A stretch of 64,000 nucleotides of DNA from Terriglobales bacterium (GTDB taxonomy: Bacteria > Acidobacteriota > Terriglobia > Terriglobales > Acidobacteriaceae): the NCBI GenBank assembly GCA_025462725.1, contig JAOAPE010000012.1:545942-609941 (forward strand). The letters are read 5' to 3'. Under the pieces are notes generated by a model. That model saw nothing but the letters and a program-made list of their open reading frames with translations, searched no databases and had not been told where the DNA came from. Below, piece after piece: positions 1 through 64,000 of this stretch (its first letter is position 1; every line of letters begins with the position of its first letter). The translations under genes and the position numbers were made by a program.

Positions 1-479
1 AAGCGGTCGAGGTTCTTGCGGTGCACAACGAGATTGACAGTGAATGCGAGATTGGTTTGTCGGATCAAACGGGCGGCTTCTCGCTTCTTCGCCAAAACGC
101 GAACACCGGATATTTCCGCAGCAGCTTCTTCGTCGAAATCCTGAAAACTTAATTGAATGTGGTCGAGACCCGCATGAACCAGCTTTGAAAGTTTTCCCTC
201 ACTCAAGCCCACGCCAGAGGTGATCAGATTGACGTAGAGGCCGGACTTGCGCGCTGCACTGACCAACTCCACAACATCGTCACGAAGCAACGGCTCTCCG
301 CCGGTGAAATGCGCGTGCATAATCCCCATTGCCGCCGCTTGCTCGAAGATTGAGACCCACTCTGCAGTCGATAGCTCTTGCTTGCGCCCCGCCAACTCCA
401 GTGGATTCGAGCAGTAGACACACCGTAACGGACATCGGTGCGTCAGCTCAGCAATCAGCGCTAGTGGTTTATCAGTCAT
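1..479 (-). CDS. pqqE: PqqE, radical SAM PqqA cyclase (partial)
   Basis: PqqE is the radical S-adenosylmethionine enzyme that makes the first Glu-Tyr carbon-carbon crosslink in the PqqA peptide during pyrroloquinoline quinone synthesis. The N-terminal 159 residues are present and the gene runs off the left edge of the window. The start is ATG at 479, and the protein begins MTDKPLALIAELTHRCPLRC. The radical SAM cluster motif CPLRCVYC (Cys-x3-Cys-x2-Cys) lies at about residues 16-23, and a GGEP motif follows near residue 58. The stop of pqqD lies six bases upstream, so it is the last gene seen of a tight pqqABCDE operon. The truncation is a window artefact, not a sign of decay. Confidence 0.93.
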   Translation of the reverse strand, partial: MTDKPLALIAELTHRCPLRCVYCSNPLELAGRKQELSTAEWVSIFEQAAAMGIMHAHFTGGEPLLRDDVVELVSAARKSGLYVNLITSGVGLSEGKLSKLVHAGLDHIQLSFQDFDEEAAAEISGVRVLAKKREAARLIRQTNLAFTVNLVVHRKNLDR

Positions 480-485
480 TTGGTT

Positions 486-737
486 TCACCACTCCACCAC
501 TCCCCGCTCGTTCAATTTCCGCAAAAACTCCTCAACATCGCTCTCCACCATCCCGACAAACTGTTCGCGCATCTCCCCAACAATTTCGCCAAGCGTTCGG
601 GTTCCATCACACCGTTTCAATATTTCCGCGCCTGTTCCTTTCAGTCGCAGCACGCCTTCAGGGACAAGTAACGTGTCATCCGCGCCAAAGCGACATCCTC
701 TCGCCAGTCTTGGTTGCGCTCCATCTGTAATGATCAT
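486..737 (-). CDS. pqqD: PqqD, PqqA peptide chaperone
   Basis: PqqD binds the PqqA precursor peptide and presents it to PqqE. The predicted protein has 83 residues, starting MIITDGAQPRLARGCRF, which matches the short RiPP-recognition-element fold: a beta-hairpin region (about 1-45) followed by helices with the typical pattern LKGTGAEILKRCDGTRTLGEIV and a C-terminal FLRKLNERGVVEW. A longer in-frame start exists upstream but would lie inside pqqC. The ATG at 737 overlaps the pqqC stop codon as ATGA, which points to translational coupling and decides the start. Confidence 0.9.
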   Translation of the reverse strand: MIITDGAQPRLARGCRFGADDTLLVPEGVLRLKGTGAEILKRCDGTRTLGEIVGEMREQFVGMVESDVEEFLRKLNERGVVEW

Positions 738-1495
738 GGTCGAAAGGCTCCCAGTGGCGGCCACCCGGGCTGCACATACGCGTAGTAGATTGCGTCCAAC
801 TGCGCCCACAACAGTTCGCACTTTGACACCAATGCTGCCAGCGCCGATTCCTGCTGCTCGCGCGTAGTCGCGTGGGTGTAGACGTAATCGAAAGCGAACT
901 CTGCATCCCGCGGCGCCTGCGTCACGCGGTTTTCAAAATATCCAAGTCCGCTCACCAGCCACGGATAATGTTTACGCATCCGGTCCATTCGCAACGCGAT
1001 CAATTTCCCCGCAAATGTCTCCGTGAGCGATGAGGCCACAGCCTCCAGCAATGTTCGCTGCGAGACCAGTTGAACGTATGCGTCCACCGCATACCGCACT
1101 CCGAGCAGAACTTCTTTGCAGTCGATCACCCGCTGCCGTTCGAGCCCAGTAGCCTCAGCCAGTCGCAGCCACCGCTCGATTCCCGCCGAATTTAGATCAA
1201 TGCCATCTCCATCGTGGTCGATAATCCTCTGTCGCCACGCCCGACGGAACTCCACGTCATCACTGCGCGACAAGATGATGGCGTCCTTGATCGGGATCTT
1301 TGATTGGTAGTAGTAGCGGTTCAGCGCCCAGGCCTGTAGCTGTCCGGCATTCAATTCGCCTTCATGCATCAACTGATGAAATGGATGCAGATGGTGATAA
1401 CGCTCCGCACCGATTTGCATGATGCGCTCGCGCAATTCCTCACGGCTTAGCCGGTCGCCGCTTTCCACTTCGTATTCCTGTAAGAGTTCTTTCAT
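734..1495 (-). CDS. pqqC: PqqC, pyrroloquinoline-quinone synthase
   Basis: PqqC is the cofactor-less oxidase that carries out the final ring closure and oxidation to PQQ in the cytoplasm. The 253-residue length is normal for the family. The sequence shows the all-helical haem-oxygenase-like signature: YHHLHPFHQLMHEG near residues 30-45 and ALNRYYYQSKIPIKDAIILS near 55-75, with the His, Tyr and Arg residues that line the PQQ pocket. The longest reading frame begins 63 bases earlier inside pqqB. I chose ATG at 1495 because it overlaps the pqqB TGA in an ATGA junction and leaves a family-typical N-terminus (MKELLQEYEVE). Confidence 0.93.
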   Translation of the reverse strand: MKELLQEYEVESGDRLSREELRERIMQIGAERYHHLHPFHQLMHEGELNAGQLQAWALNRYYYQSKIPIKDAIILSRSDDVEFRRAWRQRIIDHDGDGIDLNSAGIERWLRLAEATGLERQRVIDCKEVLLGVRYAVDAYVQLVSQRTLLEAVASSLTETFAGKLIALRMDRMRKHYPWLVSGLGYFENRVTQAPRDAEFAFDYVYTHATTREQQESALAALVSKCELLWAQLDAIYYAYVQPGWPPLGAFRP

Positions 1496-2454
1496 GATGT
1501 CGCTCGTGATATCTGGTGCGGGAGCACGAACTCCGTTCCGTCCTCCGCAATTTCCCAACCCGCATCCCTGACCTGGCGGTACTCTTTGCTCTCTTCATTG
1601 AGCATCGGGTTGGTGTTGTTCATATGGATGAATATCTTTCGAGGGCGGCGCAGTCCGCGCAATCGCTCGATGCTGCCTGTCGCGCCCGAGACCGGCAAAT
1701 GTCCCATCTCGCGCGCCGTACGACCGCCACCCTGTATTCGTATGAGTTCGTCATCGCTCCAGAATGTTCCGTCGATCAGCAACAGGTCGCATGAATCGAG
1801 ACGCTCAGTGATTTCATGTGTGATCTCGCGCACCCCTGGCACAAACGCAAACTTTGAGTTGCCTCTTTCGATGACGAGCCCCATCACCGCGCCATCATTT
1901 GCCGAACTGCTTTTCCTTCCCTTACCGGCGTAGTAGGGGAGATCGCTACCAGTTGTAAAGGTGTGACAAACGATGCTGCCGATGCCGCTTTGAGAGCCAA
2001 TTTCAATCCGCGCACCGGGCTTGAATTCAGTCCAGTTGGTCTGCTCCGGGGCTTGTTCGAGCATTTCAAAAATGGAATTCTCATTGCGAATAATGTCGCG
2101 CACTGCGGCCGTCGAATAGATATTCAGCGGTTGCTGTTCCCGCAGATGCAGAAGGCCGAAGATGCAATCGACGTCCGCGCTCGTGATGACTGCGCCGGTT
2201 ATCGGTGATTGGCGGAAGTTGTTCCCAGGTTGCGAATGAAGTTCCGGAGTGACTTCAATCTGCGAGCGCAAATCAGGGGAGCAGTTCAAAAGCGTCCATG
2301 TTCGGTTGTCGGCGCTAATCGCAACCTGCGTCTGCGTGCGTGGGCGCACACGGATTCCCGCCCGCGGAGCCCGCGCGGCCGCACAGTTCGCACAACTGCA
2401 ATTCCACTGAGGTAGGCCGCCGCCGGCAGCCGACCCCAGTATCTTGATTCGCAC
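1492..2454 (-). CDS. pqqB: PqqB, metallo-beta-lactamase-fold PQQ biosynthesis protein
   Basis: PqqB is an iron-dependent hydroxylase of the metallo-beta-lactamase fold that oxidises the crosslinked Glu-Tyr intermediate in PQQ synthesis. The 320-residue protein opens with MRIKILGSAAGGGLPQWNCS and carries the CxCxxC zinc site (CSCANC, residues 19-24) that is diagnostic of PqqB. The C-terminal part has a conserved IFIHMNNTNPML stretch. The start codon is GTG, four bases after the pqqA stop. The next gene, pqqC, overlaps its stop codon, so the two are probably translationally coupled. Confidence 0.94.
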   Translation of the reverse strand: MRIKILGSAAGGGLPQWNCSCANCAAARAPRAGIRVRPRTQTQVAISADNRTWTLLNCSPDLRSQIEVTPELHSQPGNNFRQSPITGAVITSADVDCIFGLLHLREQQPLNIYSTAAVRDIIRNENSIFEMLEQAPEQTNWTEFKPGARIEIGSQSGIGSIVCHTFTTGSDLPYYAGKGRKSSSANDGAVMGLVIERGNSKFAFVPGVREITHEITERLDSCDLLLIDGTFWSDDELIRIQGGGRTAREMGHLPVSGATGSIERLRGLRRPRKIFIHMNNTNPMLNEESKEYRQVRDAGWEIAEDGTEFVLPHQISRATS

Positions 2455-2458
2455 TCGT

Positions 2459-2539
2459 TTAGGAAAGCTCCGCTACGGCATACGAGTTGATCTCGCAGCC
2501 CAGGGAAATCTCTTCAAAATCCGGTCGCTCCCATTGCAT
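2459..2539 (-). CDS. pqqA: PqqA, PQQ precursor peptide (26 aa)
   Basis: This short gene encodes the ribosomal precursor of pyrroloquinoline quinone. The peptide is 26 residues; it begins MQWERPDFEEISLGCEIN and is followed by SYAVAELS. The key feature is Glu16-x3-Tyr20 (EINSY), the pair that PqqE crosslinks and that becomes PQQ. A strong ribosome binding site, GGAGAGGA, lies at 2547-2554, seven bases before ATG. The gene is too short for ordinary gene calling and sits directly upstream of pqqB, where pqqA is expected. Length and motif agree with known PqqA peptides (about 22-29 residues). Confidence 0.93.
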   Translation of the reverse strand: MQWERPDFEEISLGCEINSYAVAELS

Positions 2540-2694
2540 ATGGTTTTCCTCTCCAATGTCCGATGACTATTTGGCTGTGTCTCTAATTTGCGCTGCTCAC
2601 ACCGGCCACATCCAATTAGTGCTGATTGCCGCTGCTCAGGTTGTAAATGCCCCGGCAAAAAATCCTTCGGCGCTCACACTTACCTACATACAAG

Positions 2695-2724
2695 GTGCTC
2701 CCAAGTGCTCCCAATTGCTCCGCA
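2695..2724. repeat. Tandem 10-bp repeat in the pqqA upstream region
   Basis: The decamer GTGCTCCCAA occurs twice back to back (2695-2704, 2705-2714), followed by a degenerate third copy TTGCTCCGCA. The 10-bp period equals about one helical turn, which could suit a cooperatively binding protein, but this is inference. It lies about 160 bp upstream of pqqA and about 340 bp upstream of the propeller gene. Apart from this and the two elements listed near 2918-3014, I see nothing definite in the 2555-3062 gap; no clear -35/-10 pair stood out for pqqA. Confidence 0.45.
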
Positions 2725-2917
2725 GTGGTGCAGCGTGCATTCCTATTCACAACGCGCGTGAGAATCGCCGCTATGCAACGTGGTATTTACATTCAGCTTT
2801 TCGGCACACCACGTTTCAATCCGATTTTCTAGATTTCCATTTTTCTTGCTTTCCACCTCTTCCGACAGAGACTTTCTTCTCTACCAGAAATCTCAAAAAT
2901 TGTCCGTTGTATATGTA

Positions 2918-2962
2918 CTAAGTAGTTGATAAATAAATGGTACATACTCCTAAGTAGCTGAT
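2918..2962. promoter_or_regulatory. Direct repeat CTAAGTAG, candidate operator
   Basis: The 13-mer CTAAGTAGTTGAT (2918-2930) is repeated with one mismatch as CTAAGTAGCTGAT (2950-2962), with starts 32 bp apart, close to three helical turns. The first copy also contains the short dyad ACTA-N2-TAGT. The arrangement upstream of the secreted propeller gene suggests a transcription factor site. A BlaI/MecI/CopY-type repressor is one possibility because those sites are short dyads, but this is only inference. Confidence 0.4.
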
Positions 2963-2991
2963 TTCATTGCAAAGTTTCCCACCCGAAAATG

Positions 2992-3014
2992 TTCCACCTG
3001 TAACATTGGTGGAA
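2992..3014. promoter_or_regulatory. Perfect inverted repeat, candidate operator
   Basis: TTCCACC (2992-2998) pairs with GGTGGAA (3008-3014) around a 9-base centre, 48 bp before the chosen start of the propeller gene. No T-run follows, so it is not a terminator. An operator or a leader hairpin is the likelier role. Confidence 0.4.
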
Positions 3015-3062
3015 AACTTGCTCGTACTTACCCGAAACCATTGCTGCTCGTTCGGGACATCC

Positions 3063-5234
3063 ATGCGTTTGGGACTCAGTGTTTTTGCCGTCGTTTTTTT
3101 TCTGCTGATCAATGCCAGACCTTCTGCGGCTTGCACCGCGAGTACAACAAGTCCGTCGGTAACGGTGTGTTTCCCGACGGCCAGTCAGGTCGTCAGTTCG
3201 CCAGTGAACATCAATGCGAAGACGACCGATTCGCGTGCGGTGACGTCAGTCGGCATTTACGTTGACAACGTGCTGGTGCAGACGGTCACGGGAAACTTCG
3301 TCAACGTAAGTGTCCCAGTAGCGGCGGGCGCCCACGTCCTGAAGCTGCTGGCGCATGACTCGGCAGGAACGTTCTCGTCGTCAGTCAACATCACGGTGAA
3401 AGGGACGTGCACGGACACCGTCGATCCATCGGCGATCATCTGCGCGCCCGCGAATAACGCGACTGTGACGTCGCCGGTAAACCTGATCGCGACGACGAAG
3501 GATTCGAAGAGTGTTACAGCGCTGTACGTTTATTTGGACAACGTCGCTGTGCTGAAGACGAGCGGCAGTCAAGTCAATGCGAACATCACGGTTGGAAGCG
3601 GGACGCACAACTTGCGCATACAAGCATGGGATGCGACGGGCGCGATCCTTAAGGCGGGCGTGAATGTCACGGTTGGCAGCAGTGGGCCACCGCCGCCGCC
3701 ACCGCCGCCACCTGTGTCGTTGACAGGAATGTTGACGTATCACAACGACAACGGACGTAGCGGACAGAACAAGAACGAAACCATCCTCACTCCGGCGAAT
3801 GTGAACGTGACACATTTTGGAAAGAAGTTCACTCGCTCGGTTGCCGGAACAGTGTACGCGCAGCCGCTGTATGTTGCGGGCGTGACTATCCCGAACAAGG
3901 GGAAATTCAACGTGGTTTACGTTGTCACCGAACATGACAGCGTGTACGCATTCGACGCGGACGGCGCAGTCAGCGCTCCGCTGTGGACACGCAGCTTTAT
4001 CGATACTGCAGTGGGAATCACGCCGGGCCAGGGCAGCGACTTGGGGAACTATGACATCGGCACAGAGATCGGTATCACGAGCACGCCGGTCATAGATTCA
4101 TCCACTGGAACCATATACCTGGTGGCAGAGACGAAAGAGAACGGAACGTACGTACAGCGTCTTCATGCGCTGGACATCACGACCGGAGCGGAGAGAGCAG
4201 GAAGCCCGGTGAAGATCCAAGCAACGGTGAATGGAAGTGGCACCGGCGGTGATGGCGCTGGACACATCAGCTTCCAACCGATGTACGAGAACCAGCGCGC
4301 GGGACTTCTGCTGGCGAATGGAAACGTGTACATAGCTTGGGCATCGCACGGCGACATCGGTCCGTATCACGGATGGGTGATGGCTTACAGCGCGAGCACG
4401 CTGCAACAAGTTGCGGTTTACAACGTGACCCGCAATGGATCGCGCGGCGGTATATGGCAGGGCGGAGCAGGAATCTCTGCCGACGGAAGCGGGATACTTT
4501 ATCTGTCGACCGGAAACGGCACTACGGATTTCAGTGTCAATTTCGGCGATGCGTACTTGAAACTCGATGCCAACCTGAACTTGCTTGACTACTTCATCCC
4601 CTACAACCAGGATGCGCTGAAATCCGGAGACCTCGATGTTGGATCTTCGGGCGCCCTCGTATTGCCGACGCAGAGCAACACTACACATCCCTTCATCCTG
4701 ATCGGTGGAAGCAAGAACGGAACTGTATATGTTCTGAATCGCGATTCACTCGGACACTTCCATTCCGGGAGCGACAGCCAGATCATCCAATCATTCCCGA
4801 ACCTGCTCGGCCGGAACAATCAAGAAGACGAGTTCTTCGGTATCGGCGCGTATTGGAACAGCAACGTTTATTTCGTGGGCTCATTTGATCACTTGAAACA
4901 ATTCAAGATGGCAAATGGCTTGATGTCGGGGACGCCGGCAGCAGTGTCGCCGGAGGCGCTGTCCTCCACCCGTTCGGCGGAGCCGGTGGTTTCCGCGAAC
5001 GGCGCGACGAACGGGGTAGTGTGGGTGATCGCAACCGACACGTTGAGCAGTTCTAATCCTGCAGTGTTGCATGCGTATAACGCGAGCAATGTTGGGACGG
5101 AACTCTACAACAGCAACCAAGCAGGCACGCGCGATCAGCCTGGGCTTGTTGTGAAGTTCACATCGCCGACGGTTGCGAATGGAAAGGTGTACGTGTGCAC
5201 GAAGAATAGGTTGGATGTGTATGGGTTGTTCTGA
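3063..5234 (+). CDS. Secreted Ig-like / PQQ-type beta-propeller protein
   Basis: This is a predicted exported protein of 723 residues. The start is ATG at 3063, giving a clean signal peptide (MRLGLSVFAVVFFLLINARP, then SAAC). The longer frame would add 32 residues without signal character. After the leader come two Ig-like modules of about 85 residues each, both with the pattern TSxGIYVDNV...HxLxLxAxDxxG, then a nine-proline linker near residue 220, then a beta-propeller of about 490 residues with PQQ-repeat-like blades (VYAFDADG...LWTRSF, LHALDITTGAERAG). The propeller fold is shared with quinoproteins, and the gene lies beside the pqq operon, but the disulphide ring and clear PQQ-binding residues of true dehydrogenases are not evident. 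A cell-surface binding role is equally possible. Confidence 0.75.
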   Translation: MRLGLSVFAVVFFLLINARPSAACTASTTSPSVTVCFPTASQVVSSPVNINAKTTDSRAVTSVGIYVDNVLVQTVTGNFVNVSVPVAAGAHVLKLLAHDSAGTFSSSVNITVKGTCTDTVDPSAIICAPANNATVTSPVNLIATTKDSKSVTALYVYLDNVAVLKTSGSQVNANITVGSGTHNLRIQAWDATGAILKAGVNVTVGSSGPPPPPPPPPVSLTGMLTYHNDNGRSGQNKNETILTPANVNVTHFGKKFTRSVAGTVYAQPLYVAGVTIPNKGKFNVVYVVTEHDSVYAFDADGAVSAPLWTRSFIDTAVGITPGQGSDLGNYDIGTEIGITSTPVIDSSTGTIYLVAETKENGTYVQRLHALDITTGAERAGSPVKIQATVNGSGTGGDGAGHISFQPMYENQRAGLLLANGNVYIAWASHGDIGPYHGWVMAYSASTLQQVAVYNVTRNGSRGGIWQGGAGISADGSGILYLSTGNGTTDFSVNFGDAYLKLDANLNLLDYFIPYNQDALKSGDLDVGSSGALVLPTQSNTTHPFILIGGSKNGTVYVLNRDSLGHFHSGSDSQIIQSFPNLLGRNNQEDEFFGIGAYWNSNVYFVGSFDHLKQFKMANGLMSGTPAAVSPEALSSTRSAEPVVSANGATNGVVWVIATDTLSSSNPAVLHAYNASNVGTELYNSNQAGTRDQPGLVVKFTSPTVANGKVYVCTKNRLDVYGLF

Positions 5235-5275
5235 GGGCGGTTGTCAGGTTTCAATGAAATCAAAAGCAAGACCTT

Positions 5276-5309
5276 GAACCACAGAGGGCACAGAGAACAC
5301 AGAGGCAAG
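5276..5309. repeat. Dispersed repeat, family A (CCACAGAGG type)
   Basis: The unit TTGAACCACAGAGGGCACAG, followed by more CACAGAG words, lies just past the propeller gene. Related copies lie at 7536-7566, 14493-14521 and 18173-18208 in this window. All are intergenic and immediately downstream of a gene end. No open frame or hairpin is evident in it. Confidence 0.7.
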
Positions 5310-5360
5310 TATTTGTGATTGGTAGTTTGTAATTTGTGATTTAGAAGAAACACCAAACGC

Positions 5361-5410
5361 AGTTTCTGGTTTTTAGTTTTTGGCTGCTAGCAAAGTCAAG
5401 AACAACAGCA
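5361..5410. repeat. Dispersed repeat, family C (AGTTTCTGGTTT type)
   Basis: The stretch begins AGTTTCTGGTTTTTAG and ends in GCTAGCAAAGTCAAGAACAA. A shorter copy lies at 7451-7481, missing an internal ten or so bases. Both lie between gene ends and a family B element, so families A, B and C tend to travel together. Confidence 0.6.
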
Positions 5411-5413
5411 AAT

Positions 5414-5455
5414 GCATTGTCCTTCGGCTGCGCTGCGCTTCGCTCAGGATGACAG
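5414..5455. repeat. Dispersed repeat, family B (CGCTCAGGATGACA type)
   Basis: The element has the core CTTCGGCTGCG...CTTCGCTCAGGATGACA. Related copies are at 7584-7630, 11119-11166 and 14525-14574, and a shortened copy lies inside a coding region near 9003-9026. Copies keep the two ends (CCTTCG and GCTCAGGATGACA) and vary in the middle. Confidence 0.75.
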
Positions 5456-5517
5456 ATGTAGAGAGTGCAGTGACACCCCATTTTGAATGAGACAATAGGG
5501 TCGGTGAGTTCACATTC

Positions 5518-7452
5518 ATGATCCAGTTGTCCGGGGCCGGAAAGCGATTCGGCCATAAGCTTTTATTTGAAAATCTCGACTGGCTGATCACGCCGAAGGA
5601 CCGCGTTGGACTGGTCGGCGGCAACGGCACGGGCAAGTCCACGCTGATGAAAGTGCTGGCGGGGCTGGAGTCGCTTGACTACGGTACGCTCAGCAGCACC
5701 AAAGGCGTGAGCGCGGGATATCTTCCTCAAGATGGATTGTCACTCTCAGGCAGAAGTGTCTTCGCCGAGTGCATGACAGTGTTTGATGATCTGCGGAAGA
5801 TGGAGCAGGAACTAGAGTCGCTGACTCGGAGCATGTCTGAACTGGACCATGCAGGCACTGAGTATGCGGCGGTCGCGGAACGATTTCACCGAGTAGAAAA
5901 TGAGCTGCGCACCCGCGATGCGTATACGGTCGAATCGCAAGTGGGAGCGGTGCTGCAAGGGCTCGGATTCGGCAAAGACGATTGGGCGCGGCGCACGGAA
6001 GAGTTCTCCGGCGGTTGGCAGATGCGCATATCGCTGGCGAAGTTACTGTTGGCGAAACCGAACTTGTTGTTGCTCGACGAACCCACCAATCACCTTGATC
6101 TGGAAACACGCAACTGGCTTGAGGATTATCTCGGGTCGTATCCGTGCGCGTACGTGTTGATATCGCACGATCGATATTTTCTCGACGTGACCGTTAACAA
6201 GATCCTGGAGATTTGGAACAAGGGCGTTCACGTTTACAGCGGCAACTATGACAAGTATTTGGCGCAAAAAGAGGAGCGCCGTTCACAATTAGTGGCTGCG
6301 TATAAGAACCAGCGGGATCGCATCGAGCAGTTGGAGGCGTTCATTAATCGCTTTCGCGCGCAGGCGACCAAGGCGAAACAAGTGCAGAGCAGGATCAAAG
6401 AGCTGGAGAAGATCGAACGCATCGAGATTCCCGCGGAAGAAAAGACGATCCACTTCACCTTTCCGCAACCGAAGCAGAGCGGGCGCATGGTGGCCGAGTG
6501 CCAGAGCATGGCAAAGAGCTACGGCGAGAAGACTGTCTTCCGCAATGTTGATTTTGTGATCGAGCGTGGCGACCGCATTGCGCTAGTAGGAGTAAACGGC
6601 GCGGGAAAATCGACGCTCATCAAATTACTGGCGGGCACGGAGCCGCTGAGCGCGGGAACGTATCGGCTGGGACACAATGTGGATGCGGATTATTTCGCGC
6701 AAGACCAGTACAAGGAACTCAATCCGGAGCGGCGGGTGTTAGATGATCTGAGCGATGTGGCTCCGCATTCAACACAGACGGAGCTGCGCAGCCTGCTTGG
6801 ATGTTTTCTATTTTCCGAAGATGATGTCTTCAAGCCCATCGGGGTGCTCTCCGGCGGAGAGCGCAACCGGTATGCGCTGGCGCGGATGCTATTTCGTCCG
6901 TCGAACTTTCTTCTGCTTGATGAGCCGACAAACCATTTGGACATGCGAGCGAAAGATGTCCTGCTGAGAGCGTTGCAGGATTTTACGGGCACGGTCGTGT
7001 TTGTCTCGCATGACCGCTATTTCATCGACAAGCTGGCGACACGGGTTTTCGAAGTAGGCGATGGACAGGTGCATGTCTTCCCCGGGAACTACGAAGACTA
7101 CTTGTGGCGAAAGCAGGGCGGGGCTGCGGAAGTGGCGTCAGCAACCGGCGCAAGTGTTCCGAAGAATGGTGTGCAAAGCAAGAATGTGAATTCGGAGCCT
7201 GACAATGCTGACTCGAAGCAGAAGCGCGTCAATCCGATCAAGCTGAAGCAGATGAAAGAGCGGTACTCCGAAGTGGAAGAAGAGATTTCGAAGTTGGAGG
7301 CGGGTATCGCCGAATGCGAAAACTCGCTCATATCGTTTGTGAGCGCGGCAGAGACGGCGCGGCAGACGGAGTTGTTGAAGAGTCGTCGAGGGCAATTGGA
7401 AAAGTTAATGGCGGAGTGGGAAGAGATTGGGGAGATAGTTTCTAGTTCCTAG
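5518..7452 (+). CDS. ABC-F family ATPase (ribosome-associated)
   Basis: This is a soluble protein of 644 residues with two ATP-binding cassettes and no membrane segments, the layout of ABC-F proteins, which act on the ribosome rather than in transport. The first cassette has Walker A GGNGTGKST near residue 34 and signature FSGGW with LLLLDEPTNHLDL near 165-190. A charged interdomain linker follows (about 235-310). The second cassette has GVNGAGKST near 360 and LSGGE...LLLDEPTNHLDM near 445-475. A coiled-coil C-terminal tail (about 565-635) matches Uup-type or YdiF-type members. The last residues and stop codon run into a family C repeat. Which subfamily it belongs to cannot be settled by eye. 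Confidence 0.9.
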   Translation: MIQLSGAGKRFGHKLLFENLDWLITPKDRVGLVGGNGTGKSTLMKVLAGLESLDYGTLSSTKGVSAGYLPQDGLSLSGRSVFAECMTVFDDLRKMEQELESLTRSMSELDHAGTEYAAVAERFHRVENELRTRDAYTVESQVGAVLQGLGFGKDDWARRTEEFSGGWQMRISLAKLLLAKPNLLLLDEPTNHLDLETRNWLEDYLGSYPCAYVLISHDRYFLDVTVNKILEIWNKGVHVYSGNYDKYLAQKEERRSQLVAAYKNQRDRIEQLEAFINRFRAQATKAKQVQSRIKELEKIERIEIPAEEKTIHFTFPQPKQSGRMVAECQSMAKSYGEKTVFRNVDFVIERGDRIALVGVNGAGKSTLIKLLAGTEPLSAGTYRLGHNVDADYFAQDQYKELNPERRVLDDLSDVAPHSTQTELRSLLGCFLFSEDDVFKPIGVLSGGERNRYALARMLFRPSNFLLLDEPTNHLDMRAKDVLLRALQDFTGTVVFVSHDRYFIDKLATRVFEVGDGQVHVFPGNYEDYLWRKQGGAAEVASATGASVPKNGVQSKNVNSEPDNADSKQKRVNPIKLKQMKERYSEVEEEISKLEAGIAECENSLISFVSAAETARQTELLKSRRGQLEKLMAEWEEIGEIVSSS

Positions 7453-7481
7453 TTTCTGGTTTGTAGCAAAGACAAGAGCAA
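7451..7481. repeat. Dispersed repeat, family C, short copy
   Basis: AGTTTCTGGTTTGTAGCAAA and ten more bases match the 5361-5410 copy with an internal deletion. Its first two bases are the last two bases of the ABC-F stop codon, so the repeat abuts or forms the gene end. Confidence 0.55.
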
Positions 7482-7535
7482 ACCCTTCTTAACCCCGGAT
7501 AAAAGATCAAAGACGGATAACGCAAAAGCAGAAAC

Positions 7536-7566
7536 TGAACCGCAGAGGACGCGCGTCGCAAAGGAA
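7536..7566. repeat. Dispersed repeat, family A copy
   Basis: The element contains CTGAACCGCAGAGGACGCG followed by CGTCGCAAAGG. It is close to the copy at 14493-14521. It is followed within 20 bases by a family B element, the same A-then-B order as at 14493-14574. Confidence 0.65.
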
Positions 7567-7583
7567 GAGCACAAGCAACAAAA

Positions 7584-7630
7584 ACATCGCCCTTCGACTC
7601 TGCACCTGCGGCGCTTCGCGCGGGCAGAGG
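7584..7630. repeat. Dispersed repeat, family B copy
   Basis: The element runs from CATCGCCCTTCGACTCTG to GCGCTTCGCGCGGGCAGAGG. It is more diverged at the 3' side than other copies and resembles the shortened in-gene copy near 9003-9026. Confidence 0.6.
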
Positions 7631-7691
7631 AATTATGGATTCGTAATCCTGATTGAGTTCGCTACAATGCTGAGGCTTCGCGGAGGTGCGA

Positions 7692-8906
7692 GTGTCTCAA
7701 TTCCGTTCACAAAAAATTCTAGTTATCGCTGCGTGGATTTTGATTTCCGCTTCAGCGACATCCGCGCAGAAGGCTGAGTCTTCGCAGAAGGACTTTGCGC
7801 TGAAAGACGGCGATCGGGTTGTTTTCTTCGGCGATAGCATTACGCAGCAGCGGCTGTACACGTCGTATGTCCAGCAGTTTGTTTTGAGCCGGTACCCGGA
7901 GCGGAAGATCGTCTTCATCAATTCCGGATGGGGTGGCGACACTGTGAGTGCAAATCCCTGTGTTCCTTGTGCCGGAGTGGGGGCGCTGGCGAGGATCGAT
8001 CGTGATGTGATTGCGCACAAGCCAACCGTAGTAACAATCCTCTTCGGAATGAATGATGGTTTGTATAAGGACTTCGATCCGGCGGTGATGAACACTTACA
8101 CCGACGGTATGGACCAGATCATTCACATTCTCAAGACCAAGGCCCCGCATGCCCGAATCTATTTGATGACGCCGACAGTATTCGATGGCACACGGCATGG
8201 CCCCACTCAGAGTGAAAAATACAACGAGGTGTTGGACAAATACTCCGAGGCGGTAAAGGAAATTGCGGCGCGGGAAAAGTTACCGGTGATAGATCTGCAT
8301 ACAGCCACAGGAAGCGCGTTAATGGCCGCAAAGCAGGCGCAAGCGGATTACACATTTGAGCCAGACGCTGTGCATCCCGGGCCGGATGGCCATGCCGTAA
8401 TGGCGGCCGCGATAGTCCGGGCTTGGGGCGCACCGGAGAAGGGCATCGTGGTATCGCAAAGATTTTCTGCCACACATTTCTCAGTCACAGCTCCATTACC
8501 GTGGCCAGCTCCGATTCTTTCTGAGCGAATGCGGCAAGCTGAACCATCCATCGGAAATGTTGGGGCAGTGACGCTGAGGCTCACGGGAGTGCCCCGAGGG
8601 AATTATGAGCTTTCCGTCGATGGGAAAGAGGTCGGGAAATTTACGGCGGCGGAACTGGAGCAGGGAATTCCGATCGGAATGTCAGAGCAGGCAGCGAAAG
8701 GCACGAGCGACTTGGCGAAGGCAGTACGCGATAAAGAAGATGTCGAGTACATGCGCTGGCGCGATGTGCAGCTGCGTTTTGAGAAATTGAAATCGGCTTC
8801 TTCGGCGGCGCAAGCGTTGGATGCCCTTGCAAGAGAAGCCAACGAATTTGCCAGGACGAAAGCGCAGCCACGCAAATATGAAATCAAGATGAGCGCGGTG
8901 CAGTAA
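7692..8906 (+). CDS. Secreted SGNH/GDSL hydrolase
   Basis: This is a predicted exported esterase or lipase-like enzyme of about 404 residues. A signal peptide covers about residues 1-25 (ILVIAAWILISASATSAQ). The SGNH blocks are clear: FFGDSIT at 45-51 with nucleophile Ser49, GWGGDT near 82, GMND near 122, and a late DAVHPGPDGH supplying the catalytic Asp and His. The last 160 residues form an extra domain of unknown role, rich in helices. Two GTG starts are in frame. I chose 7692 because GGAGG at 7682-7686 sits five bases before it, whereas the earlier GTG at 7686 overlaps that ribosome binding site. A -10-like TACAAT lies at 7663-7668. The substrate is unknown; carbohydrate acetyl esterases share this layout. 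Confidence 0.82.
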   Translation: MSQFRSQKILVIAAWILISASATSAQKAESSQKDFALKDGDRVVFFGDSITQQRLYTSYVQQFVLSRYPERKIVFINSGWGGDTVSANPCVPCAGVGALARIDRDVIAHKPTVVTILFGMNDGLYKDFDPAVMNTYTDGMDQIIHILKTKAPHARIYLMTPTVFDGTRHGPTQSEKYNEVLDKYSEAVKEIAAREKLPVIDLHTATGSALMAAKQAQADYTFEPDAVHPGPDGHAVMAAAIVRAWGAPEKGIVVSQRFSATHFSVTAPLPWPAPILSERMRQAEPSIGNVGAVTLRLTGVPRGNYELSVDGKEVGKFTAAELEQGIPIGMSEQAAKGTSDLAKAVRDKEDVEYMRWRDVQLRFEKLKSASSAAQALDALAREANEFARTKAQPRKYEIKMSAVQ

Positions 8907-8933
8907 GCAATCTTTAGTCGAGGTTCAGTTGAA

Positions 8934-9794
8934 ATGAATGCACTAATCAAATTGTTGTCACTCGCAATTTTAGTAGCTCCCGTGAGTGCACAGCCGAGGG
9001 CCCATTCGACTTCGCTCAGGGCAGGCTCTGTGCCACACACGTCCATTTCGGCTGTGCCACAAACAGCAGCGGTGGCTGTGCCAAAACAAAATGTCTCTTC
9101 TGCAGCTGCGGCAGAGACCGTTGCCCAAGAGGACACTCAGAAGAGTTTCAGGATCACGCCGCTACGTCCTGTGGAAGAGTTGCGGGCGGAAGCGCTGAAG
9201 GCGTCGCCCCCGGAAGAGACAGGGGAATTCCGCAAGAGCGAGTTGGTGGAATTGAACAAGCTGGATCCAACGATCAGGTTGGAGATCCGCTATGCCACAT
9301 CAAACAATTTTCTGGGAACTCCGGTGTACACGCAGGCACGGGCATTCATGCAGCGTCCTGCCGCGGAAGCGGTGGCTCGGGCAAACAAGACGTTAAAGGG
9401 GCAGGGATACGGGTTGCTGATCCATGATGGATATCGGCCGTGGTATGTGACGAAAATTTTCTGGGATGCGACGCCGGATGACAAAAAGATATTCGTTGCG
9501 AATCCGGCGCAAGGGTCAAAGCACAATCGCGGATGCGCGGTGGACTTGAGTATGTACGACTTGAAGACAGGTCAGCCCGTATCCATGCCGAGCGGGTATG
9601 ACGAGATGTCGCCGCGCGCGTATGCGAATTATTCTGGCGGAACGGATGACCAGCGGCAGCGTCGCGAGATATTGCGGGCGGCGATGGAGGCTGAGGGTTT
9701 TAAGGTGAATCCGACAGAGTGGTGGCACTTCGATTACAAGGACTGGAAGTTGTATAGGATCGGGACGGTGGAGTTTGAGAAGATCGAACCGTAG
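8934..9794 (+). CDS. D-alanyl-D-alanine dipeptidase, VanX/DdpX type (M15D)
   Basis: The protein resembles zinc-dependent D-Ala-D-Ala dipeptidases. It has 286 residues with a signal peptide (1-19) and so should act in the periplasm, probably in peptidoglycan recycling rather than vancomycin resistance. The active site is intact: SKHNRGCAVD gives His197 and Asp204, EWWH gives catalytic Glu262 and zinc ligand His265, and YRPW supplies Arg168. Residues about 20-65 are low-complexity, and their DNA matches the dispersed intergenic repeats of this genome. The gene follows the SGNH hydrolase by 27 bases in the same direction and may be co-transcribed. Confidence 0.88.
   Translation: MNALIKLLSLAILVAPVSAQPRAHSTSLRAGSVPHTSISAVPQTAAVAVPKQNVSSAAAAETVAQEDTQKSFRITPLRPVEELRAEALKASPPEETGEFRKSELVELNKLDPTIRLEIRYATSNNFLGTPVYTQARAFMQRPAAEAVARANKTLKGQGYGLLIHDGYRPWYVTKIFWDATPDDKKIFVANPAQGSKHNRGCAVDLSMYDLKTGQPVSMPSGYDEMSPRAYANYSGGTDDQRQRREILRAAMEAEGFKVNPTEWWHFDYKDWKLYRIGTVEFEKIEP
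9003..9044. repeat. Family B-like repeat lying inside the VanX-type gene
   Basis: CATTCGACTTCGCTCAGGGC (9003-9022) keeps the two ends of the family B core. TGTGCCACACACGTCC (9029-9044) matches TGTGCCACACAAGTCC at 14647-14662, an intergenic site, in 15 of 16 bases. Both are translated as part of the linker behind the signal peptide without breaking the frame. Confidence 0.65.
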
Positions 9795-9817
9795 GTCGTA
9801 GTTCGTAGTTTGAAAAT

Positions 9818-11008
9818 CTAGGATTCGACCTTTACGCCCTTCCAGAATGCAATGCGGTCTTTGATCTCCATTGCGGCGGCGAAGGGCTGCGGATAATACC
9901 AGGCCGCATTGGCGTTGGTCTTTCCGTCTACCACTACATCGTAGTAATGCGCGGTGCCTTTCCAGGGACACACGCTGGTGTGCTGGCTGGGCGCGAAGTG
10001 TTGTTTCTTGATGGCCTCGGCAGGGAAGTATTGGTTTCCTTCGACGACAACGCAGTCGTTGCTTTCCGCGAGTAGCGCGCCTTCCCAAGTTGCTTTCATC
10101 ATTCTTCTCTCCTTCACAATCAGATTCGTATTAGAGGTGGCGAGTCCTGCTGCTGGTGCAGTTTTTTCTGCATAGGCCATGCGGATGAGTGTGCGTTGCG
10201 CGAAGGGCAAGTAGAGCAGGGCGGCGGTGGCGGCGAAGGCGAGTTCGATGCCGAGGATGGGGAGCATGAGAAATGGAGAGAGTGCCCAGAGGATGTCGAC
10301 CAGTGCGAGCACGGGGAAGAGGCGGCGGAATTTAACGCCGAGCCCGCGATAGTCGAATGAGACCGCCGATAGAAGATAGAGGCGCGCGGGAATGGCGAGC
10401 ACGGCGGAGAGCAGGACGACTGCCTGCAGGATGCGAGCAGAGTCAGGCTGCATGCCGGCGAGGATGTCTTGAACACGGTCGAACTGGGCGAGCGCAGCGA
10501 TATAAAACACAAGGTACATCACTTGGATAAGCGCGAATAGAAATCGTGCGGTGCTGCGCTGTGGTGACGGAAGCTGGTTAAGAGTTTCAGGAGTGAGCGC
10601 GTGGCTTTCGCTGAGGGGTGCGAGGGTTTCGGCTGAAGAGCGGGTCGGACTGAGGGACTGGGCAGAGGGGCCGATTGCTTCAACGGTTGCGATGAAGCGA
10701 TGTCCGCGCTTGGGAACGGTCTCGACAAACTGCGGATTTGAAGCAGAGTCGCCGAGGACTTCGCGGATCTTGTTGATTGCAGTGTTGAGGCTGTGGTCGA
10801 AGTCAACGAAGGTGTCAGCGGGCCAGAGTTGTTGACGAAGCTCTTCACGGGTGACTAGCTCGCCGGCGCGTCGCAGCAGGATAGCGAGGACTTGGAATGG
10901 CTGTTCCTGAAGTTTGAGCTTCACGCCTCGCTTGCGGAGTTCGAGTTCCTGCAAGTCAGCTTCGAAATGGGCGAAGCGAAATGCGCGCGAGTTTTGCGTT
11001 GGCGGCAA
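9818..11008 (-). CDS. Winged-helix regulator / membrane / DUF427 fusion
   Basis: One uninterrupted frame of 396 residues joins three parts. Residues about 10-105 are an OmpR/CadC-type winged-helix DNA-binding domain (LREELRQQLWP-type region, then SLNTAINKIREVLGD and VPKRGHRF). Residues about 145-290 hold four hydrophobic segments, so the regulator is membrane-anchored. Residues 303-396 are a complete DUF427 domain (MMKATWEG...CPWKGTAHYY...AAWYYPQP...FWKGVKV), normally a free-standing protein of about 95 residues of unknown function. The DUF427 part has its own start signals: AAGGAG at 10109-10114 followed by ATGATG at 10097-10102. It may be made separately as well as in fusion, or the fusion may come from loss of a stop codon. 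DNA targets and signal are unknown. Confidence 0.8.
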   Translation of the reverse strand: MPPTQNSRAFRFAHFEADLQELELRKRGVKLKLQEQPFQVLAILLRRAGELVTREELRQQLWPADTFVDFDHSLNTAINKIREVLGDSASNPQFVETVPKRGHRFIATVEAIGPSAQSLSPTRSSAETLAPLSESHALTPETLNQLPSPQRSTARFLFALIQVMYLVFYIAALAQFDRVQDILAGMQPDSARILQAVVLLSAVLAIPARLYLLSAVSFDYRGLGVKFRRLFPVLALVDILWALSPFLMLPILGIELAFAATAALLYLPFAQRTLIRMAYAEKTAPAAGLATSNTNLIVKERRMMKATWEGALLAESNDCVVVEGNQYFPAEAIKKQHFAPSQHTSVCPWKGTAHYYDVVVDGKTNANAAWYYPQPFAAAMEIKDRIAFWKGVKVES

Positions 11009-11118
11009 GAGAAAATTTTAACATCGCGTTAGATCATGTTGCCTCACGCAGTGCTTTCGCACGAAGGGCACCATGGAATCATGAAGGAACACAGCGACAT
11101 GAAGTGTCTAGTGCCAAA

Positions 11119-11166
11119 TGCATAGATCCTTCGACTGCGCAGCAATGCGGCTTCGCTCAGGATGAC
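11119..11166. repeat. Dispersed repeat, family B copy
   Basis: The element begins TGCATAGATCCTTCGACTGC and ends GGCTTCGCTCAGGATGACA. The first 17 bases are identical to the copy at 14525. It lies between the divergently placed end of the OmpA gene and the start of the winged-helix gene. Confidence 0.75.
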
Positions 11167-11201
11167 AAAATAAAACCGGCTCGTAGATTCCACGAGCCGG
11201 T
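11166..11201 (-). terminator. Rho-independent terminator of the OmpA-family gene
   Basis: A perfect 10-bp stem, ACCGGCTCGT (11175-11184) with ACGAGCCGGT (11192-11201) and a 7-base loop, is followed on the minus strand by TTTTATTTTG. It lies 18 bases beyond the stop of the OmpA gene. Confidence 0.88.
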
Positions 11202-11218
11202 GTGGGGGACGCCGCGGA

Positions 11219-12967
11219 TCAGCGCGGGTTTGTTGGTGGAGCGTTGGGATCGACGGGCTGAGTCCGCAGTGAACCGAGCTTGGTGCCGATGACTTCGCCG
11301 GAGACGACCAACTCGACGCGGCGGTTCTGCTGGCGTCCGCTGGCGGTGGTATTTGGAGCGATGGGCTGCGACTTGCCGAATCCGTTGGCGCTCATTGCGG
11401 TTTGCGGAATACCCTGCTTGGTCAAGTACTCCTCGACGGATTGCGCGCGTTTTTCTGAGAGGCGCTGATTGAAGGCGTCACTGCCGACGCTGTCAGTGTG
11501 TCCCTCGATGGCAAGACTCAGGCCGGGATATGCGAGGACGATCCCCGAAAGTTTTGCCAGCTTTTCGCGAGCGGCGGGGCGAAGCGTGTATTTTCCGGTG
11601 TCGAAGAGGACGTCAGCCATGTTGACGATGAGTCCACGGGCGGTGTCTCGGGTCTCAAGGATAGTGTTGAGCTGCTGGAGGAGTTTGGCGCGCATCTCTT
11701 CTTTTTCGCGCTCGGCTTGCTGACGCTGTTGCTCAGCTAGTTGTCGTTGTTGATCGGAAGCTTGGGCGGCAGCCAGAGCCTGCTGCTGCGCAGCTTGCGC
11801 GGCTTGTTGTTGCTGCAATGCTGCGGCGCGGGCCTGCTCGGCTTCACTCTGCGCGCGAGCCGCTTGGTCGGCTTGGGTCTGTGCTAGCTGACGCTGGCGT
11901 TCTGCTTCTTCACGCTGACGTTGCGATTCGGCAGCTTGCTGTTCAGCGGTTGCACGGAGATCAGATTGTTGTTGCGCATTGGCGTTGGCTGCGGCTTCGC
12001 GGTCGGCTGCGGCTTTGCGTTGCTGCTCGGCGAATTCTTCTCCACGGCGACGTAAGGCGACTAAGCGCGCGTCTTCGGCGGATTGCGCGGCTTCACGTGC
12101 GACCGTGGCGATGGGTTTCTGTTCGGGCTTGCGACGCGCTTGGTAATCCTCAGCCTGCTGCAAGAGCGCGACGGATTTCTGGAAGCTGTCATGCGCGTAC
12201 TGATCCGCGCCAGCGAGTTCTGCAATACGCACGGCGTTGCGAGCCTCATGCAAATAGATGGGAACCTTGGGATCGAGCCTCAGCGGCTCGTAGGCGGCGC
12301 GCTTGGGGATGTATTGTCCGCGGCCGATGAGTTCGTACTTCGCGTCAATATATTCGGTGGCACCAACGGTGTCTGGCCGGACGGTGTTTTCCATGACGAC
12401 GATGTCACTGGGCTGCGTGACTGAATAGTAGGGCTCGGCGGTGACGATGAGTCCAAAGGCCTGCAGGGCGGTGGTGACGCTGACCTTACTGTTGCTGCCG
12501 GGAAGAAACTCGCCGAGATTTTGCGCGCGTCCTTCGGGAGTGATCGCCCAGAGAACGTAAGTGAGGTACTCGGTGCCGAAAACTTGAGGGCTGTCGAGAT
12601 CATTGGCGGTGACGTCCAGGCCGATGCGTCCGGGGTGGCTTTCAACGCGAGCCGTGCCATGCGCTTTCGGCATGAGGTCAGTTCCTTTGAGGTCAACCTT
12701 GGTGGCGCCGCTGCGGAAGTGGTAGTTGACGGCTTTGGTCGTGCGTCCCACGACGTTGACTTTGAATGTGGGCGTCTGGTCCATGGGCGTGACTTGATCC
12801 TGCGAGGGCTGTGTTGAAGGATCAGTGGACAATGAAGTCGGCGGAGTCGCAGGCTGCTGGGTGGACTGGGGCTCTGGCTGCGTTGACGGGGTTCTGGCAG
12901 TACCCTGCGCGAAGACAGAAATCGAAGCTAAAGCGAGCGCGAAGAATAAAATCAAAATTCTTTTCAT
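11219..12967 (-). CDS. OmpA-family outer membrane/peptidoglycan-binding protein
   Basis: This is a predicted envelope protein of 582 residues. The start is ATG at 12967 with GAGGAG a few bases upstream; the longer frame starts at TTG. After the signal peptide (1-21) comes a Pro/Thr/Gln-rich stretch, then a beta-rich domain of about 150 residues (FKVNVVGRTTKAVNY...GTEYLTYVLWAITPEGRAQNLGEF), then a long Ala/Gln/Glu/Arg coiled coil (about 255-420), then an OmpA C-terminal domain (about 430-560). That domain has VLFDTGKYTLRP, LAIEGHTDSVGSDAFNQRLSE and NRRVELVV, the pattern that binds diaminopimelate in peptidoglycan. It probably ties the outer membrane to the wall. It is transcribed alone, with a strong terminator downstream. 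Confidence 0.9.
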   Translation of the reverse strand: MKRILILFFALALASISVFAQGTARTPSTQPEPQSTQQPATPPTSLSTDPSTQPSQDQVTPMDQTPTFKVNVVGRTTKAVNYHFRSGATKVDLKGTDLMPKAHGTARVESHPGRIGLDVTANDLDSPQVFGTEYLTYVLWAITPEGRAQNLGEFLPGSNSKVSVTTALQAFGLIVTAEPYYSVTQPSDIVVMENTVRPDTVGATEYIDAKYELIGRGQYIPKRAAYEPLRLDPKVPIYLHEARNAVRIAELAGADQYAHDSFQKSVALLQQAEDYQARRKPEQKPIATVAREAAQSAEDARLVALRRRGEEFAEQQRKAAADREAAANANAQQQSDLRATAEQQAAESQRQREEAERQRQLAQTQADQAARAQSEAEQARAAALQQQQAAQAAQQQALAAAQASDQQRQLAEQQRQQAEREKEEMRAKLLQQLNTILETRDTARGLIVNMADVLFDTGKYTLRPAAREKLAKLSGIVLAYPGLSLAIEGHTDSVGSDAFNQRLSEKRAQSVEEYLTKQGIPQTAMSANGFGKSQPIAPNTTASGRQQNRRVELVVSGEVIGTKLGSLRTQPVDPNAPPTNPR

Positions 12968-13113
12968 GGGACTCCTCAACTAGAACGAGTGCTTCATCTT
13001 TGATTGCCGATTGGGGTAGGGGCCGACTTCTGTAATGTTTTGATTGAGTTAGCGGCAGCAGGGTTGTACGTGGCCGGGTCCGCTCGGCGAGGCGCGAATC
13101 CATAAGAGCGATG

Positions 13114-13119
13114 TAGAAT
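13114..13119 (+). promoter_or_regulatory. -10 element placed for a leaderless hfq-like mRNA
   Basis: TAGAAT ends six bases before the ATG at 13126, so transcription from it would start at or next to the start codon. No Shine-Dalgarno is present before the ATG. No convincing -35 is visible. Confidence 0.45.
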
Positions 13120-13125
13120 GAGCGC

Positions 13126-13392
13126 ATGTCATTCAAAAATCCCCTTACTGTGAAGAAAACGAAGTCTCCGCCGCCGGATGAGACGGGGCAGGAGTCCGCA
13201 TACCTGAAGATGTTGGGCGAAAAACAGACACCTGTCGCCGTGAAGCTGCAAGGCGGAGAAGTGATGCGCGGCTGGGTCGAGTACTACGACGAAAAGATGA
13301 TCCGTCTGACGCGCGAGGGCGCGCCAAATCTCTTTATCTACAAGCATGACATCGTGTCTATCACGGAAGAGGGTGGCGGCCGTAGAGGATGA
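13126..13392 (+). CDS. hfq: Hfq-like RNA chaperone (Sm fold)
   Basis: This 88-residue protein aligns by eye with Hfq, the RNA chaperone that pairs small RNAs with mRNAs. The Sm1 region is VAVKLQGGEVMRGWVEYYDE with RLTREG, and the Sm2 region contains FIYKHDIVSI, which matches the invariant Tyr-Lys-His of the RNA-binding pore. An N-terminal extension of about 24 residues (Lys/Pro-rich) and the short C-terminus differ from enterobacterial Hfq. There is no ribosome binding site, but a -10-like TAGAAT sits six bases upstream, suggesting a leaderless message. Its stop overlaps the ATG of the inositol monophosphatase gene. Confidence 0.75.
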   Translation: MSFKNPLTVKKTKSPPPDETGQESAYLKMLGEKQTPVAVKLQGGEVMRGWVEYYDEKMIRLTREGAPNLFIYKHDIVSITEEGGGRRG

Positions 13393-14249
13393 GCCCTGCC
13401 GAGAGCAATTTCGTTCCCAAGATGCAAGTGATCGCGCGCGAAGCGGGCGAGTTGCTGATGCAATACTTCGGCAAGGTGGAGATCGAGTACAAGGGCGATG
13501 TCGACCTGGTGACGAAAGCGGACCGCGAAGCGGAGAAGCTGATCGTGGAACGAATCCACGCGCAATGGCCGACGCATGACATCACCGGCGAAGAAGGCAC
13601 GAACACGAAGACGGGCAGTGAGTACCGGTGGTATATCGATCCGCTGGATGGGACGACGAATTTCGCGCATGGGTATCCTGTGTTTTGCGTTTCCATTGCC
13701 GTAGAAAAAGTTGGCATTCCGGGAAAAGAAGGCGAGCGCGTTGCAGCGGTGGTGTTTGACCCGTCGCGCAACGAAATGTTTTCTGCCGAGAAGGGCAGCG
13801 GAGCGGAGTTGAATGGCCGCACAATGCGGGTGTCGAAGACGCCGACGATCGGCGAGAGTTTAGTTGCGACAGGATTCCCCAGCCAGAAGCGACATAAGAA
13901 TCCCAATATCCACTTCTATCACCAGATCACGATGCGCACGCATGGAATCAGGCGTGCAGGGTCGGCGGCACTGGACCTAACCTATGTTGCCTGCGGGCGA
14001 TTCGATGGCTATTGGGAATTCAATCTGAACCCGTGGGATACGGCGGCTGGCGTTCTATTGGTGCAAGAGGCCGGGGGCACAGTCACGAAAATATGGAATG
14101 AGCCATTCGAGATGGCGAGCAGAGAAGTTGTGGCTTCAAACACGATCCTCCATCCGGAACTCTTGCGGGAGCTGCAGGGAGTGTTGGAGAATCGCGATCA
14201 GGAAGAGTTGCCGGATGTGCGAGAGTTGGCGAGAACGAAAAGGAACTAG
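13389..14249 (+). CDS. suhB: Inositol-1-monophosphatase family protein
   Basis: The enzyme hydrolyses inositol phosphates or related sugar phosphates with Mg ions; the bacterial SuhB member also has a role in rRNA transcription. The 286 residues show all family motifs: GEEG near 65, WYIDPLDGTTNFAHG near 80-94, and NPWDTAAGVLLVQEAGG near 216-232, which carry the metal ligands. The ATG at 13389 overlaps the hfq-like stop as ATGA, so translation is coupled. The true substrate cannot be read from sequence. Confidence 0.9.
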   Translation: MSPAESNFVPKMQVIAREAGELLMQYFGKVEIEYKGDVDLVTKADREAEKLIVERIHAQWPTHDITGEEGTNTKTGSEYRWYIDPLDGTTNFAHGYPVFCVSIAVEKVGIPGKEGERVAAVVFDPSRNEMFSAEKGSGAELNGRTMRVSKTPTIGESLVATGFPSQKRHKNPNIHFYHQITMRTHGIRRAGSAALDLTYVACGRFDGYWEFNLNPWDTAAGVLLVQEAGGTVTKIWNEPFEMASREVVASNTILHPELLRELQGVLENRDQEELPDVRELARTKRN

Positions 14250-14254
14250 CAGCA

Positions 14255-14494
14255 ATGGCACGAGGATTCGAAAGCAAGCAAGTTGAAGAGCAACAGAGCG
14301 CGGCTCAGCGGAAAACAGTTGATCCGGAGAAACAGAATCTGAGTCCGGAAGACAGAGCGCGAATGCGCCAGAAGGCAAGTCTGGAGTTGGTGCGGGCCAA
14401 AATTGTAAACGATCTGGCCGCGAGTACGAGCGAGCGGCACAAGGCGATGTTAGAGATGGCGTTGAAGGACATTGAACAGAAACTGCGATTTTGA
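14255..14494 (+). CDS. Small charged protein of unknown function
   Basis: I do not recognise this 79-residue protein. It is highly charged and predicted to be helical (LSPEDRARMRQKASLELVRA, then a second amphipathic helix ending EMALKDIEQKLRF), with no membrane segment. AAAAGGAA upstream of ATG at 14255 is a usable ribosome binding site. It lies five bases after suhB, so it is probably in the same transcript. The stop codon TGA lies inside the start of a family A dispersed repeat (TTGAACCGCAGAGG), so its C-terminus is set by the repeat. Confidence 0.7.
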   Translation: MARGFESKQVEEQQSAAQRKTVDPEKQNLSPEDRARMRQKASLELVRAKIVNDLAASTSERHKAMLEMALKDIEQKLRF

Positions 14495-14574
14495 ACCGCA
14501 GAGGACGCAAAGGTCGCAGGGGAAATGCATAGATCCTTCGACTCCGCCGCTGCACGGCTGCGCTCAGGATGACA
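14493..14574. repeat. Composite dispersed repeat, family A then family B
   Basis: GAACCGCAGAGGACGCAAAG starts the family A part at 14493. The family B part begins at 14525 with TGCATAGATCCTTCGACTCC and ends in GCTCAGGATGACA. The order A then B is the same as at 7536-7630. A further repeat-like word, TGTGCCACACAAGTCC, is at 14647-14662. Confidence 0.75.
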
Positions 14575-14677
14575 ATCCATGATTGTTTTGCGGGAATGAG
14601 TTGCAGGTATGGGATTGTTCGCGGATACCGCGCAACCGAGGGCGGCTGTGCCACACAAGTCCGGCAATCCAGTTCTT

Positions 14678-14686
14678 TGTTAAACT
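14678..14686 (+). promoter_or_regulatory. Extended -10 element for the aconitase gene
   Basis: TGTTAAACT matches an extended -10 (TGN followed by TAAACT) and ends six bases before the GTG start codon. Transcription would begin almost at the start codon. Confidence 0.5.
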
Positions 14687-14692
14687 TGAAGG

Positions 14693-16726
14693 GTGGAAAA
14701 TCCTCTTCTAACCCGCGAAATCTCGAAGCGTCCTGAGCAAGTAAAGCTGCAAGGTCGAATCCTTTTTCTTACCGAAGATCCCGAGTTGATCCGCCGGCAG
14801 TTGGCCGGAGAAGACCTGCCTTGGGACACGAAGTATCCTGCGAACAATCCAAAGTTGCGCGATGACATCTCCACCGATGAGATCACGCCTGCGCACTACT
14901 GTTTCTATTTCGACGAGACGCTGGGAGAGGTCCCTTATCTAGGATTGAAGTGCGGGACGGAGACGCCGATCGGGCGTGGCGCGGTGAAGCGCGGCGGATT
15001 TGTGGCGGCAGTCAGCGGGAAGCGTCGGGGTAAGGGTTCGAGTCGGGAGCAGAGTCCTTATGCGGAGTTGTGCGCAGGGATTCAGCTTGTCATCGCAGAA
15101 AACATTGAGCGCATTTACAAGCAGAATTGCCAGAACCTGGGTGTGTTGACGTCCACTGATTTCAGTTTGATTGACAAGGTGCGCAGCGGAGAAGAGATTC
15201 CGCTTTCAGTCTTCACGCAAGGTGAAGACGAGATCACGCGGCAGGTGATCGAGTACGGCGGGTTATTCCCGTTCAACGTGGCACGCATGCAGGGCAAAGT
15301 TTCCTTGCCGCCGATCACGACGAAGAAGCGTCCTATGACTCTGGCGGAAAAGATATTCGCAAAGCACATGGTTGACGGGCAGAACAAGGTCGGCGTGGAA
15401 GCGGTGAAGCCGGGCGACACAGGATTTACGCGCACGGATCTGCGCTTCAGCCATGAGTACGTTACGCCGATGGCAGCGATCTTCTATGAACAGCTTGTCG
15501 GAAAAGATACGCCGGTGAATGATGCGTCGAGCATTATGTTCTTCCGCGACCACCTGACGTTTCTTGACGAAGTGATGTCTGAAGAGAAGAAGAAGATGGG
15601 ACTGCTTGACCTCGCCGGACAACTCAAACTCAAGCAAGAAGCGTTTTCGAAATCGCAAGGCATCAAGCTGCATGGCGAGTTGAAAGACCGCAAGGGCTCA
15701 GAGGGTATCTGCCATTCGATCGTCGCGGAAAGCTACGCGCTGCCGGGACAAGTCAACGTTGGATCGGATTCACACACGCCGCACGTGGGCGCGGTGGGAT
15801 GCATCGCGTTCGGCATTGGAACGACCGACGTCTTCAATTCGTGGATCACGAAAGATGTGCGGGTGAAGGTGCCGGAGTCAGTAAAGATCATCATCAAAGG
15901 CAAGCGCAAGCCGAATGTGACGGCGAAGGATTTCATCCTGGCGATTCTGGCGCTTGATTACGTGAAGAGCGGGCAAGCTCTTGCGAAAGTTATGGAGTAT
16001 GCCGGGGAAGCCATCGAAGAACTAGGCGTGGACGAGCGCGCCACGATGACGAATATGGCCGCCGAGATCGGCGGTTTTACCGGCATTGTTGCTCCCGACA
16101 AGAAGGTTGTTGAGTTTCTGGTTGAGCGTCGCGGGATGGACCGCAAGAAAGCTGAAAGTCTGCTCGACGACCTGACGAGCGATTCCGATGCGCAGTATGC
16201 GAACGTTATCGAACTCGACGCTGCGGATATCACTCCGATGGTGGCGACGCCGGGCGATCCGGGAAATGGAAAATATATCCGCGACCTGAACACGCCGGTT
16301 CCAGTGGAGATCGCATACGGCGGAACTTGCACCGCGGGCAAAAACGAAGACATGGATATGTATGCTCTGGTACTGAAGAGTGCGCTGCAACAGGGAAAGA
16401 AAGTCGCGGAGTCAGTCAAGTTTTATATTCAGTTTGGCTCGCAATCGACCCGCGAATACTGCATAAAGCAGGGTTATCTCGACATCTTCAAGAAAGCCGG
16501 AGCAATCATCATCGAGCCGAGTTGCGGAGCATGCATCAATGCGGGGCCGGGAGTGTCGTCGCGTCCGGATCAGGTTGTGATAAGCGCGCAAAACCGCAAT
16601 TTCCCCGGACGCAGCGGGCCGGGACAGATGTATCTGGCGAGTCCTCTGACGGTGGCGGCAACGGCGGTCGCGGGGTATATCGTGGAGTTTGAGCCGCAAA
16701 AAGAACGCGAACTGGTGAGTGCCTAG
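14693..16726 (+). CDS. Aconitase-family hydratase with N-terminal swivel domain
   Basis: This [4Fe-4S] enzyme of 677 residues belongs to the aconitase/isopropylmalate dehydratase superfamily and most likely interconverts citrate and isocitrate. The domain order is unusual: the small swivel domain comes first (about 55-155, with TDEITP, GRGAVKRGGF and GKGSSREQSPYAEL at 113-126), then the large catalytic domain. That is the AcnB order but without its HEAT-like domain. In the large part are GICH (338-341), GSDSHTPHVGAVGC (357-370), GGTC (Cys546) and CGAC (Cys611, Cys614), which supply the cluster cysteines. The start is GTG with no strong ribosome binding site; an extended -10 lies six bases upstream. 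Fused LeuC/LeuD or homoaconitase function cannot be excluded. Confidence 0.85.
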   Translation: MENPLLTREISKRPEQVKLQGRILFLTEDPELIRRQLAGEDLPWDTKYPANNPKLRDDISTDEITPAHYCFYFDETLGEVPYLGLKCGTETPIGRGAVKRGGFVAAVSGKRRGKGSSREQSPYAELCAGIQLVIAENIERIYKQNCQNLGVLTSTDFSLIDKVRSGEEIPLSVFTQGEDEITRQVIEYGGLFPFNVARMQGKVSLPPITTKKRPMTLAEKIFAKHMVDGQNKVGVEAVKPGDTGFTRTDLRFSHEYVTPMAAIFYEQLVGKDTPVNDASSIMFFRDHLTFLDEVMSEEKKKMGLLDLAGQLKLKQEAFSKSQGIKLHGELKDRKGSEGICHSIVAESYALPGQVNVGSDSHTPHVGAVGCIAFGIGTTDVFNSWITKDVRVKVPESVKIIIKGKRKPNVTAKDFILAILALDYVKSGQALAKVMEYAGEAIEELGVDERATMTNMAAEIGGFTGIVAPDKKVVEFLVERRGMDRKKAESLLDDLTSDSDAQYANVIELDAADITPMVATPGDPGNGKYIRDLNTPVPVEIAYGGTCTAGKNEDMDMYALVLKSALQQGKKVAESVKFYIQFGSQSTREYCIKQGYLDIFKKAGAIIIEPSCGACINAGPGVSSRPDQVVISAQNRNFPGRSGPGQMYLASPLTVAATAVAGYIVEFEPQKERELVSA

Positions 16727-17375
16727 TTCAGAAACACCGTTTCAGAGTTTCACAAAGGTGATTCACTTGAATAAAGAAATCTCACTCGGCATACCTGGCG
16801 CCGATACGTTCGTGCACAAGTGCGATCATATTGCCTATTTCTGGGAGAATGAGACGCAATTTAAGAATGCAGTCGGCTTTCTGGAATTAGGCATTCGGAA
16901 CCATGAACACTGTGTGGTCTTCGGGTTCGACGAAGCGAATGACAAGGTCCTTTCAATCTTGCGAGACCTTGGCCTCGACACAGGGCGGCTGATCTCCGAC
17001 AAACAATTGAGTGTTCTGAATGCCGACGGCACTGGCGAAGCGACGCTGCAAAGAATCGGCGCAACATTTCAGAAGGCGTTGAATGGTGGGGCGCCTATGA
17101 TCCGCTTGCTCGGCAACATAGGTTGGCACCGTCCAAATTGGCCGGATGAGAGCGAGATACTGGCATTTGAGGCCAAAGTCACTGACGCTGCGCGGGCGTT
17201 TCCGTGCGTGGTGGTGTGTATGTATGACGTGAATGCCCTACCCGGGAAGGTAATAATCCGGGGAGGATTAGAAACGCACCCGGTCACAATTCGCGGAAAT
17301 GTTGTTCGCGAGAACCCGTTTTACGTGACGATCCAGGAATTTTTGGAACAACTGGAAAAAGACAAAGCCGCCTAA
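16719..17375 (+). CDS. MEDS-domain (DcmR-type sensory) protein
   Basis: The 218-residue protein matches the MEDS domain found in sensor proteins of methylotrophs and methanogens (DcmR family), a RecA/KaiC-like fold without kinase motifs. Typical words are HIAYFWENETQFKNAVGFLELG near residues 37-58 and LGNIGWHRPNWPD near 130. There is no attached DNA-binding or kinase domain, so it would act by protein contact. The GTG start at 16719 overlaps the end of the aconitase gene by eight bases. An in-frame GTG at 16758 is an alternative start. It may respond to a metabolite or redox state linked to the aconitase, but that is inference from position only. Confidence 0.75.
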   Translation: MPSSETPFQSFTKVIHLNKEISLGIPGADTFVHKCDHIAYFWENETQFKNAVGFLELGIRNHEHCVVFGFDEANDKVLSILRDLGLDTGRLISDKQLSVLNADGTGEATLQRIGATFQKALNGGAPMIRLLGNIGWHRPNWPDESEILAFEAKVTDAARAFPCVVVCMYDVNALPGKVIIRGGLETHPVTIRGNVVRENPFYVTIQEFLEQLEKDKAA

Positions 17376-17394
17376 GCCCCAATCAAGAGGACGT

Positions 17395-17784
17395 TTGGAA
17401 GAACAGCAGAGAATTCGCTAAGTAGTCGAGGATTGGCTGAGGGCGACGATCGCCGGCGATTTGGAAAAGATAGCGGCACTGGTGACCGATGATGTCGTGT
17501 TTCTGAGCCCGGGGAATCCGCCGATGCGCGGACGAGACAAGTTCCTGGGTGTGCAGCGTGAAGTGTTCAGCCACGTGCGCATTGAACCTGAAGCTGACAT
17601 CCAAGAAGTGCAAGTGAGCGGCGATGTCGCATACTGCTGGAACTATCTGACAGTGAACATTCTCCCAACTGCGGGCGGCGCAGCGATGCGGCGCAAAGGC
17701 TACACGCTCACTGTGCTGCGCAGGAATGAATCCGGACAATGGCAAGTCTCGAGAGATGCGAATCTGCTGGGCGACGCCGAATAG
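17395..17784 (+). pseudogene. NTF2-like (SnoaL/DUF4440) gene with in-frame stop
   Basis: The reading frame encodes an NTF2-like alpha+beta barrel protein: EEQQRIR, then VVEDWLRATIAGDLEKIAAL, then TDDVVFLSPGNPPMRGRDKF and a C-terminal sheet ending WQVSRDANLLGD. A TAA stop at 17419-17421 interrupts the conserved first helix, where the family commonly has Gln (RIRQVVEDW), so a single CAA to TAA change would explain it. A fitting start, TTG at 17395 behind AAGAGG at 17385-17390, survives upstream of the stop. The downstream part (from TTG at 17461, 107 residues) is open but lacks helix one. I read it as a recent nonsense pseudogene; stop readthrough or a sequencing error are alternatives. Confidence 0.7.
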
Positions 17785-17895
17785 TCTTTCCTGACAACCT
17801 GATTTTGAGTTGCAGAAGCAAGAGGCTGCCTCTAATATGGAGTGTTGGCTATGCATATGCAGTCATATTCGTCGTAGTGGAGACATAGAAAAGTT

Positions 17896-18156
17896 ATGGC
17901 ATACGTAATCGCAGAACCTTGTATTGGAACGAAGGACCACGCGTGTGTGGATGCGTGTCCGGTGGACTGCATCCATCCGAAGAAGGATTCGGACAAATTC
18001 GAGGCCGTGGACCAGCTTTTTATTGATCCCGTGGAGTGCATTGACTGCGGCGCGTGCGTGCCGGTGTGTCCGGTGTCGGCGATATTCGCGGCTGATGACC
18101 TGCCGGACAAGTGGAAAGATTACACGGAGAAGAACGCGAAGCATTTCGGTCGGTAG
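17896..18156 (+). CDS. fdxA: Seven-iron type ferredoxin
   Basis: This is a small cytoplasmic electron carrier of 86 residues with two iron-sulphur clusters. The second motif CIDCGACVPVCP is a complete CxxCxxCxxxCP for [4Fe-4S]. The first is C-x7-C-x3-CP (Cys9, CVDACPVDC); it lacks the second cysteine of a normal [4Fe-4S] motif, which is the pattern for a [3Fe-4S] cluster. The C-terminal tail (KWKDYTEKNAKHFGR) resembles FdxA-type proteins. It stands alone with a terminator downstream. The 111 bases before it hold no clear element beyond a candidate promoter I could not define. Confidence 0.9.
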   Translation: MAYVIAEPCIGTKDHACVDACPVDCIHPKKDSDKFEAVDQLFIDPVECIDCGACVPVCPVSAIFAADDLPDKWKDYTEKNAKHFGR

Positions 18157-18172
18157 ACCAAATTAAAGATAT

Positions 18173-18208
18173 TGAACCACAGAGGGCACGAAGGACACAG
18201 AGAAACAC
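18173..18208. repeat. Dispersed repeat, family A copy
   Basis: TTGAACCACAGAGGGCACGA, followed by AGGACACAGAGAAACAC, follows the ferredoxin gene. It is the copy closest to that at 5276-5309. Confidence 0.7.
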
Positions 18209-18244
18209 ACAAAGAAAAACAAGATTTTGGGATTGGATTTTGGG

Positions 18245-18276
18245 CGCGGCATCTTAACGGATGCCGCGTTTTGTTT
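18245..18276 (+). terminator. Rho-independent terminator of the ferredoxin gene
   Basis: The stem CGCGGCATC (18245-18253) pairs with GATGCCGCG (18260-18268) around TTAACG and is followed by TTTTGTTT on the plus strand. Confidence 0.82.
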
Positions 18277-18293
18277 GGGGCAGAGAAGCAGAT

Positions 18294-18318
18294 CCCACGT
18301 TAGCTTCGCGAACGTGGG
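18294..18318. repeat. Hairpin element CCCACGTT...AACGTGGG
   Basis: CCCACGTT (18294-18301) and AACGTGGG (18311-18318) form an 8-bp perfect stem, followed by GCACC. It has the look of a short dispersed repeat (family D), but only one copy is in this window. It lies downstream of the convergent transglutaminase gene, and no T-run accompanies it. Confidence 0.4.
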
Positions 18319-18353
18319 GCACCATAAGAATGTGGGTGGCAAACGAAGCGAAA

Positions 18354-19517
18354 CTAGCTCTTGCTTCTTACGCCATCCCGTTCGCCGGAAGGCATTGGGT
18401 AGATTCCCAGCAGCCGGGCCGAGGCGATGTCTACGGTCAGGATTTCTTCGGGTGGAGTTTTTGCGAGCCAGTACTTTGCGCGAGCGGCGGCCTGTTCAAA
18501 CGTCCCGTTTGGCAACACGGTGAGATCCAGATAGAGAATGTCAGTGGACTGTGGGCCGAGGCGAATCCCCGTGATTGCGTGTCCCGGCAGAATGACGATG
18601 ACAGGTTTCATGCCGAGATTTTCCATGGCGGAAGCAAAGACAACTGAGACATCAATGCAGTTAGCGGCGTTGAGGGACAGGGTTTCGCGTGGAAAGCGTA
18701 TGCGTTGTGCTTGTCCGACAAAATTCCCGAAGGTGAAGATGCTGCTGACATATCCGATGCCGGATTGGCGAAGCGAGCGGAAGACGGCGTCAGCTTGTTG
18801 GCGCACTTGAGGTGCGAGAGCGCTGGGATTCGGGTTCGTGGTGTTGTATCCCGCGAAACGGCTTTTCGGGTTCGCACGTTTAGCCGATGACACGATGCGT
18901 AGGACCGAGGGGTCGTGTGGAGTCACCCATCGGGCGATATATTGCGCGTTGCCGAATTTCTTTCCCCAAAACAAATCCGAGGCGGCGTGAAGAAAGACAG
19001 GGGAATCCTGCGCAAAGGCGGTGGTTCCCATGGTGTCAACGGCGCGCACCTGCAACACGGTGCGCTGTATCTCTTCGTTGCTGTAAACGTCTGGCAGCAG
19101 TTCCGGACTGAGGTGCAAAGCGCGAGTCTCGCGCGGGCCGATGATGATCGTCCGACTGGAAGGCAAACTCACGCCGGGAACTTGGGCCGAGACTGTCTCC
19201 ATCACGGGAGTGTCAGCCTGGTTGGTGATAGTCAGAACGGCAAGAGGCCAGTAGTCGGCGGCGTTGGCGGACAGGGCGGGGAATATTTCTCCGCGACCGG
19301 GGAGATCGAGTTTGTGCTGAACCAGCAGTGGAGAAACCGTCGAAGCAGGCAGAGGTGTCTTCAGAGCTTGCTCGGGGAGAGGGACATCGGGCGGCTTAAG
19401 TGTGAGTCGCGAGAAGTACACCCAAGTAGCTGTCAGTCCGGTGCCAAAAGCCAGTGTAGTGACAAAGAAAACGAGCGCAAGTATCCGGACGGCGCGATCT
19501 GAGAAAAATCTGGACAT
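18354..19517 (-). CDS. Membrane-anchored transglutaminase-like protein
   Basis: The 387-residue protein has an N-terminal membrane anchor (about 10-35, ILALVFFVTTLAFGTGLTA), a beta-rich middle part, and a C-terminal transglutaminase-like cysteine-protease fold. The putative catalytic triad is visible: Cys in LNAANCIDVSVVFASAMENL, His in ILPGHAITGIRLG and Asp in LYLDLTVLP. Most of the protein would lie in the periplasm. Family members act as peptidases or protein crosslinkers, and the substrate here is unknown. It is transcribed away from the pil operon. The region in front of its start is unusually rich in hairpins. Confidence 0.72.
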   Translation of the reverse strand: MSRFFSDRAVRILALVFFVTTLAFGTGLTATWVYFSRLTLKPPDVPLPEQALKTPLPASTVSPLLVQHKLDLPGRGEIFPALSANAADYWPLAVLTITNQADTPVMETVSAQVPGVSLPSSRTIIIGPRETRALHLSPELLPDVYSNEEIQRTVLQVRAVDTMGTTAFAQDSPVFLHAASDLFWGKKFGNAQYIARWVTPHDPSVLRIVSSAKRANPKSRFAGYNTTNPNPSALAPQVRQQADAVFRSLRQSGIGYVSSIFTFGNFVGQAQRIRFPRETLSLNAANCIDVSVVFASAMENLGMKPVIVILPGHAITGIRLGPQSTDILYLDLTVLPNGTFEQAAARAKYWLAKTPPEEILTVDIASARLLGIYPMPSGERDGVRSKS

Positions 19518-19547
19518 TAACAGATTAGATGTGTGTGCCTCTGGATA

Positions 19548-19696
19548 GGTGCGACGCTAGTACCTCCCGTCGCACCCAAGCGGTAAGGTTGGGCCAGCGC
19601 GATTTTGCCCAAGATTAGGGGCAAAAGCGGGTACTTAGAATGGATTGAGGCAAAATTCCGTACCGTTTGCATCAACACCACTATGCCTTGTGGTGT
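19548..19696. other. Cluster of four adjacent hairpins, possible structured RNA
   Basis: Four inverted repeats lie in 149 bases. HP1: GGTGCGACG 19548-19556 with CGTCGCACC 19568-19576, perfect 9 bp. HP2: TTTTGCCC 19603-19610 with GGGCAAAA 19619-19626, perfect 8 bp. HP3: GGTAC...GAAT 19630-19641 with ATTC...GTACC 19655-19664, imperfect. HP4: ACACCAC 19675-19681 with GTGGTGT 19690-19696, perfect 7 bp. None is followed by a T-run. On the minus strand the cluster is a possible 5' leader of the transglutaminase gene (HP1 ends 31 bases from its ATG). On the plus strand it precedes the pil promoter. I match it to no known riboswitch. Confidence 0.5.
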
Positions 19697-19796
19697 GAGC
19701 TCCAAGTAAGCGCAGAATGTTGCGGAAAGACACGAAGGTACAGGTCCTAAATCACGGTAAAACCGGAAGATAAAGGGAAGATAGCGGCAAAGTATC

Positions 19797-19827
19797 TTGA
19801 CACTCCCAGTAGTAACTCTGCTATAAA
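19797..19827 (+). promoter_or_regulatory. Predicted promoter of the HTH-pilMNOPQ operon
   Basis: A consensus -35 TTGACA (19797-19802) is followed after 19 bases by TATAAA (19822-19827); GCTATA at 19820-19825 would give a 17-base spacer. Transcription would begin near 19833, leaving a leader of about 140 nucleotides before the first gene. Confidence 0.65.
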
Positions 19828-19861
19828 CCGCACGTCAGGAGTTTCCCCCCCGAGTAGAGCA

Positions 19862-19916
19862 GAGGATTTCCTCCTCATCAGGTTCGTAGATCCCCAAAGG
19901 GTCCCGAGAATCTACG
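19862..19916 (+). other. Structured 5' leader of the pil operon
   Basis: Two stems lie in the predicted leader: GAGGA (19862-19866) with TCCTC (19872-19876), and CGTAGAT (19885-19891) with ATCTACG (19910-19916), which encloses a smaller CCC/GGG stem. A TTTTT run at 19936-19940 follows, but without a strong GC hairpin directly before it. I compared it by eye with the c-di-GMP (GEMM) consensus and found no match. Attenuation or protein binding are possible roles. Confidence 0.35.
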
Positions 19917-19971
19917 GGTGTCCTTGCAGGCCGGCTTTTTAGGCTACTACTGTGGAAAGGGCTAAGTATGT

Positions 19972-20223
19972 ATGGCCGATTCGCGTGAAGTGATGAATAT
20001 CCGGCAGGCGTCGCAGTACCTGGGCGTAAGCACGGACACGCTGTACAAGTACGTTTACGAGGAAAAAATCCCTGCGTTCAAGTTAGGCAATCGCTGGAAA
20101 TTCAAGAAGACGATTTTGGATTCGTGGATGGAACGCAAGAGCATGGGCGGAGAAGACAAAGGGAAGAAGCGTCCGAAGGCAGCGAGAGCGGCAGCCGGAG
20201 CGCAAAGGCAAGGCACGATCTAA
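19972..20223 (+). CDS. Excisionase/MerR-type helix-turn-helix protein
   Basis: This small DNA-binding protein of 83 residues has an N-terminal winged HTH of the excisionase (HTH_17) type: MNIRQASQYLGVSTDTLYKY, then a wing with VYEEKIPAFKLGNRWKFKK and LDSWMERK. A basic Lys/Arg/Ala tail follows (about 58-83). The family binds DNA as a small accessory or regulatory factor. As first gene of the pil operon, 26 bases before pilM, it could tune pilus gene expression, but nothing in the sequence proves this. GGAAAGGG upstream of ATG is the probable ribosome binding site. Confidence 0.8.
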   Translation: MADSREVMNIRQASQYLGVSTDTLYKYVYEEKIPAFKLGNRWKFKKTILDSWMERKSMGGEDKGKKRPKAARAAAGAQRQGTI

Positions 20224-20249
20224 CGCTACTCAGCACATAAGGCGGAAGC

Positions 20250-21302
20250 ATGTTCGGATTTGGCGGCGAAAAGACAATTGTCGGATTAGACATTGGTTCC
20301 AGCAGCATTAAGGCTGTGGAACTGAAAAAGTCGAAGGGCGCGATCTCTGTGGCGGCGTTTGGAGTAGAGCCGCTGGGATCGGACATCGTGGTTGACTCCA
20401 TGATCGTGGACTCGGGCAGCGTGTCCACGGCCATAGCCAAACTGTTCGCCGACCACAAGATCAAAGCGAAGTCCGTGGCGACCTCAGTCAGCGGACACTC
20501 AGTGATCGTGAAGAAGATCCCGATGAACACGGTGACTGATGCGGAGCTATCCGAGACGATCAACCAGGAAGCCGCGCAGCATATCCCGTTCGATATCGCT
20601 GATGTGAATATCGATTATCAAATTTTGACCGAAGACACGACCGAGCCGCAGATGGATGTCCTGCTGGTGGCGGTGAAGAAAGACAAGATCCTGAATTACA
20701 CGAACGTGCTGTCATTGGCGGGGAAATCGCCGGCAATCGTGGACATTGACGCTTTCGCGCTGCAGAACTGCTACGAGTACAACTACGAGCCGGCGCCAGG
20801 GACCACCGTCGCATTGCTCAACCTGGGCGCGAGCGTGATGAATATCAACATCGTCAAAGGCACGACGCCGCTGTTTACACGCGACGTCAGCGTTGGCGGA
20901 AACCAATACACGGATTCGCTGCAGAAAGAATTGGACCTCGGATTCGATGATGCAGAATCGCTCAAGCTTGGCCAGAAGGTTGGAACGGTCAGCGAAGATG
21001 CGAAGCTGCCTATCCTGCAACAGGTGACTGAGATCATCGTGCTGGAAATCCAGAAGACGTTCGACTTCTTCCGCGCGACGGCTGCGGGCGAACACATCGA
21101 GCGTATCTACCTGGCGGGCGGTTCGTCCAAGGTGCCGGGACTGGTAGAGGCATTGCGACAGGAATTCTCGTTGCCACTGGAGATACTGAACCCATTCCAG
21201 AGAATCAGTGTGGGCGCCGGGGATGCAGAGCTTTTGGAACAAAACGCGGGACAACTCGCGGTGGCAGTGGGATTGGCCCTGAGGAGTTTTGAAGACCTAT
21301 GA
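20250..21302 (+). CDS. pilM: PilM, type IV pilus actin-like assembly protein
   Basis: PilM is the cytoplasmic actin-fold protein that binds the PilN tail in the type IV pilus alignment complex. The 350 residues begin MFGFGGEKTIVGLDIGSSSI followed by KAVEL, the phosphate-1 loop of the family. VALLNLGASVMNINIVKG near 190 is the phosphate-2 loop, and RIYLAGGSSKVPGLVEAL near 290 is the adenosine loop. GGCGGAAG before the ATG is the ribosome binding site. Its stop overlaps the start of pilN. Confidence 0.95.
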   Translation: MFGFGGEKTIVGLDIGSSSIKAVELKKSKGAISVAAFGVEPLGSDIVVDSMIVDSGSVSTAIAKLFADHKIKAKSVATSVSGHSVIVKKIPMNTVTDAELSETINQEAAQHIPFDIADVNIDYQILTEDTTEPQMDVLLVAVKKDKILNYTNVLSLAGKSPAIVDIDAFALQNCYEYNYEPAPGTTVALLNLGASVMNINIVKGTTPLFTRDVSVGGNQYTDSLQKELDLGFDDAESLKLGQKVGTVSEDAKLPILQQVTEIIVLEIQKTFDFFRATAAGEHIERIYLAGGSSKVPGLVEALRQEFSLPLEILNPFQRISVGAGDAELLEQNAGQLAVAVGLALRSFEDL

Positions 21303-21889
21303 TCCGGATAAATCTATTAGGCGTACCCAGACCGAAGAAGGGCAAGCGCGGAAGCGCTGCCGCTCCTTCCATGCCCGGCGAAGGCCCAAACATTGTCATG
21401 CTGATGGTTGTCGGCCTGGTGCTAGGGCTTGGCGTCTTTGGCTACATGTACAACGATGCCAATAAAGCATCGGTGAAGATTGCCGCAGACCTGGACGCTG
21501 CAAACCGCGAAGGCACACGTCTTGCAAACGTCAAAGTGAAATACGAACAGCGCAAGAAGGAAGCCGATGCGTTTGAAAAGCGCGTGAAGGTCATTGACCA
21601 GCTTCGCGCTGAGCAGTCCGGGCCAGTCAATCTGTTGAACACGATCGGCGATAGCGTCAACAACACTGATGCGGTGTGGTTGAGCGAGATGACCGAAAGT
21701 GCCAGTGGGTTGAGCATCGAAGGCACTGCGTTGACGACGGTGGCTGTTGCGAACCTAATGACGACGATCAAGCGCACCGGATATTTCAAGAACGTGGATT
21801 TCAAGATCACCAGCCAGGACCCGACTGCGAAAGAAATGCAAGCGTTCACATTCATCCTGACTTGTGAGAAGCAAGCAACGAAGACTTAG
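21299..21889 (+). CDS. pilN: PilN, type IV pilus inner-membrane protein
   Basis: PilN is a bitopic inner-membrane protein that links PilM to PilO. The 196 residues start MIRINLLGVPRPKKGKRG, the conserved PilM-binding tail (INLL), followed by one membrane helix (about 30-46, IVMLMVVGLVLGLGVFGYMY), a periplasmic coiled coil and a ferredoxin-like domain. The ATG overlaps the pilM stop as ATGA. The N-terminal tail carries an unusual basic Gly/Ser/Ala insert (about 11-25) before the helix. Confidence 0.93.
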   Translation: MIRINLLGVPRPKKGKRGSAAAPSMPGEGPNIVMLMVVGLVLGLGVFGYMYNDANKASVKIAADLDAANREGTRLANVKVKYEQRKKEADAFEKRVKVIDQLRAEQSGPVNLLNTIGDSVNNTDAVWLSEMTESASGLSIEGTALTTVAVANLMTTIKRTGYFKNVDFKITSQDPTAKEMQAFTFILTCEKQATKT

Positions 21890-21946
21890 CAACCCTGTGG
21901 GCGAAATGCCGGCTCCGCTGGGACCCGGGACGAAGGGACGGAATTT

Positions 21947-22567
21947 ATGTTGCAGAAAATGAATGAACTGGCAACTGGTGCAAAGCTGGGAATCATGGTC
22001 GCGCTCATCGCGGTGATTGCCGGCGGCGGCTACTACGGAGTTGTGTCGCCGGTCATGGACAAGAACAAGGCAGACCTAGCCACGCTTACTGCGAAGAACA
22101 CAGAGAACCTGCAGCTCAAGGGGTTCGAAACGAAATTGGGCGATCTTGACCGTCAGATCGGCTCTCTGAAACAGCAGATGGAACTGCAGAAGCGCATCGT
22201 TCCCGACGAAAAAGAGACAGACAAGTTCATTGTATTGCTGCAAGAGACGGCTGCCAGCGCGGGCATCTCGCTTCGCAAGATGGAAGCGAAACCTGTCGCG
22301 ACCAAGGAATACTACGCGGAAGTCCCCTACTCGATCGAGATCGATGGGCCGTATTACGGCGTGCTGAGCTTCTTTGACAAGTTGGCTGCGCAGACACGAA
22401 TCGTGAATGTGGAAGCACTCACGATGAAGTCGCTGGCCAAGGGCGGAAACAAGCAATTCCAGTATGCGCCGAACGATAGCGTGATGGTGGCGTGCATAAC
22501 AAAAACATTCTTCAGTCGCGAACCGGGAGCGAATCCGCCACCTGCTGCGACACCGGCTAAGAAGTGA
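21947..22567 (+). CDS. pilO: PilO, type IV pilus inner-membrane protein
   Basis: PilO pairs with PilN in the inner-membrane platform of the pilus machine. The 206 residues have a short cytoplasmic start, one membrane helix (about 12-32, LGIMVALIAVIAGGGYYGVV), a coiled coil (about 40-85) and a periplasmic ferredoxin-like domain with the typical PYSIEIDGPYYGVLSFFDKL near 125-145. AAGGGACGGA precedes ATG. The 57-base gap after pilN is the widest among pilMNO. Confidence 0.93.
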   Translation: MLQKMNELATGAKLGIMVALIAVIAGGGYYGVVSPVMDKNKADLATLTAKNTENLQLKGFETKLGDLDRQIGSLKQQMELQKRIVPDEKETDKFIVLLQETAASAGISLRKMEAKPVATKEYYAEVPYSIEIDGPYYGVLSFFDKLAAQTRIVNVEALTMKSLAKGGNKQFQYAPNDSVMVACITKTFFSREPGANPPPAATPAKK

Positions 22568-22575
22568 GGTTGGAA

Positions 22576-23262
22576 ATGAAAATCAAGAATCTATTGGTAT
22601 CCATGTTAGGGGCAGGTCTGCTAGCAGGAAGCGCGCTGGCACAGACGTCGACCACGCCGGCAAGCACGGCGAAGCCGACGGCCTCGAAGCCCGCGCCAAC
22701 CACTTCCGCAAAGCCGGCTGTTACTAAACCGACGCCAGCAGCGACCAAGCCTGCTTCGCAAACGGTAACGTTGCAGACGGCAGCTCCGAAAAAGGCTGCA
22801 CCGAAAGCGACCACGCCTGCGTTGGCAAAGACGAAACCTGCGCCGAGTCCAATGACGCCAAAGATGACGAAAGCGAAGCCTGCAAAAACTGCTAAGCCGG
22901 CCGAGAATAAAGATGTGAAGTCGGTGGTCAAGACTGCAGGACGCCGTGATCCCTTTGTGAGTCCGATACGGTTGCAAGAGGACAAGATGAAGGGCACATC
23001 TGTATGCACGACGGGGGCGCGTTGCTTGATCATCGACCAGGTAGTGCTCAAAGGAATCGTGAAGACGCAATCGGGAATGATCGCAATGGTCGAGAACGCT
23101 GCGAAGAAGCAGTACAACTTGCGCGAAAAAGATCCGGTGTTCAACGGATCGGTGATGAAGATCAGCGGTGACTCGATCGTGTTTAGAGAGACGATCACTG
23201 ACAACCTCGGACATCAGTCGGCGAAAGAGGTAGTCAAGAGAGTAACTGCACCAGTCATTTAA
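22576..23262 (+). CDS. pilP: PilP, pilotin-like periplasmic pilus protein
   Basis: PilP connects the PilN/PilO platform to the PilQ secretin. The chosen start is ATG at 22576 (MKIKNLLVSMLGAGLLAGSA), with GAGG upstream; the longer frame begins at a GTG overlapping the pilO stop and is possible. After the leader comes a long Lys/Pro/Ala/Thr-rich linker (about 25-115), then the HR domain with the hallmark GRRDPF and PVFNGSVMKISGDSIVFRE. No lipobox cysteine follows the signal peptide, so it may be soluble rather than a lipoprotein. Confidence 0.85.
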   Translation: MKIKNLLVSMLGAGLLAGSALAQTSTTPASTAKPTASKPAPTTSAKPAVTKPTPAATKPASQTVTLQTAAPKKAAPKATTPALAKTKPAPSPMTPKMTKAKPAKTAKPAENKDVKSVVKTAGRRDPFVSPIRLQEDKMKGTSVCTTGARCLIIDQVVLKGIVKTQSGMIAMVENAAKKQYNLREKDPVFNGSVMKISGDSIVFRETITDNLGHQSAKEVVKRVTAPVI

Positions 23263-23470
23263 TTGCTAATGCGTTTGGCATCAGACGGTTTATGTTTAAG
23301 CCGGAAGTATGAAGGTAAGTAGTTGTAAGCAGTCTCTGTTGTAGGGCCGAGTATTAGAACGGGAACAGAATCATCCATGCTGGAACTATCGCGCGATGTT
23401 GCCCCAGCAATATCGAAAAACGCGAGTGCGACAGCAGGGCTAATTCTTAAGCGGCAGGGGTTAAGGAACG

Positions 23471-23492
23471 TCCTAAGCGCGTAAGCGCAGGA
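23471..23492 (+). other. Hairpin with GUAA tetraloop ahead of pilQ
   Basis: GCGC (23477-23480) pairs with GCGC (23485-23488) across GTAA, extended by TCC (23471-23473) with GGA (23490-23492) after a small internal loop. It lies in the 283-base gap between pilP and pilQ, the only long gap of the operon. No promoter or other clear element was found in the rest of that gap. Confidence 0.3.
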
Positions 23493-23545
23493 TGTGGCCC
23501 GACGCCGCACACGCAGCGGGAAACCGACGCGTGAGGAGAGACGAC

Positions 23546-25957
23546 ATGAGGTTGAAGCAATTTTTGGGAATTCTCTTGCTGCTGCTTGTGGTCACCACAA
23601 TGGCCGCGGCCAGCGCGTCGCAATTAACGGATGTCGGGGTCCAAGCCAAAGAGCACGGCACCACGCTCACCATCCGCGCGAATGGCGCATTCACACACAC
23701 CGAGTATCGGCCGACGGACAACCTGTTATTGGTTGACTTGGCCGGGGTGTCTGCCGCGAAGCTGGAGAATAAAGGCCGAGACCTGCGCGGACAATTTCCG
23801 GGTGTCGAGTCCTACCGCGTAGTGGCTTACAAGGGCGCAAACGGCACAAGCATCACTCGTGTCGAGATGAGCCTGGCCAGTGACGCGGTGGTGAATGTGG
23901 ATGAGAGCAAGAACGCTCTCGCTGTCCACGTCAGCTCGAAGACTCCAGTTGCCGCCGCAACACCGGCGCCAGCCAACCCTTCCGAGAAGACGGAAGAGGC
24001 GACGGCGCGTCCTGCTGTGACCCCGAAGCATGCAGTCTCCGGCAAGCCTGTCGAAGTGCGAAACGTTTCACTCGCTCGCGGCAAAGATGGAATGAACGTG
24101 GAGATCGCGTCTTCCGGCGCCGTAGAACCCAAGGTTTTGAAACTGACCTCTCCTGACCGCGTGGTGATTGATATTCCGAATGCGATTCCTGCAGCCAAGC
24201 TGAAACAGATCGCAGTCAGCAATGCAGAAGTGAAAGGAATTCGAGTCTCTCGCTATTCACTGAATCCTCCTGCGACCAGGGTGGTAGTGGACCTGGCGAG
24301 CGCTCATGAATTCGTAGTGGCATCAGCCGGCAATCGTTTGACCGTGAGGCTGCATGCTGCATCGGTAGAAGCGAAGACCGCTGAGCCGGTATCTGCGCCT
24401 GTGATAGTTGCTGAGAAAGTGAAAGCGACGGAAACCGCTCCGGCGGCTCCAGTCGTTGCTCAGGCATCGGTCGTAGTTGAACAGCCGACGGTAACAACCC
24501 GTCCGGCGACCCAGGAAGACATCGCAGGAGCAGCGTCTATCCTGCCGGCAAGTCACGCGCCGGTAGCCGCAGCGAAGAACGATGTGCTTCCGGCGATGAC
24601 GTCGAATGCAAGCATGAAAGTTCAGCCTGCATTGACACCGGCTTTGATCCAGCAAGCGACGGCATCTGCTTCGCAAACGAATGCAGGGCCAGCTGGCGGA
24701 TGCGGCGGAAATAAATACAACGGCGAACCCATCTCGGTAAACCTGAAGGATGTTGATGTCCGCGACTTCTTCCGCCTGGTGCATGACATCAGCGGATTGA
24801 ACGTGGTGCTCGATCCCGCGGTGAGAGGCTCATTGACACTGGTGCTCGACGACGTGCCGTGGGACCAGGCACTACAAATCGTATTGAAGAACAACAGTCT
24901 GGATTGCGAGTTGCAGGGGAACGTGCTGCGCATCGCGACAACCGCAACGATGAAGAAGGAAGCTGACGATCGCCGCGCGCAGAATGAAGCACAGGCTCTG
25001 GCAGTCGAAATGGTAACCATCAATCGTCCGCTGAATTATGCAGTGGCAAAAGAAGTTGTACCTACGCTGAAAGGCTTCTTGTCGGCACGCGGCAGCATCA
25101 TCGCCGATGACCGCACGAACGCCGTGATCATCAGCGACATTCCGTCGGTGATTCCCAATGTGGACTCGCTCATTCGACAGTTGGACAAGAAGACCCAGGA
25201 AGTCGAGATTGAAGCGCGCGTAGTAGCTGCAAACAGATCCTTCGCACGCGACATAGGCACACAGCTCGGATTCGGATGGGGCAATGGTCCCAGCGCAATA
25301 GGCTCGCCTCCCGGAGTAGGTCTGAGCCCGTTGACGGTAGGCAATGTCGCACCGCAATACTTCACAAATTCGAGCAGCATTCCTTTGTTCTCGAACTTGC
25401 CCGCGGTGGGTCCGACTAGCGGCTTGATCTTCAACAATGCCACCAGCAATTATCGGGTTGATTTTCTGCTCACAATGGCTGAAAGCCGCGGATTGCTGAA
25501 AATCCTTTCCCGTCCGCGAGTAGTGACGCAGAACAACATCAACGCGTTGATCAAGCAGGGCGTCAGGATCCCGATCGTTACAGCAGCGCAGTTAGGCGGA
25601 CCACCAACCGTGGCTTACACGGACGCGTTCCTCAGATTGAATGTGAAACCGCAGATCACTGCGGAAGGAACCATCTTCCTGAACGTGGACGTGGAAAACA
25701 CGACGGCCGACTTTGCGCGCGCTATCAACGGCAACCCGACACTCGTAACCCAGCAGGCGACTACACAAGTACTAGTCACTGATGGCGGCACGGTTGTGAT
25801 CGGCGGAGTAATCCAAACGCAGAGCACAGTCGGTATTCAACAAGTCCCGCTGCTGGGTAACATCCCGGTGCTGGGCAACTTGTTCAAACGCCGCAACGTA
25901 AACACCAGCTCACAGGAACTGATCTTCTTCATCACTCCGAAGATCATTCAGACCTAG
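23546..25957 (+). CDS. pilQ: PilQ, type IV pilus secretin
   Basis: PilQ forms the outer-membrane channel through which the pilus passes. The start is ATG at 23546 (MRLKQFLGILLLLLVVTTMA, a signal peptide) behind GGAGAG, giving 803 residues. Two AMIN domains (about 30-125 and 165-265) would bind peptidoglycan. After a variable linker come an STN-like N0 domain (SVNLKDVDVRDFFRLVHDIS near 395), an N1 domain (VPTLKGFLSARGSIIADDRT near 505) and the secretin channel (about 560-800) with VPLLGNIPVLGNLFKRR near the end. A strong terminator follows, closing the operon. Confidence 0.95.
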   Translation: MRLKQFLGILLLLLVVTTMAAASASQLTDVGVQAKEHGTTLTIRANGAFTHTEYRPTDNLLLVDLAGVSAAKLENKGRDLRGQFPGVESYRVVAYKGANGTSITRVEMSLASDAVVNVDESKNALAVHVSSKTPVAAATPAPANPSEKTEEATARPAVTPKHAVSGKPVEVRNVSLARGKDGMNVEIASSGAVEPKVLKLTSPDRVVIDIPNAIPAAKLKQIAVSNAEVKGIRVSRYSLNPPATRVVVDLASAHEFVVASAGNRLTVRLHAASVEAKTAEPVSAPVIVAEKVKATETAPAAPVVAQASVVVEQPTVTTRPATQEDIAGAASILPASHAPVAAAKNDVLPAMTSNASMKVQPALTPALIQQATASASQTNAGPAGGCGGNKYNGEPISVNLKDVDVRDFFRLVHDISGLNVVLDPAVRGSLTLVLDDVPWDQALQIVLKNNSLDCELQGNVLRIATTATMKKEADDRRAQNEAQALAVEMVTINRPLNYAVAKEVVPTLKGFLSARGSIIADDRTNAVIISDIPSVIPNVDSLIRQLDKKTQEVEIEARVVAANRSFARDIGTQLGFGWGNGPSAIGSPPGVGLSPLTVGNVAPQYFTNSSSIPLFSNLPAVGPTSGLIFNNATSNYRVDFLLTMAESRGLLKILSRPRVVTQNNINALIKQGVRIPIVTAAQLGGPPTVAYTDAFLRLNVKPQITAEGTIFLNVDVENTTADFARAINGNPTLVTQQATTQVLVTDGGTVVIGGVIQTQSTVGIQQVPLLGNIPVLGNLFKRRNVNTSSQELIFFITPKIIQT

Positions 25958-25978
25958 AAACTTTACCCTCCCTAGAAC

Positions 25979-26008
25979 GGCCCCCAGCTCAAACTGGGGG
26001 CCTTTTTT
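25979..26008 (+). terminator. Rho-independent terminator of the pil operon
   Basis: GGCCCCCAG (25979-25987) pairs perfectly with CTGGGGGCC (25994-26002) around CTCAAA, and six T residues follow. Confidence 0.95.
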
Positions 26009-26036
26009 ACCCCCCCAAACAGAATTGCCACCCGGC

Positions 26037-26044
26037 TGTAAACT
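26037..26044 (+). promoter_or_regulatory. -10 element close to the M24 peptidase start
   Basis: TGTAAACT contains TAAACT (26039-26044), ending eight bases before ATG at 26053. No ribosome binding site is present, so a leaderless or near-leaderless message is likely. Confidence 0.45.
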
Positions 26045-26052
26045 TTCCTTGC

Positions 26053-27207
26053 ATGGATTACCTCGGTCGCCAGCTCCGGTTGATGCAAAGCATGCAGCAG
26101 CAGCGTGTGTCTGCCATGCTAGTCACGCATATGCCGAATATCCGATATCTCTGCGGGTTCACAGGCAGCGCCGGCGTGCTCGCCGTATTTTGTGGCAACA
26201 ATCGGCGCAAGCCCCTCCTAGCCTTCTTCACCGATGGCCGATACACCATACAGGCTAAGGAAGAGGTCTCAGGAGCACGGATTGTGATTGCGAAGCAGGC
26301 TGCCATGGCAGGCGCTACTGAATGGCTCTCCAGGGCTGCAGGGCAAGCGATGGGCATTGAAGCCGATCACATGACAATTGCCCAAAGGGCAGCTTTGAGC
26401 AAGGCAGTCGCTGGGAAATTTCGATTCAAGGAACTGTCGCAGGTAGTCGAACGGCTTCGTGCCATTAAAGAACTAGAGGAGATCCATTCAATTCAGGCGG
26501 CGGTCCGCCTCGCGTCAGGAGTGTTCGACGCTGTGGTTCAAGACATAAGGCCAGGTATGCCGGAGAGCGGGATTGCTGCGGAGATCGAGTACATGTGCCG
26601 AAGGTTGGGTGCGGAGGGCATGTCGTTCGATACGTTGGTGGCCGCCGGGGCGCGTTCCGCCCTGCCGCATGGTGTTGCCAGCCAGAATCCCGTGCCGGCC
26701 AATGGGTTCGTTATCTTAGACTTCGGTGTTATACTCGCCGGTTATTGTTCAGACATGACACGCACCGTACACATGGGGCGTCCGGACAAGAACGCAGTAA
26801 AAATGTACGAAGCGGTTCTGGAATCGCAGTTGGCAGGTATCGATTCAGTAAAGCCCGGAGTCGAAACCAGTAAAGTGGACAGCGCAGCGCGAAAAATACT
26901 GGTAAAAGCGGGGCTGGGACGGTACTTTACCCATTCCACGGGACACGGAGTGGGACTAGAGATACATGAACTGCCTTCATTGCGAAAAGGAAGCTCTCCG
27001 GCACAGCGGAAGCAAAAACGCACTTTGGGCCGCAGTTCAGTGAAATCCACAGTGCCTGACGTGTTGGAACCAGGAATGATAATAACCATCGAGCCGGGAG
27101 CATATGTCCCTGGTTGCGGAGGGGTGAGAATCGAAGATATGGTCTTGGTCACCGACACCGGTTGCGAAGTGCTTACGCCGACCCGAAAAGACCTTATCGT
27201 TATCTGA
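26053..27207 (+). CDS. Xaa-Pro aminopeptidase-like M24 metallopeptidase
   Basis: This is a cytoplasmic di-metal peptidase of the pita-bread fold with 384 residues. The N-terminal creatinase-like domain covers about 1-130 (MLVTHMPNIRYLCGFTGSAG). The catalytic domain shows the five M24 ligands in order: Asp in FVILDFGVILAGYCSDMTRT (two Asp), His in HSTGHGVGLEIHE, Glu in IITIEPGAY and Glu in GGVRIEDMVLV. A basic insert of about 20 residues (RKQKRTLGRSSVKS) lies just before the fourth motif and is not usual. Cleavage of X-Pro peptides is the family activity; the exact substrate is not certain. Confidence 0.9.
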   Translation: MDYLGRQLRLMQSMQQQRVSAMLVTHMPNIRYLCGFTGSAGVLAVFCGNNRRKPLLAFFTDGRYTIQAKEEVSGARIVIAKQAAMAGATEWLSRAAGQAMGIEADHMTIAQRAALSKAVAGKFRFKELSQVVERLRAIKELEEIHSIQAAVRLASGVFDAVVQDIRPGMPESGIAAEIEYMCRRLGAEGMSFDTLVAAGARSALPHGVASQNPVPANGFVILDFGVILAGYCSDMTRTVHMGRPDKNAVKMYEAVLESQLAGIDSVKPGVETSKVDSAARKILVKAGLGRYFTHSTGHGVGLEIHELPSLRKGSSPAQRKQKRTLGRSSVKSTVPDVLEPGMIITIEPGAYVPGCGGVRIEDMVLVTDTGCEVLTPTRKDLIVI

Positions 27208-27261
27208 CGAAGCTGCTGATGTTCACCTGGGCAGCAGGAAGATTAGAAGAAGAACTTCACG

Positions 27262-27762
27262 ATGAATCAAAAAGAGCTTAAAGAGCTGATTGAGTTCCTG
27301 ATCGAAAAAGACATCGCTGAATTTGAACTGGAACGTGGCGACGTCAAACTGCGGGTGAAACGCGCGGGGAATTCACCCGAGGTTCACTTTGTGCAGTCGG
27401 CAGTGCCCCAGGTAATGGCGGCGCCGATCGTTATGCCCCAGGCTGCAACTGGAGCGGCAACTCCAGCGGGAGGACACACTCCAGAAAAAACGGAGAGCCC
27501 GGCGGCTTCCGATGAAGATCTCTTCCTGGTTAAATCACCGATCGTGGGCACATATTATGAAGCTCCGTCGCCCGGGTCTCCGCCGTTCGTAAAGGTTGGA
27601 GATACGGTCGAGACTGGACAGATCCTCTGCATCATCGAAGCAATGAAGCTGATGAATGAGATCGAGTCAGATGTCTCTGGCGTAGTAGCGAAAATATTAG
27701 TCAAGAACGGACAGCCGGTGGAGTACGGTCAACCGCTGTTCGCAATCGCGGCGCGCAAGTAA
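27262..27762 (+). CDS. accB: AccB, biotin carboxyl carrier protein
   Basis: AccB carries the biotin arm of acetyl-CoA carboxylase, the first step of fatty acid synthesis. The 166 residues begin [20 protein letters not shown], typical for the family, followed by a Pro/Ala/Thr-rich linker (about 55-90) and a C-terminal biotinyl domain. The biotinylated lysine is in [10 protein letters not shown] near residue 131. It lies 21 bases before accC, the usual pairing; accA and accD are not in this window. Confidence 0.95.
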
Positions 27763-27783
27763 GTCGGCAAGCAAATTCAATCC

Positions 27784-29157
27784 ATGTTCAAAAAAATCCT
27801 GATTGCCAACCGTGGTGAGATCGCGTTGCGGATCATTTGCGCCTGCAAGGAACTGGGCGTCCGCACGGTGGCTGTATATAGCGAAGCCGACCGCAATTCT
27901 CTTCACGTCCGCTTTGCCGATGAGGCGATTTGCATTGGCCCGCCGAAATCTTCTGAAAGCTACCTCAACATTCCTGCAGTGATAAGCGCGGCGGAGATCG
28001 CGAACGTGGATGCGATCCATCCGGGCTATGGGCTGCTAAGTGAGAATGCAAACTTCGCTGAGGTGTGCGAGACGTCCCACCTGAAGTTCATTGGGCCTCC
28101 GCCGGAGATCATCCGGCTGATGGGCGAAAAAGAAAAAGCGCGTCAAGCAATGAAACAGGCCAATGTGCCCATTTTGCCGGGATCCGACGGCGTGATCGCT
28201 ACTGAAGAAGAGGCGATTGAATGGGCGAAGCAGGTTGGGCTGCCGGTCATCCTCAAAGCGAAGGCCGGCGGCGGGGGACGCGGGATGCGCGTTGTCCGCA
28301 GCGAAGCTGAGTTACCGGCGCTTTACCAAGCAGCGAGTTCCGAAGCGGCAGCGGCATTCGGGAACGGTGAGCTCTACATGGAGAAATTCATCGAGCGGCC
28401 GCGGCACATCGAATTCCAGATACTCGCGGATGCACATCGGAACGTGATCAGCCTAGGCGAGCGCGAGTGCAGCATTCAGAGGCGTCACCAGAAGCTGCTG
28501 GAGGAGTCGCCATCGGTGCGGGTCACGCCGCAGATGCGGAAAGATATTGGTGACAAGCTGGTGAGCTGCTTGACCGATATCGGCTATGTGAATGCCGGAA
28601 CGATCGAATTCCTGATGGACGAAGACGGTAACCTGCATTTCATCGAGATGAATACGCGTATCCAGGTTGAACACTGCGTGACGGAGATGGTCATGGGTAT
28701 TGACCTGGTTAAGAGCCAGATCCTGATCGCCGCAGGCGCGAAGCTCAGCGACATTCTGCCGGATAAAATCGGAGTGCCGAGAGGCCATGCCATTGAATGC
28801 CGCATCAATGCTGAGCATCCTGAGAAGTTCACGCCCTCGGCTGGGAAGATCAAGACGTTCAATATCCCGGGTGGAATCGGCGTGCGTGTGGATACAAATC
28901 AATACGCGGAAGGCGTTGTACCACCTTATTATGACTCGATGATCGCGAAGCTGATCACCCACGGGAAAGACAGAGACGAAGCCATCGCCCGCATGTCGCG
29001 TGCGCTGGATATGTTCATCGTGGAGGGGATTCACACGACAATCCCGTTGCACCGGCGCATCATGGAGGATCCCGACTTCCGCGCGGGAAACTTCGACACC
29101 AAGTTCATGGAACGCTTCCTTGCACAGAAGCCCACTTCGCAAGAGGCGAAAGCGTAA
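27784..29157 (+). CDS. accC: AccC, biotin carboxylase
   Basis: AccC carboxylates the biotin on AccB using ATP and bicarbonate. The 457 residues match the family length. Motifs include [15 protein letters not shown] at the N-terminus, [14 protein letters not shown] near 77-90, the Gly-rich ATP lid [14 protein letters not shown] near 160, [19 protein letters not shown] near 230, and [16 protein letters not shown] near 285. The sequence is complete. The 15 bases between it and the following cupin gene suggest co-transcription. Confidence 0.96.
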
Positions 29158-29172
29158 GCGACCGCTCATCTG

Positions 29173-29532
29173 ATGCCGACGCTCATTGCAAATCCGACGC
29201 GCATACAGGCAGCAGGCAACAAACCAAAACTTATCGACGAATTCATTGGGCGGATCAACTCCAAAGAAGACCGCCTGAGCATTGCGCATATGCGCAGTCC
29301 GGGAGGATGGGTTGAGCCGGGGCAGACGCCGGAGTTCGACGAGTTCACCATTTTGATCGCGGGGATGCTACGAGTGACTCACAAAGGCGGCACGATGGAC
29401 GTGAGACCTGGCCAAGCAGTGGTGGCGCATGCCGGGGAATGGGTGCAGTACTCGACGCCCGAAGCTGATGGTGCCGAATATATCGCAGTCTGCCTGCCGG
29501 CGTTCGCAATGGAGACGGTCCATCGCGACTAG
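29173..29532 (+). CDS. Small cupin-domain protein
   Basis: This 119-residue protein has a single beta-barrel cupin domain. The two motif halves are seen as GGWVEPGQTPEFDEFTILIAG (about 44-64) and GQAVVAHAGEWVQYSTP (about 80-96), but the metal-binding histidines of classical cupins are mostly absent from the first half. It resembles the EutQ-like or general Cupin_2 group. The function cannot be deduced. It sits between accC and thiE, four bases before thiE. Confidence 0.7.
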   Translation: MPTLIANPTRIQAAGNKPKLIDEFIGRINSKEDRLSIAHMRSPGGWVEPGQTPEFDEFTILIAGMLRVTHKGGTMDVRPGQAVVAHAGEWVQYSTPEADGAEYIAVCLPAFAMETVHRD

Positions 29533-29536
29533 CAGC

Positions 29537-30202
29537 ATGGAATCGAAAATCAAGCTTCCCGTTCTGTACGCGATCATTGATAAAGGATGTTTGCCGCAGT
29601 CAGTCTCGGTAGTGGAATTTGCGGGGGAACTCATTCGCGGCGGAGTGACACTGCTGCAGTATCGCAACAAGATGGGAAATGCGCGGGAGATGCTGTCAGA
29701 CTTGCGCGAGTTGAAGCGCGTTATCAGCAAGGGCGGCAGTGCGGTGCGGTTACTGGTGAACGATCGTGCTGATTTGTGCGTGGCTGCTAGCGCTGACGGA
29801 GTGCACTTGGGGCAGGATGACCTGTCCGTAGAGGGAGCCAGAGTGTTGTGCAAGTCGCCGATGATAGTCGGGATTTCTACGCACAATCTCAAGCAAGTGG
29901 AAGCTGCTGATGGGACTTCAGCGGATTACATTGCCATCGGTCCCATATTTCAGACGTCGTCAAAGGCAAATCCGGATCCGGTTGTGGGTTTGGACGGATT
30001 GAAGGCGGTTCGCAAGCTGACAAAGAAACAACTGGTCGCTATCGGTGGAATCACAAGGGGAAATTGCCAGCAGGTAATTAAGGCTGGAGCGGATTCGGTG
30101 GCGGTCATCTCTGACCTGCTGAGGGAACCAGAGAAATCAGCGCAAGAATTTGTGCAACTCCTAACCGAAACGGGCACTCGCAATATAAGATTGGGTCAAT
30201 AA
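29537..30202 (+). CDS. thiE: ThiE, thiamine-phosphate synthase
   Basis: ThiE joins the pyrimidine and thiazole halves of thiamine into thiamine monophosphate. The start chosen is ATG at 29537 (MESKIKLPVLYAIIDKG), four bases after the cupin stop; the longer frame overlaps the cupin gene. The 221 residues form a TIM barrel with LLQYRNK near 42, LLVNDRADL near 76, DGVHLGQDD near 94, IGPIFQTSSKANPDP near 140 and VAIGGI near 175. The family usually has Thr-Thr-Lys where this has Ser-Ser-Lys. No thiamine (TPP) riboswitch was seen nearby. Confidence 0.9.
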   Translation: MESKIKLPVLYAIIDKGCLPQSVSVVEFAGELIRGGVTLLQYRNKMGNAREMLSDLRELKRVISKGGSAVRLLVNDRADLCVAASADGVHLGQDDLSVEGARVLCKSPMIVGISTHNLKQVEAADGTSADYIAIGPIFQTSSKANPDPVVGLDGLKAVRKLTKKQLVAIGGITRGNCQQVIKAGADSVAVISDLLREPEKSAQEFVQLLTETGTRNIRLGQ

Positions 30203-30207
30203 AAAAT

Positions 30208-31758
30208 ATGGGCACTCAAAGTACCCCGGCACCCGTCCTCGTGGAATCCAGAGATCCTGAGCTCGTAAAAGGATTAGGACTGCTGAGCTCGACAACGCTG
30301 GTCATGGGATCGATGATCGGGTCGGGGATATTCATCGTGTCGGCGGATATCGGCAGGATGGTGGATTCTCCCGCGCTGCTGATAGCCGCGTGGTTGGTCA
30401 CGGGATTCATGACCGTAGTGGGCGCGCTGTCTTATGGCGAACTCGCCGCGATGATGCCGCGGGCCGGCGGGCAATATGTTTACTTGCGAGAATCGCTTGG
30501 GCCACTTTGGGGATTTCTCTATGGCTGGACGCTGTTTCTGGTCATCCAGACGGGAACCATAGCCGCGGTCGGAGTGGCGTTCGGGAAATTTCTGGGATAT
30601 TTCTTTCCAGCGGTCTCTTCTACAAATTGGATCTTGCACATCGCCAAAGTGCCACCAATTCCAGTGGGGCCGATGGTGCTTGGCAATATGGATGTTGGTC
30701 TGAACACGCAGAATCTGGCTGGGATACTCGTGGTCATCATTTTGACAATTGTGAACGTCTTTGGTGTGAAGACGGGCGCTGCTGTGCAGAACGTTTTCAC
30801 CATCGCAAAGACTTCCGCGTTGTTTGGATTGGTTTTGCTGGGATTCGCAGTAGGAAGAAATGCTTTGGCAGTCGCAGCAAACTTCGGAGACTTCTGGCGC
30901 AACGCATCGCTCAGCGCGAAACATGCGGTTCAGGTCGGCGTGGACGGGCCAACTGCGTTGGTCGGAACACTGACGATTCTGGCGGTGGTGCAGGTGGGGT
31001 CACTATTCTCGTCCGACGCGTGGAACAACGTGACATTTACGGCGGGGGAAGTGAAGAACCCGAAACGCAATCTTCCGCTGTCGCTTGTGCTGGGCACTGG
31101 GATGGTCATCTTCCTATACGTTGCGGCGAATTTTGTTTATCTGAACGTGCTTCCGCTGGATGGCAGTGCGACCGGGGCAACGGTACTGCAACGAGGCATC
31201 AAGTTCGCTTCTGAAGATCGCGTTGGAACGGCAGTGATGCAGCAGATGTTTGGGCTCACCGGCGCGGCGTTGATGTCGATTGCGATCATGATCTCGACAT
31301 TCGGATGCTGCAACGGCCTGATCATGGCAGGCGCGCGCGTTTACTACGCCATGGCGAAGGATGGATTGTTCTTCAAGTCAGTGGCGTCGTTGCATCCGAA
31401 GTACAAGTCTCCCGCAGTTTCACTGGTTGTGCAGGGTGTTTGGACATGCCTACTGTGTCTTTCGGGAACTTACAATCAACTGCTCGACTACATAATCTTC
31501 GCCGTGTTGGTGTTCTACATATTGACCATCGGCGGATTGTTTGTGCTCAGGCAGACGCGTCCGAATGCGGAGCGGCCGTATAAAGCTGTGGGATATCCAG
31601 TTTTGCCCGCTGTGTATATAGTTATGGCGGTGTTTATCGACGTCGTGCTTTTGCGCTATAAGCCGCAATATACCTGGCCGGGGCTGATCATCGTGTTGTT
31701 AGGCATCCCGGTCTACTGGATGTGGAAGCGAAGCGGCACCGCAACAGAAGCCGCTTAA
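30208..31758 (+). CDS. APC-family amino acid permease
   Basis: This is an inner-membrane transporter of 516 residues with about twelve hydrophobic segments. The first helix contains MGSMIGSGIFIVSADIGR, the unwound Gly-rich signature of the amino acid-polyamine-organocation superfamily, and the sixth region has SLFSSDAWNNVTFTAGEVKN, also typical. The likeliest group is the amino acid antiporter/LAT-like one. The substrate is not known. It starts five bases after thiE, so it may share that transcript, though the two functions have no evident link. Confidence 0.88.
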   Translation: MGTQSTPAPVLVESRDPELVKGLGLLSSTTLVMGSMIGSGIFIVSADIGRMVDSPALLIAAWLVTGFMTVVGALSYGELAAMMPRAGGQYVYLRESLGPLWGFLYGWTLFLVIQTGTIAAVGVAFGKFLGYFFPAVSSTNWILHIAKVPPIPVGPMVLGNMDVGLNTQNLAGILVVIILTIVNVFGVKTGAAVQNVFTIAKTSALFGLVLLGFAVGRNALAVAANFGDFWRNASLSAKHAVQVGVDGPTALVGTLTILAVVQVGSLFSSDAWNNVTFTAGEVKNPKRNLPLSLVLGTGMVIFLYVAANFVYLNVLPLDGSATGATVLQRGIKFASEDRVGTAVMQQMFGLTGAALMSIAIMISTFGCCNGLIMAGARVYYAMAKDGLFFKSVASLHPKYKSPAVSLVVQGVWTCLLCLSGTYNQLLDYIIFAVLVFYILTIGGLFVLRQTRPNAERPYKAVGYPVLPAVYIVMAVFIDVVLLRYKPQYTWPGLIIVLLGIPVYWMWKRSGTATEAA

Positions 31759-31805
31759 GTTTTGATAAAGCTCGAGACAACGAACTCCTAAGGAGAAAAA
31801 ACTGA

Positions 31806-33416
31806 ATGGCCAATCTACTGGCTACAAAACCGCTGAGTATGCTGCTGCAAGAGGCGCAGGAGACCGGCGAACATAGCCTAAAGCGGACGCTGGGCCCGTT
31901 TCAATTGACCGCTCTTGGTGTGGGCGCAGTAATCGGGGCAGGAATCTTCGTCTTTTCCGGGCTGGGCGCTCATTATGCAGGACCGGGACTGATGTTGTCT
32001 TTTGTGTTATCGGGCTTGGGATGTACCTTTGCCGCTCTTTGTTATGCAGAATTTGCTGCGATGATCCCGCTGGCAGGCAGCGCTTACACATATGCGTATG
32101 CGACGTTGGGTGAGATATTCGCATGGATCATCGGCTGGGACCTCACGCTTGAATACGCAATGGGTGCAAGTACGGTTTCGTCCGGATGGTCTAACCATTT
32201 CATCGAGCTGCTGAACATTTTCAATATCAAGATGCCGCTGTGGCTTGCCTATGACCACTGGACAGGCCTGCGCACCGCGGAGAACATCGTTGCCCGGCAG
32301 ATGGCTGCGGCACAGGACCCCTCGCTGGTTGCTGGAACACAGGCGTTCCTGGAGAAAGTGACCGGCATCATGACCGCGCAATCGCCGGAACTCTTGCAAA
32401 GAGCTCACACTCTTCTCAATGCACCGACCATCGGCGGCGTGGAGATCGGATTCAATCTACCTGCTTTTGTTATTGCTTTGATCATCACTGCGGTTCTTGT
32501 GATCGGGATCAAGGAGAGCGCACGCTTCAACTCGACCATAGTTGTGATCAAGGTGGCTGTCGTCCTCTTCGTGATCGGTTTGGGTTTTAAGTATGTCAAC
32601 TTCAGCAACTGGGGAAGCGACTGGCACTCATTCGCGCCCTATGGTTTTGGCGGTATAGGCGCGGGAGCGGCCTATATTTTCTTTGCCTACATCGGATTTG
32701 ACGCTGTCTCGACCACTGCGCAAGAGGCAAAGAATCCGCAACGTGATCTGCCAATAGGCATCATCGCGTCGCTGGTGGTTTGCACCGTCCTTTACATTCT
32801 TGTGGCAGGTGTTCTCACCGGCATGGTGCCGTGGCAAGACGTCAACATTGAAGCACCGGTCGCGCGTGCATTCCTCGATCGCGGCCTGAGCACTGCGTCA
32901 CACATCATCACTATCGGCGCACTCGCTGGACTTACAAGCGTCATGCTCGTCATGTTGCTCGGCCAGACTCGCGTTCTGTACTCGATGGCCAATGATGGGT
33001 TGCTGCCGAAAAAGTTCTTCGCGGACGTTCATCCGAAGTACCGCACGCCATGGAAAAACACGATGCTTGTTGGGCTATTGGCTGCCGCCGTCGGTAGCAC
33101 AACACCGATCGATGATATCGGCAAGATGGTGAATATTGGAACGCTGCTGGCATTCATCATCGTTTGTATCGCCGTGATGATGTTGCGGAAGACTAACCCC
33201 GGGCAGGCGAGGCCCTTCCGTACCCCCTGGGTCCCGTTCGTGCCCATCATGGGAATCCTTTTCAATGGATACATGATGTACAAACTGGGATGGGTAAACT
33301 GGGCGCGATTGATCGTCTGGCTTGCCATTGGACTGGTGATCTACTTCACCTACGGCAGACACCATAGCAAGCTGCAGAATTCGCCGACACTCGTGGCGAG
33401 TTCCTCGAACGACTAA
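31806..33416 (+). CDS. APC-family permease, cationic amino acid transporter-like
   Basis: The 536-residue membrane protein has the APC signature GVGAVIGAGIFVFSGLGAHY near 37-56 and YIFFAYIGFDAVSTTAQEAKNPQRDLPIGI near 290-320. These place it in the CAT-like group (YfnA and relatives). A hydrophilic insert of about 80 residues lies between the third and fourth helices (around 130-215) and is longer than in close families. AAGGAG lies just before the ATG. It follows the other permease by 47 bases and ends at a strong terminator. Confidence 0.88.
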   Translation: MANLLATKPLSMLLQEAQETGEHSLKRTLGPFQLTALGVGAVIGAGIFVFSGLGAHYAGPGLMLSFVLSGLGCTFAALCYAEFAAMIPLAGSAYTYAYATLGEIFAWIIGWDLTLEYAMGASTVSSGWSNHFIELLNIFNIKMPLWLAYDHWTGLRTAENIVARQMAAAQDPSLVAGTQAFLEKVTGIMTAQSPELLQRAHTLLNAPTIGGVEIGFNLPAFVIALIITAVLVIGIKESARFNSTIVVIKVAVVLFVIGLGFKYVNFSNWGSDWHSFAPYGFGGIGAGAAYIFFAYIGFDAVSTTAQEAKNPQRDLPIGIIASLVVCTVLYILVAGVLTGMVPWQDVNIEAPVARAFLDRGLSTASHIITIGALAGLTSVMLVMLLGQTRVLYSMANDGLLPKKFFADVHPKYRTPWKNTMLVGLLAAAVGSTTPIDDIGKMVNIGTLLAFIIVCIAVMMLRKTNPGQARPFRTPWVPFVPIMGILFNGYMMYKLGWVNWARLIVWLAIGLVIYFTYGRHHSKLQNSPTLVASSSND

Positions 33417-33433
33417 TGATTGAATTTTCCATC

Positions 33434-33464
33434 GGCCCTCCGTTCGCGGAGGGCCTTTGTTTTT
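33434..33464 (+). terminator. Rho-independent terminator after the permease pair
   Basis: GGCCCTCCG (33434-33442) pairs with CGGAGGGCC (33447-33455) around a TTCG-type tetraloop, followed by TTTGTTTTT. Confidence 0.93.
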
Positions 33465-33468
33465 CCTA

Positions 33469-33474
33469 TACAAT
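33469..33474 (+). promoter_or_regulatory. -10 element for the potassium-channel-like gene
   Basis: TACAAT, within TATACAAT, directly follows the terminator T-run and ends 12 bases before the ATG at 33487. The 5' leader would be about five bases. No ribosome binding site is visible. Confidence 0.5.
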
Positions 33475-33486
33475 CCCGCAGTAACG

Positions 33487-34509
33487 ATGACGAAGACCTG
33501 GAAGAGAATACGGATATTACTCGTTGTGCTCGCCATGTGTACCCTGCTGGGCACTGTGGGATATCACTACATCGAGGGTTGGCCATGGTTTGACTCTTTG
33601 TACATGGTGGTTCTCACTTTCAGTACAGTGGGATTTGCGGAGGTGCATCCACTTTCGCATCTAGGCCGCGTCTTTACGATCGGGCTCATTCTGGTAGGCG
33701 TTGGGCTGGTGTACTTCGCCATCGGAACCATGACATATGCTTTGCTAGAATTCGAGATTGAGAAAGTTTTTGGAAGGCGAAAAATGGCACGCGAGATCGA
33801 GCGCCTCACCGGACACTACATCATCTGCGGCGCAGGCCGCGTTGGGCAGAGTTCCGCACGGGAACTGGCGAGGCGTCCGGTTCCGTTCGTCATCATTGAG
33901 AGCAATAAGCCGAGGTTCGATAACTTCGGCGAAGAGGGGGGCGAAGATTGGCTGATCATCGAAGGCGATGCGACGAAGGAATCCGTATTGCGGCAGGCGC
34001 GTATTGACACCGCGATCGGATTGGTCGCCGCCACAACAACAGATGCAACGAACATCTACATTGTGCTGACTGCGCGCGGGCTAAATCCCAATCTAAAGAT
34101 CATTGCGCGCGCCAGCGAGGAAGATGCGGAGAAACATCTGAAGAAAGCCGGCGCGGATTCAGTGGTGTCACCGTATGCATTCGCCGGACACCGAATCGCG
34201 CAATCCTTTCTTCGGCCGAATGTAGTGGATTTCCTCGATGTCGCCATTTCGCATGACGACCATCACGAGATGGTAATCGAAGAAATCCTCGTCAATGAGA
34301 AATCGCGACTGGCCGGTACAACGGTAGGCTCTTCATACATACATCGCGATATGGGGATCATGATCCTTGCGATCAAACACGCGGATGGCGCGCCCGGTTT
34401 CAATCCCACGGCAACGCAGGTGATCAATCCGGGAGATTATTTGATCGTAATGGGAGAGGCCGCGAAGATGGTGAAGCTGGAAGCCATTGCCGCAGGTGCC
34501 GCGAAATGA
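33487..34509 (+). CDS. Two-helix K+ channel-like protein with TrkA-N domain
   Basis: The 340-residue protein has two membrane helices (about 8-27 and 62-85) around a pore loop, then a Rossmann-type RCK/TrkA-N domain (GHYIICGAGRVGQSSARELA near 109-128) and a TrkA-C-like domain at the end. This is the layout of MthK/Kch-type potassium channels, gated by a ligand at the RCK part. The filter reads TVGFAE (residues 47-52) where potassium channels have TVGYGD or TVGYGE; both Tyr and the second Gly are changed. I chose ATG at 33487 because the longer frame starts inside the terminator. The stop overlaps the nnr gene start (ATGA). Confidence 0.85.
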   Translation: MTKTWKRIRILLVVLAMCTLLGTVGYHYIEGWPWFDSLYMVVLTFSTVGFAEVHPLSHLGRVFTIGLILVGVGLVYFAIGTMTYALLEFEIEKVFGRRKMAREIERLTGHYIICGAGRVGQSSARELARRPVPFVIIESNKPRFDNFGEEGGEDWLIIEGDATKESVLRQARIDTAIGLVAATTTDATNIYIVLTARGLNPNLKIIARASEEDAEKHLKKAGADSVVSPYAFAGHRIAQSFLRPNVVDFLDVAISHDDHHEMVIEEILVNEKSRLAGTTVGSSYIHRDMGIMILAIKHADGAPGFNPTATQVINPGDYLIVMGEAAKMVKLEAIAAGAAK

Positions 34510-36050
34510 AGATCGTCACAGCAGCGGAGATGCGCGAGATTGACCGCGTGACGATTGAAGAACATTCGGTTCCGTCCCTTACGTTGATGGAAAACGCCGG
34601 CACGGCTGTCGCCGATTTTGTGCTCGAACGTTTCTCCCACGCTGAGTGTATCCACGTGATTGCAGGACGCGGAAACAACGGAGGAGACGGCTTTGTCGTG
34701 GCGCGAAAGCTGCATGAGGCAGGGAAGCAAGTACGTGTTCTTCTGCTGGCAGATCCGGCTGAGCTACAAGGCGATGCCCTCGACATGTATAAGCGCGTTC
34801 CGCTGAAGCCAAACGTCGCGCAGTCAGAGTCGGACATCCAGAAGTATTCGTGGACGGAAGCAGATTTATTTGTCGACGCAATTCTTGGCACGGGATCACG
34901 ACTTCCTGTGGAAGGAGTGTTCGCCGCCGCTATCGAAAAGATGAATGAAAGCGGAGCCCCGGTCGTGTCCGTCGATATTCCATCCGGAGCATCGGCGGAT
35001 GATATGAAATCCGATTCGCAGCCAGTGGTACACGCGGCAGCCATCGTTTCATTCACGGCGCTCAAGCCGGCACATGTATTTCAATTCAGAGATGTGCCGA
35101 TTGCGCTCAAGCAAATAGGTACGCCGCCGGAAGCGATCACTTCGAAGAGCGACTTGAACCTGATCACTCCGCGCGATTTCGAAGTGTTTCTTCGTTCGCG
35201 AGAACCAGATTCAAACAAAGGCAGATTCGGTCATGTGCTTGTGCTCGGCGGCTCCACCGGCAAAGCGGGAGCGGCGGCGATGGCGGGAATGGCAGCGCTT
35301 CGTGCAGGCGCCGGATTAGTGACGGTGGGGACGCCCAAGTCCGTGCTTCCGGTGGTTGCAGGGTTTGCTCCCGAATTGATGACCGAGGGACTGGCTGAAA
35401 CGGAGCGGGGAACCTTCTCCATTCTTGCGCTCGAGACGCAACGGCAATTTAGCGCAGGAAAGAACGTGGCGGCGATCGGCCCGGGAATCTCTCGTGACCG
35501 CGAAGCGGCGCAATTTGTCCGGGCCTTGATGGATCGTATGCAATTGGCGACCGTGCTTGATGCTGACGGGCTGAATGCTTATGAGGAGCATCGGCAGTAT
35601 TTGAATGGCAACAACCGGCCGGTGGTGATCACTCCGCATCCGGGGGAGATGGCACGGCTGACCGGGAAGTCTGTTGCCGACATTCAGAGCGACCGGATTA
35701 GCGTGGCACGGCAGTATGCTCGAGAGCACAATCTCTATGTTGTCCTTAAGGGAGATCACACCGTGGTAGCCGAACCGGGCGGGCGAGTGTGGATCAACAA
35801 TACCGGCAATCCTGGAATGGCGACCGGCGGAACTGGTGACATCCTCACCGGCATTATTGCGGGACTCATCGCGCAACGTCCCGCAGACATAGCCACTGCG
35901 ATTATTGCGGGAGTTTATCTGCACGGCATGGCCGGTGATTTGATTCGAGACGAAATCGGGGAAGCCTCGCTCATCGCAACAGACTTACTGTTGGGATTGC
36001 CGCAAGCTTTCCGCAAAGCGGCTGCATCGCTGGATGCTGATATTCTTTAG
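34506..36050 (+). CDS. nnr: Bifunctional NAD(P)H-hydrate epimerase/dehydratase
   Basis: The enzyme repairs hydrated NADH and NADPH. The N-terminal epimerase (YjeF_N, about 1-210) has MKIVTAAEMREIDRVTIEEH, GRGNNGGDGFVVARKL and VDIPSGASADD. The C-terminal ADP-dependent dehydratase (about 225-510) has the ribokinase-like words GRFGHVLVLGGSTGKAGAA, DADGLNAY and TGGTGDILTGIIAGLIAQ. The 514 residues are normal for the fused form. It overlaps the end of the channel gene by four bases and tsaE follows, a common neighbour of nnr in bacteria. Confidence 0.94.
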   Translation: MKIVTAAEMREIDRVTIEEHSVPSLTLMENAGTAVADFVLERFSHAECIHVIAGRGNNGGDGFVVARKLHEAGKQVRVLLLADPAELQGDALDMYKRVPLKPNVAQSESDIQKYSWTEADLFVDAILGTGSRLPVEGVFAAAIEKMNESGAPVVSVDIPSGASADDMKSDSQPVVHAAAIVSFTALKPAHVFQFRDVPIALKQIGTPPEAITSKSDLNLITPRDFEVFLRSREPDSNKGRFGHVLVLGGSTGKAGAAAMAGMAALRAGAGLVTVGTPKSVLPVVAGFAPELMTEGLAETERGTFSILALETQRQFSAGKNVAAIGPGISRDREAAQFVRALMDRMQLATVLDADGLNAYEEHRQYLNGNNRPVVITPHPGEMARLTGKSVADIQSDRISVARQYAREHNLYVVLKGDHTVVAEPGGRVWINNTGNPGMATGGTGDILTGIIAGLIAQRPADIATAIIAGVYLHGMAGDLIRDEIGEASLIATDLLLGLPQAFRKAAASLDADIL

Positions 36051-36069
36051 CCTGTCCAATCCCAAATAC

Positions 36070-36525
36070 ATGTCTTGCGAAGAAAAAACCACAATCACCA
36101 AATCCGCAGAAGAGACGATTGAATTCGGCAGGGAGCTGAAGCCATTGCTGTCGCCGCCGAAGATCGTTCTGTTGCGCGGCGACTTGGGTGCGGGCAAGAC
36201 GACGATGGTGAAGGGAATCGCCGAGGCTCTCGGCGCGGCAGCGCAGGAAGATGTCACCAGTCCGACATTCACGCTAGTCCATGAGTATCGCGGTCCCGGT
36301 GTGATGGTTTATCACATCGATCTGTATCGGATAGATACGTTGCGGGAGTTGGAAACGCTTGGTCTGGATGATCTGGTCGATAACAACAGCGTGCTGCTCA
36401 TCGAATGGGGAGAGAAGTTTGAGCGGTTCCGCCGTGACCGCGACGTGGAGATTGCAATTCAGCGCGTGAGCGAAAACGAACGGCGGATATCAGTGATGAC
36501 ATCCGCCGCGCATGCGAGGAGCTAG
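36070..36525 (+). CDS. tsaE: TsaE, tRNA t6A-modification ATPase
   Basis: TsaE is the P-loop ATPase partner of TsaB/TsaD in making N6-threonylcarbamoyladenosine at position 37 of tRNA. The Walker A is LRGDLGAGKTTM, with SPTFTLVHEY and HIDLYRI following, and IEWGEKF near the end. I chose ATG at 36070 (MSCEEKTTITKSAEETIEFG), 19 bases past the nnr stop. An in-frame ATG at 36034 would overlap nnr by 17 bases and is possible. Neither start has a clear ribosome binding site. Confidence 0.92.
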   Translation: MSCEEKTTITKSAEETIEFGRELKPLLSPPKIVLLRGDLGAGKTTMVKGIAEALGAAAQEDVTSPTFTLVHEYRGPGVMVYHIDLYRIDTLRELETLGLDDLVDNNSVLLIEWGEKFERFRRDRDVEIAIQRVSENERRISVMTSAAHARS

Positions 36526-36540
36526 TAAGGGGAGTCACAG

Positions 36541-37521
36541 CTACTCGATTCGAATCTCGCCTGAGCCGGTTTCCACATTCAGCGCTGGTCCTCCTGCGCC
36601 GACTTTGCCTTGAACCCGGTTCTTCTTCATTGTTCCTTGGATCGTCAGCGGGTGGTTGACGGTTACGTTGCCGGAGCTGCTTCGTGCATCCACGTTGAAT
36701 GCCGCTTGCGAAGGCAACCGGAGAATCACGTCGCCAGAACCCGTGTGGATGTCCCAATCGCTTTTGGCTTCGCCCTGCGCTTCGACTCCGCCACTTCCGG
36801 TGCGCGCTTCCACGCCGCCCTTCACGTTCTTGAGCACCACGTGTCCCGAGCCAGTCTTTGCGGAAACGTGTCCGGGAGCAGTTTGTGACAGAGTGACATC
36901 TCCGCTGCCGGTATCGGCATAGAAGCTGCCCGCAATACCGCCAGCCTTGATCGTGCCGCTTCCTGCGCTGGCGTAAACGGAACCTTTGACGTCATCGAGG
37001 TTGATGTCACCCGAACCAGTGCTCACGCGAACTTCGCTGCCGATCTTCGAAGCGCTGATGGTTCCGGAGCCCGAACTTGCTTTCAACGGACCTTGGACGT
37101 CTTGCACGTTCTGGTCGCCAGAGCCGGTTTCAGTACGCACCCGTGAGGTGTTGGGTACGGTGACGTCGTAGCTTATAGAGACGTTATTGCGCAGATCGCG
37201 GTCGTCGATCCTGCCGATGCGGATGAAGGATCCACTCTGCGTGATTGGAGGGTTGGCTTCGATCTTCTTTACCTTTTCCTCTGCGGAGAGGCCGCCGCCA
37301 AACCAAGTGTCGTTTGCGCTAATGCGCGCACTTACGACTACGGACGTGGTGTTGCCGGAGTGAATCCTGATGTCGCCTGAGCCTGTAGTGATCTCGATGT
37401 CAGGAGTGCCGGATACGGTAAGAGTCCGGGTGAACGATCCCTTTACATCGAATGCCATTGCAGACTGGCTTATCGCACAGATGAGAATCGCCAGAGTCAG
37501 GTGGAGCTTGGTTGCTTTCAT
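36541..37521 (-). CDS. Secreted DUF4097 repeat protein A
   Basis: This is an exported protein of 326 residues: a signal peptide (1-23), then a right-handed repeat structure expected from DUF4097. I count eleven copies of a TGSG-type turn (TGSGDI, SGSGTI, TGSGDV and variants) at intervals of about 17-22 residues, which suits stacked beta coils. An YDVTVP stretch near 118 is typical. It is the second of two tandem paralogues, 17 bases after the other (37539-38426), and has about two extra repeats. The function of the family is unknown; it often accompanies membrane regulators or transport systems. Confidence 0.8.
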   Translation of the reverse strand: MKATKLHLTLAILICAISQSAMAFDVKGSFTRTLTVSGTPDIEITTGSGDIRIHSGNTTSVVVSARISANDTWFGGGLSAEEKVKKIEANPPITQSGSFIRIGRIDDRDLRNNVSISYDVTVPNTSRVRTETGSGDQNVQDVQGPLKASSGSGTISASKIGSEVRVSTGSGDINLDDVKGSVYASAGSGTIKAGGIAGSFYADTGSGDVTLSQTAPGHVSAKTGSGHVVLKNVKGGVEARTGSGGVEAQGEAKSDWDIHTGSGDVILRLPSQAAFNVDARSSSGNVTVNHPLTIQGTMKKNRVQGKVGAGGPALNVETGSGEIRIE

Positions 37522-37538
37522 TTTCGCCTCGTTTACTA

Positions 37539-38426
37539 CTAGTCGATGTCGATTCCGCCGGAGCCCGTACGCAATCGCAACATGGGACCGCCGTTGCCGA
37601 CAGTGCCTTCAATATGATTTCGTCGCAGAGAACCTTGCATCGTGATGGGGTGATTCACAGTGACGCCGCCGGAACCAGACTGCGCATCCACACGGAAACC
37701 CGCCTGTGATGGCACTTTTACGCGAATCCCGCCAGAGCCGGTGTGGATGTCCCAATCGCCTTTGGCATTGCCCTCAGCCTCGACGCCGCCGCTGCCGGTG
37801 CTGGCATTGAGTCCGCCATTGATGTTGTAGAGGCGAATGTGTCCGGAGCCAGTGTGGGCGTTCACGTTGCCTTCCGCGCCATTGAGTTCGATACCGCCTG
37901 AACCCGTTTGCAGCTTTACTTCGCTGGCGATCTTGTTTACGCGGATGCGACCTGAGCCGGACTCTGCTCTGACAGCACCTTGAAGACTGTCGATGTCAAC
38001 GCTACCGGACCCGGTTTGGGAATCAAGCTTCGTGCTTGACGGGACTGTGACGTCATAACTGATGGAAACACCTTGCCGGAGATCTTCGTCCTGAATCTTT
38101 CCGATCGTGATTGAATTTCCATTCTGTTCGACAGGAGGATTGGCTTCGATACGCTTTACGCGCTCGTCGGCGGAGAGTTTGCTGCCACGACCCCAGTTGC
38201 CCCAACTGTCATTCGCTTTGATACGGGCCTGAATGACAACGGAGTTGGTGTTTCCTGTGCGGACGTTAATACTGCCCGAACCAGTGGTTATCGAGACGTC
38301 GGGCGAACCGGAGACAGTCAGCGTTTTAGAGAACGATCCAGTGGCATCCGCCGCGAACGCGGCCTGTGTCAGTGCGAGCGAGACTACAACCAGAGCAATT
38401 GCGGAAATGCGTTTAGACGATTTCAT
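37539..38426 (-). CDS. Secreted DUF4097 repeat protein B
   Basis: This paralogue of the adjacent gene has 295 residues, a signal peptide (1-25) and nine TGSG-type turns. Shared blocks include SFSKTLTVSGSPDVSITTGS, RVKRIEANPP and ISYDVTVPS, and both end in a TGSG motif. GAGGTGAT precedes its ATG. It starts 23 bases after the adaptor stop, so adaptor, B and A form an operon. Tandem duplication with repeat number change is the simplest origin. Confidence 0.8.
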   Translation of the reverse strand: MKSSKRISAIALVVVSLALTQAAFAADATGSFSKTLTVSGSPDVSITTGSGSINVRTGNTNSVVIQARIKANDSWGNWGRGSKLSADERVKRIEANPPVEQNGNSITIGKIQDEDLRQGVSISYDVTVPSSTKLDSQTGSGSVDIDSLQGAVRAESGSGRIRVNKIASEVKLQTGSGGIELNGAEGNVNAHTGSGHIRLYNINGGLNASTGSGGVEAEGNAKGDWDIHTGSGGIRVKVPSQAGFRVDAQSGSGGVTVNHPITMQGSLRRNHIEGTVGNGGPMLRLRTGSGGIDID

Positions 38427-38449
38427 CCGATCACCTCACTAAACTTTTC

Positions 38450-39655
38450 TTACTGAAGAACGACTTTGTCGTCCTTCTTGAGGCCTGCCAGCAATTCTGT
38501 CTTCGATCCGTTGGAGATGCCGACTTTTACAGTGGTCTTGCGCTTGCCGTCTGGAGCTTTCGGGTCTGGAACTTCAACGGAGGCGTTCTTGTCTTTGTCA
38601 TAGATCAACGCGCCTTCGGGAATGTAGAGAACATTCTTGTGTTCTTCCAATAGGATTTCGGCGTTCGCGGTCATGGCGGCTTTGAGTTGTCCGCCGGGGT
38701 TGGTGATCGATACGCGCACTTCGAAAGTAGTCACGTTGTCTTTTTCTGCGCCCATGGGCGAGATCTTTGTGACTTTACCTTCAAAACTCTTGTCTTTGAA
38801 TGATTCGACTTTGATCCGGGCTGGTTGACCCAGGAACACTTTTCCGATATCGCTTTCATCCACTTTGCCTTTGACGAAGACTTCGTGGGTGTCACCGAGA
38901 GTCATCACGAGAGTTGCGGAAGAACCTAACACGAGGATGGAGCTGACTGCGTCGCCGACTTCTACGCCACGGGAGAGAACGATGCCATCGATCGGAGCAA
39001 CGATGGTTGAATTTCGGAACTGTTGTTCTGCCTGGTCAACGTTGGCCTTTTGTTGCGCAACCTGCGCCTTTGCTTGCGCCTGCTTTGCCCTGCTGACAGT
39101 TAAAGTCGCGCGAGCCATGTCGCGCTTGTTGACTGAGAGTTCGTAAGCGCGTTGTGAGTCGTCGAGCGCAGCTTGCGAGACGACGCCATCTTTTGCCATC
39201 TGCTGTGCACGTTCGTAAGCGCGCTGCAAGGTGGGAACATCCGGACCGAGCGCGTCAACCTTGGCGCGTTCGATGTCGGCTTCAGTGGCGCGGAGGTTTG
39301 CTTCAGCTGCTTCCAGCGAAGCCCGGGATTGATTCAAACTTGCCTGGATCTCTTCTTTGTCGAGTTCGGCGAGCACCTGACCGGCTTTCACCGAATCTCC
39401 GGCATCGACGAGCAGGCGTTTTACGATTCCGCTGGCCTTCGACTTGATGTCAACTTTGGTAATGGGCTCGATCTTGCCGGTAGCGACGACGCTCTTCGCG
39501 AGGTCTCCCTGCTCTACCTTGCCGGTCTTTGAGTCATCAATCTTGGTGCCGCCGGACTTTGCAAACAATACTCCGGCTACGATCAAGATCAACAAAACCA
39601 CGCCTACGCCGATATAAATCTTCCGGTTCTTCTTCTTGCCGGTTCCCATTGCCAT
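38450..39655 (-). CDS. HlyD/MacA-type periplasmic adaptor subunit
   Basis: This is a membrane-fusion protein of 401 residues. One N-terminal membrane helix (about 12-33) is followed by a lipoyl half-motif (VDIKSKASGIVKRLLVDAGD), a long coiled-coil hairpin (about 105-215, Ala/Gln-rich), the second lipoyl half (STIVAPIDGIVLSRGVEVGD) and beta-barrel and membrane-proximal domains. It should bridge an ABC (MacB-type) or RND pump to the outer membrane. No ATPase, permease or outer-membrane factor is next to it; the downstream genes are the two DUF4097 proteins. GGGGAGG lies before the ATG at 39655. Confidence 0.88.
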   Translation of the reverse strand: MAMGTGKKKNRKIYIGVGVVLLILIVAGVLFAKSGGTKIDDSKTGKVEQGDLAKSVVATGKIEPITKVDIKSKASGIVKRLLVDAGDSVKAGQVLAELDKEEIQASLNQSRASLEAAEANLRATEADIERAKVDALGPDVPTLQRAYERAQQMAKDGVVSQAALDDSQRAYELSVNKRDMARATLTVSRAKQAQAKAQVAQQKANVDQAEQQFRNSTIVAPIDGIVLSRGVEVGDAVSSILVLGSSATLVMTLGDTHEVFVKGKVDESDIGKVFLGQPARIKVESFKDKSFEGKVTKISPMGAEKDNVTTFEVRVSITNPGGQLKAAMTANAEILLEEHKNVLYIPEGALIYDKDKNASVEVPDPKAPDGKRKTTVKVGISNGSKTELLAGLKKDDKVVLQ

Positions 39656-39819
39656 CGAACTGCCTCCCCGCTTATTAGGTCCTTCGAATGATTACTTACC
39701 TTGTTACGAGCCGTTACACGGAACGGTTCCCCGGAAAGGAAAGAAATCTTGTAGCCGGCGCGCTTGCCAAACTTAGACGGGGGCTTTGGGCATAAGTCAT
39801 CAGTCAGCAACGCTCAAAA

Positions 39820-39828
39820 TGTTAAAAT
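39820..39828 (+). promoter_or_regulatory. Extended -10 element for the CorC-like gene
   Basis: TGTTAAAAT (TGN plus TAAAAT, 39823-39828) ends ten bases before ATG at 39839, allowing only a few bases of 5' leader. It has the same TGTTAAA core as the aconitase element at 14678-14686. Confidence 0.5.
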
Positions 39829-39838
39829 CGAAGCGTTT

Positions 39839-41185
39839 ATGCTCACTTTTGCGCTGCTGCAGGTGTTTTTGGTCTTGATGATCGTGGCGGCGAATGCCTT
39901 CTTTGTCGCTGCCGAATTCGCTCTGGTCAGCGTCCGTGATACCCGCATTCAGCACTTGGTGGACACCCACCGTGTGGGCGCCAGAACGGTACAGAAGCTG
40001 CATCAGCGACTGGACCAGTTGCTCGCGGCTGTCCAATTCGGCGTCACTCTGGCCAGCCTGGGACTCGGCATTGTGGGCGAACCGACCTTTGCCAGGATGC
40101 TTCAGGCCCTCTTCACTGGACTGCCCATCCCCGAGTTTTACATCCACCTGATGAGCTTGATCATCGGCTTTACGCTGGTCAGCTTTGTGCACGTGGTCTT
40201 GGGAGAGATTGTTCCCAAGTCGATCGCGCTGCAACGCGCCGAGCGTGTGGCTTTAGCAGTGGCTGGGCCCATGGATGTTTTCATGACGCTGGTACGCCCG
40301 GCGCTGTATGTGATGAGCAATACCGCCAATTTCGTGCTCAAGGCTTTTGGATCGAAACAGGTGCGGGAGGGGGGAGTTCACTCACCCGAAGAGTTGAAGC
40401 TGATCGTCACGGCCAGCAGCCGCGTGGGGCTTCTGCCCACCATGCAGGAAGATATGATCCATCGGGCCTTGGAGTTAGGCAATCTGACGGTCCGCGAGAT
40501 CATGGTGCCGCGGACGAAAATGTTCGCACTCCCAGCGACGATGCCGCTTGAAGAAGCAATGACGAAGGTGGTGGAAGAGCAACACTCTCGTGTGCCGGTT
40601 TACGATCCACAGTTGGGGCCGGAGAATATTGTCGGACTGCTCTACTCCAAAGACCTTTCTCGATTCATGCACATGAAGCTGACTACGCAAACGGGAGGAC
40701 TTCCCCCGAAGCGGTTGACCGTGAGCAACGTGATGCGTGATGTTTTGGTGGTACCGGAGACCAAGCCCGTCATCGACTTGTTAGAGGAGTTCAAGAAGCG
40801 CAAGCGGCACTTGGCGATCGTTGTTGATGAATACGGATCGACATCGGGGGTGGTCAGCGTGGAAGATGCGCTGGAACAGATTGTCGGCGAACTTGAAGAC
40901 GAGTTCGACGTTGCCGAACAGGCATCATTGTTTCTGGCGAGTGGTGCGGCGGTGCTTGAGGGCTCGGAAAACATTCGCGACTTGGAGACTCGTCACCATT
41001 TGCTTTTGCCGCGAGATGAAGGGTTTGAGACGCTTGCCGGATTCATGCTGGCACGGCTCGGCAAGATCCCCACGGGCGGTGAGACGGTTGAATTCGACGG
41101 GCATCGTTTCACCGTGCTCAGTATGAACGGACACCGCATCGCAAAAGTAAAAGTGGAAACCGTCGCCGAAAAGGTCAACGAATAG
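39839..41185 (+). CDS. CNNM/CorC-HlyC family membrane protein
   Basis: This inner-membrane protein of 448 residues probably moves or senses Mg or other divalent cations. The start is ATG at 39839 (MLTFALLQVFLVLMIVAANA); the longer frame adds 25 residues without membrane character. The DUF21 transmembrane domain covers about 1-190, with FFVAAEFALVSVRDTRI and GEIVPKSIALQ. A CBS pair (about 205-330, with REIMVPRTKM and DEYGSTSGVVSVEDALEQIV) and a CorC-HlyC domain (about 345-435) follow. There is no ribosome binding site but an extended -10 just upstream. The old name haemolysin is not supported by any toxin feature. Confidence 0.92.
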   Translation: MLTFALLQVFLVLMIVAANAFFVAAEFALVSVRDTRIQHLVDTHRVGARTVQKLHQRLDQLLAAVQFGVTLASLGLGIVGEPTFARMLQALFTGLPIPEFYIHLMSLIIGFTLVSFVHVVLGEIVPKSIALQRAERVALAVAGPMDVFMTLVRPALYVMSNTANFVLKAFGSKQVREGGVHSPEELKLIVTASSRVGLLPTMQEDMIHRALELGNLTVREIMVPRTKMFALPATMPLEEAMTKVVEEQHSRVPVYDPQLGPENIVGLLYSKDLSRFMHMKLTTQTGGLPPKRLTVSNVMRDVLVVPETKPVIDLLEEFKKRKRHLAIVVDEYGSTSGVVSVEDALEQIVGELEDEFDVAEQASLFLASGAAVLEGSENIRDLETRHHLLLPRDEGFETLAGFMLARLGKIPTGGETVEFDGHRFTVLSMNGHRIAKVKVETVAEKVNE

Positions 41186-41200
41186 CTTCTTCCCATCGGA

Positions 41201-42139
41201 ATGCTTCGATACCTCACAGTCCGGATCCTGTATGTCTTGCCCGTGTTGTGGCTCGTGGGTTCAGTCGTTTTTCTTCTGATCCATCTAGTACCCGGTGATC
41301 CGATTCAGCAGATGCTTGGCGAAGGCGCAGCGAGTTCTGATTTGGCGGCCGCGCGCAAAGCTTACGGGCTGGATGTGCCCATCGGGCAGCAATACCTGAA
41401 TTACTGGAAGGGCGTCGCGCATTTGAATCTAGGGACATCTCTGCGGCTGCAACAGCCAGTCAGTAAGTTGATTGCAGACGCGTATCCTTCGACACTGTTG
41501 TTGACTATTGCATCGCTGATGATTGCGCTGGCGATCTCTATTCCCGCGGGCGTGCGCTCTGCCCGCAGGCGAAACCAGTGGGAGGATCGCGTCCTGAGTT
41601 TCGTGAGTCTATTGGGATTGTCGTTTCCAAACTTTGCGCTCGGCCCGATATTGATTTTATTCTTTGCGATATCGCTAGGACTGCTGCCTGTATCGGGAAC
41701 GGCGAACTGGACGAGCCCATCAACGTGGGTCCATTTGATTCTTCCGGCCGCAACGATGGGCGGAGCGCTGGCGGCCATACTCACCCGGATGGTACGTACT
41801 GCGATGTTGGAAGAGTTAGGACAGGACTATATCCGCACAGCTCGGGCCAAAGGATTGTCCGAAACTACCGTGGTGTACCGCCACGCGTTGCGCAATGCGC
41901 TAATTCCGGTGCTGACAGTAGTGGGACTACAGTTTGGCGCGTTATTGGCCGGCGCCATAGTCACCGAAACCATCTTCTCGTGGAAGGGAATCGGCCGGCT
42001 CACGGTGACAGCCATCAGCAATCGCGATTACTACCTGGTGCAGGGATGCATCCTGACGATCGGGCTGACGTACATCGCGGTGAACTTCCTGACTGACATT
42101 CTTTACTCCGCTGTTAATCCGCGAATCCGCGAGAGCTAG
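41201..42139 (+). CDS. dppB: Peptide ABC transporter permease, DppB type
   Basis: This is the first membrane subunit of a dipeptide/oligopeptide importer (or nickel importer) of the Dpp/Opp family. The 312 residues have six helices. MLRYLTVRILYVLPVLWLVG and LIHLVPGDPIQQML form the DppB-specific N-terminus, and the EAA loop for the ATPase is DYIRTARAKGLSETTVVYRH near 205-225. It lies 15 bases after the CorC gene. Its normal partner DppC is on the opposite strand 1.2 kb further on, and no ATPase or binding-protein gene is near. Confidence 0.9.
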   Translation: MLRYLTVRILYVLPVLWLVGSVVFLLIHLVPGDPIQQMLGEGAASSDLAAARKAYGLDVPIGQQYLNYWKGVAHLNLGTSLRLQQPVSKLIADAYPSTLLLTIASLMIALAISIPAGVRSARRRNQWEDRVLSFVSLLGLSFPNFALGPILILFFAISLGLLPVSGTANWTSPSTWVHLILPAATMGGALAAILTRMVRTAMLEELGQDYIRTARAKGLSETTVVYRHALRNALIPVLTVVGLQFGALLAGAIVTETIFSWKGIGRLTVTAISNRDYYLVQGCILTIGLTYIAVNFLTDILYSAVNPRIRES

Positions 42140-42814
42140 TTACGTTTTCAATCCAAAGTATGCGGCGATCACTCCGAAGGTATCAATGAATCCGTGCGCA
42201 AGTGTGGCCGCCCAGAGGTTGCGTCCTGAGAGCATGAAGGCCGCCCCTAGGATAACGCCGGCGATTCCGGAGTCCACCACGCCAGCTGGACCTTTGTAGT
42301 AGTGTCCGTATCCAAAAAGCACAGACACGAACACGACACCCGTCCAGTATGCAATTTGCGAGCGGCGGCCGAGGTCAGCAGCGCGAGTTAGCAAGTACCC
42401 GCGATAGCTGATCTCTTCGCCAAAGGCGGCGAAGGTCCAAATGATCCCCAGCCACAAGAGAGCCACCTTGAGATTGCCGGCAATCTCATTGGCACCTTCG
42501 GGTCCGAGTGCAGCAGGCCAGAATCGAGCCGTAATGGGATCGATGACAAACTGACCTAGCACGATCCGCAATACGGCGGCTGCAAGCGCGATGAGGGAAA
42601 CGCGGCGCCAGGAATCGGGGCGCTTGAGACCCATCGCCGCCCAACCGCCGTCGCGTAAACGCACCGATAGCAATCCCATCACGAACAGAATTGGAACTTC
42701 ATTCGGAACAATGTGAAAGACATTGTGACCGATGACGATGAATGAGCCGACGGCCAGTTCGGCGGCGGAGAGCCACCGGGATTCCCGCCATATCGAACTG
42801 TTTGCGGCTTCCAT
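42140..42814 (-). CDS. CPBP-family intramembrane metalloprotease
   Basis: The membrane protein of 224 residues carries the CPBP (Abi/CAAX protease-like) motifs: FGEEISYRGYLL (EE-x3-R) near 133-144, GYGHYYKG near 166 and LWAATLAHGFIDT near 200. These are the catalytic glutamates and metal-binding histidines. The start ATG at 42814 was preferred to a TTG two codons earlier. Its stop abuts the stop of dppB head-on with no terminator between. The role of such proteins in soil bacteria is mostly unknown. Confidence 0.85.
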   Translation of the reverse strand: MEAANSSIWRESRWLSAAELAVGSFIVIGHNVFHIVPNEVPILFVMGLLSVRLRDGGWAAMGLKRPDSWRRVSLIALAAAVLRIVLGQFVIDPITARFWPAALGPEGANEIAGNLKVALLWLGIIWTFAAFGEEISYRGYLLTRAADLGRRSQIAYWTGVVFVSVLFGYGHYYKGPAGVVDSGIAGVILGAAFMLSGRNLWAATLAHGFIDTFGVIAAYFGLKT

Positions 42815-42823
42815 TTTCAAGTT

Positions 42824-43300
42824 CTAAAGGTTCAGATTGATTATCTCTGGCCTTAGTTGGTCGCCCTCGATCGTGATTCGTCCGATTGTGATGGGCAGCT
42901 TGAATCTACGTGGTCCAGCGCTCCCCGGATTGAAATAGAGCACGTCATTCTTAGTTTCGATCAGCGGTTTGTGCGAGTGTCCGCTGATGATTGCGCGGAA
43001 TCCGGCGGCTTCTGGGACTAAGTCCAGCTGTTTGCGGTCGTGCAGGATGTAGAACGACTTGCCCGCAAGCTCGACTATTTCCGTTTCCGGAATTCGATTC
43101 GCCCAACTTTCCGTATCGATGTTTCCGCGAATGGCTGTAACCGGCGCAATATTGTTCAACTCAGAAATAATTTCAGGGTCGCCTATGTCGCCAGCGTGGA
43201 TGATGTGATCACTGCCGCGCAATGCAGCGGCAGCTTCGGGTCGAAGCAGGCCGTGAGTGTCTGAGATAACGCCGACCACGAAACTTTGCTTGCGAGCCAC
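42824..43300 (-). CDS. YfcE/MJ0936-type metallophosphoesterase
   Basis: This is a small calcineurin-like phosphodiesterase of 158 residues. Metal ligands are clear: VGVISDTHG (Asp, His), IIHAGDIGD (Asp), AIRGNID (Asn), LHDRKQLD (His) and ISGHSHKP (His-x-His). YfcE enzymes hydrolyse phosphodiesters; the natural substrate is unknown. The GTG start shares a base with the dppC stop (TAGTG), so translation is coupled to dppC. Confidence 0.9.
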   Translation of the reverse strand: MARKQSFVVGVISDTHGLLRPEAAAALRGSDHIIHAGDIGDPEIISELNNIAPVTAIRGNIDTESWANRIPETEIVELAGKSFYILHDRKQLDLVPEAAGFRAIISGHSHKPLIETKNDVLYFNPGSAGPRRFKLPITIGRITIEGDQLRPEIINLNL

Positions 43301-44166
43301 TAGAGCCCGGCTTCGATGCGCGAGCGCGGATCGAGATAATCGCGCAGCGCGTCTCCGATGAAGTTGAATGACAACACGGTAAGCATGACCGCTGCCGCAG
43401 GGAAGAGCACCATGTGGGGCGCATCGAAGAGGTGGGCGCGAGAATCATTGAGCATGGATCCCCAACTGGCGGTGGGTGGCGGAACGCCTAATCCCAGAAA
43501 ACTCATGGTTGCCTCCGCAAGCACAGCGCCTGCCATTCCAATCGCGGCCTGCACGATTACAGGCTGAATGATATTGGGCAGGATGTGCCGGGTGATAGTG
43601 CGCCAGTCACTGGCACCTAGAGCGCGCGCGGCTTCCACGTATTCGCGCTCGCGCGACGCGAGCACTTGTCCACGGATGAGGCGCGCGTAGCCCACCCAGC
43701 CGCCGATCGCAAGCGCGAGAATCAAATTAAAGATTCCCGGGCCAAGGAATGCGACGAAGGCGATGGCCAACAGGATCCCGGGAAAAGACATGAATGAGTT
43801 CATGACGACTACATTCAGGAAGCGGTCCAATTTGCCACCGTAGTATCCGGCGATACAGCCGACAATTAATCCGATGAATAGCGAGACGGCGACTACCCCT
43901 ACTCCCACCAGCATCGAGATTCGCGCGCCATGAATGACGCGGGAGAGGATGTCACGGCCAAGTTCGTCGCTGCCAAACCAATGCGAGGCAGAAGGCGGAC
44001 TAAGTCGAGAGGGCAGATCGATCGCAGCGGGATCATGCGGTGCAATCCACGGTGCAAAGACAGCGAAGCAGACGAAGAGGGTGATCAGCACGGCGCCCGC
44101 AAACGCCAGCGGATTGTGCTTCGCGCTGCGTATGCCATTATCGAGAGTTAAAACTGTACTCGCCAT
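43300..44166 (-). CDS. dppC: Peptide ABC transporter permease, DppC type
   Basis: This is the second membrane subunit of the Dpp/Opp-type importer. The 288 residues have the OppC N-terminal region (DNGIRSAKHNPLAFAGAVLI) and the IAPHDPAAIDLPSRLSPPSA stretch, then the GSDELGRDILSRVIHGARIS motif near 70-89 and an EAA loop EYVEAARALGASDWRTITRH near 178-197. It is transcribed towards dppB. In most genomes dppC directly follows dppB, so the layout here suggests a rearrangement. Confidence 0.9.
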   Translation of the reverse strand: MASTVLTLDNGIRSAKHNPLAFAGAVLITLFVCFAVFAPWIAPHDPAAIDLPSRLSPPSASHWFGSDELGRDILSRVIHGARISMLVGVGVVAVSLFIGLIVGCIAGYYGGKLDRFLNVVVMNSFMSFPGILLAIAFVAFLGPGIFNLILALAIGGWVGYARLIRGQVLASREREYVEAARALGASDWRTITRHILPNIIQPVIVQAAIGMAGAVLAEATMSFLGLGVPPPTASWGSMLNDSRAHLFDAPHMVLFPAAAVMLTVLSFNFIGDALRDYLDPRSRIEAGL

Positions 44167-44190
44167 TCCGAATGATGATAATCGAACCGC

Positions 44191-44952
44191 TTAGCTCCCG
44201 TTCATTTGCGCGAACATCGATGCCGCGCCTTCACCTACGCACGCTTTATGCAAGAACTTTGACATAGCAACGGGAAGTTCTTCTGCGTCCGACGCCAACT
44301 CCTGCATAGCCGCTGCAATGAAGTCAGGGAGAGGCATGGGTTTCATCTCGCCGTGTGCGGGAGTGCCGCCATGGTGAGCGTCAAGATCGGTGGCCACCCA
44401 TGGAGGAGCGAGTTCCACCACTCGCACATTGGAGCCCTTGAGTTGATGTCGGAGCGAGAGGCTGAACGAATGCACAAAGGCCTTCGTCGCCGAATAGATC
44501 GGAAAACGCGCAAGCGGCACAAACGCCAATCCTGAAGAGACATTAATGAGGGTGGCCGCAGGTTTCGCTTTGAGATGCCGCAGGAAAGCGGCAGTGACGC
44601 GGATGACGCCGAGGATGTTGGTGTCGATCTCCGCAAGCATGCCGTTCTCATCCAGTGGCTTGCCTGAACCGAAGTCGTGCAGAAATTGGACGCCGGCATT
44701 GTTCACAACAACATTGAGGTTGGGATACTTGCGAATGACTTCGTCCGCTGCTGCGCCAATGCTCTCAGGCTTTGTTGTGTCGAGAACGACAATTCCCATG
44801 CCCGGATTCGCGGATGCTGTTTTCTCCAGCGCATCGCGCCGACGTCCGGCGATGATGACTTGATTTCCATTTTTGTGAAAAGCCTCAGCGAGACCGCGGC
44901 CTATACCGGAGCCGCCGCCCGTGATCAAGATCGTGTTTCCTTTTAGGTTCAT
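44191..44952 (-). CDS. Short-chain dehydrogenase/reductase, DltE-like
   Basis: This NAD(P)-dependent oxidoreductase has 253 residues in the classical SDR layout: cofactor loop TGGGSGIGRGLAEAF near 11-25, NNAGVQ near 87, catalytic Ser in NVSSGLA near 140, and YSATK (Tyr and Lys) near 155. The C-terminal region with a HKACVGEG-like end resembles the DltE/YdfG-like subgroup. The substrate is unknown. It is the lone minus-strand gene before the divergent XRE-flotillin operon, 148 bases away. Confidence 0.88.
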   Translation of the reverse strand: MNLKGNTILITGGGSGIGRGLAEAFHKNGNQVIIAGRRRDALEKTASANPGMGIVVLDTTKPESIGAAADEVIRKYPNLNVVVNNAGVQFLHDFGSGKPLDENGMLAEIDTNILGVIRVTAAFLRHLKAKPAATLINVSSGLAFVPLARFPIYSATKAFVHSFSLSLRHQLKGSNVRVVELAPPWVATDLDAHHGGTPAHGEMKPMPLPDFIAAAMQELASDAEELPVAMSKFLHKACVGEGAASMFAQMNGS

Positions 44953-45047
44953 TAAGCTTTCCTCTATGACTGTGTTCTACAGCATAACCGAGTCGTTAGC
45001 GAAAAGCATGCCTGTTTAAATAGCTGAAAACAATGCAAATAGAGTTC

Positions 45048-45076
45048 TTGACTAGAATATTGCAATTAGCGATACT
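45048..45076 (+). promoter_or_regulatory. Predicted promoter of the XRE-nfeD-flotillin-pspA operon
   Basis: The -35 TTGACT (45048-45053) is followed by 17 bases and the -10 GATACT (45071-45076). Transcription would start near 45083, some 18 bases before the ATG at 45101. The -10 lies inside the inverted repeat at 45069-45084. Confidence 0.7.
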
Positions 45077-45084
45077 GATATCGC
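45069..45084. promoter_or_regulatory. Inverted repeat operator overlapping the -10
   Basis: GCGATA (45069-45074) and TATCGC (45079-45084) form a perfect dyad around CTGA, covering the predicted -10. A related half site TTAGCGA occurs at 44996-45002 and again at 45066-45072 where it enters the dyad. This is the expected place for the XRE protein encoded next to bind and repress its own operon; that is inference. Confidence 0.6.
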
Positions 45085-45100
45085 AATTTGTGATAAGTAC

Positions 45101-45619
45101 ATGCGTTTAGGCGAAAAGCTCAAGTATCTCCGGGAAGTGGAAGGCAGTCTGCGCGGATTTGACCGCGCAATGACGCAGCAGGAGATGACTCGCGCGATCA
45201 AAAAGGAGCTGGGCAAGACCATAAGCCAGTCTTATCTTTCGCAGATTGAAAGCGGCGTACGGCCACACCTGACAAACACCACGCGTATGTTGCTGGCAAA
45301 GTTTTTCAAGGTGCATCCCGGATATCTAGTGGACGACCCGGTTGGGTACAGCACCGAGTTGATCTCGGATGCGCAGACGCTCGAAGACAAGTTTGATTTG
45401 TGGTTGATCGCGGGGGCAGAGAGATTTTCCCGTGATCCTGAAATCTGCCACGCGCTGCTGGAAATTGCGCGGCACGAGGATTCACGGAAGTGCATTGTGC
45501 TATTGGGTGCGATTTTGGAAACCCCCAATATGGTGGATCGGTTGTTGCAGGTTTTGAAACCGGGTGCGCGCGGTGGCGAGAAGAGTTCGTCGTCAGCCGC
45601 TGGAAGTGAGCGAATATGA
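45101..45619 (+). CDS. XRE-family HTH repressor of the membrane-stress operon
   Basis: This 172-residue regulator has an N-terminal XRE/Cro-type HTH (about 5-75). The domain is longer than usual: MRLGEKLKYLREVEGSLRGF and MTQQEMTRAIKKEL are followed by SQSYLSQIESGVRPHLTNTT, the recognition part. The C-terminal half (about 80-150) is helical (LEDKFDLWLIAGAERFSRDP), probably for dimerisation or signal sensing, with a Ser/Gly-rich tail. The start is ATG at 45101, 17 bases past a perfect inverted repeat. Its last codon overlaps nfeD as ATGA, which couples it to the membrane genes downstream and implies autoregulation. Confidence 0.85.
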   Translation: MRLGEKLKYLREVEGSLRGFDRAMTQQEMTRAIKKELGKTISQSYLSQIESGVRPHLTNTTRMLLAKFFKVHPGYLVDDPVGYSTELISDAQTLEDKFDLWLIAGAERFSRDPEICHALLEIARHEDSRKCIVLLGAILETPNMVDRLLQVLKPGARGGEKSSSSAAGSERI

Positions 45620-46248
45620 CATTGGAAAACTTCTATCTGATCTGTTTTGGTGTTGGCCTGGTGTTCACGGTGGGTTCATTCCTCGCCGGCGGTCTCCATT
45701 TTCATCTGCCGACGAAGTTCCATTTCAACCTCGGACATCACGGCCATGTTCCGCACGCACATGCAGGATCTGGAGTTCATGCGGACACCGGTTCGGGAAT
45801 GGATTTCGCCCACGTATCGCCCTTTAATGTCCCAAGCATGATGGCCTTCCTCGCGTGGTTCGGAGGAGTCGGCTACCTGATGTCTCACAACTTCGGCGCG
45901 GGACTGGCGCTGAGCATAGTTGTGTCACTGGCGGGTGGAGTAGTCGGCGGCGGGATCGTGTTCGTGTTTCTTGCGAAACTGGCGTCGTTCGAAGGCAGTA
46001 TTGATCCGGCAGACGACGAGATGGTTGGCGTGATCGCAACATTGGACTGTGCGATACGCAGCGGCGGTACAGGAGAAATCATTTATATGCAGCGGGGAGT
46101 GCGACACGCTTGCGGGGCGCGCACCGAAAGTGGCGCGACTATGCCGAAAGGCGCAGAGGTTGTTGTCACACGTTTTGAACACGGCATTGCGTATGTGCGG
46201 CTCTGGGAAGAATTCGCTGAGTCTGGGAGCAGTGTCGCCAAGGTGTAG
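45616..46248 (+). CDS. NfeD-like membrane protein with His-rich loop
   Basis: The 210-residue protein has an N-terminal membrane helix (about 5-27), then a loop (about 27-68) containing ten histidines (HFHLPTKFHFNLGHHGHVPH and more), then two to three further helices (about 72-125) and a C-terminal OB-like domain (about 135-205, with EIIYMQRGVRHACGART). This fits short NfeD proteins, which partner flotillins in membrane microdomains. The His cluster could bind Zn, Ni or Cu and is not a usual NfeD feature. It is translationally coupled to the XRE gene, and the flotillin gene follows after 50 bases. Confidence 0.75.
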   Translation: MTLENFYLICFGVGLVFTVGSFLAGGLHFHLPTKFHFNLGHHGHVPHAHAGSGVHADTGSGMDFAHVSPFNVPSMMAFLAWFGGVGYLMSHNFGAGLALSIVVSLAGGVVGGGIVFVFLAKLASFEGSIDPADDEMVGVIATLDCAIRSGGTGEIIYMQRGVRHACGARTESGATMPKGAEVVVTRFEHGIAYVRLWEEFAESGSSVAKV

Positions 46249-46298
46249 CAAAGCGCGGAGTATCGCGCCAAGAGTTTAGGAGTTCCTGAGGAGGAAGT

Positions 46299-47747
46299 AT
46301 GAATTTGAGTGCGCCAATAATCATCGGTTCAATCGTGGCGGTGATCTTCTTTGCATTCTTTGTGATCACGTCTTGGTACAAGAAGGCTGGTCCTAACGAG
46401 GCATTGATCGTGTATGGATTTCGGGGCCCCCGGATAGTGATCGGAAGAGGCACCATCATTTGGCCTGTCGTTGAAAGCTCGAAGTTGCTTTCGCTGGAGC
46501 TGATGTCGTTTGATGTGGCCCCGCAGCAAGACCTCTACACCAATCAAGGTGTAGCGGTCACGGTAGAGGCTGTCGCGCAGATCAAGGTCAAATCAGACAG
46601 TACTTCGATCAACACCGCAGCAGAGCAATTTCTAACCAAGTTGCCCCAACAGCGCGAAAGCTTGATCCGCCTGGTGATGGAAGGTCACTTGCGCGGCATC
46701 ATCGGACAACTCACTGTCGAACAGATCGTGAAGGAACCCGAAATGGTCGGCGACCGGATGCGCACCACATGCGCGGGCGACATGAACAAGATGGGCCTCA
46801 CTGTCATCTCGTTCACCATCAAGGAAGTTCGCGACAAGAATGAGTACATCTCAAACATGGGACGTCCCGACGTTGCGCGCATCAAGCGCGATGCGGATGT
46901 AGCGACTGCGGAAGCAGATCGCGATACGGCGATCCGCCGCGCGCAGGCAATGCGCGAAGCAGCTATCGCAAAAGCGAATGCCGATCAAGAACGAGTTCTT
47001 GCAGAGACGCTGTCTTTGGCGAAGCAGGCCGAAGCGCAACGCGACTTGGAGATCAAGCAGGCCACGTATCAAGAGACTGTGAAGAAGCAGCAGGCGCAAG
47101 CTGACAAGGCCTACGAAATACAGAGCAATATCCAGCAGCAGGCAGTCGTTGCTGAAGCGGTGAAGGTGCAGCAGATCGAGAAAGAGCAACAGATCAAGGT
47201 GCAGGAAGCAGAAATCCTGCGTCATGAAAAAGAACTCATCGCGACTGTCCTCAAGGGCGCGGAGATCGAACGTCAGCGTATTCAGGAATTGGCGAGTGCG
47301 GAACGTCAGCGCCAGATATCAGAAGCTGAGGGACGTGCATCGGCGATCCGCGCGCAGGGCGAAGCTGAAGCCGAGATCATCTTCAAGAAAGGTGAAGCGG
47401 AAGCCAAGGCCATGAACATCAAGGCTGAAGCCTATCAGGAGTACAACCAGGCAGCAGTCGTGGATAAGTTGATCACCAACATGCCGGAGATGGTACGCGC
47501 GATGTCAGCACCGCTTTCTCAAATCGACAAGATCACGATCGTTTCTACAGGCGATGGTCACGCGGCTGGCGCAAACAAGATTACTGGCGACATGGCGGTG
47601 ATGGCGGCACAAATTCCCGCGCTGTTCGAAGCATTGTCGGGGATGAAGATGTCTGAACTCATGTCGAGCATCAAGCAGATGCGCACTACGCCGAAGCTTG
47701 ATGGCGGCAGTGGTGGTGACAGTAAGACCGCGGGCGCAGGCAAGTAA
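46299..47747 (+). CDS. Flotillin (SPFH/band 7) membrane scaffold
   Basis: Flotillins scaffold ordered membrane domains. The 482 residues have one N-terminal membrane segment (about 8-26), an SPFH domain (about 30-200, with NEALIVYGFRGPRIVIGRGT), then a long coiled coil of Ala/Glu/Gln/Lys repeats (about 205-390) including repeated AEA motifs such as QGEAEAEIIFKKGEAEAKAM. A Gly/Ser-rich tail follows. The GAGGAGG ribosome binding site at 46286-46292 is the strongest in the operon. It resembles YuaG/FloT. NfeD upstream and PspA downstream both support a membrane-organisation role. Confidence 0.93.
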   Translation: MNLSAPIIIGSIVAVIFFAFFVITSWYKKAGPNEALIVYGFRGPRIVIGRGTIIWPVVESSKLLSLELMSFDVAPQQDLYTNQGVAVTVEAVAQIKVKSDSTSINTAAEQFLTKLPQQRESLIRLVMEGHLRGIIGQLTVEQIVKEPEMVGDRMRTTCAGDMNKMGLTVISFTIKEVRDKNEYISNMGRPDVARIKRDADVATAEADRDTAIRRAQAMREAAIAKANADQERVLAETLSLAKQAEAQRDLEIKQATYQETVKKQQAQADKAYEIQSNIQQQAVVAEAVKVQQIEKEQQIKVQEAEILRHEKELIATVLKGAEIERQRIQELASAERQRQISEAEGRASAIRAQGEAEAEIIFKKGEAEAKAMNIKAEAYQEYNQAAVVDKLITNMPEMVRAMSAPLSQIDKITIVSTGDGHAAGANKITGDMAVMAAQIPALFEALSGMKMSELMSSIKQMRTTPKLDGGSGGDSKTAGAGK

Positions 47748-47755
47748 GTGGTATC

Positions 47756-47788
47756 CGCCAGCCTTTGGCTTCGCGCCGAGGGCTGGCG
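47756..47788 (+). other. Intercistronic hairpin between flotillin and glycine-zipper genes
   Basis: CGCCAGCC (47756-47763) pairs with GGCTGGCG (47781-47788). Inside, GGC and GCC around TTCGC extend the structure. No T-run follows, so it may set mRNA stability or processing rather than termination. Confidence 0.55.
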
Positions 47789-47808
47789 AATCAAGAATGG
47801 AGAAAGCA

Positions 47809-47988
47809 ATGAAGGGGAAGTCAGAGAAGTTTGCACAGGGAATGGCAATGGGAGTGGCGATAGGAACGGCGATGGGTGTGGCCTTGCATTCGATCGCGAT
47901 TGGCGTCGCGCTTGGAGCGGGTCTGGGAGTGGTGCTGGGAACGCAAAGCGACAAAGCTGAGCAGCAGAAAATCATGAATAAATGTTAA
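47809..47988 (+). CDS. Glycine-zipper membrane miniprotein
   Basis: The 59-residue peptide starts MKGKSEKFAQGMAMGVAIGT and continues with Gly/Ala-rich helices (GVALHSIAIGVALGAGLGVV), a glycine-zipper pattern that packs helices in membranes. The C-terminus is polar (SDKAEQQKIMNKC). I chose ATG at 47809 because GGAGA is seven bases upstream; ATG at 47797 in the same frame is an alternative. It lies between flotillin and pspA. Such small proteins may assist membrane insertion or oligomerisation of the larger partner. No homologue is named with confidence. Confidence 0.7.
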   Translation: MKGKSEKFAQGMAMGVAIGTAMGVALHSIAIGVALGAGLGVVLGTQSDKAEQQKIMNKC

Positions 47989-48030
47989 CGGTCGCAACAA
48001 GACCGAAAAAGAAATGAAGGGAGTACGACA

Positions 48031-48699
48031 ATGGCATTACTTGAGCGTGTAGCAACTTTGGTTCGAGCTAATTTGAACGACCTGATCGATAAGGCTGAAG
48101 ATCCGGAAAAGGTGATCAAGCAGATCATTCTTGATATGGAGAACCAGCTTCTCCAGGTTAAGACGCAAGTGGCCATTGCCATTGCGGACCAGCATCTGCT
48201 TGAGAAGAAGCAGAAAGAGAATGAAGAGAAAGTCACTGAATGGCAGCGCAAGGCGGAGCTGGCGGTCGGCAAGAAACAAGACGACCTCGCTCGCGGCGCG
48301 CTGGAGCGGTCCATCAGCTACAAGCAGATGACGGAGAGCTTCACGCAGCAAGTGGCCGACCAGAAGACGCAGGTGGACAATCTGAAGTCCGCTCTCCACA
48401 AGCTGGAACAGAAACTTGCGGAAGCGCAGAACCGTTGCGATCTGCTCATTGCACAGCAGCGTCGCGCGCGTGTTGTGGGCAAAGCCACTGATGCACATAT
48501 GAAGATGACTGACGGATCGGCGTCGGCTGGCTTCGACCGCATGAAGAACAAGATTCAGCGTAACGATGCCATCAGTTTGGCGAAGGCAGAGGTTGTCGGC
48601 ACCGACACGCTTGATGACAAGTTCGAGCGGCTGGAAAAAGAGGATGAGATCGAGCGATTGTTGTTGGAGATAAAGAGCCGGCACGCGTTAAACGCATAA
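48031..48699 (+). CDS. pspA: PspA/IM30 family membrane-stress protein
   Basis: PspA binds damaged inner membrane and oligomerises to keep it sealed. The 222 residues are nearly all helical coiled coil. The start MALLERVATLVRANLNDLID followed by KAEDPEKVIKQII is the family N-terminus, with the amphipathic membrane-binding helix 1; long helices 2 and 3 follow (about 25-140), then a helical C-terminal part ending in DEIERLLLEIKSRHALNA. GGGAG precedes ATG at 48031. No PspF, PspB or PspC is present; the XRE protein at the head of the operon takes the regulator's place. Confidence 0.93.
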   Translation: MALLERVATLVRANLNDLIDKAEDPEKVIKQIILDMENQLLQVKTQVAIAIADQHLLEKKQKENEEKVTEWQRKAELAVGKKQDDLARGALERSISYKQMTESFTQQVADQKTQVDNLKSALHKLEQKLAEAQNRCDLLIAQQRRARVVGKATDAHMKMTDGSASAGFDRMKNKIQRNDAISLAKAEVVGTDTLDDKFERLEKEDEIERLLLEIKSRHALNA

Positions 48700-48726
48700 C
48701 TGGATAACTGGAGAGGCGTAACACAG

Positions 48727-49053
48727 ATGGCAAACACTTGTGCAACAGAGCCCGCTGGAAACGCGGCAGCAAAGAGCAACGGACAGCTTGTCGCGTTTCC
48801 TGCATCCTACAAAGCGGGCCGGAAACGCCGCTCGGACCTGCGAGCGCAATTCGAGCGGCTGCTCATATTCGTACTTTGCGCTTTGTGGGGATTGGGTATT
48901 GCGTTGTGGGCGTTGGCAGCAGTGTCGAATTGGACATCAGGACACACAGTGACAAGCGCCAGTACGGAGCTACAGATGATGGTGGACTCTCCGATTAACA
49001 CAGGAGTGCATCTGCCAGTAGTGTTAGTAAAGGCATTAGTGGGATGGGACTAG
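48727..49053 (+). CDS. Small single-pass membrane protein of unknown function
   Basis: I do not recognise this 108-residue protein. It has a polar, Lys/Arg-containing N-terminal half, one hydrophobic helix (about 46-66, IFVLCALWGLGIALWALAAV) and a short outer part of about 40 residues. It lies 27 bases behind pspA, and its stop overlaps the next gene by ten bases, so it belongs to the same operon. A role in tethering or sensing at the membrane is possible; PspB/PspC motifs are not seen. Confidence 0.65.
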   Translation: MANTCATEPAGNAAAKSNGQLVAFPASYKAGRKRRSDLRAQFERLLIFVLCALWGLGIALWALAAVSNWTSGHTVTSASTELQMMVDSPINTGVHLPVVLVKALVGWD

Positions 49054-49865
49054 GAACGGATCGCCGGCTCAGGAAGACTGCAATCCTGCTGGTGATTATT
49101 TGCCTTGTTCTGGCAGCACACGCGCAGGGCGATGCGGATTTCCATCCGGATATTGAGGGCAAATTGTTTGACTCCCTGAATCAGGAGCGTGCGAAGGCTG
49201 GCTTGCCGGCGCTGATGTGGAACGAAAAGCTGGTGCAATCGGCGCGCACACACGCTGAACGGATGGCGGCGGTGCACATGCTCAGCCATCGAGTGGCCGG
49301 GGAACAGGTTCTGACAGAGCGCGTTGCGGCAACGTCGCTGCGATTCAATGCTGTGGCTGAAAATGTTGCGTACGCTACTGATCCGGATGACATCCACCCT
49401 GGATGGATGCATTCCGCGGGACATCGCAAGAACATACTCAGCCAGGATTACAACTCCGTTGGCGTTGGCGTGCTCAAGGTGAGCAAGATCTTTTATGCTG
49501 TCCAAAATTTCGCCCACGTCACGAGCGAGGACACCGTCGCCAAAGCAGAAAAGCGGCTAGGCGCAGCCTTCAATCGGATTCGAAAACAAAAGAACACTGC
49601 GCCGGTAAGAATGGTATCCACGGCAGCATTGCATGATGCGGCATGTAGGTTTGCGCGGGCGGACAAATTAGTGGCATCCGAGGTGCCGCACTCCGATGGT
49701 CAGCATTTCACCATTGCCTTTACGGCAGCCGAGCCAGAAGAACTGCCGCCAGATCTGGTGCAACTTGCGGGTGATCCCAATGTGAAGAACTTGTACGTGG
49801 GCAGTTGTTACATGACGAGTTCGCAGTATCTAGGCGGAACATACTGGTTCGCCGTCGTTTACTGA
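49044..49865 (+). CDS. Secreted CAP/SCP-domain protein
   Basis: The 273-residue protein has a signal peptide (about 10-29, AILLVIICLVLAAHAQ) and a CAP (SCP/PR-1) domain over about 35-165. The domain words are LNQERAKAGLPALMWNEKLV, ARTHAERMAAVHMLSH, VAENVAY and GWMHSAGHRKNILS, which carry the conserved His and Glu residues. The C-terminal 105 residues have no clear match and contain two cysteines. Bacterial CAP proteins are found in spore coats and envelopes; their activity is poorly known. It overlaps the previous gene by ten bases. Confidence 0.85.
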   Translation: MGLGTDRRLRKTAILLVIICLVLAAHAQGDADFHPDIEGKLFDSLNQERAKAGLPALMWNEKLVQSARTHAERMAAVHMLSHRVAGEQVLTERVAATSLRFNAVAENVAYATDPDDIHPGWMHSAGHRKNILSQDYNSVGVGVLKVSKIFYAVQNFAHVTSEDTVAKAEKRLGAAFNRIRKQKNTAPVRMVSTAALHDAACRFARADKLVASEVPHSDGQHFTIAFTAAEPEELPPDLVQLAGDPNVKNLYVGSCYMTSSQYLGGTYWFAVVY

Positions 49866-49866
49866 A

Positions 49867-50766
49867 ATGGATTCTTCGTCGAATATTTTTGTCGGAACTG
49901 CAGGATGGTCTTACAAGGACTGGCAGGGAATCGTCTATCCGGAGAAGACGAAGCCTGATCAGCATCCGATTGAATTTCTCGCGCGCTACTTCGACATGGT
50001 CGAGATCAACACTTCGTTCTACGGGCACATTAAGCCGGAATGGGGCAAGCTGTGGAGCAAGAAGGCAACACAGGTAAATCCACGATTCATGTTCACAGCG
50101 AAACTGAATCGCGCGTTTACGCATTCGCCTATTGCGGTGATTGAGTCCACAAGTTCCGCAACGCTGCATCCGAATTCTGAAGACGAGTCGCTAGCCAAAG
50201 CTGGACTGGATTCCCTGATGGAAGAGAATCGCCTGGGTGCGCTGTTGATCCAATTTCCGGTGTCGTTCAAAAATACAAACGACAATCGGGATTACCTGAA
50301 TGGAGTACTCGAGAAGTTCCGAGCTTATCCGCGAGTTGTAGAAGTGCGACATTCAAGTTGGAACAATGAAGGCATTCTGCGCTACTTCGGAGAAAAGGGA
50401 ATCGCGTTCTGCAACATCGATCAACCGGCATTGGGGAAATCGCTCAGAGCGACTGAGCATGTGACTTCGGGGATCGGCTATGTCCGGCTGCATGGACGCA
50501 ATTACGAACAGTGGTTCCAGACTGACAATCGCGATGACCGTTACAACTACCTATATGCTGAAAAAGAGTTGCAGGGATGGAAGCAAAAGATTGCAACTAT
50601 ATCGGAAAAGGCAGAGAAGACCTTTGTGGTGGCAAACAATCATTTCCGCGGACAGGCTGCCGTAAACGCCTTACAGCTCAAGAGCATGCTGAACGGGGAT
50701 GAGAAGGTCCCGATCCCGGAAACACTCGCCAAAACCTATCCCGTGCTGGAAACAATTGCTGCATAA
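49867..50766 (+). CDS. DUF72 family TIM-barrel protein
   Basis: The 299-residue protein is a complete DUF72 member: IFVGTAGWSYKDWQGIVYPE at the start, YFDMVEINTSFYGHIKPEWG near 40-60, FPVSFKNT, and RLHGRNYEQWF near 215 with the late FVVANNHFRGQAAVNA. The fold is a TIM barrel related to endonuclease IV, and the biochemical role is not settled. The start lies two bases after the CAP gene stop, so it is the last gene of the operon. It may be a passenger rather than part of the membrane system. Confidence 0.88.
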   Translation: MDSSSNIFVGTAGWSYKDWQGIVYPEKTKPDQHPIEFLARYFDMVEINTSFYGHIKPEWGKLWSKKATQVNPRFMFTAKLNRAFTHSPIAVIESTSSATLHPNSEDESLAKAGLDSLMEENRLGALLIQFPVSFKNTNDNRDYLNGVLEKFRAYPRVVEVRHSSWNNEGILRYFGEKGIAFCNIDQPALGKSLRATEHVTSGIGYVRLHGRNYEQWFQTDNRDDRYNYLYAEKELQGWKQKIATISEKAEKTFVVANNHFRGQAAVNALQLKSMLNGDEKVPIPETLAKTYPVLETIAA

Positions 50767-50890
50767 CGGGAACTTCCTACACATTACCTTCGTACTCTTG
50801 TCATGAACGGGCTAATGTAAAAAGATAACAACACGCTAACCAACGCAAGATTGACCCGTCTTAATGTTTGTACGAAGGAGAACAGCAAAA

Positions 50891-51031
50891 ATGAAAACTC
50901 TTATAGATAACATGATGGATGCGAAGTACAACGAGTATCTGGACAACGCCGCTTTGCGTATGGGCCTCACCACAGTCGTGTTTTCAGTGTGGTTGGCGGC
51001 AGGCTTTGCGTTGCTGAAGTTTGCTCTGTAA
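50891..51031 (+). CDS. 46-residue single-pass membrane microprotein
   Basis: This is an open frame of 46 residues behind an ideal AAGGAG ribosome binding site at 50875-50880. It starts MKTLIDNMMDAKYNEYLDNA and ends in one hydrophobic helix (TVVFSVWLAAGFALLKFAL). I recognise no family. The good ribosome binding site, balanced composition and the free-standing position in a 327-bp gap support a real gene. A TTGACC at 50851-50856 might be a -35, but no matching -10 is clear. The rest of the gap shows nothing else on the plus strand. Confidence 0.6.
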   Translation: MKTLIDNMMDAKYNEYLDNAALRMGLTTVVFSVWLAAGFALLKFAL

Positions 51032-51040
51032 GCGATCGTA

Positions 51041-51071
51041 GAAATGCGAAACCCGCGCACTTGGCGCGGGT
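51041..51071 (-). terminator. Rho-independent terminator of ispG
   Basis: ACCCGCGC (51051-51058) pairs with GCGCGGGT (51064-51071) around five bases. Read on the minus strand it is followed by TTTCGCATTTC, and it lies 23 bases past the ispG stop. Confidence 0.7.
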
Positions 51072-51093
51072 CAGGCCGAACAAACTTCTGCAA

Positions 51094-52347
51094 TCAAGCC
51101 TTCACGGCGACTTCCTGATCTTGCTTCCTGTGGGCTACGTAGTGTGAGTCCACATACTCATCCAGAATCTTGATGAACTCCGGGACAATGTTGTCCCCCT
51201 TCAGAGTTGTGAAGAGGCGTCCGTCTACGTAAACGGGAGCCTTGGGTTCTTCGAAAGTTCCGGGAAGTGAGATCCCGATGTTTGCGTGTTTAGATTCGCC
51301 GGGGCCATTTACTACGCAACCCATTACTGCCAGCTTCATTTCCTCAACGCCGGTATAGGTCTCTTTCCAGATCGGCATCTGTTTGCGCGTGTAACTCTGG
51401 ATCTTTTCCGCCATCTCCTGGAAGAAGGTACTGGTGGTACGTCCACATCCGGGACATGCAGTGACTTGTGGTGTGAAACTTCGTATCCCGAGAGATTGCA
51501 AAATCTGTTGCGCCACGATGACTTCTTCCGTGCGGTCACCATTCGGTGCGGGAGTGAGTGAAACCCGAATCGTGTCGCCGATACCTTCCTGCAGAGCCAA
51601 TGCGAGCGCGGCGGAACTTGCAACAATTCCTTTAGCACCCATGCCGGCTTCGGTGAGTCCAAGGTGCAAGACGTAGTCGCAGCGCTTCGCGAGTTCGCGA
51701 TAAACGTCAATCAAATCCTGCACGCCGCTGACTTTTCCGCTCAGGATGATCTGGTCTTTGCGCAGGCCGTATTTCTCCGCGAGTTCAGCAGAGTCCAATG
51801 CGCTTACGACCATCGCTTCCATCATCACGTCGCGGGCTTCTTTGGGCTCCGCTAGACAGCTGTTCTCGTCCATCATCTTCGTCAAGAGTTGCTGGTCGAG
51901 CGATCCCCAATTCACGCCTATACGCACGGGCCGTTGGTTCTCGACCGCTACTTCGATCATCGTGCGGAAATTCTCGTCGTCTTTTTTGCCAATACTGCAG
52001 TTGCCCGGATTGATGCGGTACTTCGCGAGAGCTTTCGCGCAGGCAGGATACTTCTTCAGCAGCAAGTGGCCGTTGTAGTGGAAGTCACCGATGATGGGTG
52101 TCCTTATCCCCATCTTCGCGAGTGCTTCCACAATGTGTGGGACTGCCTGGGCGGCAGCGTCATTGTTGACGGTCACTCGAACCAACTCTGACCCTGCTCT
52201 CGCCAATGCCGCTACTTGCTTGATAGTTCCCGGAATGTCCGCCGTGTCAGTGTTGGTCATCGACTGCACCACAATAGGTGCAGCGCTTCCGACGAGGACA
52301 TCTCCGATACGCACTGTTGGCGTTTTTCTGCGAGTAATCAAGGCCAT
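51094..52347 (-). CDS. ispG: IspG (GcpE), HMBPP synthase
   Basis: IspG is the [4Fe-4S] enzyme that converts methylerythritol cyclodiphosphate to HMBPP in the MEP isoprenoid pathway. The 417 residues are of the short, single-barrel bacterial type. Diagnostic parts are [20 protein letters not shown] near 30, [10 protein letters not shown] near 88, the cluster cysteines in [15 protein letters not shown] near 295 and [10 protein letters not shown] near 342. It heads away from the small protein and lies just downstream of rseP, separated from it by a terminator. Confidence 0.96.
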
Positions 52348-52400
52348 GTGAAGTATCTAAATTTTAACATGCAGAGCAGGCTAGCCTCGCTGCCGCAAAC

Positions 52401-52429
52401 AAAAACACCCGGAGCCGGTCCGGGTGTTT
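52401..52429 (-). terminator. Rho-independent terminator of the rseP operon
   Basis: AACACCCGG (52404-52412) pairs with CCGGGTGTT (52420-52428) around seven bases. On the minus strand it is followed by TTTGTTTG. It separates rseP from ispG. Confidence 0.9.
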
Positions 52430-52450
52430 AGAAGTGATCGAATAGTGCTT

Positions 52451-53785
52451 TTAGGGCAGGATCTTAGAGAAAAGCGCGGTCTTAGCAACGTCGTTATACA
52501 CCACCACCATCGCGAACAGCACCAGGAAGACAAACGCCGTTTGGTAAATGCGTTCTTTGATGCGCTGGTCTATGTCGCGTCGAATCACGCTTTCCACCAA
52601 GGTCAGCAGGATGAGCCCGCCGTCGAGGATCGGGATAGGCAGCAGATTAAAGATACCCAGGTTCAAGCTGATAGCTGACATGATCAGCATCAGCGGAGCC
52701 CAGCCTTCTTCCCGGGCCGCTTCGCCGGTCGCTTGCGCGATTCCTACTGGCCCCTGCAATTGCTTGATCGAGACTTTACGCTCAGCCATTTTTTGTACTA
52801 GTTCGACGATCAAAAAGGCAAACTTCTTGTTCTGATCGAAAGAACGGGTCAGCGCTTGAGCGAACGGCAGCTTTAACTTGATAGAAGGATTCGAGGCAAA
52901 GCCCAAGCGGAAGCGCTTCGTTCCCGAGGTCTCCGAGATGACTGGCGTAACAGTTGTCTTGAACTCAGTCGCATTCCGGGCGACGGTGACTTCAACAGGC
53001 GCGCCATTCTTCTGGGCCAAGAATTCTTGGATTGGGGGGATCGAATCGAAATGCTTTCCATCCAGCGCCTTGATCTCGTCCCCGATGCGAACGCCCGCTT
53101 TATACAGCGGCATGTCTGTTTCAATCGCGGTGACTTTGATCGGCTGCTGCGCCCACAACCCAGTGGTTCCTATTTCATTCGGGCCAGAGGCTTCAGGCTT
53201 GAGTGAGAGCGAAAGTGTCTGATTTTCGCGCGCAACCGCCAAGCTCACGGGCTCACGGGTGCTTAACATCGTTTGCAGTGCGACGTCTTCCCATGTGGGA
53301 TTCTGCACATTACCGATACGCACGATCAAATCACCGGGCTGAACCCCTGCTTTGGCCGCAGGACTGTCTTTGTCCACGGAACTAACTTTGGCTGGCTTGT
53401 CTGCCCAGTAAGCTTGCTCGTAATTGACCATGAAGACAGCCGTGAGTAGACCCACAGCGAGGATGACGTTCATGGCCGGACCGGCGAGCGCAATTAGAAT
53501 GCGTTGCCAGCGCGGATGAGAGGCGAACTCACCGGGGTCGCCGGTGCGCTGCTCCATCGGGTTTTCACCCGCCATCTTCACGTATCCGCCGAACGGCAGA
53601 GCGCTCAGGCGGTAGTCTGTCTCGCCCATGCGGAACCCAAACAGCCGTTTCCCAAAGCCGACAGAAAAAACCTCGACGCGAACACCAAATAATTTTGCAA
53701 CGAGATGGTGTCCCAACTCGTGGATCACGATCATGATCCCGAGAACGACAGCCATGGAAACTACGGCGATGAGTACGTTCATCAT
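52451..53785 (-). CDS. rseP: RseP-type site-2 protease (M50)
   Basis: RseP cuts membrane-bound anti-sigma factors and signal peptides inside the inner membrane. The 444 residues have the zinc motif HELGHH (His, Glu, His) in the first helix near 23-28, two PDZ domains (about 125-200 and 205-285, with SPAAKAGVQPGDLIVRIGNV and YKAGVRIGDEIKALDGKHF) and the third ligand in NLLPIPILDGG near 382. It lies 60 bases after dxr in the usual uppS-cdsA-dxr-rseP order. Confidence 0.95.
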   Translation of the reverse strand: MMNVLIAVVSMAVVLGIMIVIHELGHHLVAKLFGVRVEVFSVGFGKRLFGFRMGETDYRLSALPFGGYVKMAGENPMEQRTGDPGEFASHPRWQRILIALAGPAMNVILAVGLLTAVFMVNYEQAYWADKPAKVSSVDKDSPAAKAGVQPGDLIVRIGNVQNPTWEDVALQTMLSTREPVSLAVARENQTLSLSLKPEASGPNEIGTTGLWAQQPIKVTAIETDMPLYKAGVRIGDEIKALDGKHFDSIPPIQEFLAQKNGAPVEVTVARNATEFKTTVTPVISETSGTKRFRLGFASNPSIKLKLPFAQALTRSFDQNKKFAFLIVELVQKMAERKVSIKQLQGPVGIAQATGEAAREEGWAPLMLIMSAISLNLGIFNLLPIPILDGGLILLTLVESVIRRDIDQRIKERIYQTAFVFLVLFAMVVVYNDVAKTALFSKILP

Positions 53786-53845
53786 TTGAAAGAAGGTATT
53801 CCCCTGAGTATATGTGCTCGCTTCAATACCAGCAAACCGAAAAGC

Positions 53846-55039
53846 TCAATGCGCCAGCACTTTCGTAACACTTCGGCTGCTTTTGCGCTCAATGATCTCG
53901 GCAGCTAACATCCGGGACTCCGCGTCACACAAAAGAACCTTGTTAATAGATTCTGGATGGCCATCACTAGTTTCATGCAGAACAGCTTTTATTGTGGCAG
54001 GTATGTCAGAAAAGCTCATTTTGCGCTCTAAAAACGCGGCAACGGCGACTTCGTCCGCTGCATTTAGGGCCACTGACTTAGTCCCGCCCGCCTCTGCAGC
54101 TTCATACGCCAACTTGAGACATGGAAACTTGTCCAGATCGGGAGCGACGAAATCCAATCGTTTCAGGTCAAGCACATTGAACTTCAAATCAGACTCGATA
54201 CGATCCGGGTAAGTCAGCGCGTACAGGATAGGCAGGCGCATGTCGGTGACCGAGAGCTGCGCAAGGATGCTGCCGTCCACGAACTCAACGAGCGAATGGA
54301 TTGTGGACTGAGGATGAACAATCACTTTGACCTGAGCAGCAGGCAAGTTGAACAACCGGCATGCCTCGATGACTTCGAATCCTTTGTTCATCAACGTCGC
54401 GGAATCAATCGTGATGCGGCGGCCCATCTTCCAAGTGGGATGGTTCAGCGCCTGTTCGACTGTAATCGCATCGAAGTCGGCTTTCGGGGTGTGCAAGAAA
54501 GGCCCACCAGACGCTGTCAGCCAAACGGAACTAACTTCTTCCATTCGTCCGCCGCGCATGCATTGGTGGACAGCGTTGTGTTCGCTGTCTATAGGGAGCA
54601 GGGGCTTGCCTTGCTTGCGAGCTTCCGCGGTGATGATCTCGCCCGCTGCGACAAGACATTCCTTGTTGGCAAGTCCAACGTTCTTGCCGGCTTTAACTGC
54701 TTCGTACGTTGCTTCGAGTCCGGCAACGCCGACTATCGCGCTTACAACGAAATCCACTTCGGGATGAGTAGCGACTCGAACCGTTCCAGCCGCTCCGAAA
54801 ACAACTTCAATAATTTCGATACCCGCAGCCTCGAGTTTCTTGCGCAATCGCTCTGCGCCTTCCTCAGAAGCTACGGACATTATTTTCGGTTTCCATCGCT
54901 GGCATTGCGCAAAGGCGGAATCGATGTTGTTGCCTGCAGCCATCGTGAGCACGGAAAACCGGCTGGGATAGCTCTCGCAAATGCTGAGCGTGGAATTCCC
55001 GATAGATCCTGTGGAGCCGAGGATGGCGATGCGCTTCAT
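53846..55039 (-). CDS. dxr: Dxr, DXP reductoisomerase
   Basis: Dxr converts 1-deoxyxylulose 5-phosphate to methylerythritol 4-phosphate, the committed step of the MEP pathway. The 397 residues begin MKRIAILGSTGSIGNSTLSI (NADPH site). NKECLVAAGEII near 128 and LLPIDSEHNAVHQCM near 149-163 carry the metal and substrate ligands. A flexible-loop region contains LTASGGPFLHTP near 178. It overlaps no gene but starts four bases after the cdsA stop. Confidence 0.97.
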   Translation of the reverse strand: MKRIAILGSTGSIGNSTLSICESYPSRFSVLTMAAGNNIDSAFAQCQRWKPKIMSVASEEGAERLRKKLEAAGIEIIEVVFGAAGTVRVATHPEVDFVVSAIVGVAGLEATYEAVKAGKNVGLANKECLVAAGEIITAEARKQGKPLLPIDSEHNAVHQCMRGGRMEEVSSVWLTASGGPFLHTPKADFDAITVEQALNHPTWKMGRRITIDSATLMNKGFEVIEACRLFNLPAAQVKVIVHPQSTIHSLVEFVDGSILAQLSVTDMRLPILYALTYPDRIESDLKFNVLDLKRLDFVAPDLDKFPCLKLAYEAAEAGGTKSVALNAADEVAVAAFLERKMSFSDIPATIKAVLHETSDGHPESINKVLLCDAESRMLAAEIIERKSSRSVTKVLAH

Positions 55040-55042
55040 TGA

Positions 55043-55948
55043 TTAGACGATGCGATGTAAGCCGCTGATGACGAATGTTAGCACGGCCACTGGAGCGGCA
55101 AAGAGCAGCGCATCGATGCGGTCGAGCACCCCGCCGTGCCCAGGCAGCAGCGAACCGGAGTCCTTAAGATTTGCGCCGCGCTTGATCATGGATTCAACCA
55201 AGTCACCCAACTGTGCGGCAGCATTGATCACTACTGAGGCCAAAATCGCTGTGAAGAGCGTGGGAGTCTTAAATGCAGGAGTGCCTCCGAAGACGCTGGC
55301 GCTCTGCATCAGGTGTACGCGAACGAGCGTGTTGTAAATAGCCGGAAGGTGAAGAAGTATGAGGCTGCCCAAGAGTGCCGCCCCAATCAGTGACGCTGCA
55401 GTCCCTTCCCAAGTCTTGCCAGGGCTAATACGCGGGGCCAGTTTGTTTCGCCCAAAGTTCTTGCCGACGTAGTAGGCGAAGATGTCTCCACCCCAGACCA
55501 CAATCAGCATGTAGAAGACCAATATCGCCCCAAACGGGAAATACCAGATAGGTACCGCGGCCGACCATAGCGACACGGCAATATAAGGAAGGGCTACAAA
55601 GGAAGCCGCCGCCGCGGGAAGTGCGCCCTGCAAAGTTTCACGACTGAGAGCTATGGATAGAAAGATGATTGGTCCGAGCAAAACAAGCAAGAACTTCGCC
55701 CAGAATAAAGCCTGGCTCTGCGGCACTGTCAGGTTCGGCAGAGTCCCGGGCAAAAAGAACAGGACGACCATCAGCATTGTTACAGTGCGGAACGGCTCGA
55801 TCCCATGTCCTTCAACGATGTTCAAATATTCATGTGTGGCGGCCAGAGCAACGATGGCCAATGCCAGTGACATCGCCCAGACAGGTGCCTTGAAGATCAG
55901 GAGCATCACCAAGGGAATGAGAACAACAGCAGTGAGTATGCGCTTCAT
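55043..55948 (-). CDS. cdsA: CdsA, phosphatidate cytidylyltransferase
   Basis: CdsA makes CDP-diacylglycerol for phospholipid synthesis in the inner membrane. The 301 residues contain eight or so hydrophobic segments and the family signature in the last third: VVWGGDIFAYYVGKNFGRNK near 150-170, APRISPGKTWEGTAAS near 172-187 and LKDSGSLLPGHGGVLDRIDA near 262-281. The order with uppS upstream and dxr downstream is the standard one. Confidence 0.95.
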   Translation of the reverse strand: MKRILTAVVLIPLVMLLIFKAPVWAMSLALAIVALAATHEYLNIVEGHGIEPFRTVTMLMVVLFFLPGTLPNLTVPQSQALFWAKFLLVLLGPIIFLSIALSRETLQGALPAAAASFVALPYIAVSLWSAAVPIWYFPFGAILVFYMLIVVWGGDIFAYYVGKNFGRNKLAPRISPGKTWEGTAASLIGAALLGSLILLHLPAIYNTLVRVHLMQSASVFGGTPAFKTPTLFTAILASVVINAAAQLGDLVESMIKRGANLKDSGSLLPGHGGVLDRIDALLFAAPVAVLTFVISGLHRIV

Positions 55949-55992
55949 GACAACTTACAGTTTAAGGTAAGCAGGCAAAAAGGAAGAGAGAA

Positions 55993-56787
55993 TTACGCGG
56001 TGTGCTCGGTAAGTCCGCCGAAGCGGCGTTCGCGTTTTTGGAAATCTCGCAGGGCTTCGAGCAAATGCTTGCCGTCGAAATCGGGCCACAGCGTTTCGGT
56101 GACGTAGATCTCTGAATAGGCAAGCTGCCAAAGAAGGAAGTTGCTCAGTCGCATCTCTCCACTGGTACGGATCACAAGGTCAGGATCGGGCAAGTGCGAA
56201 GTGTAGAGATGTTTGCCGATGGTTTCTTCGTCGATCAACTGCTTTCGAAGGTGCTCAAGTCCGCCGTTCTTTGCAGCTGCATCGAGGATGGAATTGAATG
56301 CGTCCGCCAATTCAGAGCGGGCCCCATAGTTCAGCGCTAGAGTAAGCACCATGCCTGTGTTCTTCGCAGTGGCGTCCTGCGCCCACTGCATGACGTCTTG
56401 TACTTCGGAAGGTAGTTCATGTCGCCGCCCGATGTACTCAAGCCGAATGTTGTTGTCATTGAAGGTGCTGACTTCACTCTTGAGATATGTCTGCAGTAGC
56501 CGCATGAGAAATGCGACTTCCGTCTTCGGGCGACGCTTCCAATTCTCAACCGAAAAGGCGTACAGGGTGAGCCAAGGGATCCCAATGCGCGCAGCCGTTT
56601 CGGCAGTGCCGCGGACGGCTTCCACGCCACGCTTATGTCCGGCGACACGAGGCAGGTGTCGTTTCTTGGCCCAGCGTCCGTTACCATCCATGATGATGGC
56701 GATATGGTGTGGTAATCGCTTAGGGTCGAGCGTAGCGAAAAGCTCCCGCTCGTTCTGGTTGAGCCCGGTGATTACAGACGTCCGCAA
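55993..56787 (-). CDS. uppS: UppS, undecaprenyl diphosphate synthase
   Basis: UppS extends farnesyl diphosphate to the C55 lipid carrier for cell wall synthesis. The 264 residues show HIAIIMDGNGRWAKKRHLPR near 28-47 (catalytic Asp), HKRGVEAVR, LTLYAFSVENWKR near 73-85 and PDLVIRTSGEMRLSNFLLWQ near 200-220. The start codon is TTG at 56787, supported by GAGGAG at 56794-56799 with a six-base spacer. It is the first gene of the envelope block. Confidence 0.95.
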   Translation of the reverse strand: MRTSVITGLNQNERELFATLDPKRLPHHIAIIMDGNGRWAKKRHLPRVAGHKRGVEAVRGTAETAARIGIPWLTLYAFSVENWKRRPKTEVAFLMRLLQTYLKSEVSTFNDNNIRLEYIGRRHELPSEVQDVMQWAQDATAKNTGMVLTLALNYGARSELADAFNSILDAAAKNGGLEHLRKQLIDEETIGKHLYTSHLPDPDLVIRTSGEMRLSNFLLWQLAYSEIYVTETLWPDFDGKHLLEALRDFQKRERRFGGLTEHTA

Positions 56788-56927
56788 CGTGGTCTCCTCA
56801 AAGTGTTTGACCTAATATGACACCGCTCACTCAGGTCAGCGTTCAACCATATTAAAGTACTTGATGACGCAAAGCAAGTCCGGTTTTCGCACGTGCGTGG
56901 GATGCAAACTGCCGGTGACATCAGGCG

Positions 56928-57806
56928 CTAGGAACTGACTTCTGCTTTGTGTCCACTACGGAGTACGGATGGCTCTTTCATTTCGTACTTCGGTTTGCTC
57001 ACAAAAAGATGCGCGATGAACATTACAAAGAGCACACCTCCGAACGTGCACACTATGGTGGCACCAGTAGGCAAATCCAATCGAACAGATAAATAAACAC
57101 CTAACGCGGAAACCAATGTTCCCATGGTCCAGCCAATAGCCAATCGCTTTCCGATGCTTTCTGAAAACAACATGGCTCCAACAGAGGGGACGATGAGGTA
57201 ACAGAAGACCAACAACACACCCGCAATCGCCACCGATGAAGTAACGACGAGTCCGAATGAGACATAGAACAGAAAGTCCCAGAAGCGTAGCGAGATCCCT
57301 TGTGCTTCGGCAGCCTCCGGATCAATCGAGATCAGCAAGAACTTCTTCCGGAAGGCGTAATGGAACATCCCGATAAGCCCGTAGAGGATTGCCGTCTTGA
57401 TGACATCGTGCTCAGAGACAGCAAGGATGTTGCCGACCAGCATGTCCTTTAGATGTTCGGTTTCACCGGTGGCTTTGCTCATGGCAAGGATCGCGGCGGC
57501 AGAGGCAACTGCATAACTGATGCCGATGATCGCTTCTAGCGGCACTCGCGCACGACGTGATCGCACCAGAGAGAAGATGGCAGCGCCGAGGAAGGTGAAT
57601 GCCAGGCTGATCCAATAAGCGCCCTGCCCATGAGGATCAATGCCGACGAGGATGGCAATCGTCGCTCCCAATGCTGCAATCTGCGCCAACGCAAGGTCAA
57701 CGAAGATTACGCCGCGTTCTACAACGTGCACACCTAGATAGGCGTGGATGCCCGTCAAGATCAAACTAGCCAAAAAGGGCATGATCAAAAATTGAAGAAT
57801 TTCCAT
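56928..57806 (-). CDS. Metal ABC transporter permease, ZnuB/MntB type
   Basis: This is an inner-membrane subunit of a zinc or manganese importer (ABC-3 family). The 292 residues form about eight helices. Family words are GIHAYLGVHVVERGVIFVDL near 20-40, ALAQIAALG, and GVLLVFCYLIVPSVGAMLFS near 193-212. AGGAG precedes the ATG. It follows the binding-protein gene by 15 bases, but no ATP-binding subunit is found in this locus. The 140 bases after it, up to uppS, hold no gene. Confidence 0.9.
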   Translation of the reverse strand: MEILQFLIMPFLASLILTGIHAYLGVHVVERGVIFVDLALAQIAALGATIAILVGIDPHGQGAYWISLAFTFLGAAIFSLVRSRRARVPLEAIIGISYAVASAAAILAMSKATGETEHLKDMLVGNILAVSEHDVIKTAILYGLIGMFHYAFRKKFLLISIDPEAAEAQGISLRFWDFLFYVSFGLVVTSSVAIAGVLLVFCYLIVPSVGAMLFSESIGKRLAIGWTMGTLVSALGVYLSVRLDLPTGATIVCTFGGVLFVMFIAHLFVSKPKYEMKEPSVLRSGHKAEVSS

Positions 57807-57821
57807 TACTGCTCCTGAAAT

Positions 57822-58763
57822 CTATTTTGTTTCGTTAAATGCTTTCACTAACAGGCCGATGTCATAGTCGAACAATTTGAAATAATCAGAGGCGTCGGGT
57901 TCGCCGCCAACGGAAGGCGGCAACACCAATACCTTGCCACCGATTGCGCTGGCAATACTCTGGGGTGTCTTCAGATCAAAGTAGGGCTCAACAAGGATCA
58001 GCTTCGCACCGTCACGCTTCATCGTCTGGATCACATCGATCGTGTGACCCGGGCTAGGCGGAATCCCCGGACGCGGTTCAACATAACCGATCACATTCAA
58101 TCCGAAGTGTTTCGAAAAGTTGGGAAACGAGCGATGATAAGTGACCACCTTGCGCCCGCGATAAGGCTTCATCATTTCTTCCCAACGTTTTTCCGCTTCG
58201 GTCAGCCGCTTGTCGAAGTCTTGAAAGCGTTGTTGGAAGTAAGCCGCATCCTCTGGCTGCATCTGTCCCAATTTCCCGGCAATACCTTTCGCGACGCGGC
58301 GTCCGTTGTCAGGATCAAGCCAGTAGTGCGGATTTCCCAATGGGTGCACATCTCCCATGGCGCGAGTTACTTGACCTTGCGGTTGTTCCAACACTTCGGC
58401 GAATTGCGATGCGTCTAGATATCCGCTTCCGCCAGATTGAATTCGCGGGTTGCCGCTTTGCGTGATCAGCGGAGGCAGCCATCCGATCTCGAGGTCCAAT
58501 CCCACGCTGATAAGTAGATCCGCCTTGCGCAGCTTCAACAAGAAACTTGGCTTGGCTTCGACAAAGTGCGGGTCTTGATATCCCTTGGCGATGGACTCAA
58601 CCGTGATGCGATCTCCGCCAACTTCTTGCGTCAGGGAAGCGAGATCACTGGTTGAGGTGATGACATTAAGCTTTTTGGCTGCGCTCGATGGCAACACAAA
58701 TGCCAGTAGCATCGCGACGACCACGAACGAAAATATGAATCGAGACTTGCTTTTGAAAATCAT
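57822..58763 (-). CDS. Metal-binding periplasmic protein, ZnuA-type cluster 9
   Basis: This is the solute-binding subunit for a Zn or Mn importer. The 313 residues have a signal peptide (1-28) and the family metal sites: His in DPHFVEAKPSFLLKLRKAD near 65, His in HPLGNPHYWLDPDN near 145, His in TYHRSFPNFSKHFGL near 210 and acidic ligand in LILVEPYFD near 258. The long His-rich loop of ZnuA is absent, so high-affinity Zn or Mn both remain possible. AGGAGCTAGGA lies before the ATG. It is ten bases past the porin stop. Confidence 0.88.
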   Translation of the reverse strand: MIFKSKSRFIFSFVVVAMLLAFVLPSSAAKKLNVITSTSDLASLTQEVGGDRITVESIAKGYQDPHFVEAKPSFLLKLRKADLLISVGLDLEIGWLPPLITQSGNPRIQSGGSGYLDASQFAEVLEQPQGQVTRAMGDVHPLGNPHYWLDPDNGRRVAKGIAGKLGQMQPEDAAYFQQRFQDFDKRLTEAEKRWEEMMKPYRGRKVVTYHRSFPNFSKHFGLNVIGYVEPRPGIPPSPGHTIDVIQTMKRDGAKLILVEPYFDLKTPQSIASAIGGKVLVLPPSVGGEPDASDYFKLFDYDIGLLVKAFNETK

Positions 58764-58772
58764 TCCTAGCTC

Positions 58773-60110
58773 CTAAAAAGGATGCGCGCCATGCGCGCCC
58801 AATGAAAACTGCACTTGAAAACGTAATTCGTTGGCGGAAATACCTTCCGCATAATTCGCGTGCCGATACTGCGCGCGAAGCTGACTGAACTCGCTCGGCC
58901 AATACGTCAACACTGCGGACGCGCCGGAATCAGTAAGAGAGGCATCGCGGCTGCGATCGGAGCGGTCATATCGGCCGCCCACAAACCATCGCCTGCCGAG
59001 TTGGTAATCACCGGAGGTATAGAAGCCAAACGCTCGCTGGAAGGCTAACAACTGCTGTCGTTGGCTCCAGATGAATTCTCCGCGCCCGATGAACGAGTGG
59101 TAGATGGAACGGCGAAGCGGCTTCCAGCGAATGGTGGCGTCAGTTCCATAAAGTGAAGTGACGAAGTCCCCTGGCAGCAACGCTATGTTCTGGGCGTCGT
59201 TGTGCCCGCGCGCATAAGAGATTCCGATATCAACGTTCGTTGACTCCGTGATGTCCCGGTATCCGCGGAGGTGAGCAACCGTGCTGACATCACCTTTCTT
59301 TTGTGCTGAGAACAGGTCGCCGGAATCGCCGCGGAAGATCTGTCCTGTGGCTTCGAGGAAAATTCCTTTCGGGCCGGCAAAGGCGCGAGTGATGGACGCT
59401 CCGGCGTCGTCTATCCCGTCCTCGCCTCCGACCAGGTTGTCCGTCACCATCGGTCGATCAGTCCAGGGAAGCACGTGATTGTGAAGAGTATTCACTTTGC
59501 CAAATGCAGCGCGCATCTTTCCTACGCGTCCCACGAATCCTGCCGGAAGAGCTGTAAAGGTGATGTATCCCTCTTCAAGGTTCACGCCTTCTTCACCGAA
59601 AGAGATGAAGAAGTCGCCACGGGCGTACGGATCAATGATTGCCTGAAAGCCAACTTCCGATTCGTGCATCTCCAGCGACGGTACCCCGCGCACATTGTTC
59701 TTTCCCACCGAGCCGAGGAAGTCGCCAATCACGCTGATGTCCGGATTCAGCGCCTTGGCCATTCCGGTTGCGCCGCCAAGGTTGGGACCTTGTCCTTCGG
59801 TCTGCGATCCGGGAATCTGAGCCGCAGTTTGCGACGCAGGCTCGGGTGCGGAGACAGGCGGAACACTGGTGCCAGGCGGGACGGCATTCGCATTAGTGCC
59901 CGTCGGCGGAGCTTGTCCTGCATTCTGCGCTTTGAGCTGGCGAACTTGGCCCTCAAGCTGGATGATCCGCTCTTCCATGTCCTTCATACGCTGTTCCAAA
60001 GCCGCGGTGTCGGACTGCTGCCCGGTTGGAGTCGTGGCTTGCTGCGCCCATACAAATGAGCTACTTAGCGCGAGAAGAGTAAAGCAGTAAATCAGTATTT
60101 TTCGTGTCAT
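58773..60110 (-). CDS. Porin-like outer membrane protein with coiled coil
   Basis: This outer-membrane beta-barrel of 445 residues has a signal peptide (1-22), a short coiled coil (about 30-65, EQRMKDMEERIIQLEGQVRQ, as in OprP/O-type and zinc-related porins), a Pro/Thr-rich linker, then a barrel region with alternating hydrophobic strands ending in LRFQVQFSLGAHGAHPF. The start at 60110 fits AAAGGA nine bases upstream; the ATG at 60119 is too close to it. It is co-directional with the metal uptake genes, so it may let metal chelates through the outer membrane (inference). Confidence 0.8.
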   Translation of the reverse strand: MTRKILIYCFTLLALSSSFVWAQQATTPTGQQSDTAALEQRMKDMEERIIQLEGQVRQLKAQNAGQAPPTGTNANAVPPGTSVPPVSAPEPASQTAAQIPGSQTEGQGPNLGGATGMAKALNPDISVIGDFLGSVGKNNVRGVPSLEMHESEVGFQAIIDPYARGDFFISFGEEGVNLEEGYITFTALPAGFVGRVGKMRAAFGKVNTLHNHVLPWTDRPMVTDNLVGGEDGIDDAGASITRAFAGPKGIFLEATGQIFRGDSGDLFSAQKKGDVSTVAHLRGYRDITESTNVDIGISYARGHNDAQNIALLPGDFVTSLYGTDATIRWKPLRRSIYHSFIGRGEFIWSQRQQLLAFQRAFGFYTSGDYQLGRRWFVGGRYDRSDRSRDASLTDSGASAVLTYWPSEFSQLRAQYRHANYAEGISANELRFQVQFSLGAHGAHPF

Positions 60111-60180
60111 GGTGATCATTCCTTTGCCGGATGTTTGGGTGTTGAGCGAACGGGCAAATGCAAAACTTAAAAGGGAAGAT

Positions 60181-60534
60181 CTAGACCGAGGGAGGAGGAC
60201 GAACGTAGAGGGCGAAAGATTCGAAGCTGGACTTCTGTGAAACTTCGATGACTTGTGCGAGCAAAATCCTATGCGATTGCGTGAAGGAGCTTTCGACGGT
60301 CTCAGCCGGTGCCGTGGAGTGGGCAGTGACGCAACTTAAGCAAACTGTGTTTGAACTCGGAGCCGAATCAGAGGACGCGGTCACTGAACCGTGGCTGTTG
60401 CTCGGCGGAAAGACACAGCAAACGTGAGCAGCTTGGAGCGTAGTGGCTGCCAGAATTAACAAAACGCAACTGAGCACCATCCAGCTCTGCTGGGGGCGGT
60501 TCGCGCGATTTTTCGTGGTCCTTTTGTGAGTCAC
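60181..60534 (-). CDS. Small exported Cys-containing protein of unknown function
   Basis: The 117-residue protein has a basic N-terminus and a hydrophobic segment (about 19-37, MVLSCVLLILAATTLQAA), followed by HVCCVF and a later CLSCVTAHS, a Cys/His pattern that could bind metal or form disulphides. It resembles short DUF2946-like proteins in layout, but I would not assign it. The start is GTG at 60534, with no good ribosome binding site; a start inside at the hydrophobic segment is possible. It is the first gene before the porin and metal transport genes. Confidence 0.55.
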   Translation of the reverse strand: MTHKRTTKNRANRPQQSWMVLSCVLLILAATTLQAAHVCCVFPPSNSHGSVTASSDSAPSSNTVCLSCVTAHSTAPAETVESSFTQSHRILLAQVIEVSQKSSFESFALYVRPPPSV

Positions 60535-60662
60535 AGTTTCTAACTTGGATGCACCAGAAGCGGATTAACACGCTAGCGGGGATTCTGCTGGCAATTCTAG
60601 CACTTCTAAGAACCCGAATGAGGTGCAAATGTCGCATCCATATGGAGTTGGAAGAAGTCTTA

Positions 60663-60668
60663 TATAAT
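60663..60668 (+). promoter_or_regulatory. -10 element of the bacilliredoxin gene
   Basis: A perfect TATAAT lies 27 bases before the ATG at 60696. No good -35 at 16-18 bases was seen. AAGGAG lies between it and the start. Confidence 0.6.
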
Positions 60669-60695
60669 AGCTGCATACACAAGGAGACCTCATAC

Positions 60696-61121
60696 ATGTA
60701 TCCCGAGCCGATGATCGCACCTATGCGTGAAGAACTGACCCGATTTGGCGTTGCCGAAACCCGCACTGCGGCAGATGTCGATAAGGCCGTAAACAGCGGC
60801 GGAACCCTGATGGTGGTGGTAAATTCCGTTTGCGGATGCGCCGCCGGAAAGATGCGTCCTGCTATTGGACGCGCTATGCAACACTCAACACTGCCGGAAA
60901 AAGCGATAACGGTTTTCGCAGGACAAGACCGCGACGCTACCGAAAAAGCCCGCGGATACTTCACCGGCTTCCAGCCTTCTTCACCGAGTATCGGCATTCT
61001 GCGCGATGGCAAGCTGGTTTACATGATGGAGCGATATCAGATCGAATCGCGTGATGCGGGTTCTATTGCCGCCGACCTCACCGCTGCCTTCGACAAGTTC
61101 TGCGCTAAGACCACTGCGTGA
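60696..61121 (+). CDS. Bacilliredoxin (BrxA/BrxB, YphP/YqiW family)
   Basis: The 141-residue thiol protein has the active-site motif CGC in VNSVCGCAAGKMRP (about 46-59), used by BrxA and BrxB to remove bacillithiol or other thiols from proteins. It begins MYPEPMIAPMREELTRFGV, exactly the family N-terminus. The longer open frame adds about 49 residues with no support and ignores the AAGGAG just before ATG at 60696. It may guard thiols under oxidative stress. A terminator follows. Confidence 0.93.
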   Translation: MYPEPMIAPMREELTRFGVAETRTAADVDKAVNSGGTLMVVVNSVCGCAAGKMRPAIGRAMQHSTLPEKAITVFAGQDRDATEKARGYFTGFQPSSPSIGILRDGKLVYMMERYQIESRDAGSIAADLTAAFDKFCAKTTA

Positions 61122-61142
61122 CAAACGAGTCTATGCGGATAG

Positions 61143-61172
61143 AGCCCAGCCCAGAGCTGGGCTTTTATTTTT
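61143..61172 (+). terminator. Rho-independent terminator after the bacilliredoxin gene
   Basis: AGCCCAGC (61143-61150) pairs with GCTGGGCT (61156-61163) around five bases, followed by TTTATTTTT. Confidence 0.92.
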
Positions 61173-61177
61173 AACCG

Positions 61178-61588
61178 CTATCCTCTGATCGACACTGCAA
61201 AGACGCTACTCTCTCCACCGTTCTGACAGAGGAAAGAGAAATTGCCACTGAAGCTACTTGGGTTATTCACGACAAAACTGAGATTTCCAGGCCTGATCTC
61301 CGAAGGCAACAACGTGACTCTTAGCTCTCCACCGTTCACAAACGCTGTCGGATGGTTGCTGCCGTTTACGATAACCACTGACGAAGGAAAGAAATTAGTC
61401 CCACTCACAATGAGAATTCCGCCGGATTGGAATTCAAACGATGAAACTGGATTTGGTGAGATGGAAATGATCGTGGGAGTCGAGAAGCCTCCCGCACATC
61501 TAAAATCTCCAATGCATCCGAGTTGCGGCCAAAGCAGAATTCCCAGAAGCAACATGGCTATTAACGGTCCAAAAGCTTTGCGCGCCAT
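61178..61588 (-). CDS. Lipoprotein with IPT/TIG domain
   Basis: This is a predicted lipoprotein of 136 residues. The signal peptide MARKAFGPLIAMLLLGILLW ends at a lipobox-like PQLGC (Cys25). The remainder is one IPT/TIG Ig-like domain: TPTIISISPNPVSSFEFQSG, ILIVSGTNFFPSSVVIVNGS, GELRVTLLP and LSFVVNNPSS. Two further cysteines (about 31 and 119) may form a disulphide. The function is unknown; such domains usually bind at the cell surface. It stands alone. Confidence 0.75.
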   Translation of the reverse strand: MARKAFGPLIAMLLLGILLWPQLGCIGDFRCAGGFSTPTIISISPNPVSSFEFQSGGILIVSGTNFFPSSVVIVNGSNHPTAFVNGGELRVTLLPSEIRPGNLSFVVNNPSSFSGNFSFLCQNGGESSVFAVSIRG

Positions 61589-61684
61589 GACTGCAACCTC
61601 ATTGGGCTAATGCCTTAGCTAACAATGGATGCGCAAAGTCGATAAAGATTGGCCACGCCATTTCCATGAGCTAGACTCTCGCCC

Positions 61685-62101
61685 ATGGATGCTGGAGCAA
61701 AGTTCGTGATGCTCGCCCCGGTTCTGCCCATGGTCCTTCTCGTCGTGGCATTCTGGCAGTTGCCGTGGACGCCGTTGCGCCTTGCCGGCCTCGTCATCTT
61801 TGTTGGTTCATTCATCTTGCTGACGATGGCACGCATCAATCTTGGGAATTCATTTTCCGTCACTCCTCAAGCCCGACAAGTGACCAAGCACGGCGTTTAT
61901 TCCAAAGTCCGCCATCCGATATACGTTTTTTCGACACTGCTATTCGCGGGCCTCATTTTTTACGTGGATCGGCCGATCTTCTTGTTGTTATTTCTCGTTC
62001 TTATTCCAGTTCAGGCATTGCGTGCGCGAGCAGAGGAGAGAGTTTTAGAAGAGAAGTTCGGGGAAGAGTACGTGAACTACCGCACGACCACGTGGATGTG
62101 A
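61685..62101 (+). CDS. ICMT-like membrane methyltransferase
   Basis: This 138-residue membrane protein matches the isoprenylcysteine carboxyl methyltransferase / phospholipid methyltransferase family. Three or four hydrophobic segments are followed by the cofactor-binding part HGVYSKVRHPIYVFSTLLFA near 69-88 and a C-terminal EERVLEEKFGEEYVNYR. The substrate in bacteria is usually unknown. The stop lies four bases before the convergent propeller gene. Confidence 0.85.
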   Translation: MDAGAKFVMLAPVLPMVLLVVAFWQLPWTPLRLAGLVIFVGSFILLTMARINLGNSFSVTPQARQVTKHGVYSKVRHPIYVFSTLLFAGLIFYVDRPIFLLLFLVLIPVQALRARAEERVLEEKFGEEYVNYRTTTWM

Positions 62102-62105
62102 CGGG

Positions 62106-63263
62106 CTATTTCTTTACTGCGAATGCCTTCAGCACCATAGCGTTCGGCTTATTCCCAACGGGAATCATCGTGAAGAGTGCGCGGACCGCGGTTCGGATCA
62201 CCGCCACATCGCCGGAGCGAGTGTCAGCGACGAACAGAAAATTTTGATTCGGAGAAAGCGTCAGCGACTCCGGTTTGCTGCCGACGTGGATCGTAGCGAC
62301 GAGTCTGCTGATGGTGATGTCGTAGATGGCAACGGTGTCTGAGCCAAAATTGCTGACGTAAAGAGTCGCATTGTCGGCGCCAACAACACCTCGGGCTGGA
62401 TTCGTGCCGATCGCGTAACTTCCGCCTACCTCATTCGCTTGCGTGGCGACCTCAGAAAAAGTGTTTCCGTCGAAGTTGTTCACAAAGACTTCGCCTCCAT
62501 CCGGTTTCAACGCGAGGTGAATAGGAGTCTTGCCAACGTTCAGCAGTGTCAGGAGCCGGTCATCGGTTTGCTTCAAGGTTGAATTTTTTAGCTGCACGGC
62601 TGCGACCTGTGCGCCCCCACTGCACGCCACGAACGCTTTGCTGGAGTCCGTCAGGATAGTCACGTCGCCGGGTTGGTTGCAATCGCTCAGGTCGACTTTG
62701 CTCCGGACTTGCATGTTTCCGGTATCAATCACGGCCAGCGCGGGCTCTCCACGAAGCGATGCGACGACCGTCTTGCCGTCTGGCGAAACCACCGCCATCC
62801 CCGGAGCGATCCCAACAGGAATTGTAGAGACCACTTTTCGCGCAGATAGATCGATCACCGAAACATTGTTTGATCCGGAGTTGGCTACATATCCGCGAGT
62901 GCCGTCTCCGGAAACGCTGATGAAGAAGGGCGAGCGATGCAATCCGATAGTCGCTACAACAATGTTCTTTTCCGCATCGATCACGCTGAGGTTATTCGAC
63001 TCAGTGTTAACGACGTAGATCTCGTTCTTCTTGGGATTGGCAGCAACGCCGCTTGGGTTCTTGCCAACAGGAATTGTCTTGATAAGTTGGAACGCGAGAG
63101 CGTCAATCACGCTTACGTCATTGGTGCCGCCATTCGTGACGTAGAGATATTCGCGATAGGCGTAGCGCTCGTCCAAAGGCTGATCGCAGCCGGAAAGCGA
63201 GACGAGCAATGCCGCGATTGCGCATGCGGCCATCCGCTTGAGTGCTGTTCTTAATTTGCTCAA
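62106..63263 (-). CDS. YVTN-family beta-propeller lipoprotein
   Basis: The 385-residue protein has a signal peptide with lipobox LSGC (Cys26) followed by about seven beta-propeller repeats of some 45 residues. Repeats contain LYVTNGGTNDVSVIDALAFQ, IYVVNTESNNLSVIDAEKNI and GYVANSGSNNVSVIDLSARK, the typical YVTN pattern. Such proteins are surface or periplasmic scaffolds in archaea and bacteria, with no proven enzyme role. It has no catalytic motif. It is transcribed alone, with 44 bases to the DAHP synthase stop. Confidence 0.85.
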   Translation of the reverse strand: MSKLRTALKRMAACAIAALLVSLSGCDQPLDERYAYREYLYVTNGGTNDVSVIDALAFQLIKTIPVGKNPSGVAANPKKNEIYVVNTESNNLSVIDAEKNIVVATIGLHRSPFFISVSGDGTRGYVANSGSNNVSVIDLSARKVVSTIPVGIAPGMAVVSPDGKTVVASLRGEPALAVIDTGNMQVRSKVDLSDCNQPGDVTILTDSSKAFVACSGGAQVAAVQLKNSTLKQTDDRLLTLLNVGKTPIHLALKPDGGEVFVNNFDGNTFSEVATQANEVGGSYAIGTNPARGVVGADNATLYVSNFGSDTVAIYDITISRLVATIHVGSKPESLTLSPNQNFLFVADTRSGDVAVIRTAVRALFTMIPVGNKPNAMVLKAFAVKK

Positions 63264-63307
63264 TAAATCTTTCAGGCTCTTTCGATGACTCGGGGGCGAT
63301 GATTCTG

Positions 63308-64000
63308 TTACCGCGTAGTGGCCGCAGCAGTCTCGCGTGATTCTACCGGTGCTGAGACGGTGCGCTTGAGAACGGCAGCAATCTGTCGCGCTTCCGCCAT
63401 CAGATTGTCGAACTGGTCGGGATAAATGGACTGCATTCCATCTGACAACGCCTTCTCCGGATTGTTGTGCACTTCCACGATCAGCCCATTTGCACCCACT
63501 GCAACCGCAGCACGGGCGAGCGGCGTTACCTTGTTTCGCTTTCCTGTTCCGTGGCTTGGATCAACAAGGATTGGCAAATGGCTCAACCGCTGCACTGCAG
63601 GAACAATACTCAAATCAAGCGTATTGCGTGTGTGGTCAGCGAAAGTGCGCACGCCGCGCTCGCAAAGCACAACGTTGTAATTGCCTTCGCTCATGATGTA
63701 TTCCGCAGCCATGAGGAATTCTTCAAGCGTTGCGGACATGCCTCGCTTCAATAGCACCGGCTTGCTGGCGCGTCCTGCGCGTTTGAGCAGAGAGAAGTTC
63801 TGCATATTGCGCGCGCCGATCTGAATAACGTCGGCATACTTTTCAACTTGGTCGAGCGTTTCGTTATCGATGGCTTCAGTAACAATGCGCAATCCGAACT
63901 GGTCACGGATCTCAGCCATGATCTTCAGTCCATCAACGCCGAGTCCTTGGAATGCGTATGGTGATGTCCGCGGTTTGTAGGCGCCGCCTCGAAAGAATTT
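63308..64000 (-). CDS. aroF: DAHP synthase, AroF/AroG type I-beta (partial)
   Basis: This enzyme makes 3-deoxy-7-phosphoheptulonate, the first step of the shikimate pathway. The C-terminal 230 residues are seen; the start lies beyond the right edge. Near the edge the frame reads [20 protein letters not shown], the strongly conserved phosphoenolpyruvate site. [37 protein letters not shown] and [12 protein letters not shown] follow, which carry the metal ligands. It is of the short type related to KDO8P synthase, with no visible regulatory domain at the C-terminus, which ends in a Ser/Ala/Thr-rich tail. Confidence 0.93.

What the first reader, a model, noticed from the sequence alone, without database searches (positions are those of the whole stretch)
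45048..50766. Membrane-stress operon: XRE, His-rich NfeD, flotillin, glycine-zipper, PspA, TM protein, CAP, DUF72
Eight co-directional genes with overlaps or short gaps combine flotillin/NfeD microdomain parts with PspA but have no PspF, PspB, PspC or sigma-54 signals. Instead an XRE repressor leads, with a dyad over the promoter -10. The added parts (glycine-zipper miniprotein, small TM protein, secreted CAP protein) suggest a distinct envelope-stress module. Family identities are from motifs; the joint function is inference.
Basis: partly seen in the sequence, partly recalled or inferred. Interest (0 to 1): 0.78.

Follow-up and report, generated by a model that had tools for sequence, protein, structure and literature searches.

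The report
Self-regulated bacterial membrane-repair operon
Many soil acidobacteria carry one operon that couples a flotillin pair to the membrane-repair protein PspA, and its first gene appears to switch the whole operon off by binding two near-identical DNA sites over its own promoter; the gene partnership was already described, the switch is the new part.

Summary
The eight genes and promoter dyad are real. The conserved unit is four genes, XRE–NfeD–SPFH/flotillin–PspA. In 97 non-redundant relatives, all found through XRE (window excluded), NfeD follows in 96, SPFH in 92 and PspA in 82; every miss is a contig end. The glycine-zipper protein (10 of 97), TM protein (3), CAP (8) and DUF72 (3) are lineage-specific and do not define a module. 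The pair lies over the −10 and start in 94 of 97 promoters and is absent upstream of NfeD, SPFH and PspA. In 61 genomes, strong hits occur only in the 23 carrying this XRE, at the operon start. Best reading: an EspR-like XRE protein autorepresses one PspA–flotillin membrane-protection operon; the inducing signal is unknown. The core neighbourhood (HTH, NfeD, band-7/FloT, PspA in Acidobacteriota) was published in 2022 (PMC9239133). New here, within the papers searched: the operator architecture, an apparent one-target regulon, a His-rich NfeD loop, and an EspR-type regulator. A well-supported new variant of a known kind; repression and inducer are untested.

The parts
45048..45076 (+). sigma-70-like promoter TTGACT-17-GATACT
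   Evidence: an exact TTGAC starts 4-11 bases before operator I in 74 of 94 promoters; 63 of 94 also score a -35 of at least 5/6 with a 16-18 spacer to an xAxxxT -10
45058..45074 (.). operator I, 17-bp palindrome TATTGCAATTAGCGATA over spacer and -10
45079..45095 (.). operator II, 17-bp palindrome TATCGCAATTTGTGATA over the presumed transcript start and leader; 21 bp from operator I
45101..45619 (+). XRE-family regulator with helical C-terminal part, EspR-like
   Evidence: HTH_3 8.3e-6; profile vs EspR 5.5e-7; Foldseek top hits EspR, best E only 4.1e-3
45616..46248 (+). NfeD-type partner: TM1, His-rich loop (about residues 27-68), TM2-TM3, OB-fold
   Evidence: membrane placement of the helices is inference
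46299..47747 (+). SPFH/flotillin (Band_7 + Flot)
47797..47988 (+). glycine-zipper miniprotein, 63 aa (accessory; found in 10 of 97 relatives)
   Evidence: sub-threshold Gly-zipper hits
48031..48699 (+). PspA/IM30 (ESCRT-III-like), the only PspA found in the genome
48727..49053 (+). small protein with one hydrophobic segment (by eye); found only in the same genus
   Evidence: coding supported by 30 silent vs 14 amino-acid-changing codons between L033 and L034, against 25% silent among random changes; no Pfam hit
49044..49865 (+). CAP-domain protein, N-terminal export signal by eye (accessory; 8 of 97 relatives)
49867..50766 (+). DUF72 protein (accessory; 3 of 97 relatives)

Best explanation
An autoregulated membrane-protection operon. 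The XRE protein (EspR-like HTH plus helical C-terminal part, probably dimeric) binds two 17-bp palindromes 21 bp (two helical turns) apart on one face of the DNA, covering the -10 element, the presumed transcript start and the very short leader, and shuts the operon off (site and position shown by conservation; binding, cooperativity and repression inferred). A membrane stress relieves XRE (inferred). NfeD and flotillin are then made together with PspA: the NfeD OB-fold caps a flotillin assembly, which with PspA polymers organises, seals or holds damaged membrane and unfolded membrane proteins (inferred from B. subtilis YdjI-PspA and S. aureus FloA-NfeD work). The signal is not known; a plausible route is titration of XRE by a membrane-bound product of its own operon or a change in the His-rich NfeD loop (metal or pH), closing a feedback loop. 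The genes after PspA are lineage-specific add-ons.
For: Gene order XRE-NfeD-SPFH(-PspA) in every locus with room. In 61 genomes, all 23 XRE genomes have PspA, downstream of XRE except where the contig ends (G027); 3 others have PspA, one below cut-off. In 396 genomes of the phylum, 30 of 30 XRE genomes have PspA, 28 of 30 within 4 kb on the same contig. Tandem operator with at most 8 mismatches in 30 scored positions in 94 of 97 promoters; 485 mononucleotide shuffles never below 10. The consensus was read off the window and 22 loci; of the other 74 promoters 73 pass. Spacing 21 in 91 of 95 XRE upstream regions; no pair at any spacing 17-30 in 96, 92 and 82 upstream regions of NfeD, SPFH and PspA. 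Model R1: 22 of 23 XRE genomes have a hit at E<=1e-3 at the operon start (the 23rd, G038, 0.48, same place); 0 of 38 XRE-lacking genomes reach 1e-3. In L036 and L052 the operator stands upstream of an extra first gene, not directly before XRE, as expected for an operon-level operator. The -10 overlaps the end of operator I. Exact single-site pattern in the own 4.33-Mb genome: only these two sites. NfeD fold. Literature for mechanism: PMC8581546 (abstract and passages: pspA-ydjGHI, floA and floT are all under the stress sigma factor sigma-W), PMC11222466 (passages).
Against: No expression, binding or phenotype data exist here. Repression is inferred from operator position only; XRE proteins can also activate, and operator I nearly touches the -35. 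No inducer, protease site or ligand pocket was found. 106 of 136 PspA-bearing genomes of the phylum sample lack this XRE, so PspA function does not depend on it. R1 was built from 30 operators, among them those of 11 of the 23 genomes; 12 were held out. At E<=1, 7 of the 38 XRE-lacking genomes show weak hits (best 0.008, G016), and several XRE genomes show a few weak extra hits (best G011:C13, 0.0024), so further weak targets are not excluded; that search used strict filters and scored at most 110 candidates per genome. SPFH is split over two or more matches in L045, L117, L132 and L158, PspA in L096 and L123, XRE in L135 (sequencing errors or real breaks, not resolved).
Confidence: 0.72

Rival explanations
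1. XRE is a positive autoregulator: it activates the operon on stress.
For: A Cro/XRE-type HTH protein, ClgR, is encoded with PspA in actinobacteria (PMC11237479 passages); I recall ClgR as an activator there, but a passage of that paper calls it a repressor.
Against: Both sites lie on and downstream of the -10, in most loci up to the start codon, the place of a repressor; the PDB profile search finds EspR only, not ClgR.
Confidence: 0.12
2. A housekeeping flotillin-NfeD-PspA operon: XRE only homeostatically limits its own level and there is no stress induction.
For: Tandem autorepressor sites with apparently one target promoter also fit simple homeostasis; no inducer domain recognised.
Against: PspA and flotillin operons studied elsewhere are stress-linked (PMC8581546 abstract and passages; PMC11222466 passages). 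This is by analogy only; nothing here shows induction.
Confidence: 0.13
3. The eight genes are a distinct new envelope-stress module in which the glycine-zipper, TM and CAP proteins are essential parts.
For: Tight packing in the window and the same order in same-genus locus L032; CAP+DUF72 recur after PspA in L039 and further downstream in L046.
Against: 10, 3, 8 and 3 of 97 relatives only (lower bounds for the small proteins).
Confidence: 0.03

Closest known systems
Acidobacteriota PspA network of PMC9239133 (HTH regulator, NfeD, band 7/FloT, PspA)
   Same: Same phylum and the same four kinds of protein around pspA; 11 of 19 acidobacterial PspA had a band7_Flot neighbour in that paper.
   Different: Its main text has 0 uses of 'operator', 'repressor' or 'palindrom' and 0 of 'XRE', so no operator or regulator type; supplements were not available to me.
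B. subtilis pspA-ydjGHI (PspA with SPFH protein YdjI)
   Same: PspA encoded and functionally linked with an SPFH protein (PMC8581546, abstract and passages).
   Different: YdjG/H membrane anchors and sigma-W control; 'XRE' does not occur in its text.
Flotillin + YqiJ/YuaF + CesT/Tir-PspA operons (PMC11237479, section 19)
   Same: Flotillin, NfeD/YuaF-type 3TM protein and PspA in one operon.
   Different: Those carry a CesT/Tir chaperone and an AAA+ ATPase; here an XRE regulator leads and Pfam shows neither among the eight proteins.
M. tuberculosis clgR-pspA operon
   Same: A Cro/XRE-type HTH protein encoded with PspA (PMC11237479 passages).
   Different: No flotillin or NfeD among the genes listed there; the regulator here matches EspR, not ClgR, in the PDB.
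EspR (M. tuberculosis)
   Same: Closest solved sequence and top Foldseek matches; published core TTTGC[TC][GA] and autoregulation (PMC3315491 passages) resemble the TTGC half-site found here.
   Different: EspR is a nucleoid-associated protein with hundreds of sites; this one appears to have one promoter.
E. coli pspF-pspABCDE
   Same: PspA.
   Different: No PspB in the genome, PspC unlinked, sigma-70-like promoter, XRE leading the operon instead of a divergent PspF.

Membership tests
PspA/IM30 | PF04012 over cut-off, full length | tested here: met
   135 bits vs 33.9, residues 3-217
PspA/IM30 | ESCRT-III-like membrane-remodelling polymer | not testable with these tools
   biochemical
Flotillin / SPFH | Band_7 and Flot domains over cut-off | tested here: met
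   102 and 33.8 bits; NCBIfam FloT 329 bits, under its 700 equivalog cut-off, so flotillin-like, not certified FloT
NfeD | C-terminal OB-fold like YuaF | tested here: met
   model strands 140-196; Foldseek 2k14 E 1.2e-5, 3cp0 TMt 0.79, 8z5g 2.9e-4
NfeD | PF01957 over gathering score | tested here: inconclusive
   window protein 12.5 bits vs 29.1; 17 of 29 homologues match at E<=1, best 3.6e-4
NfeD | gene before an SPFH gene | tested here: met
   all 92 loci with SPFH have an NfeD match between XRE and SPFH; in L117 it is a fragment
EspR | sequence and fold similarity over the HTH region | tested here: met
   profile 5.5e-7; Foldseek only 4e-3
EspR | nucleoid-associated, hundreds of sites | tested here: not met
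   strong sites at the operon start only, so not filed as an EspR; weak scattered binding could not be tested
Classical Psp response (PspF/PspABC) | PspB present and PspC linked to PspA | tested here: not met
   no PspB; PspC on another contig
Classical Psp response (PspF/PspABC) | PspF and sigma-54 promoter | not tested
   none among the eight proteins and the promoter is sigma-70-like; no genome-wide search made

The most novel reading that the evidence does not exclude
A new class of PspA control: an EspR-type XRE repressor with a dedicated one-promoter tandem operator senses membrane or metal/pH state through its own operon products, for example by being titrated by the NfeD His-rich loop, the flotillin scaffold or PspA, giving a PspF-independent membrane-stress switch across many Acidobacteriota.
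Probability: 0.3. Interest if true: 0.65.

Novelty: new variant of a known kind. Interest (0 to 1): 0.45.

Why it matters
How PspA is controlled outside the few model phyla is largely open. Here a defined 38-bp operator, its presumed regulator and an apparent one-operon regulon are pinned down by conservation in an abundant but poorly studied soil phylum. That makes the question directly testable: bind the operator, delete the regulator, find the inducer. It also puts a flotillin/NfeD pair and PspA under one switch, in line with the functional link shown in B. subtilis.

Tried and rejected
Considered and rejected: the eight genes as one conserved module (accessory genes in 3-10 of 97 loci; the glycine-zipper profile was built from ten seeds, the window's own included, and found, beyond the seed loci, only L032, so 10 is a lower bound). 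The dyad 45069-45084 as the operator itself: relatives keep two 17-bp palindromes, of which it is the junction. The same dyad as a terminator: one search lists it as terminator-like, but it sits at the promoter and such sites are no more frequent than in shuffles. Wider regulon: allowing one mismatch to the single site gives 52 forward and 59 reverse matches against 30 and 28 for the reversed control pattern in the own genome, too noisy to name further targets; G011:C13 at E 0.0024 is the strongest other candidate and was not followed up. A direct link of CAP and DUF72 to PspA: seen in a few loci only. bPH-like accessory genes: one representative each reached Pfam cut-off for bPH_4 (23.1 vs 22.9, marginal) and bPH_5; the leading extra genes of L036 and L052 have no Pfam hit over cut-off but match each other (37%) and the C-terminal part of the DUF1648 protein of L041, so 'PH-like' is an impression. 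A codon comparison of the glycine-zipper ORF between L031 and L032 was uninformative (one silent difference). Dropped rows: five loci (L079-L082, L085) as duplicates of L031-L035 (checked by identical XRE DNA); L153 from the operator count (contig begins 19 bases before the gene); L117 from the His-loop count; three operators above the threshold (L095, L036, L052) counted as misses. The genome contigs list holds the best 80 of 326 confirmed relatives, so distant ones were not seen and conservation is measured on the nearer ones.
Full report
What is in the window. Eight co-directional ORFs lie between 45101 and 50766 with junctions from a 10-base overlap (TM/CAP) to a 50-base gap (NfeD/SPFH); XRE and NfeD overlap by ATGA. 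Pfam confirms HTH_3, Band_7 + Flot, PspA_IM30, CAP and DUF72; three proteins (NfeD-like, glycine-zipper mini, TM) have no hit over a cut-off. NCBIfam gives the flotillin 329 bits to FloT, below the 700-bit equivalog cut-off. The genome has one PspA, six Band_7 genes, no PspB and one PspC on another contig.

Identity of gene 2. Among 29 aligned homologues 17 match Pfam NfeD at E<=1, best 3.6e-4. An AlphaFold2 model from that alignment (mean pLDDT 74.5; block means 92-97 over residues 141-200; under 50 over 28-68) shows three long N-terminal helices and a five-stranded C-terminal domain. Foldseek places it with the NfeD domain of YuaF (2k14, E 1.2e-5) and with E. coli QmcA-YbbJ (8z5g, 2.9e-4). 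So NfeD is right. A distinctive trait is the disordered loop between helices 1 and 2: in 95 of 95 homologues in which the segment could be cut out it holds at least 4 histidines (median 8 in 43 residues; median 1 in the rest of the protein) (L117, with a broken frame, dropped). If the OB domain faces the cytoplasm, as reported for S. aureus NfeD (PMC11222466, passages), three membrane helices would place this loop in the cytoplasm too (inference).

Conservation of the unit. The XRE protein is found in 23 of 61 related genomes, own included, and PspA in 26 of the same 61; all 23 are shared. In all 22 other loci fetched the order is XRE-NfeD-SPFH, then PspA in 21; the 22nd contig ends inside SPFH. 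In an even sample of 396 genomes of the phylum the XRE profile hits 30 and PspA 136 (131 over cut-off); all 30 XRE genomes have PspA, 28 within 4 kb on the same contig, and the two unlinked ones (G272, G327) carry the most divergent XRE. 106 PspA genomes lack this XRE, so the module is one of several ways PspA is arranged in the phylum. A scan of genome contigs confirmed 326 relatives; the 80 best are from records titled as Acidobacteriota groups, save two MAGs titled Proteobacteria/Deltaproteobacteria (L093, L088) that I take to be mislabelled. The same-genus contig G001:C151 has the length and position of JAOAPH010000178.1, titled Candidatus Angelobacter sp.. Over 97 non-redundant loci (22 + 75; duplicates removed and checked; all were found through XRE) NfeD follows in 96, SPFH in 92, PspA in 82, every miss being a contig that ends first. 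Glycine-zipper was found in 10, CAP in 8, TM in 3 (same genus), DUF72 in 3. Profiles for the small proteins are weak, so those counts are lower bounds. In six loci SPFH or PspA is split over two or more matches, as is XRE in L135; L036 instead has what looks like a second, shorter SPFH match before the main one. Other lineages carry other accessories: a cluster typed Pro_CA_2 after PspA in up to 16 loci, one typed bPH_4 in up to 12, a DUF1648 protein inside the operon in 6 (single-linkage clusters; one representative of each tested).

The operator. In the window they are TATTGCAATTAGCGATA (45058-45074) and TATCGCAATTTGTGATA (45079-45095). A pair with at most 8 mismatches in 30 scored positions is present in 94 of 97 promoters examined (window included), against a minimum of 10 in 485 mononucleotide-shuffled sequences. 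The consensus was read off the window and 22 loci (21 of these 23 pass); of the other 74 promoters 73 pass. Scanning spacings 17-30 with a looser core (at most 3 of 20), 91 of 95 XRE upstream regions have the pair at 21 bp, 17 at 28 bp and at most 2 at any other spacing; no such pair occurs at any of these spacings upstream of NfeD (96), SPFH (92) or PspA (82). In both sites C6, G12 and A15 are invariant and A2, T3 and T16 at least 97%. In 54 of 94 the last base of operator II is the A of the regulator's ATG (offset -37), so the leader must be very short there. An exact TTGAC starts 4-11 bases before operator I in 74 of 94; a full promoter with its -10 overlapping or abutting the end of operator I was scored in 63 of 94. 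Two of the three misses, L036 and L052, are informative: there the operator stands before an extra first gene upstream of XRE. The third, L095, keeps only one clear site.

Regulon. The strict single-site pattern has exact matches at only these two sites in 4.33 Mb. A sequence-only model of the pair finds, in 61 genomes, a hit at E<=1e-3 in 22 of the 23 XRE genomes and the 23rd (G038) at E 0.48, all at the operon start; none of the 38 XRE-lacking genomes reaches 1e-3, though 7 have weak hits at E<=1 (best 0.008). Twelve of the 23 operators were not in the model; 11 of these 12 reach 1e-3, though one (G002) is nearly identical to a training sequence. A second strong hit in G002 lies at a contig end beside a 25-residue XRE fragment and is probably an assembly copy. 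The hits at training loci are by construction; the weight lies on the held-out loci and on the absence elsewhere. A few weak extra hits in XRE genomes (best G011:C13, 0.0024) were not followed up.

The regulator. A profile of 23 XRE proteins (70% mean column identity) matches only EspR entries in the PDB at E<=0.1 (best 5.5e-7); the predicted model (pLDDT 83, pTM 0.47) is an HTH domain plus four further helices, and Foldseek ranks EspR first but weakly (4e-3, none under 1e-3). EspR's published core TTTGC[TC][GA] and autoregulation (PMC3315491, passages) resemble the TTGC half-site here, but EspR has hundreds of sites and this protein seems to have one promoter; I do not file it as an EspR.

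Mechanism. Sites on one face of the helix, covering the -10, start and leader, argue for a cooperative autorepressor (inferred). Published work supplies the effector logic: an SPFH protein is needed to bring PspA to the membrane in B. subtilis, where pspA-ydjGHI and both flotillins are under the stress factor sigma-W (PMC8581546, abstract and passages), and FloA-NfeD holds unfolded membrane proteins in S. aureus through the NfeD OB-fold (PMC11222466, passages). I therefore propose a stress-relieved repressor of a combined flotillin/NfeD and PspA membrane-protection kit. The inducer, and whether an operon product titrates XRE, are unknown; the His-rich loop is the best lead for a metal or pH input (speculation).

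Prior art. PMC9239133 (passages and sections 8 and 11 read) reports for Acidobacteriota PspA next to band 7/FloT proteins (11 of 19), NfeD as partner and HTH regulators in the operons; its main text has no 'operator', 'repressor' or 'palindrom'. PMC11237479 (passages and section 19 read) reports flotillin + YuaF/YqiJ + PspA operons with CesT/Tir chaperones; its main text has no 'operator', 'palindrom', 'XRE', 'EspR' or 'Acidobacteri'. A literature search for XRE/flotillin/PspA/Acidobacteri/operator (at least 4 of 5 terms) returned none, and the listings showed no experimental study of this operon; the library holds open-licence papers only.

Verdict. What is added is a precise, testable control element and a corrected boundary of the module.

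Noticed in passing
window 50891-51031 (+): Small ORF with a hydrophobic C-terminal segment (by eye), about 125 bases after DUF72; similar small ORFs follow CAP in L033 (6685-6831) and L034 (4780-4926). No Pfam hit over cut-off.
   Followed up: partly
window 45616-46248, residues ~27-68, and homologues: Histidine-rich, HxH-patterned disordered loop in every NfeD of this operon that could be measured (95 of 95), as in metal-binding proteins.
   Followed up: partly
L036 ~1254-1800, L052 965-1542 (oriented as in the scripts): An extra hydrophobic protein gene, similar in the two loci, has become first gene of the operon and the operator stands before it.
   Followed up: partly
L041, L043, L046, L100, L152 between NfeD and SPFH; L039 between SPFH and PspA: DUF1648-type protein inserted in the operon (only L041's tested); its C-terminal part resembles the leader proteins of L036 and L052.
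   Followed up: partly
downstream of PspA in up to 16 loci (e.g. L086, L088, L090): A Pro_CA_2-type (putative carbonic anhydrase) gene follows PspA in many loci (only L090's tested).
   Followed up: no
G011:C13:32592-32622: Weak second operator-like site (E 0.0024), the strongest hint of another target.
   Followed up: no
window 51094-53785 (-): IspG- and RseP-like genes lie convergent to the operon; ispG-type neighbours appear in L032, L033, L034, L051 and L052. Names from memory, not from a family search.
   Followed up: no
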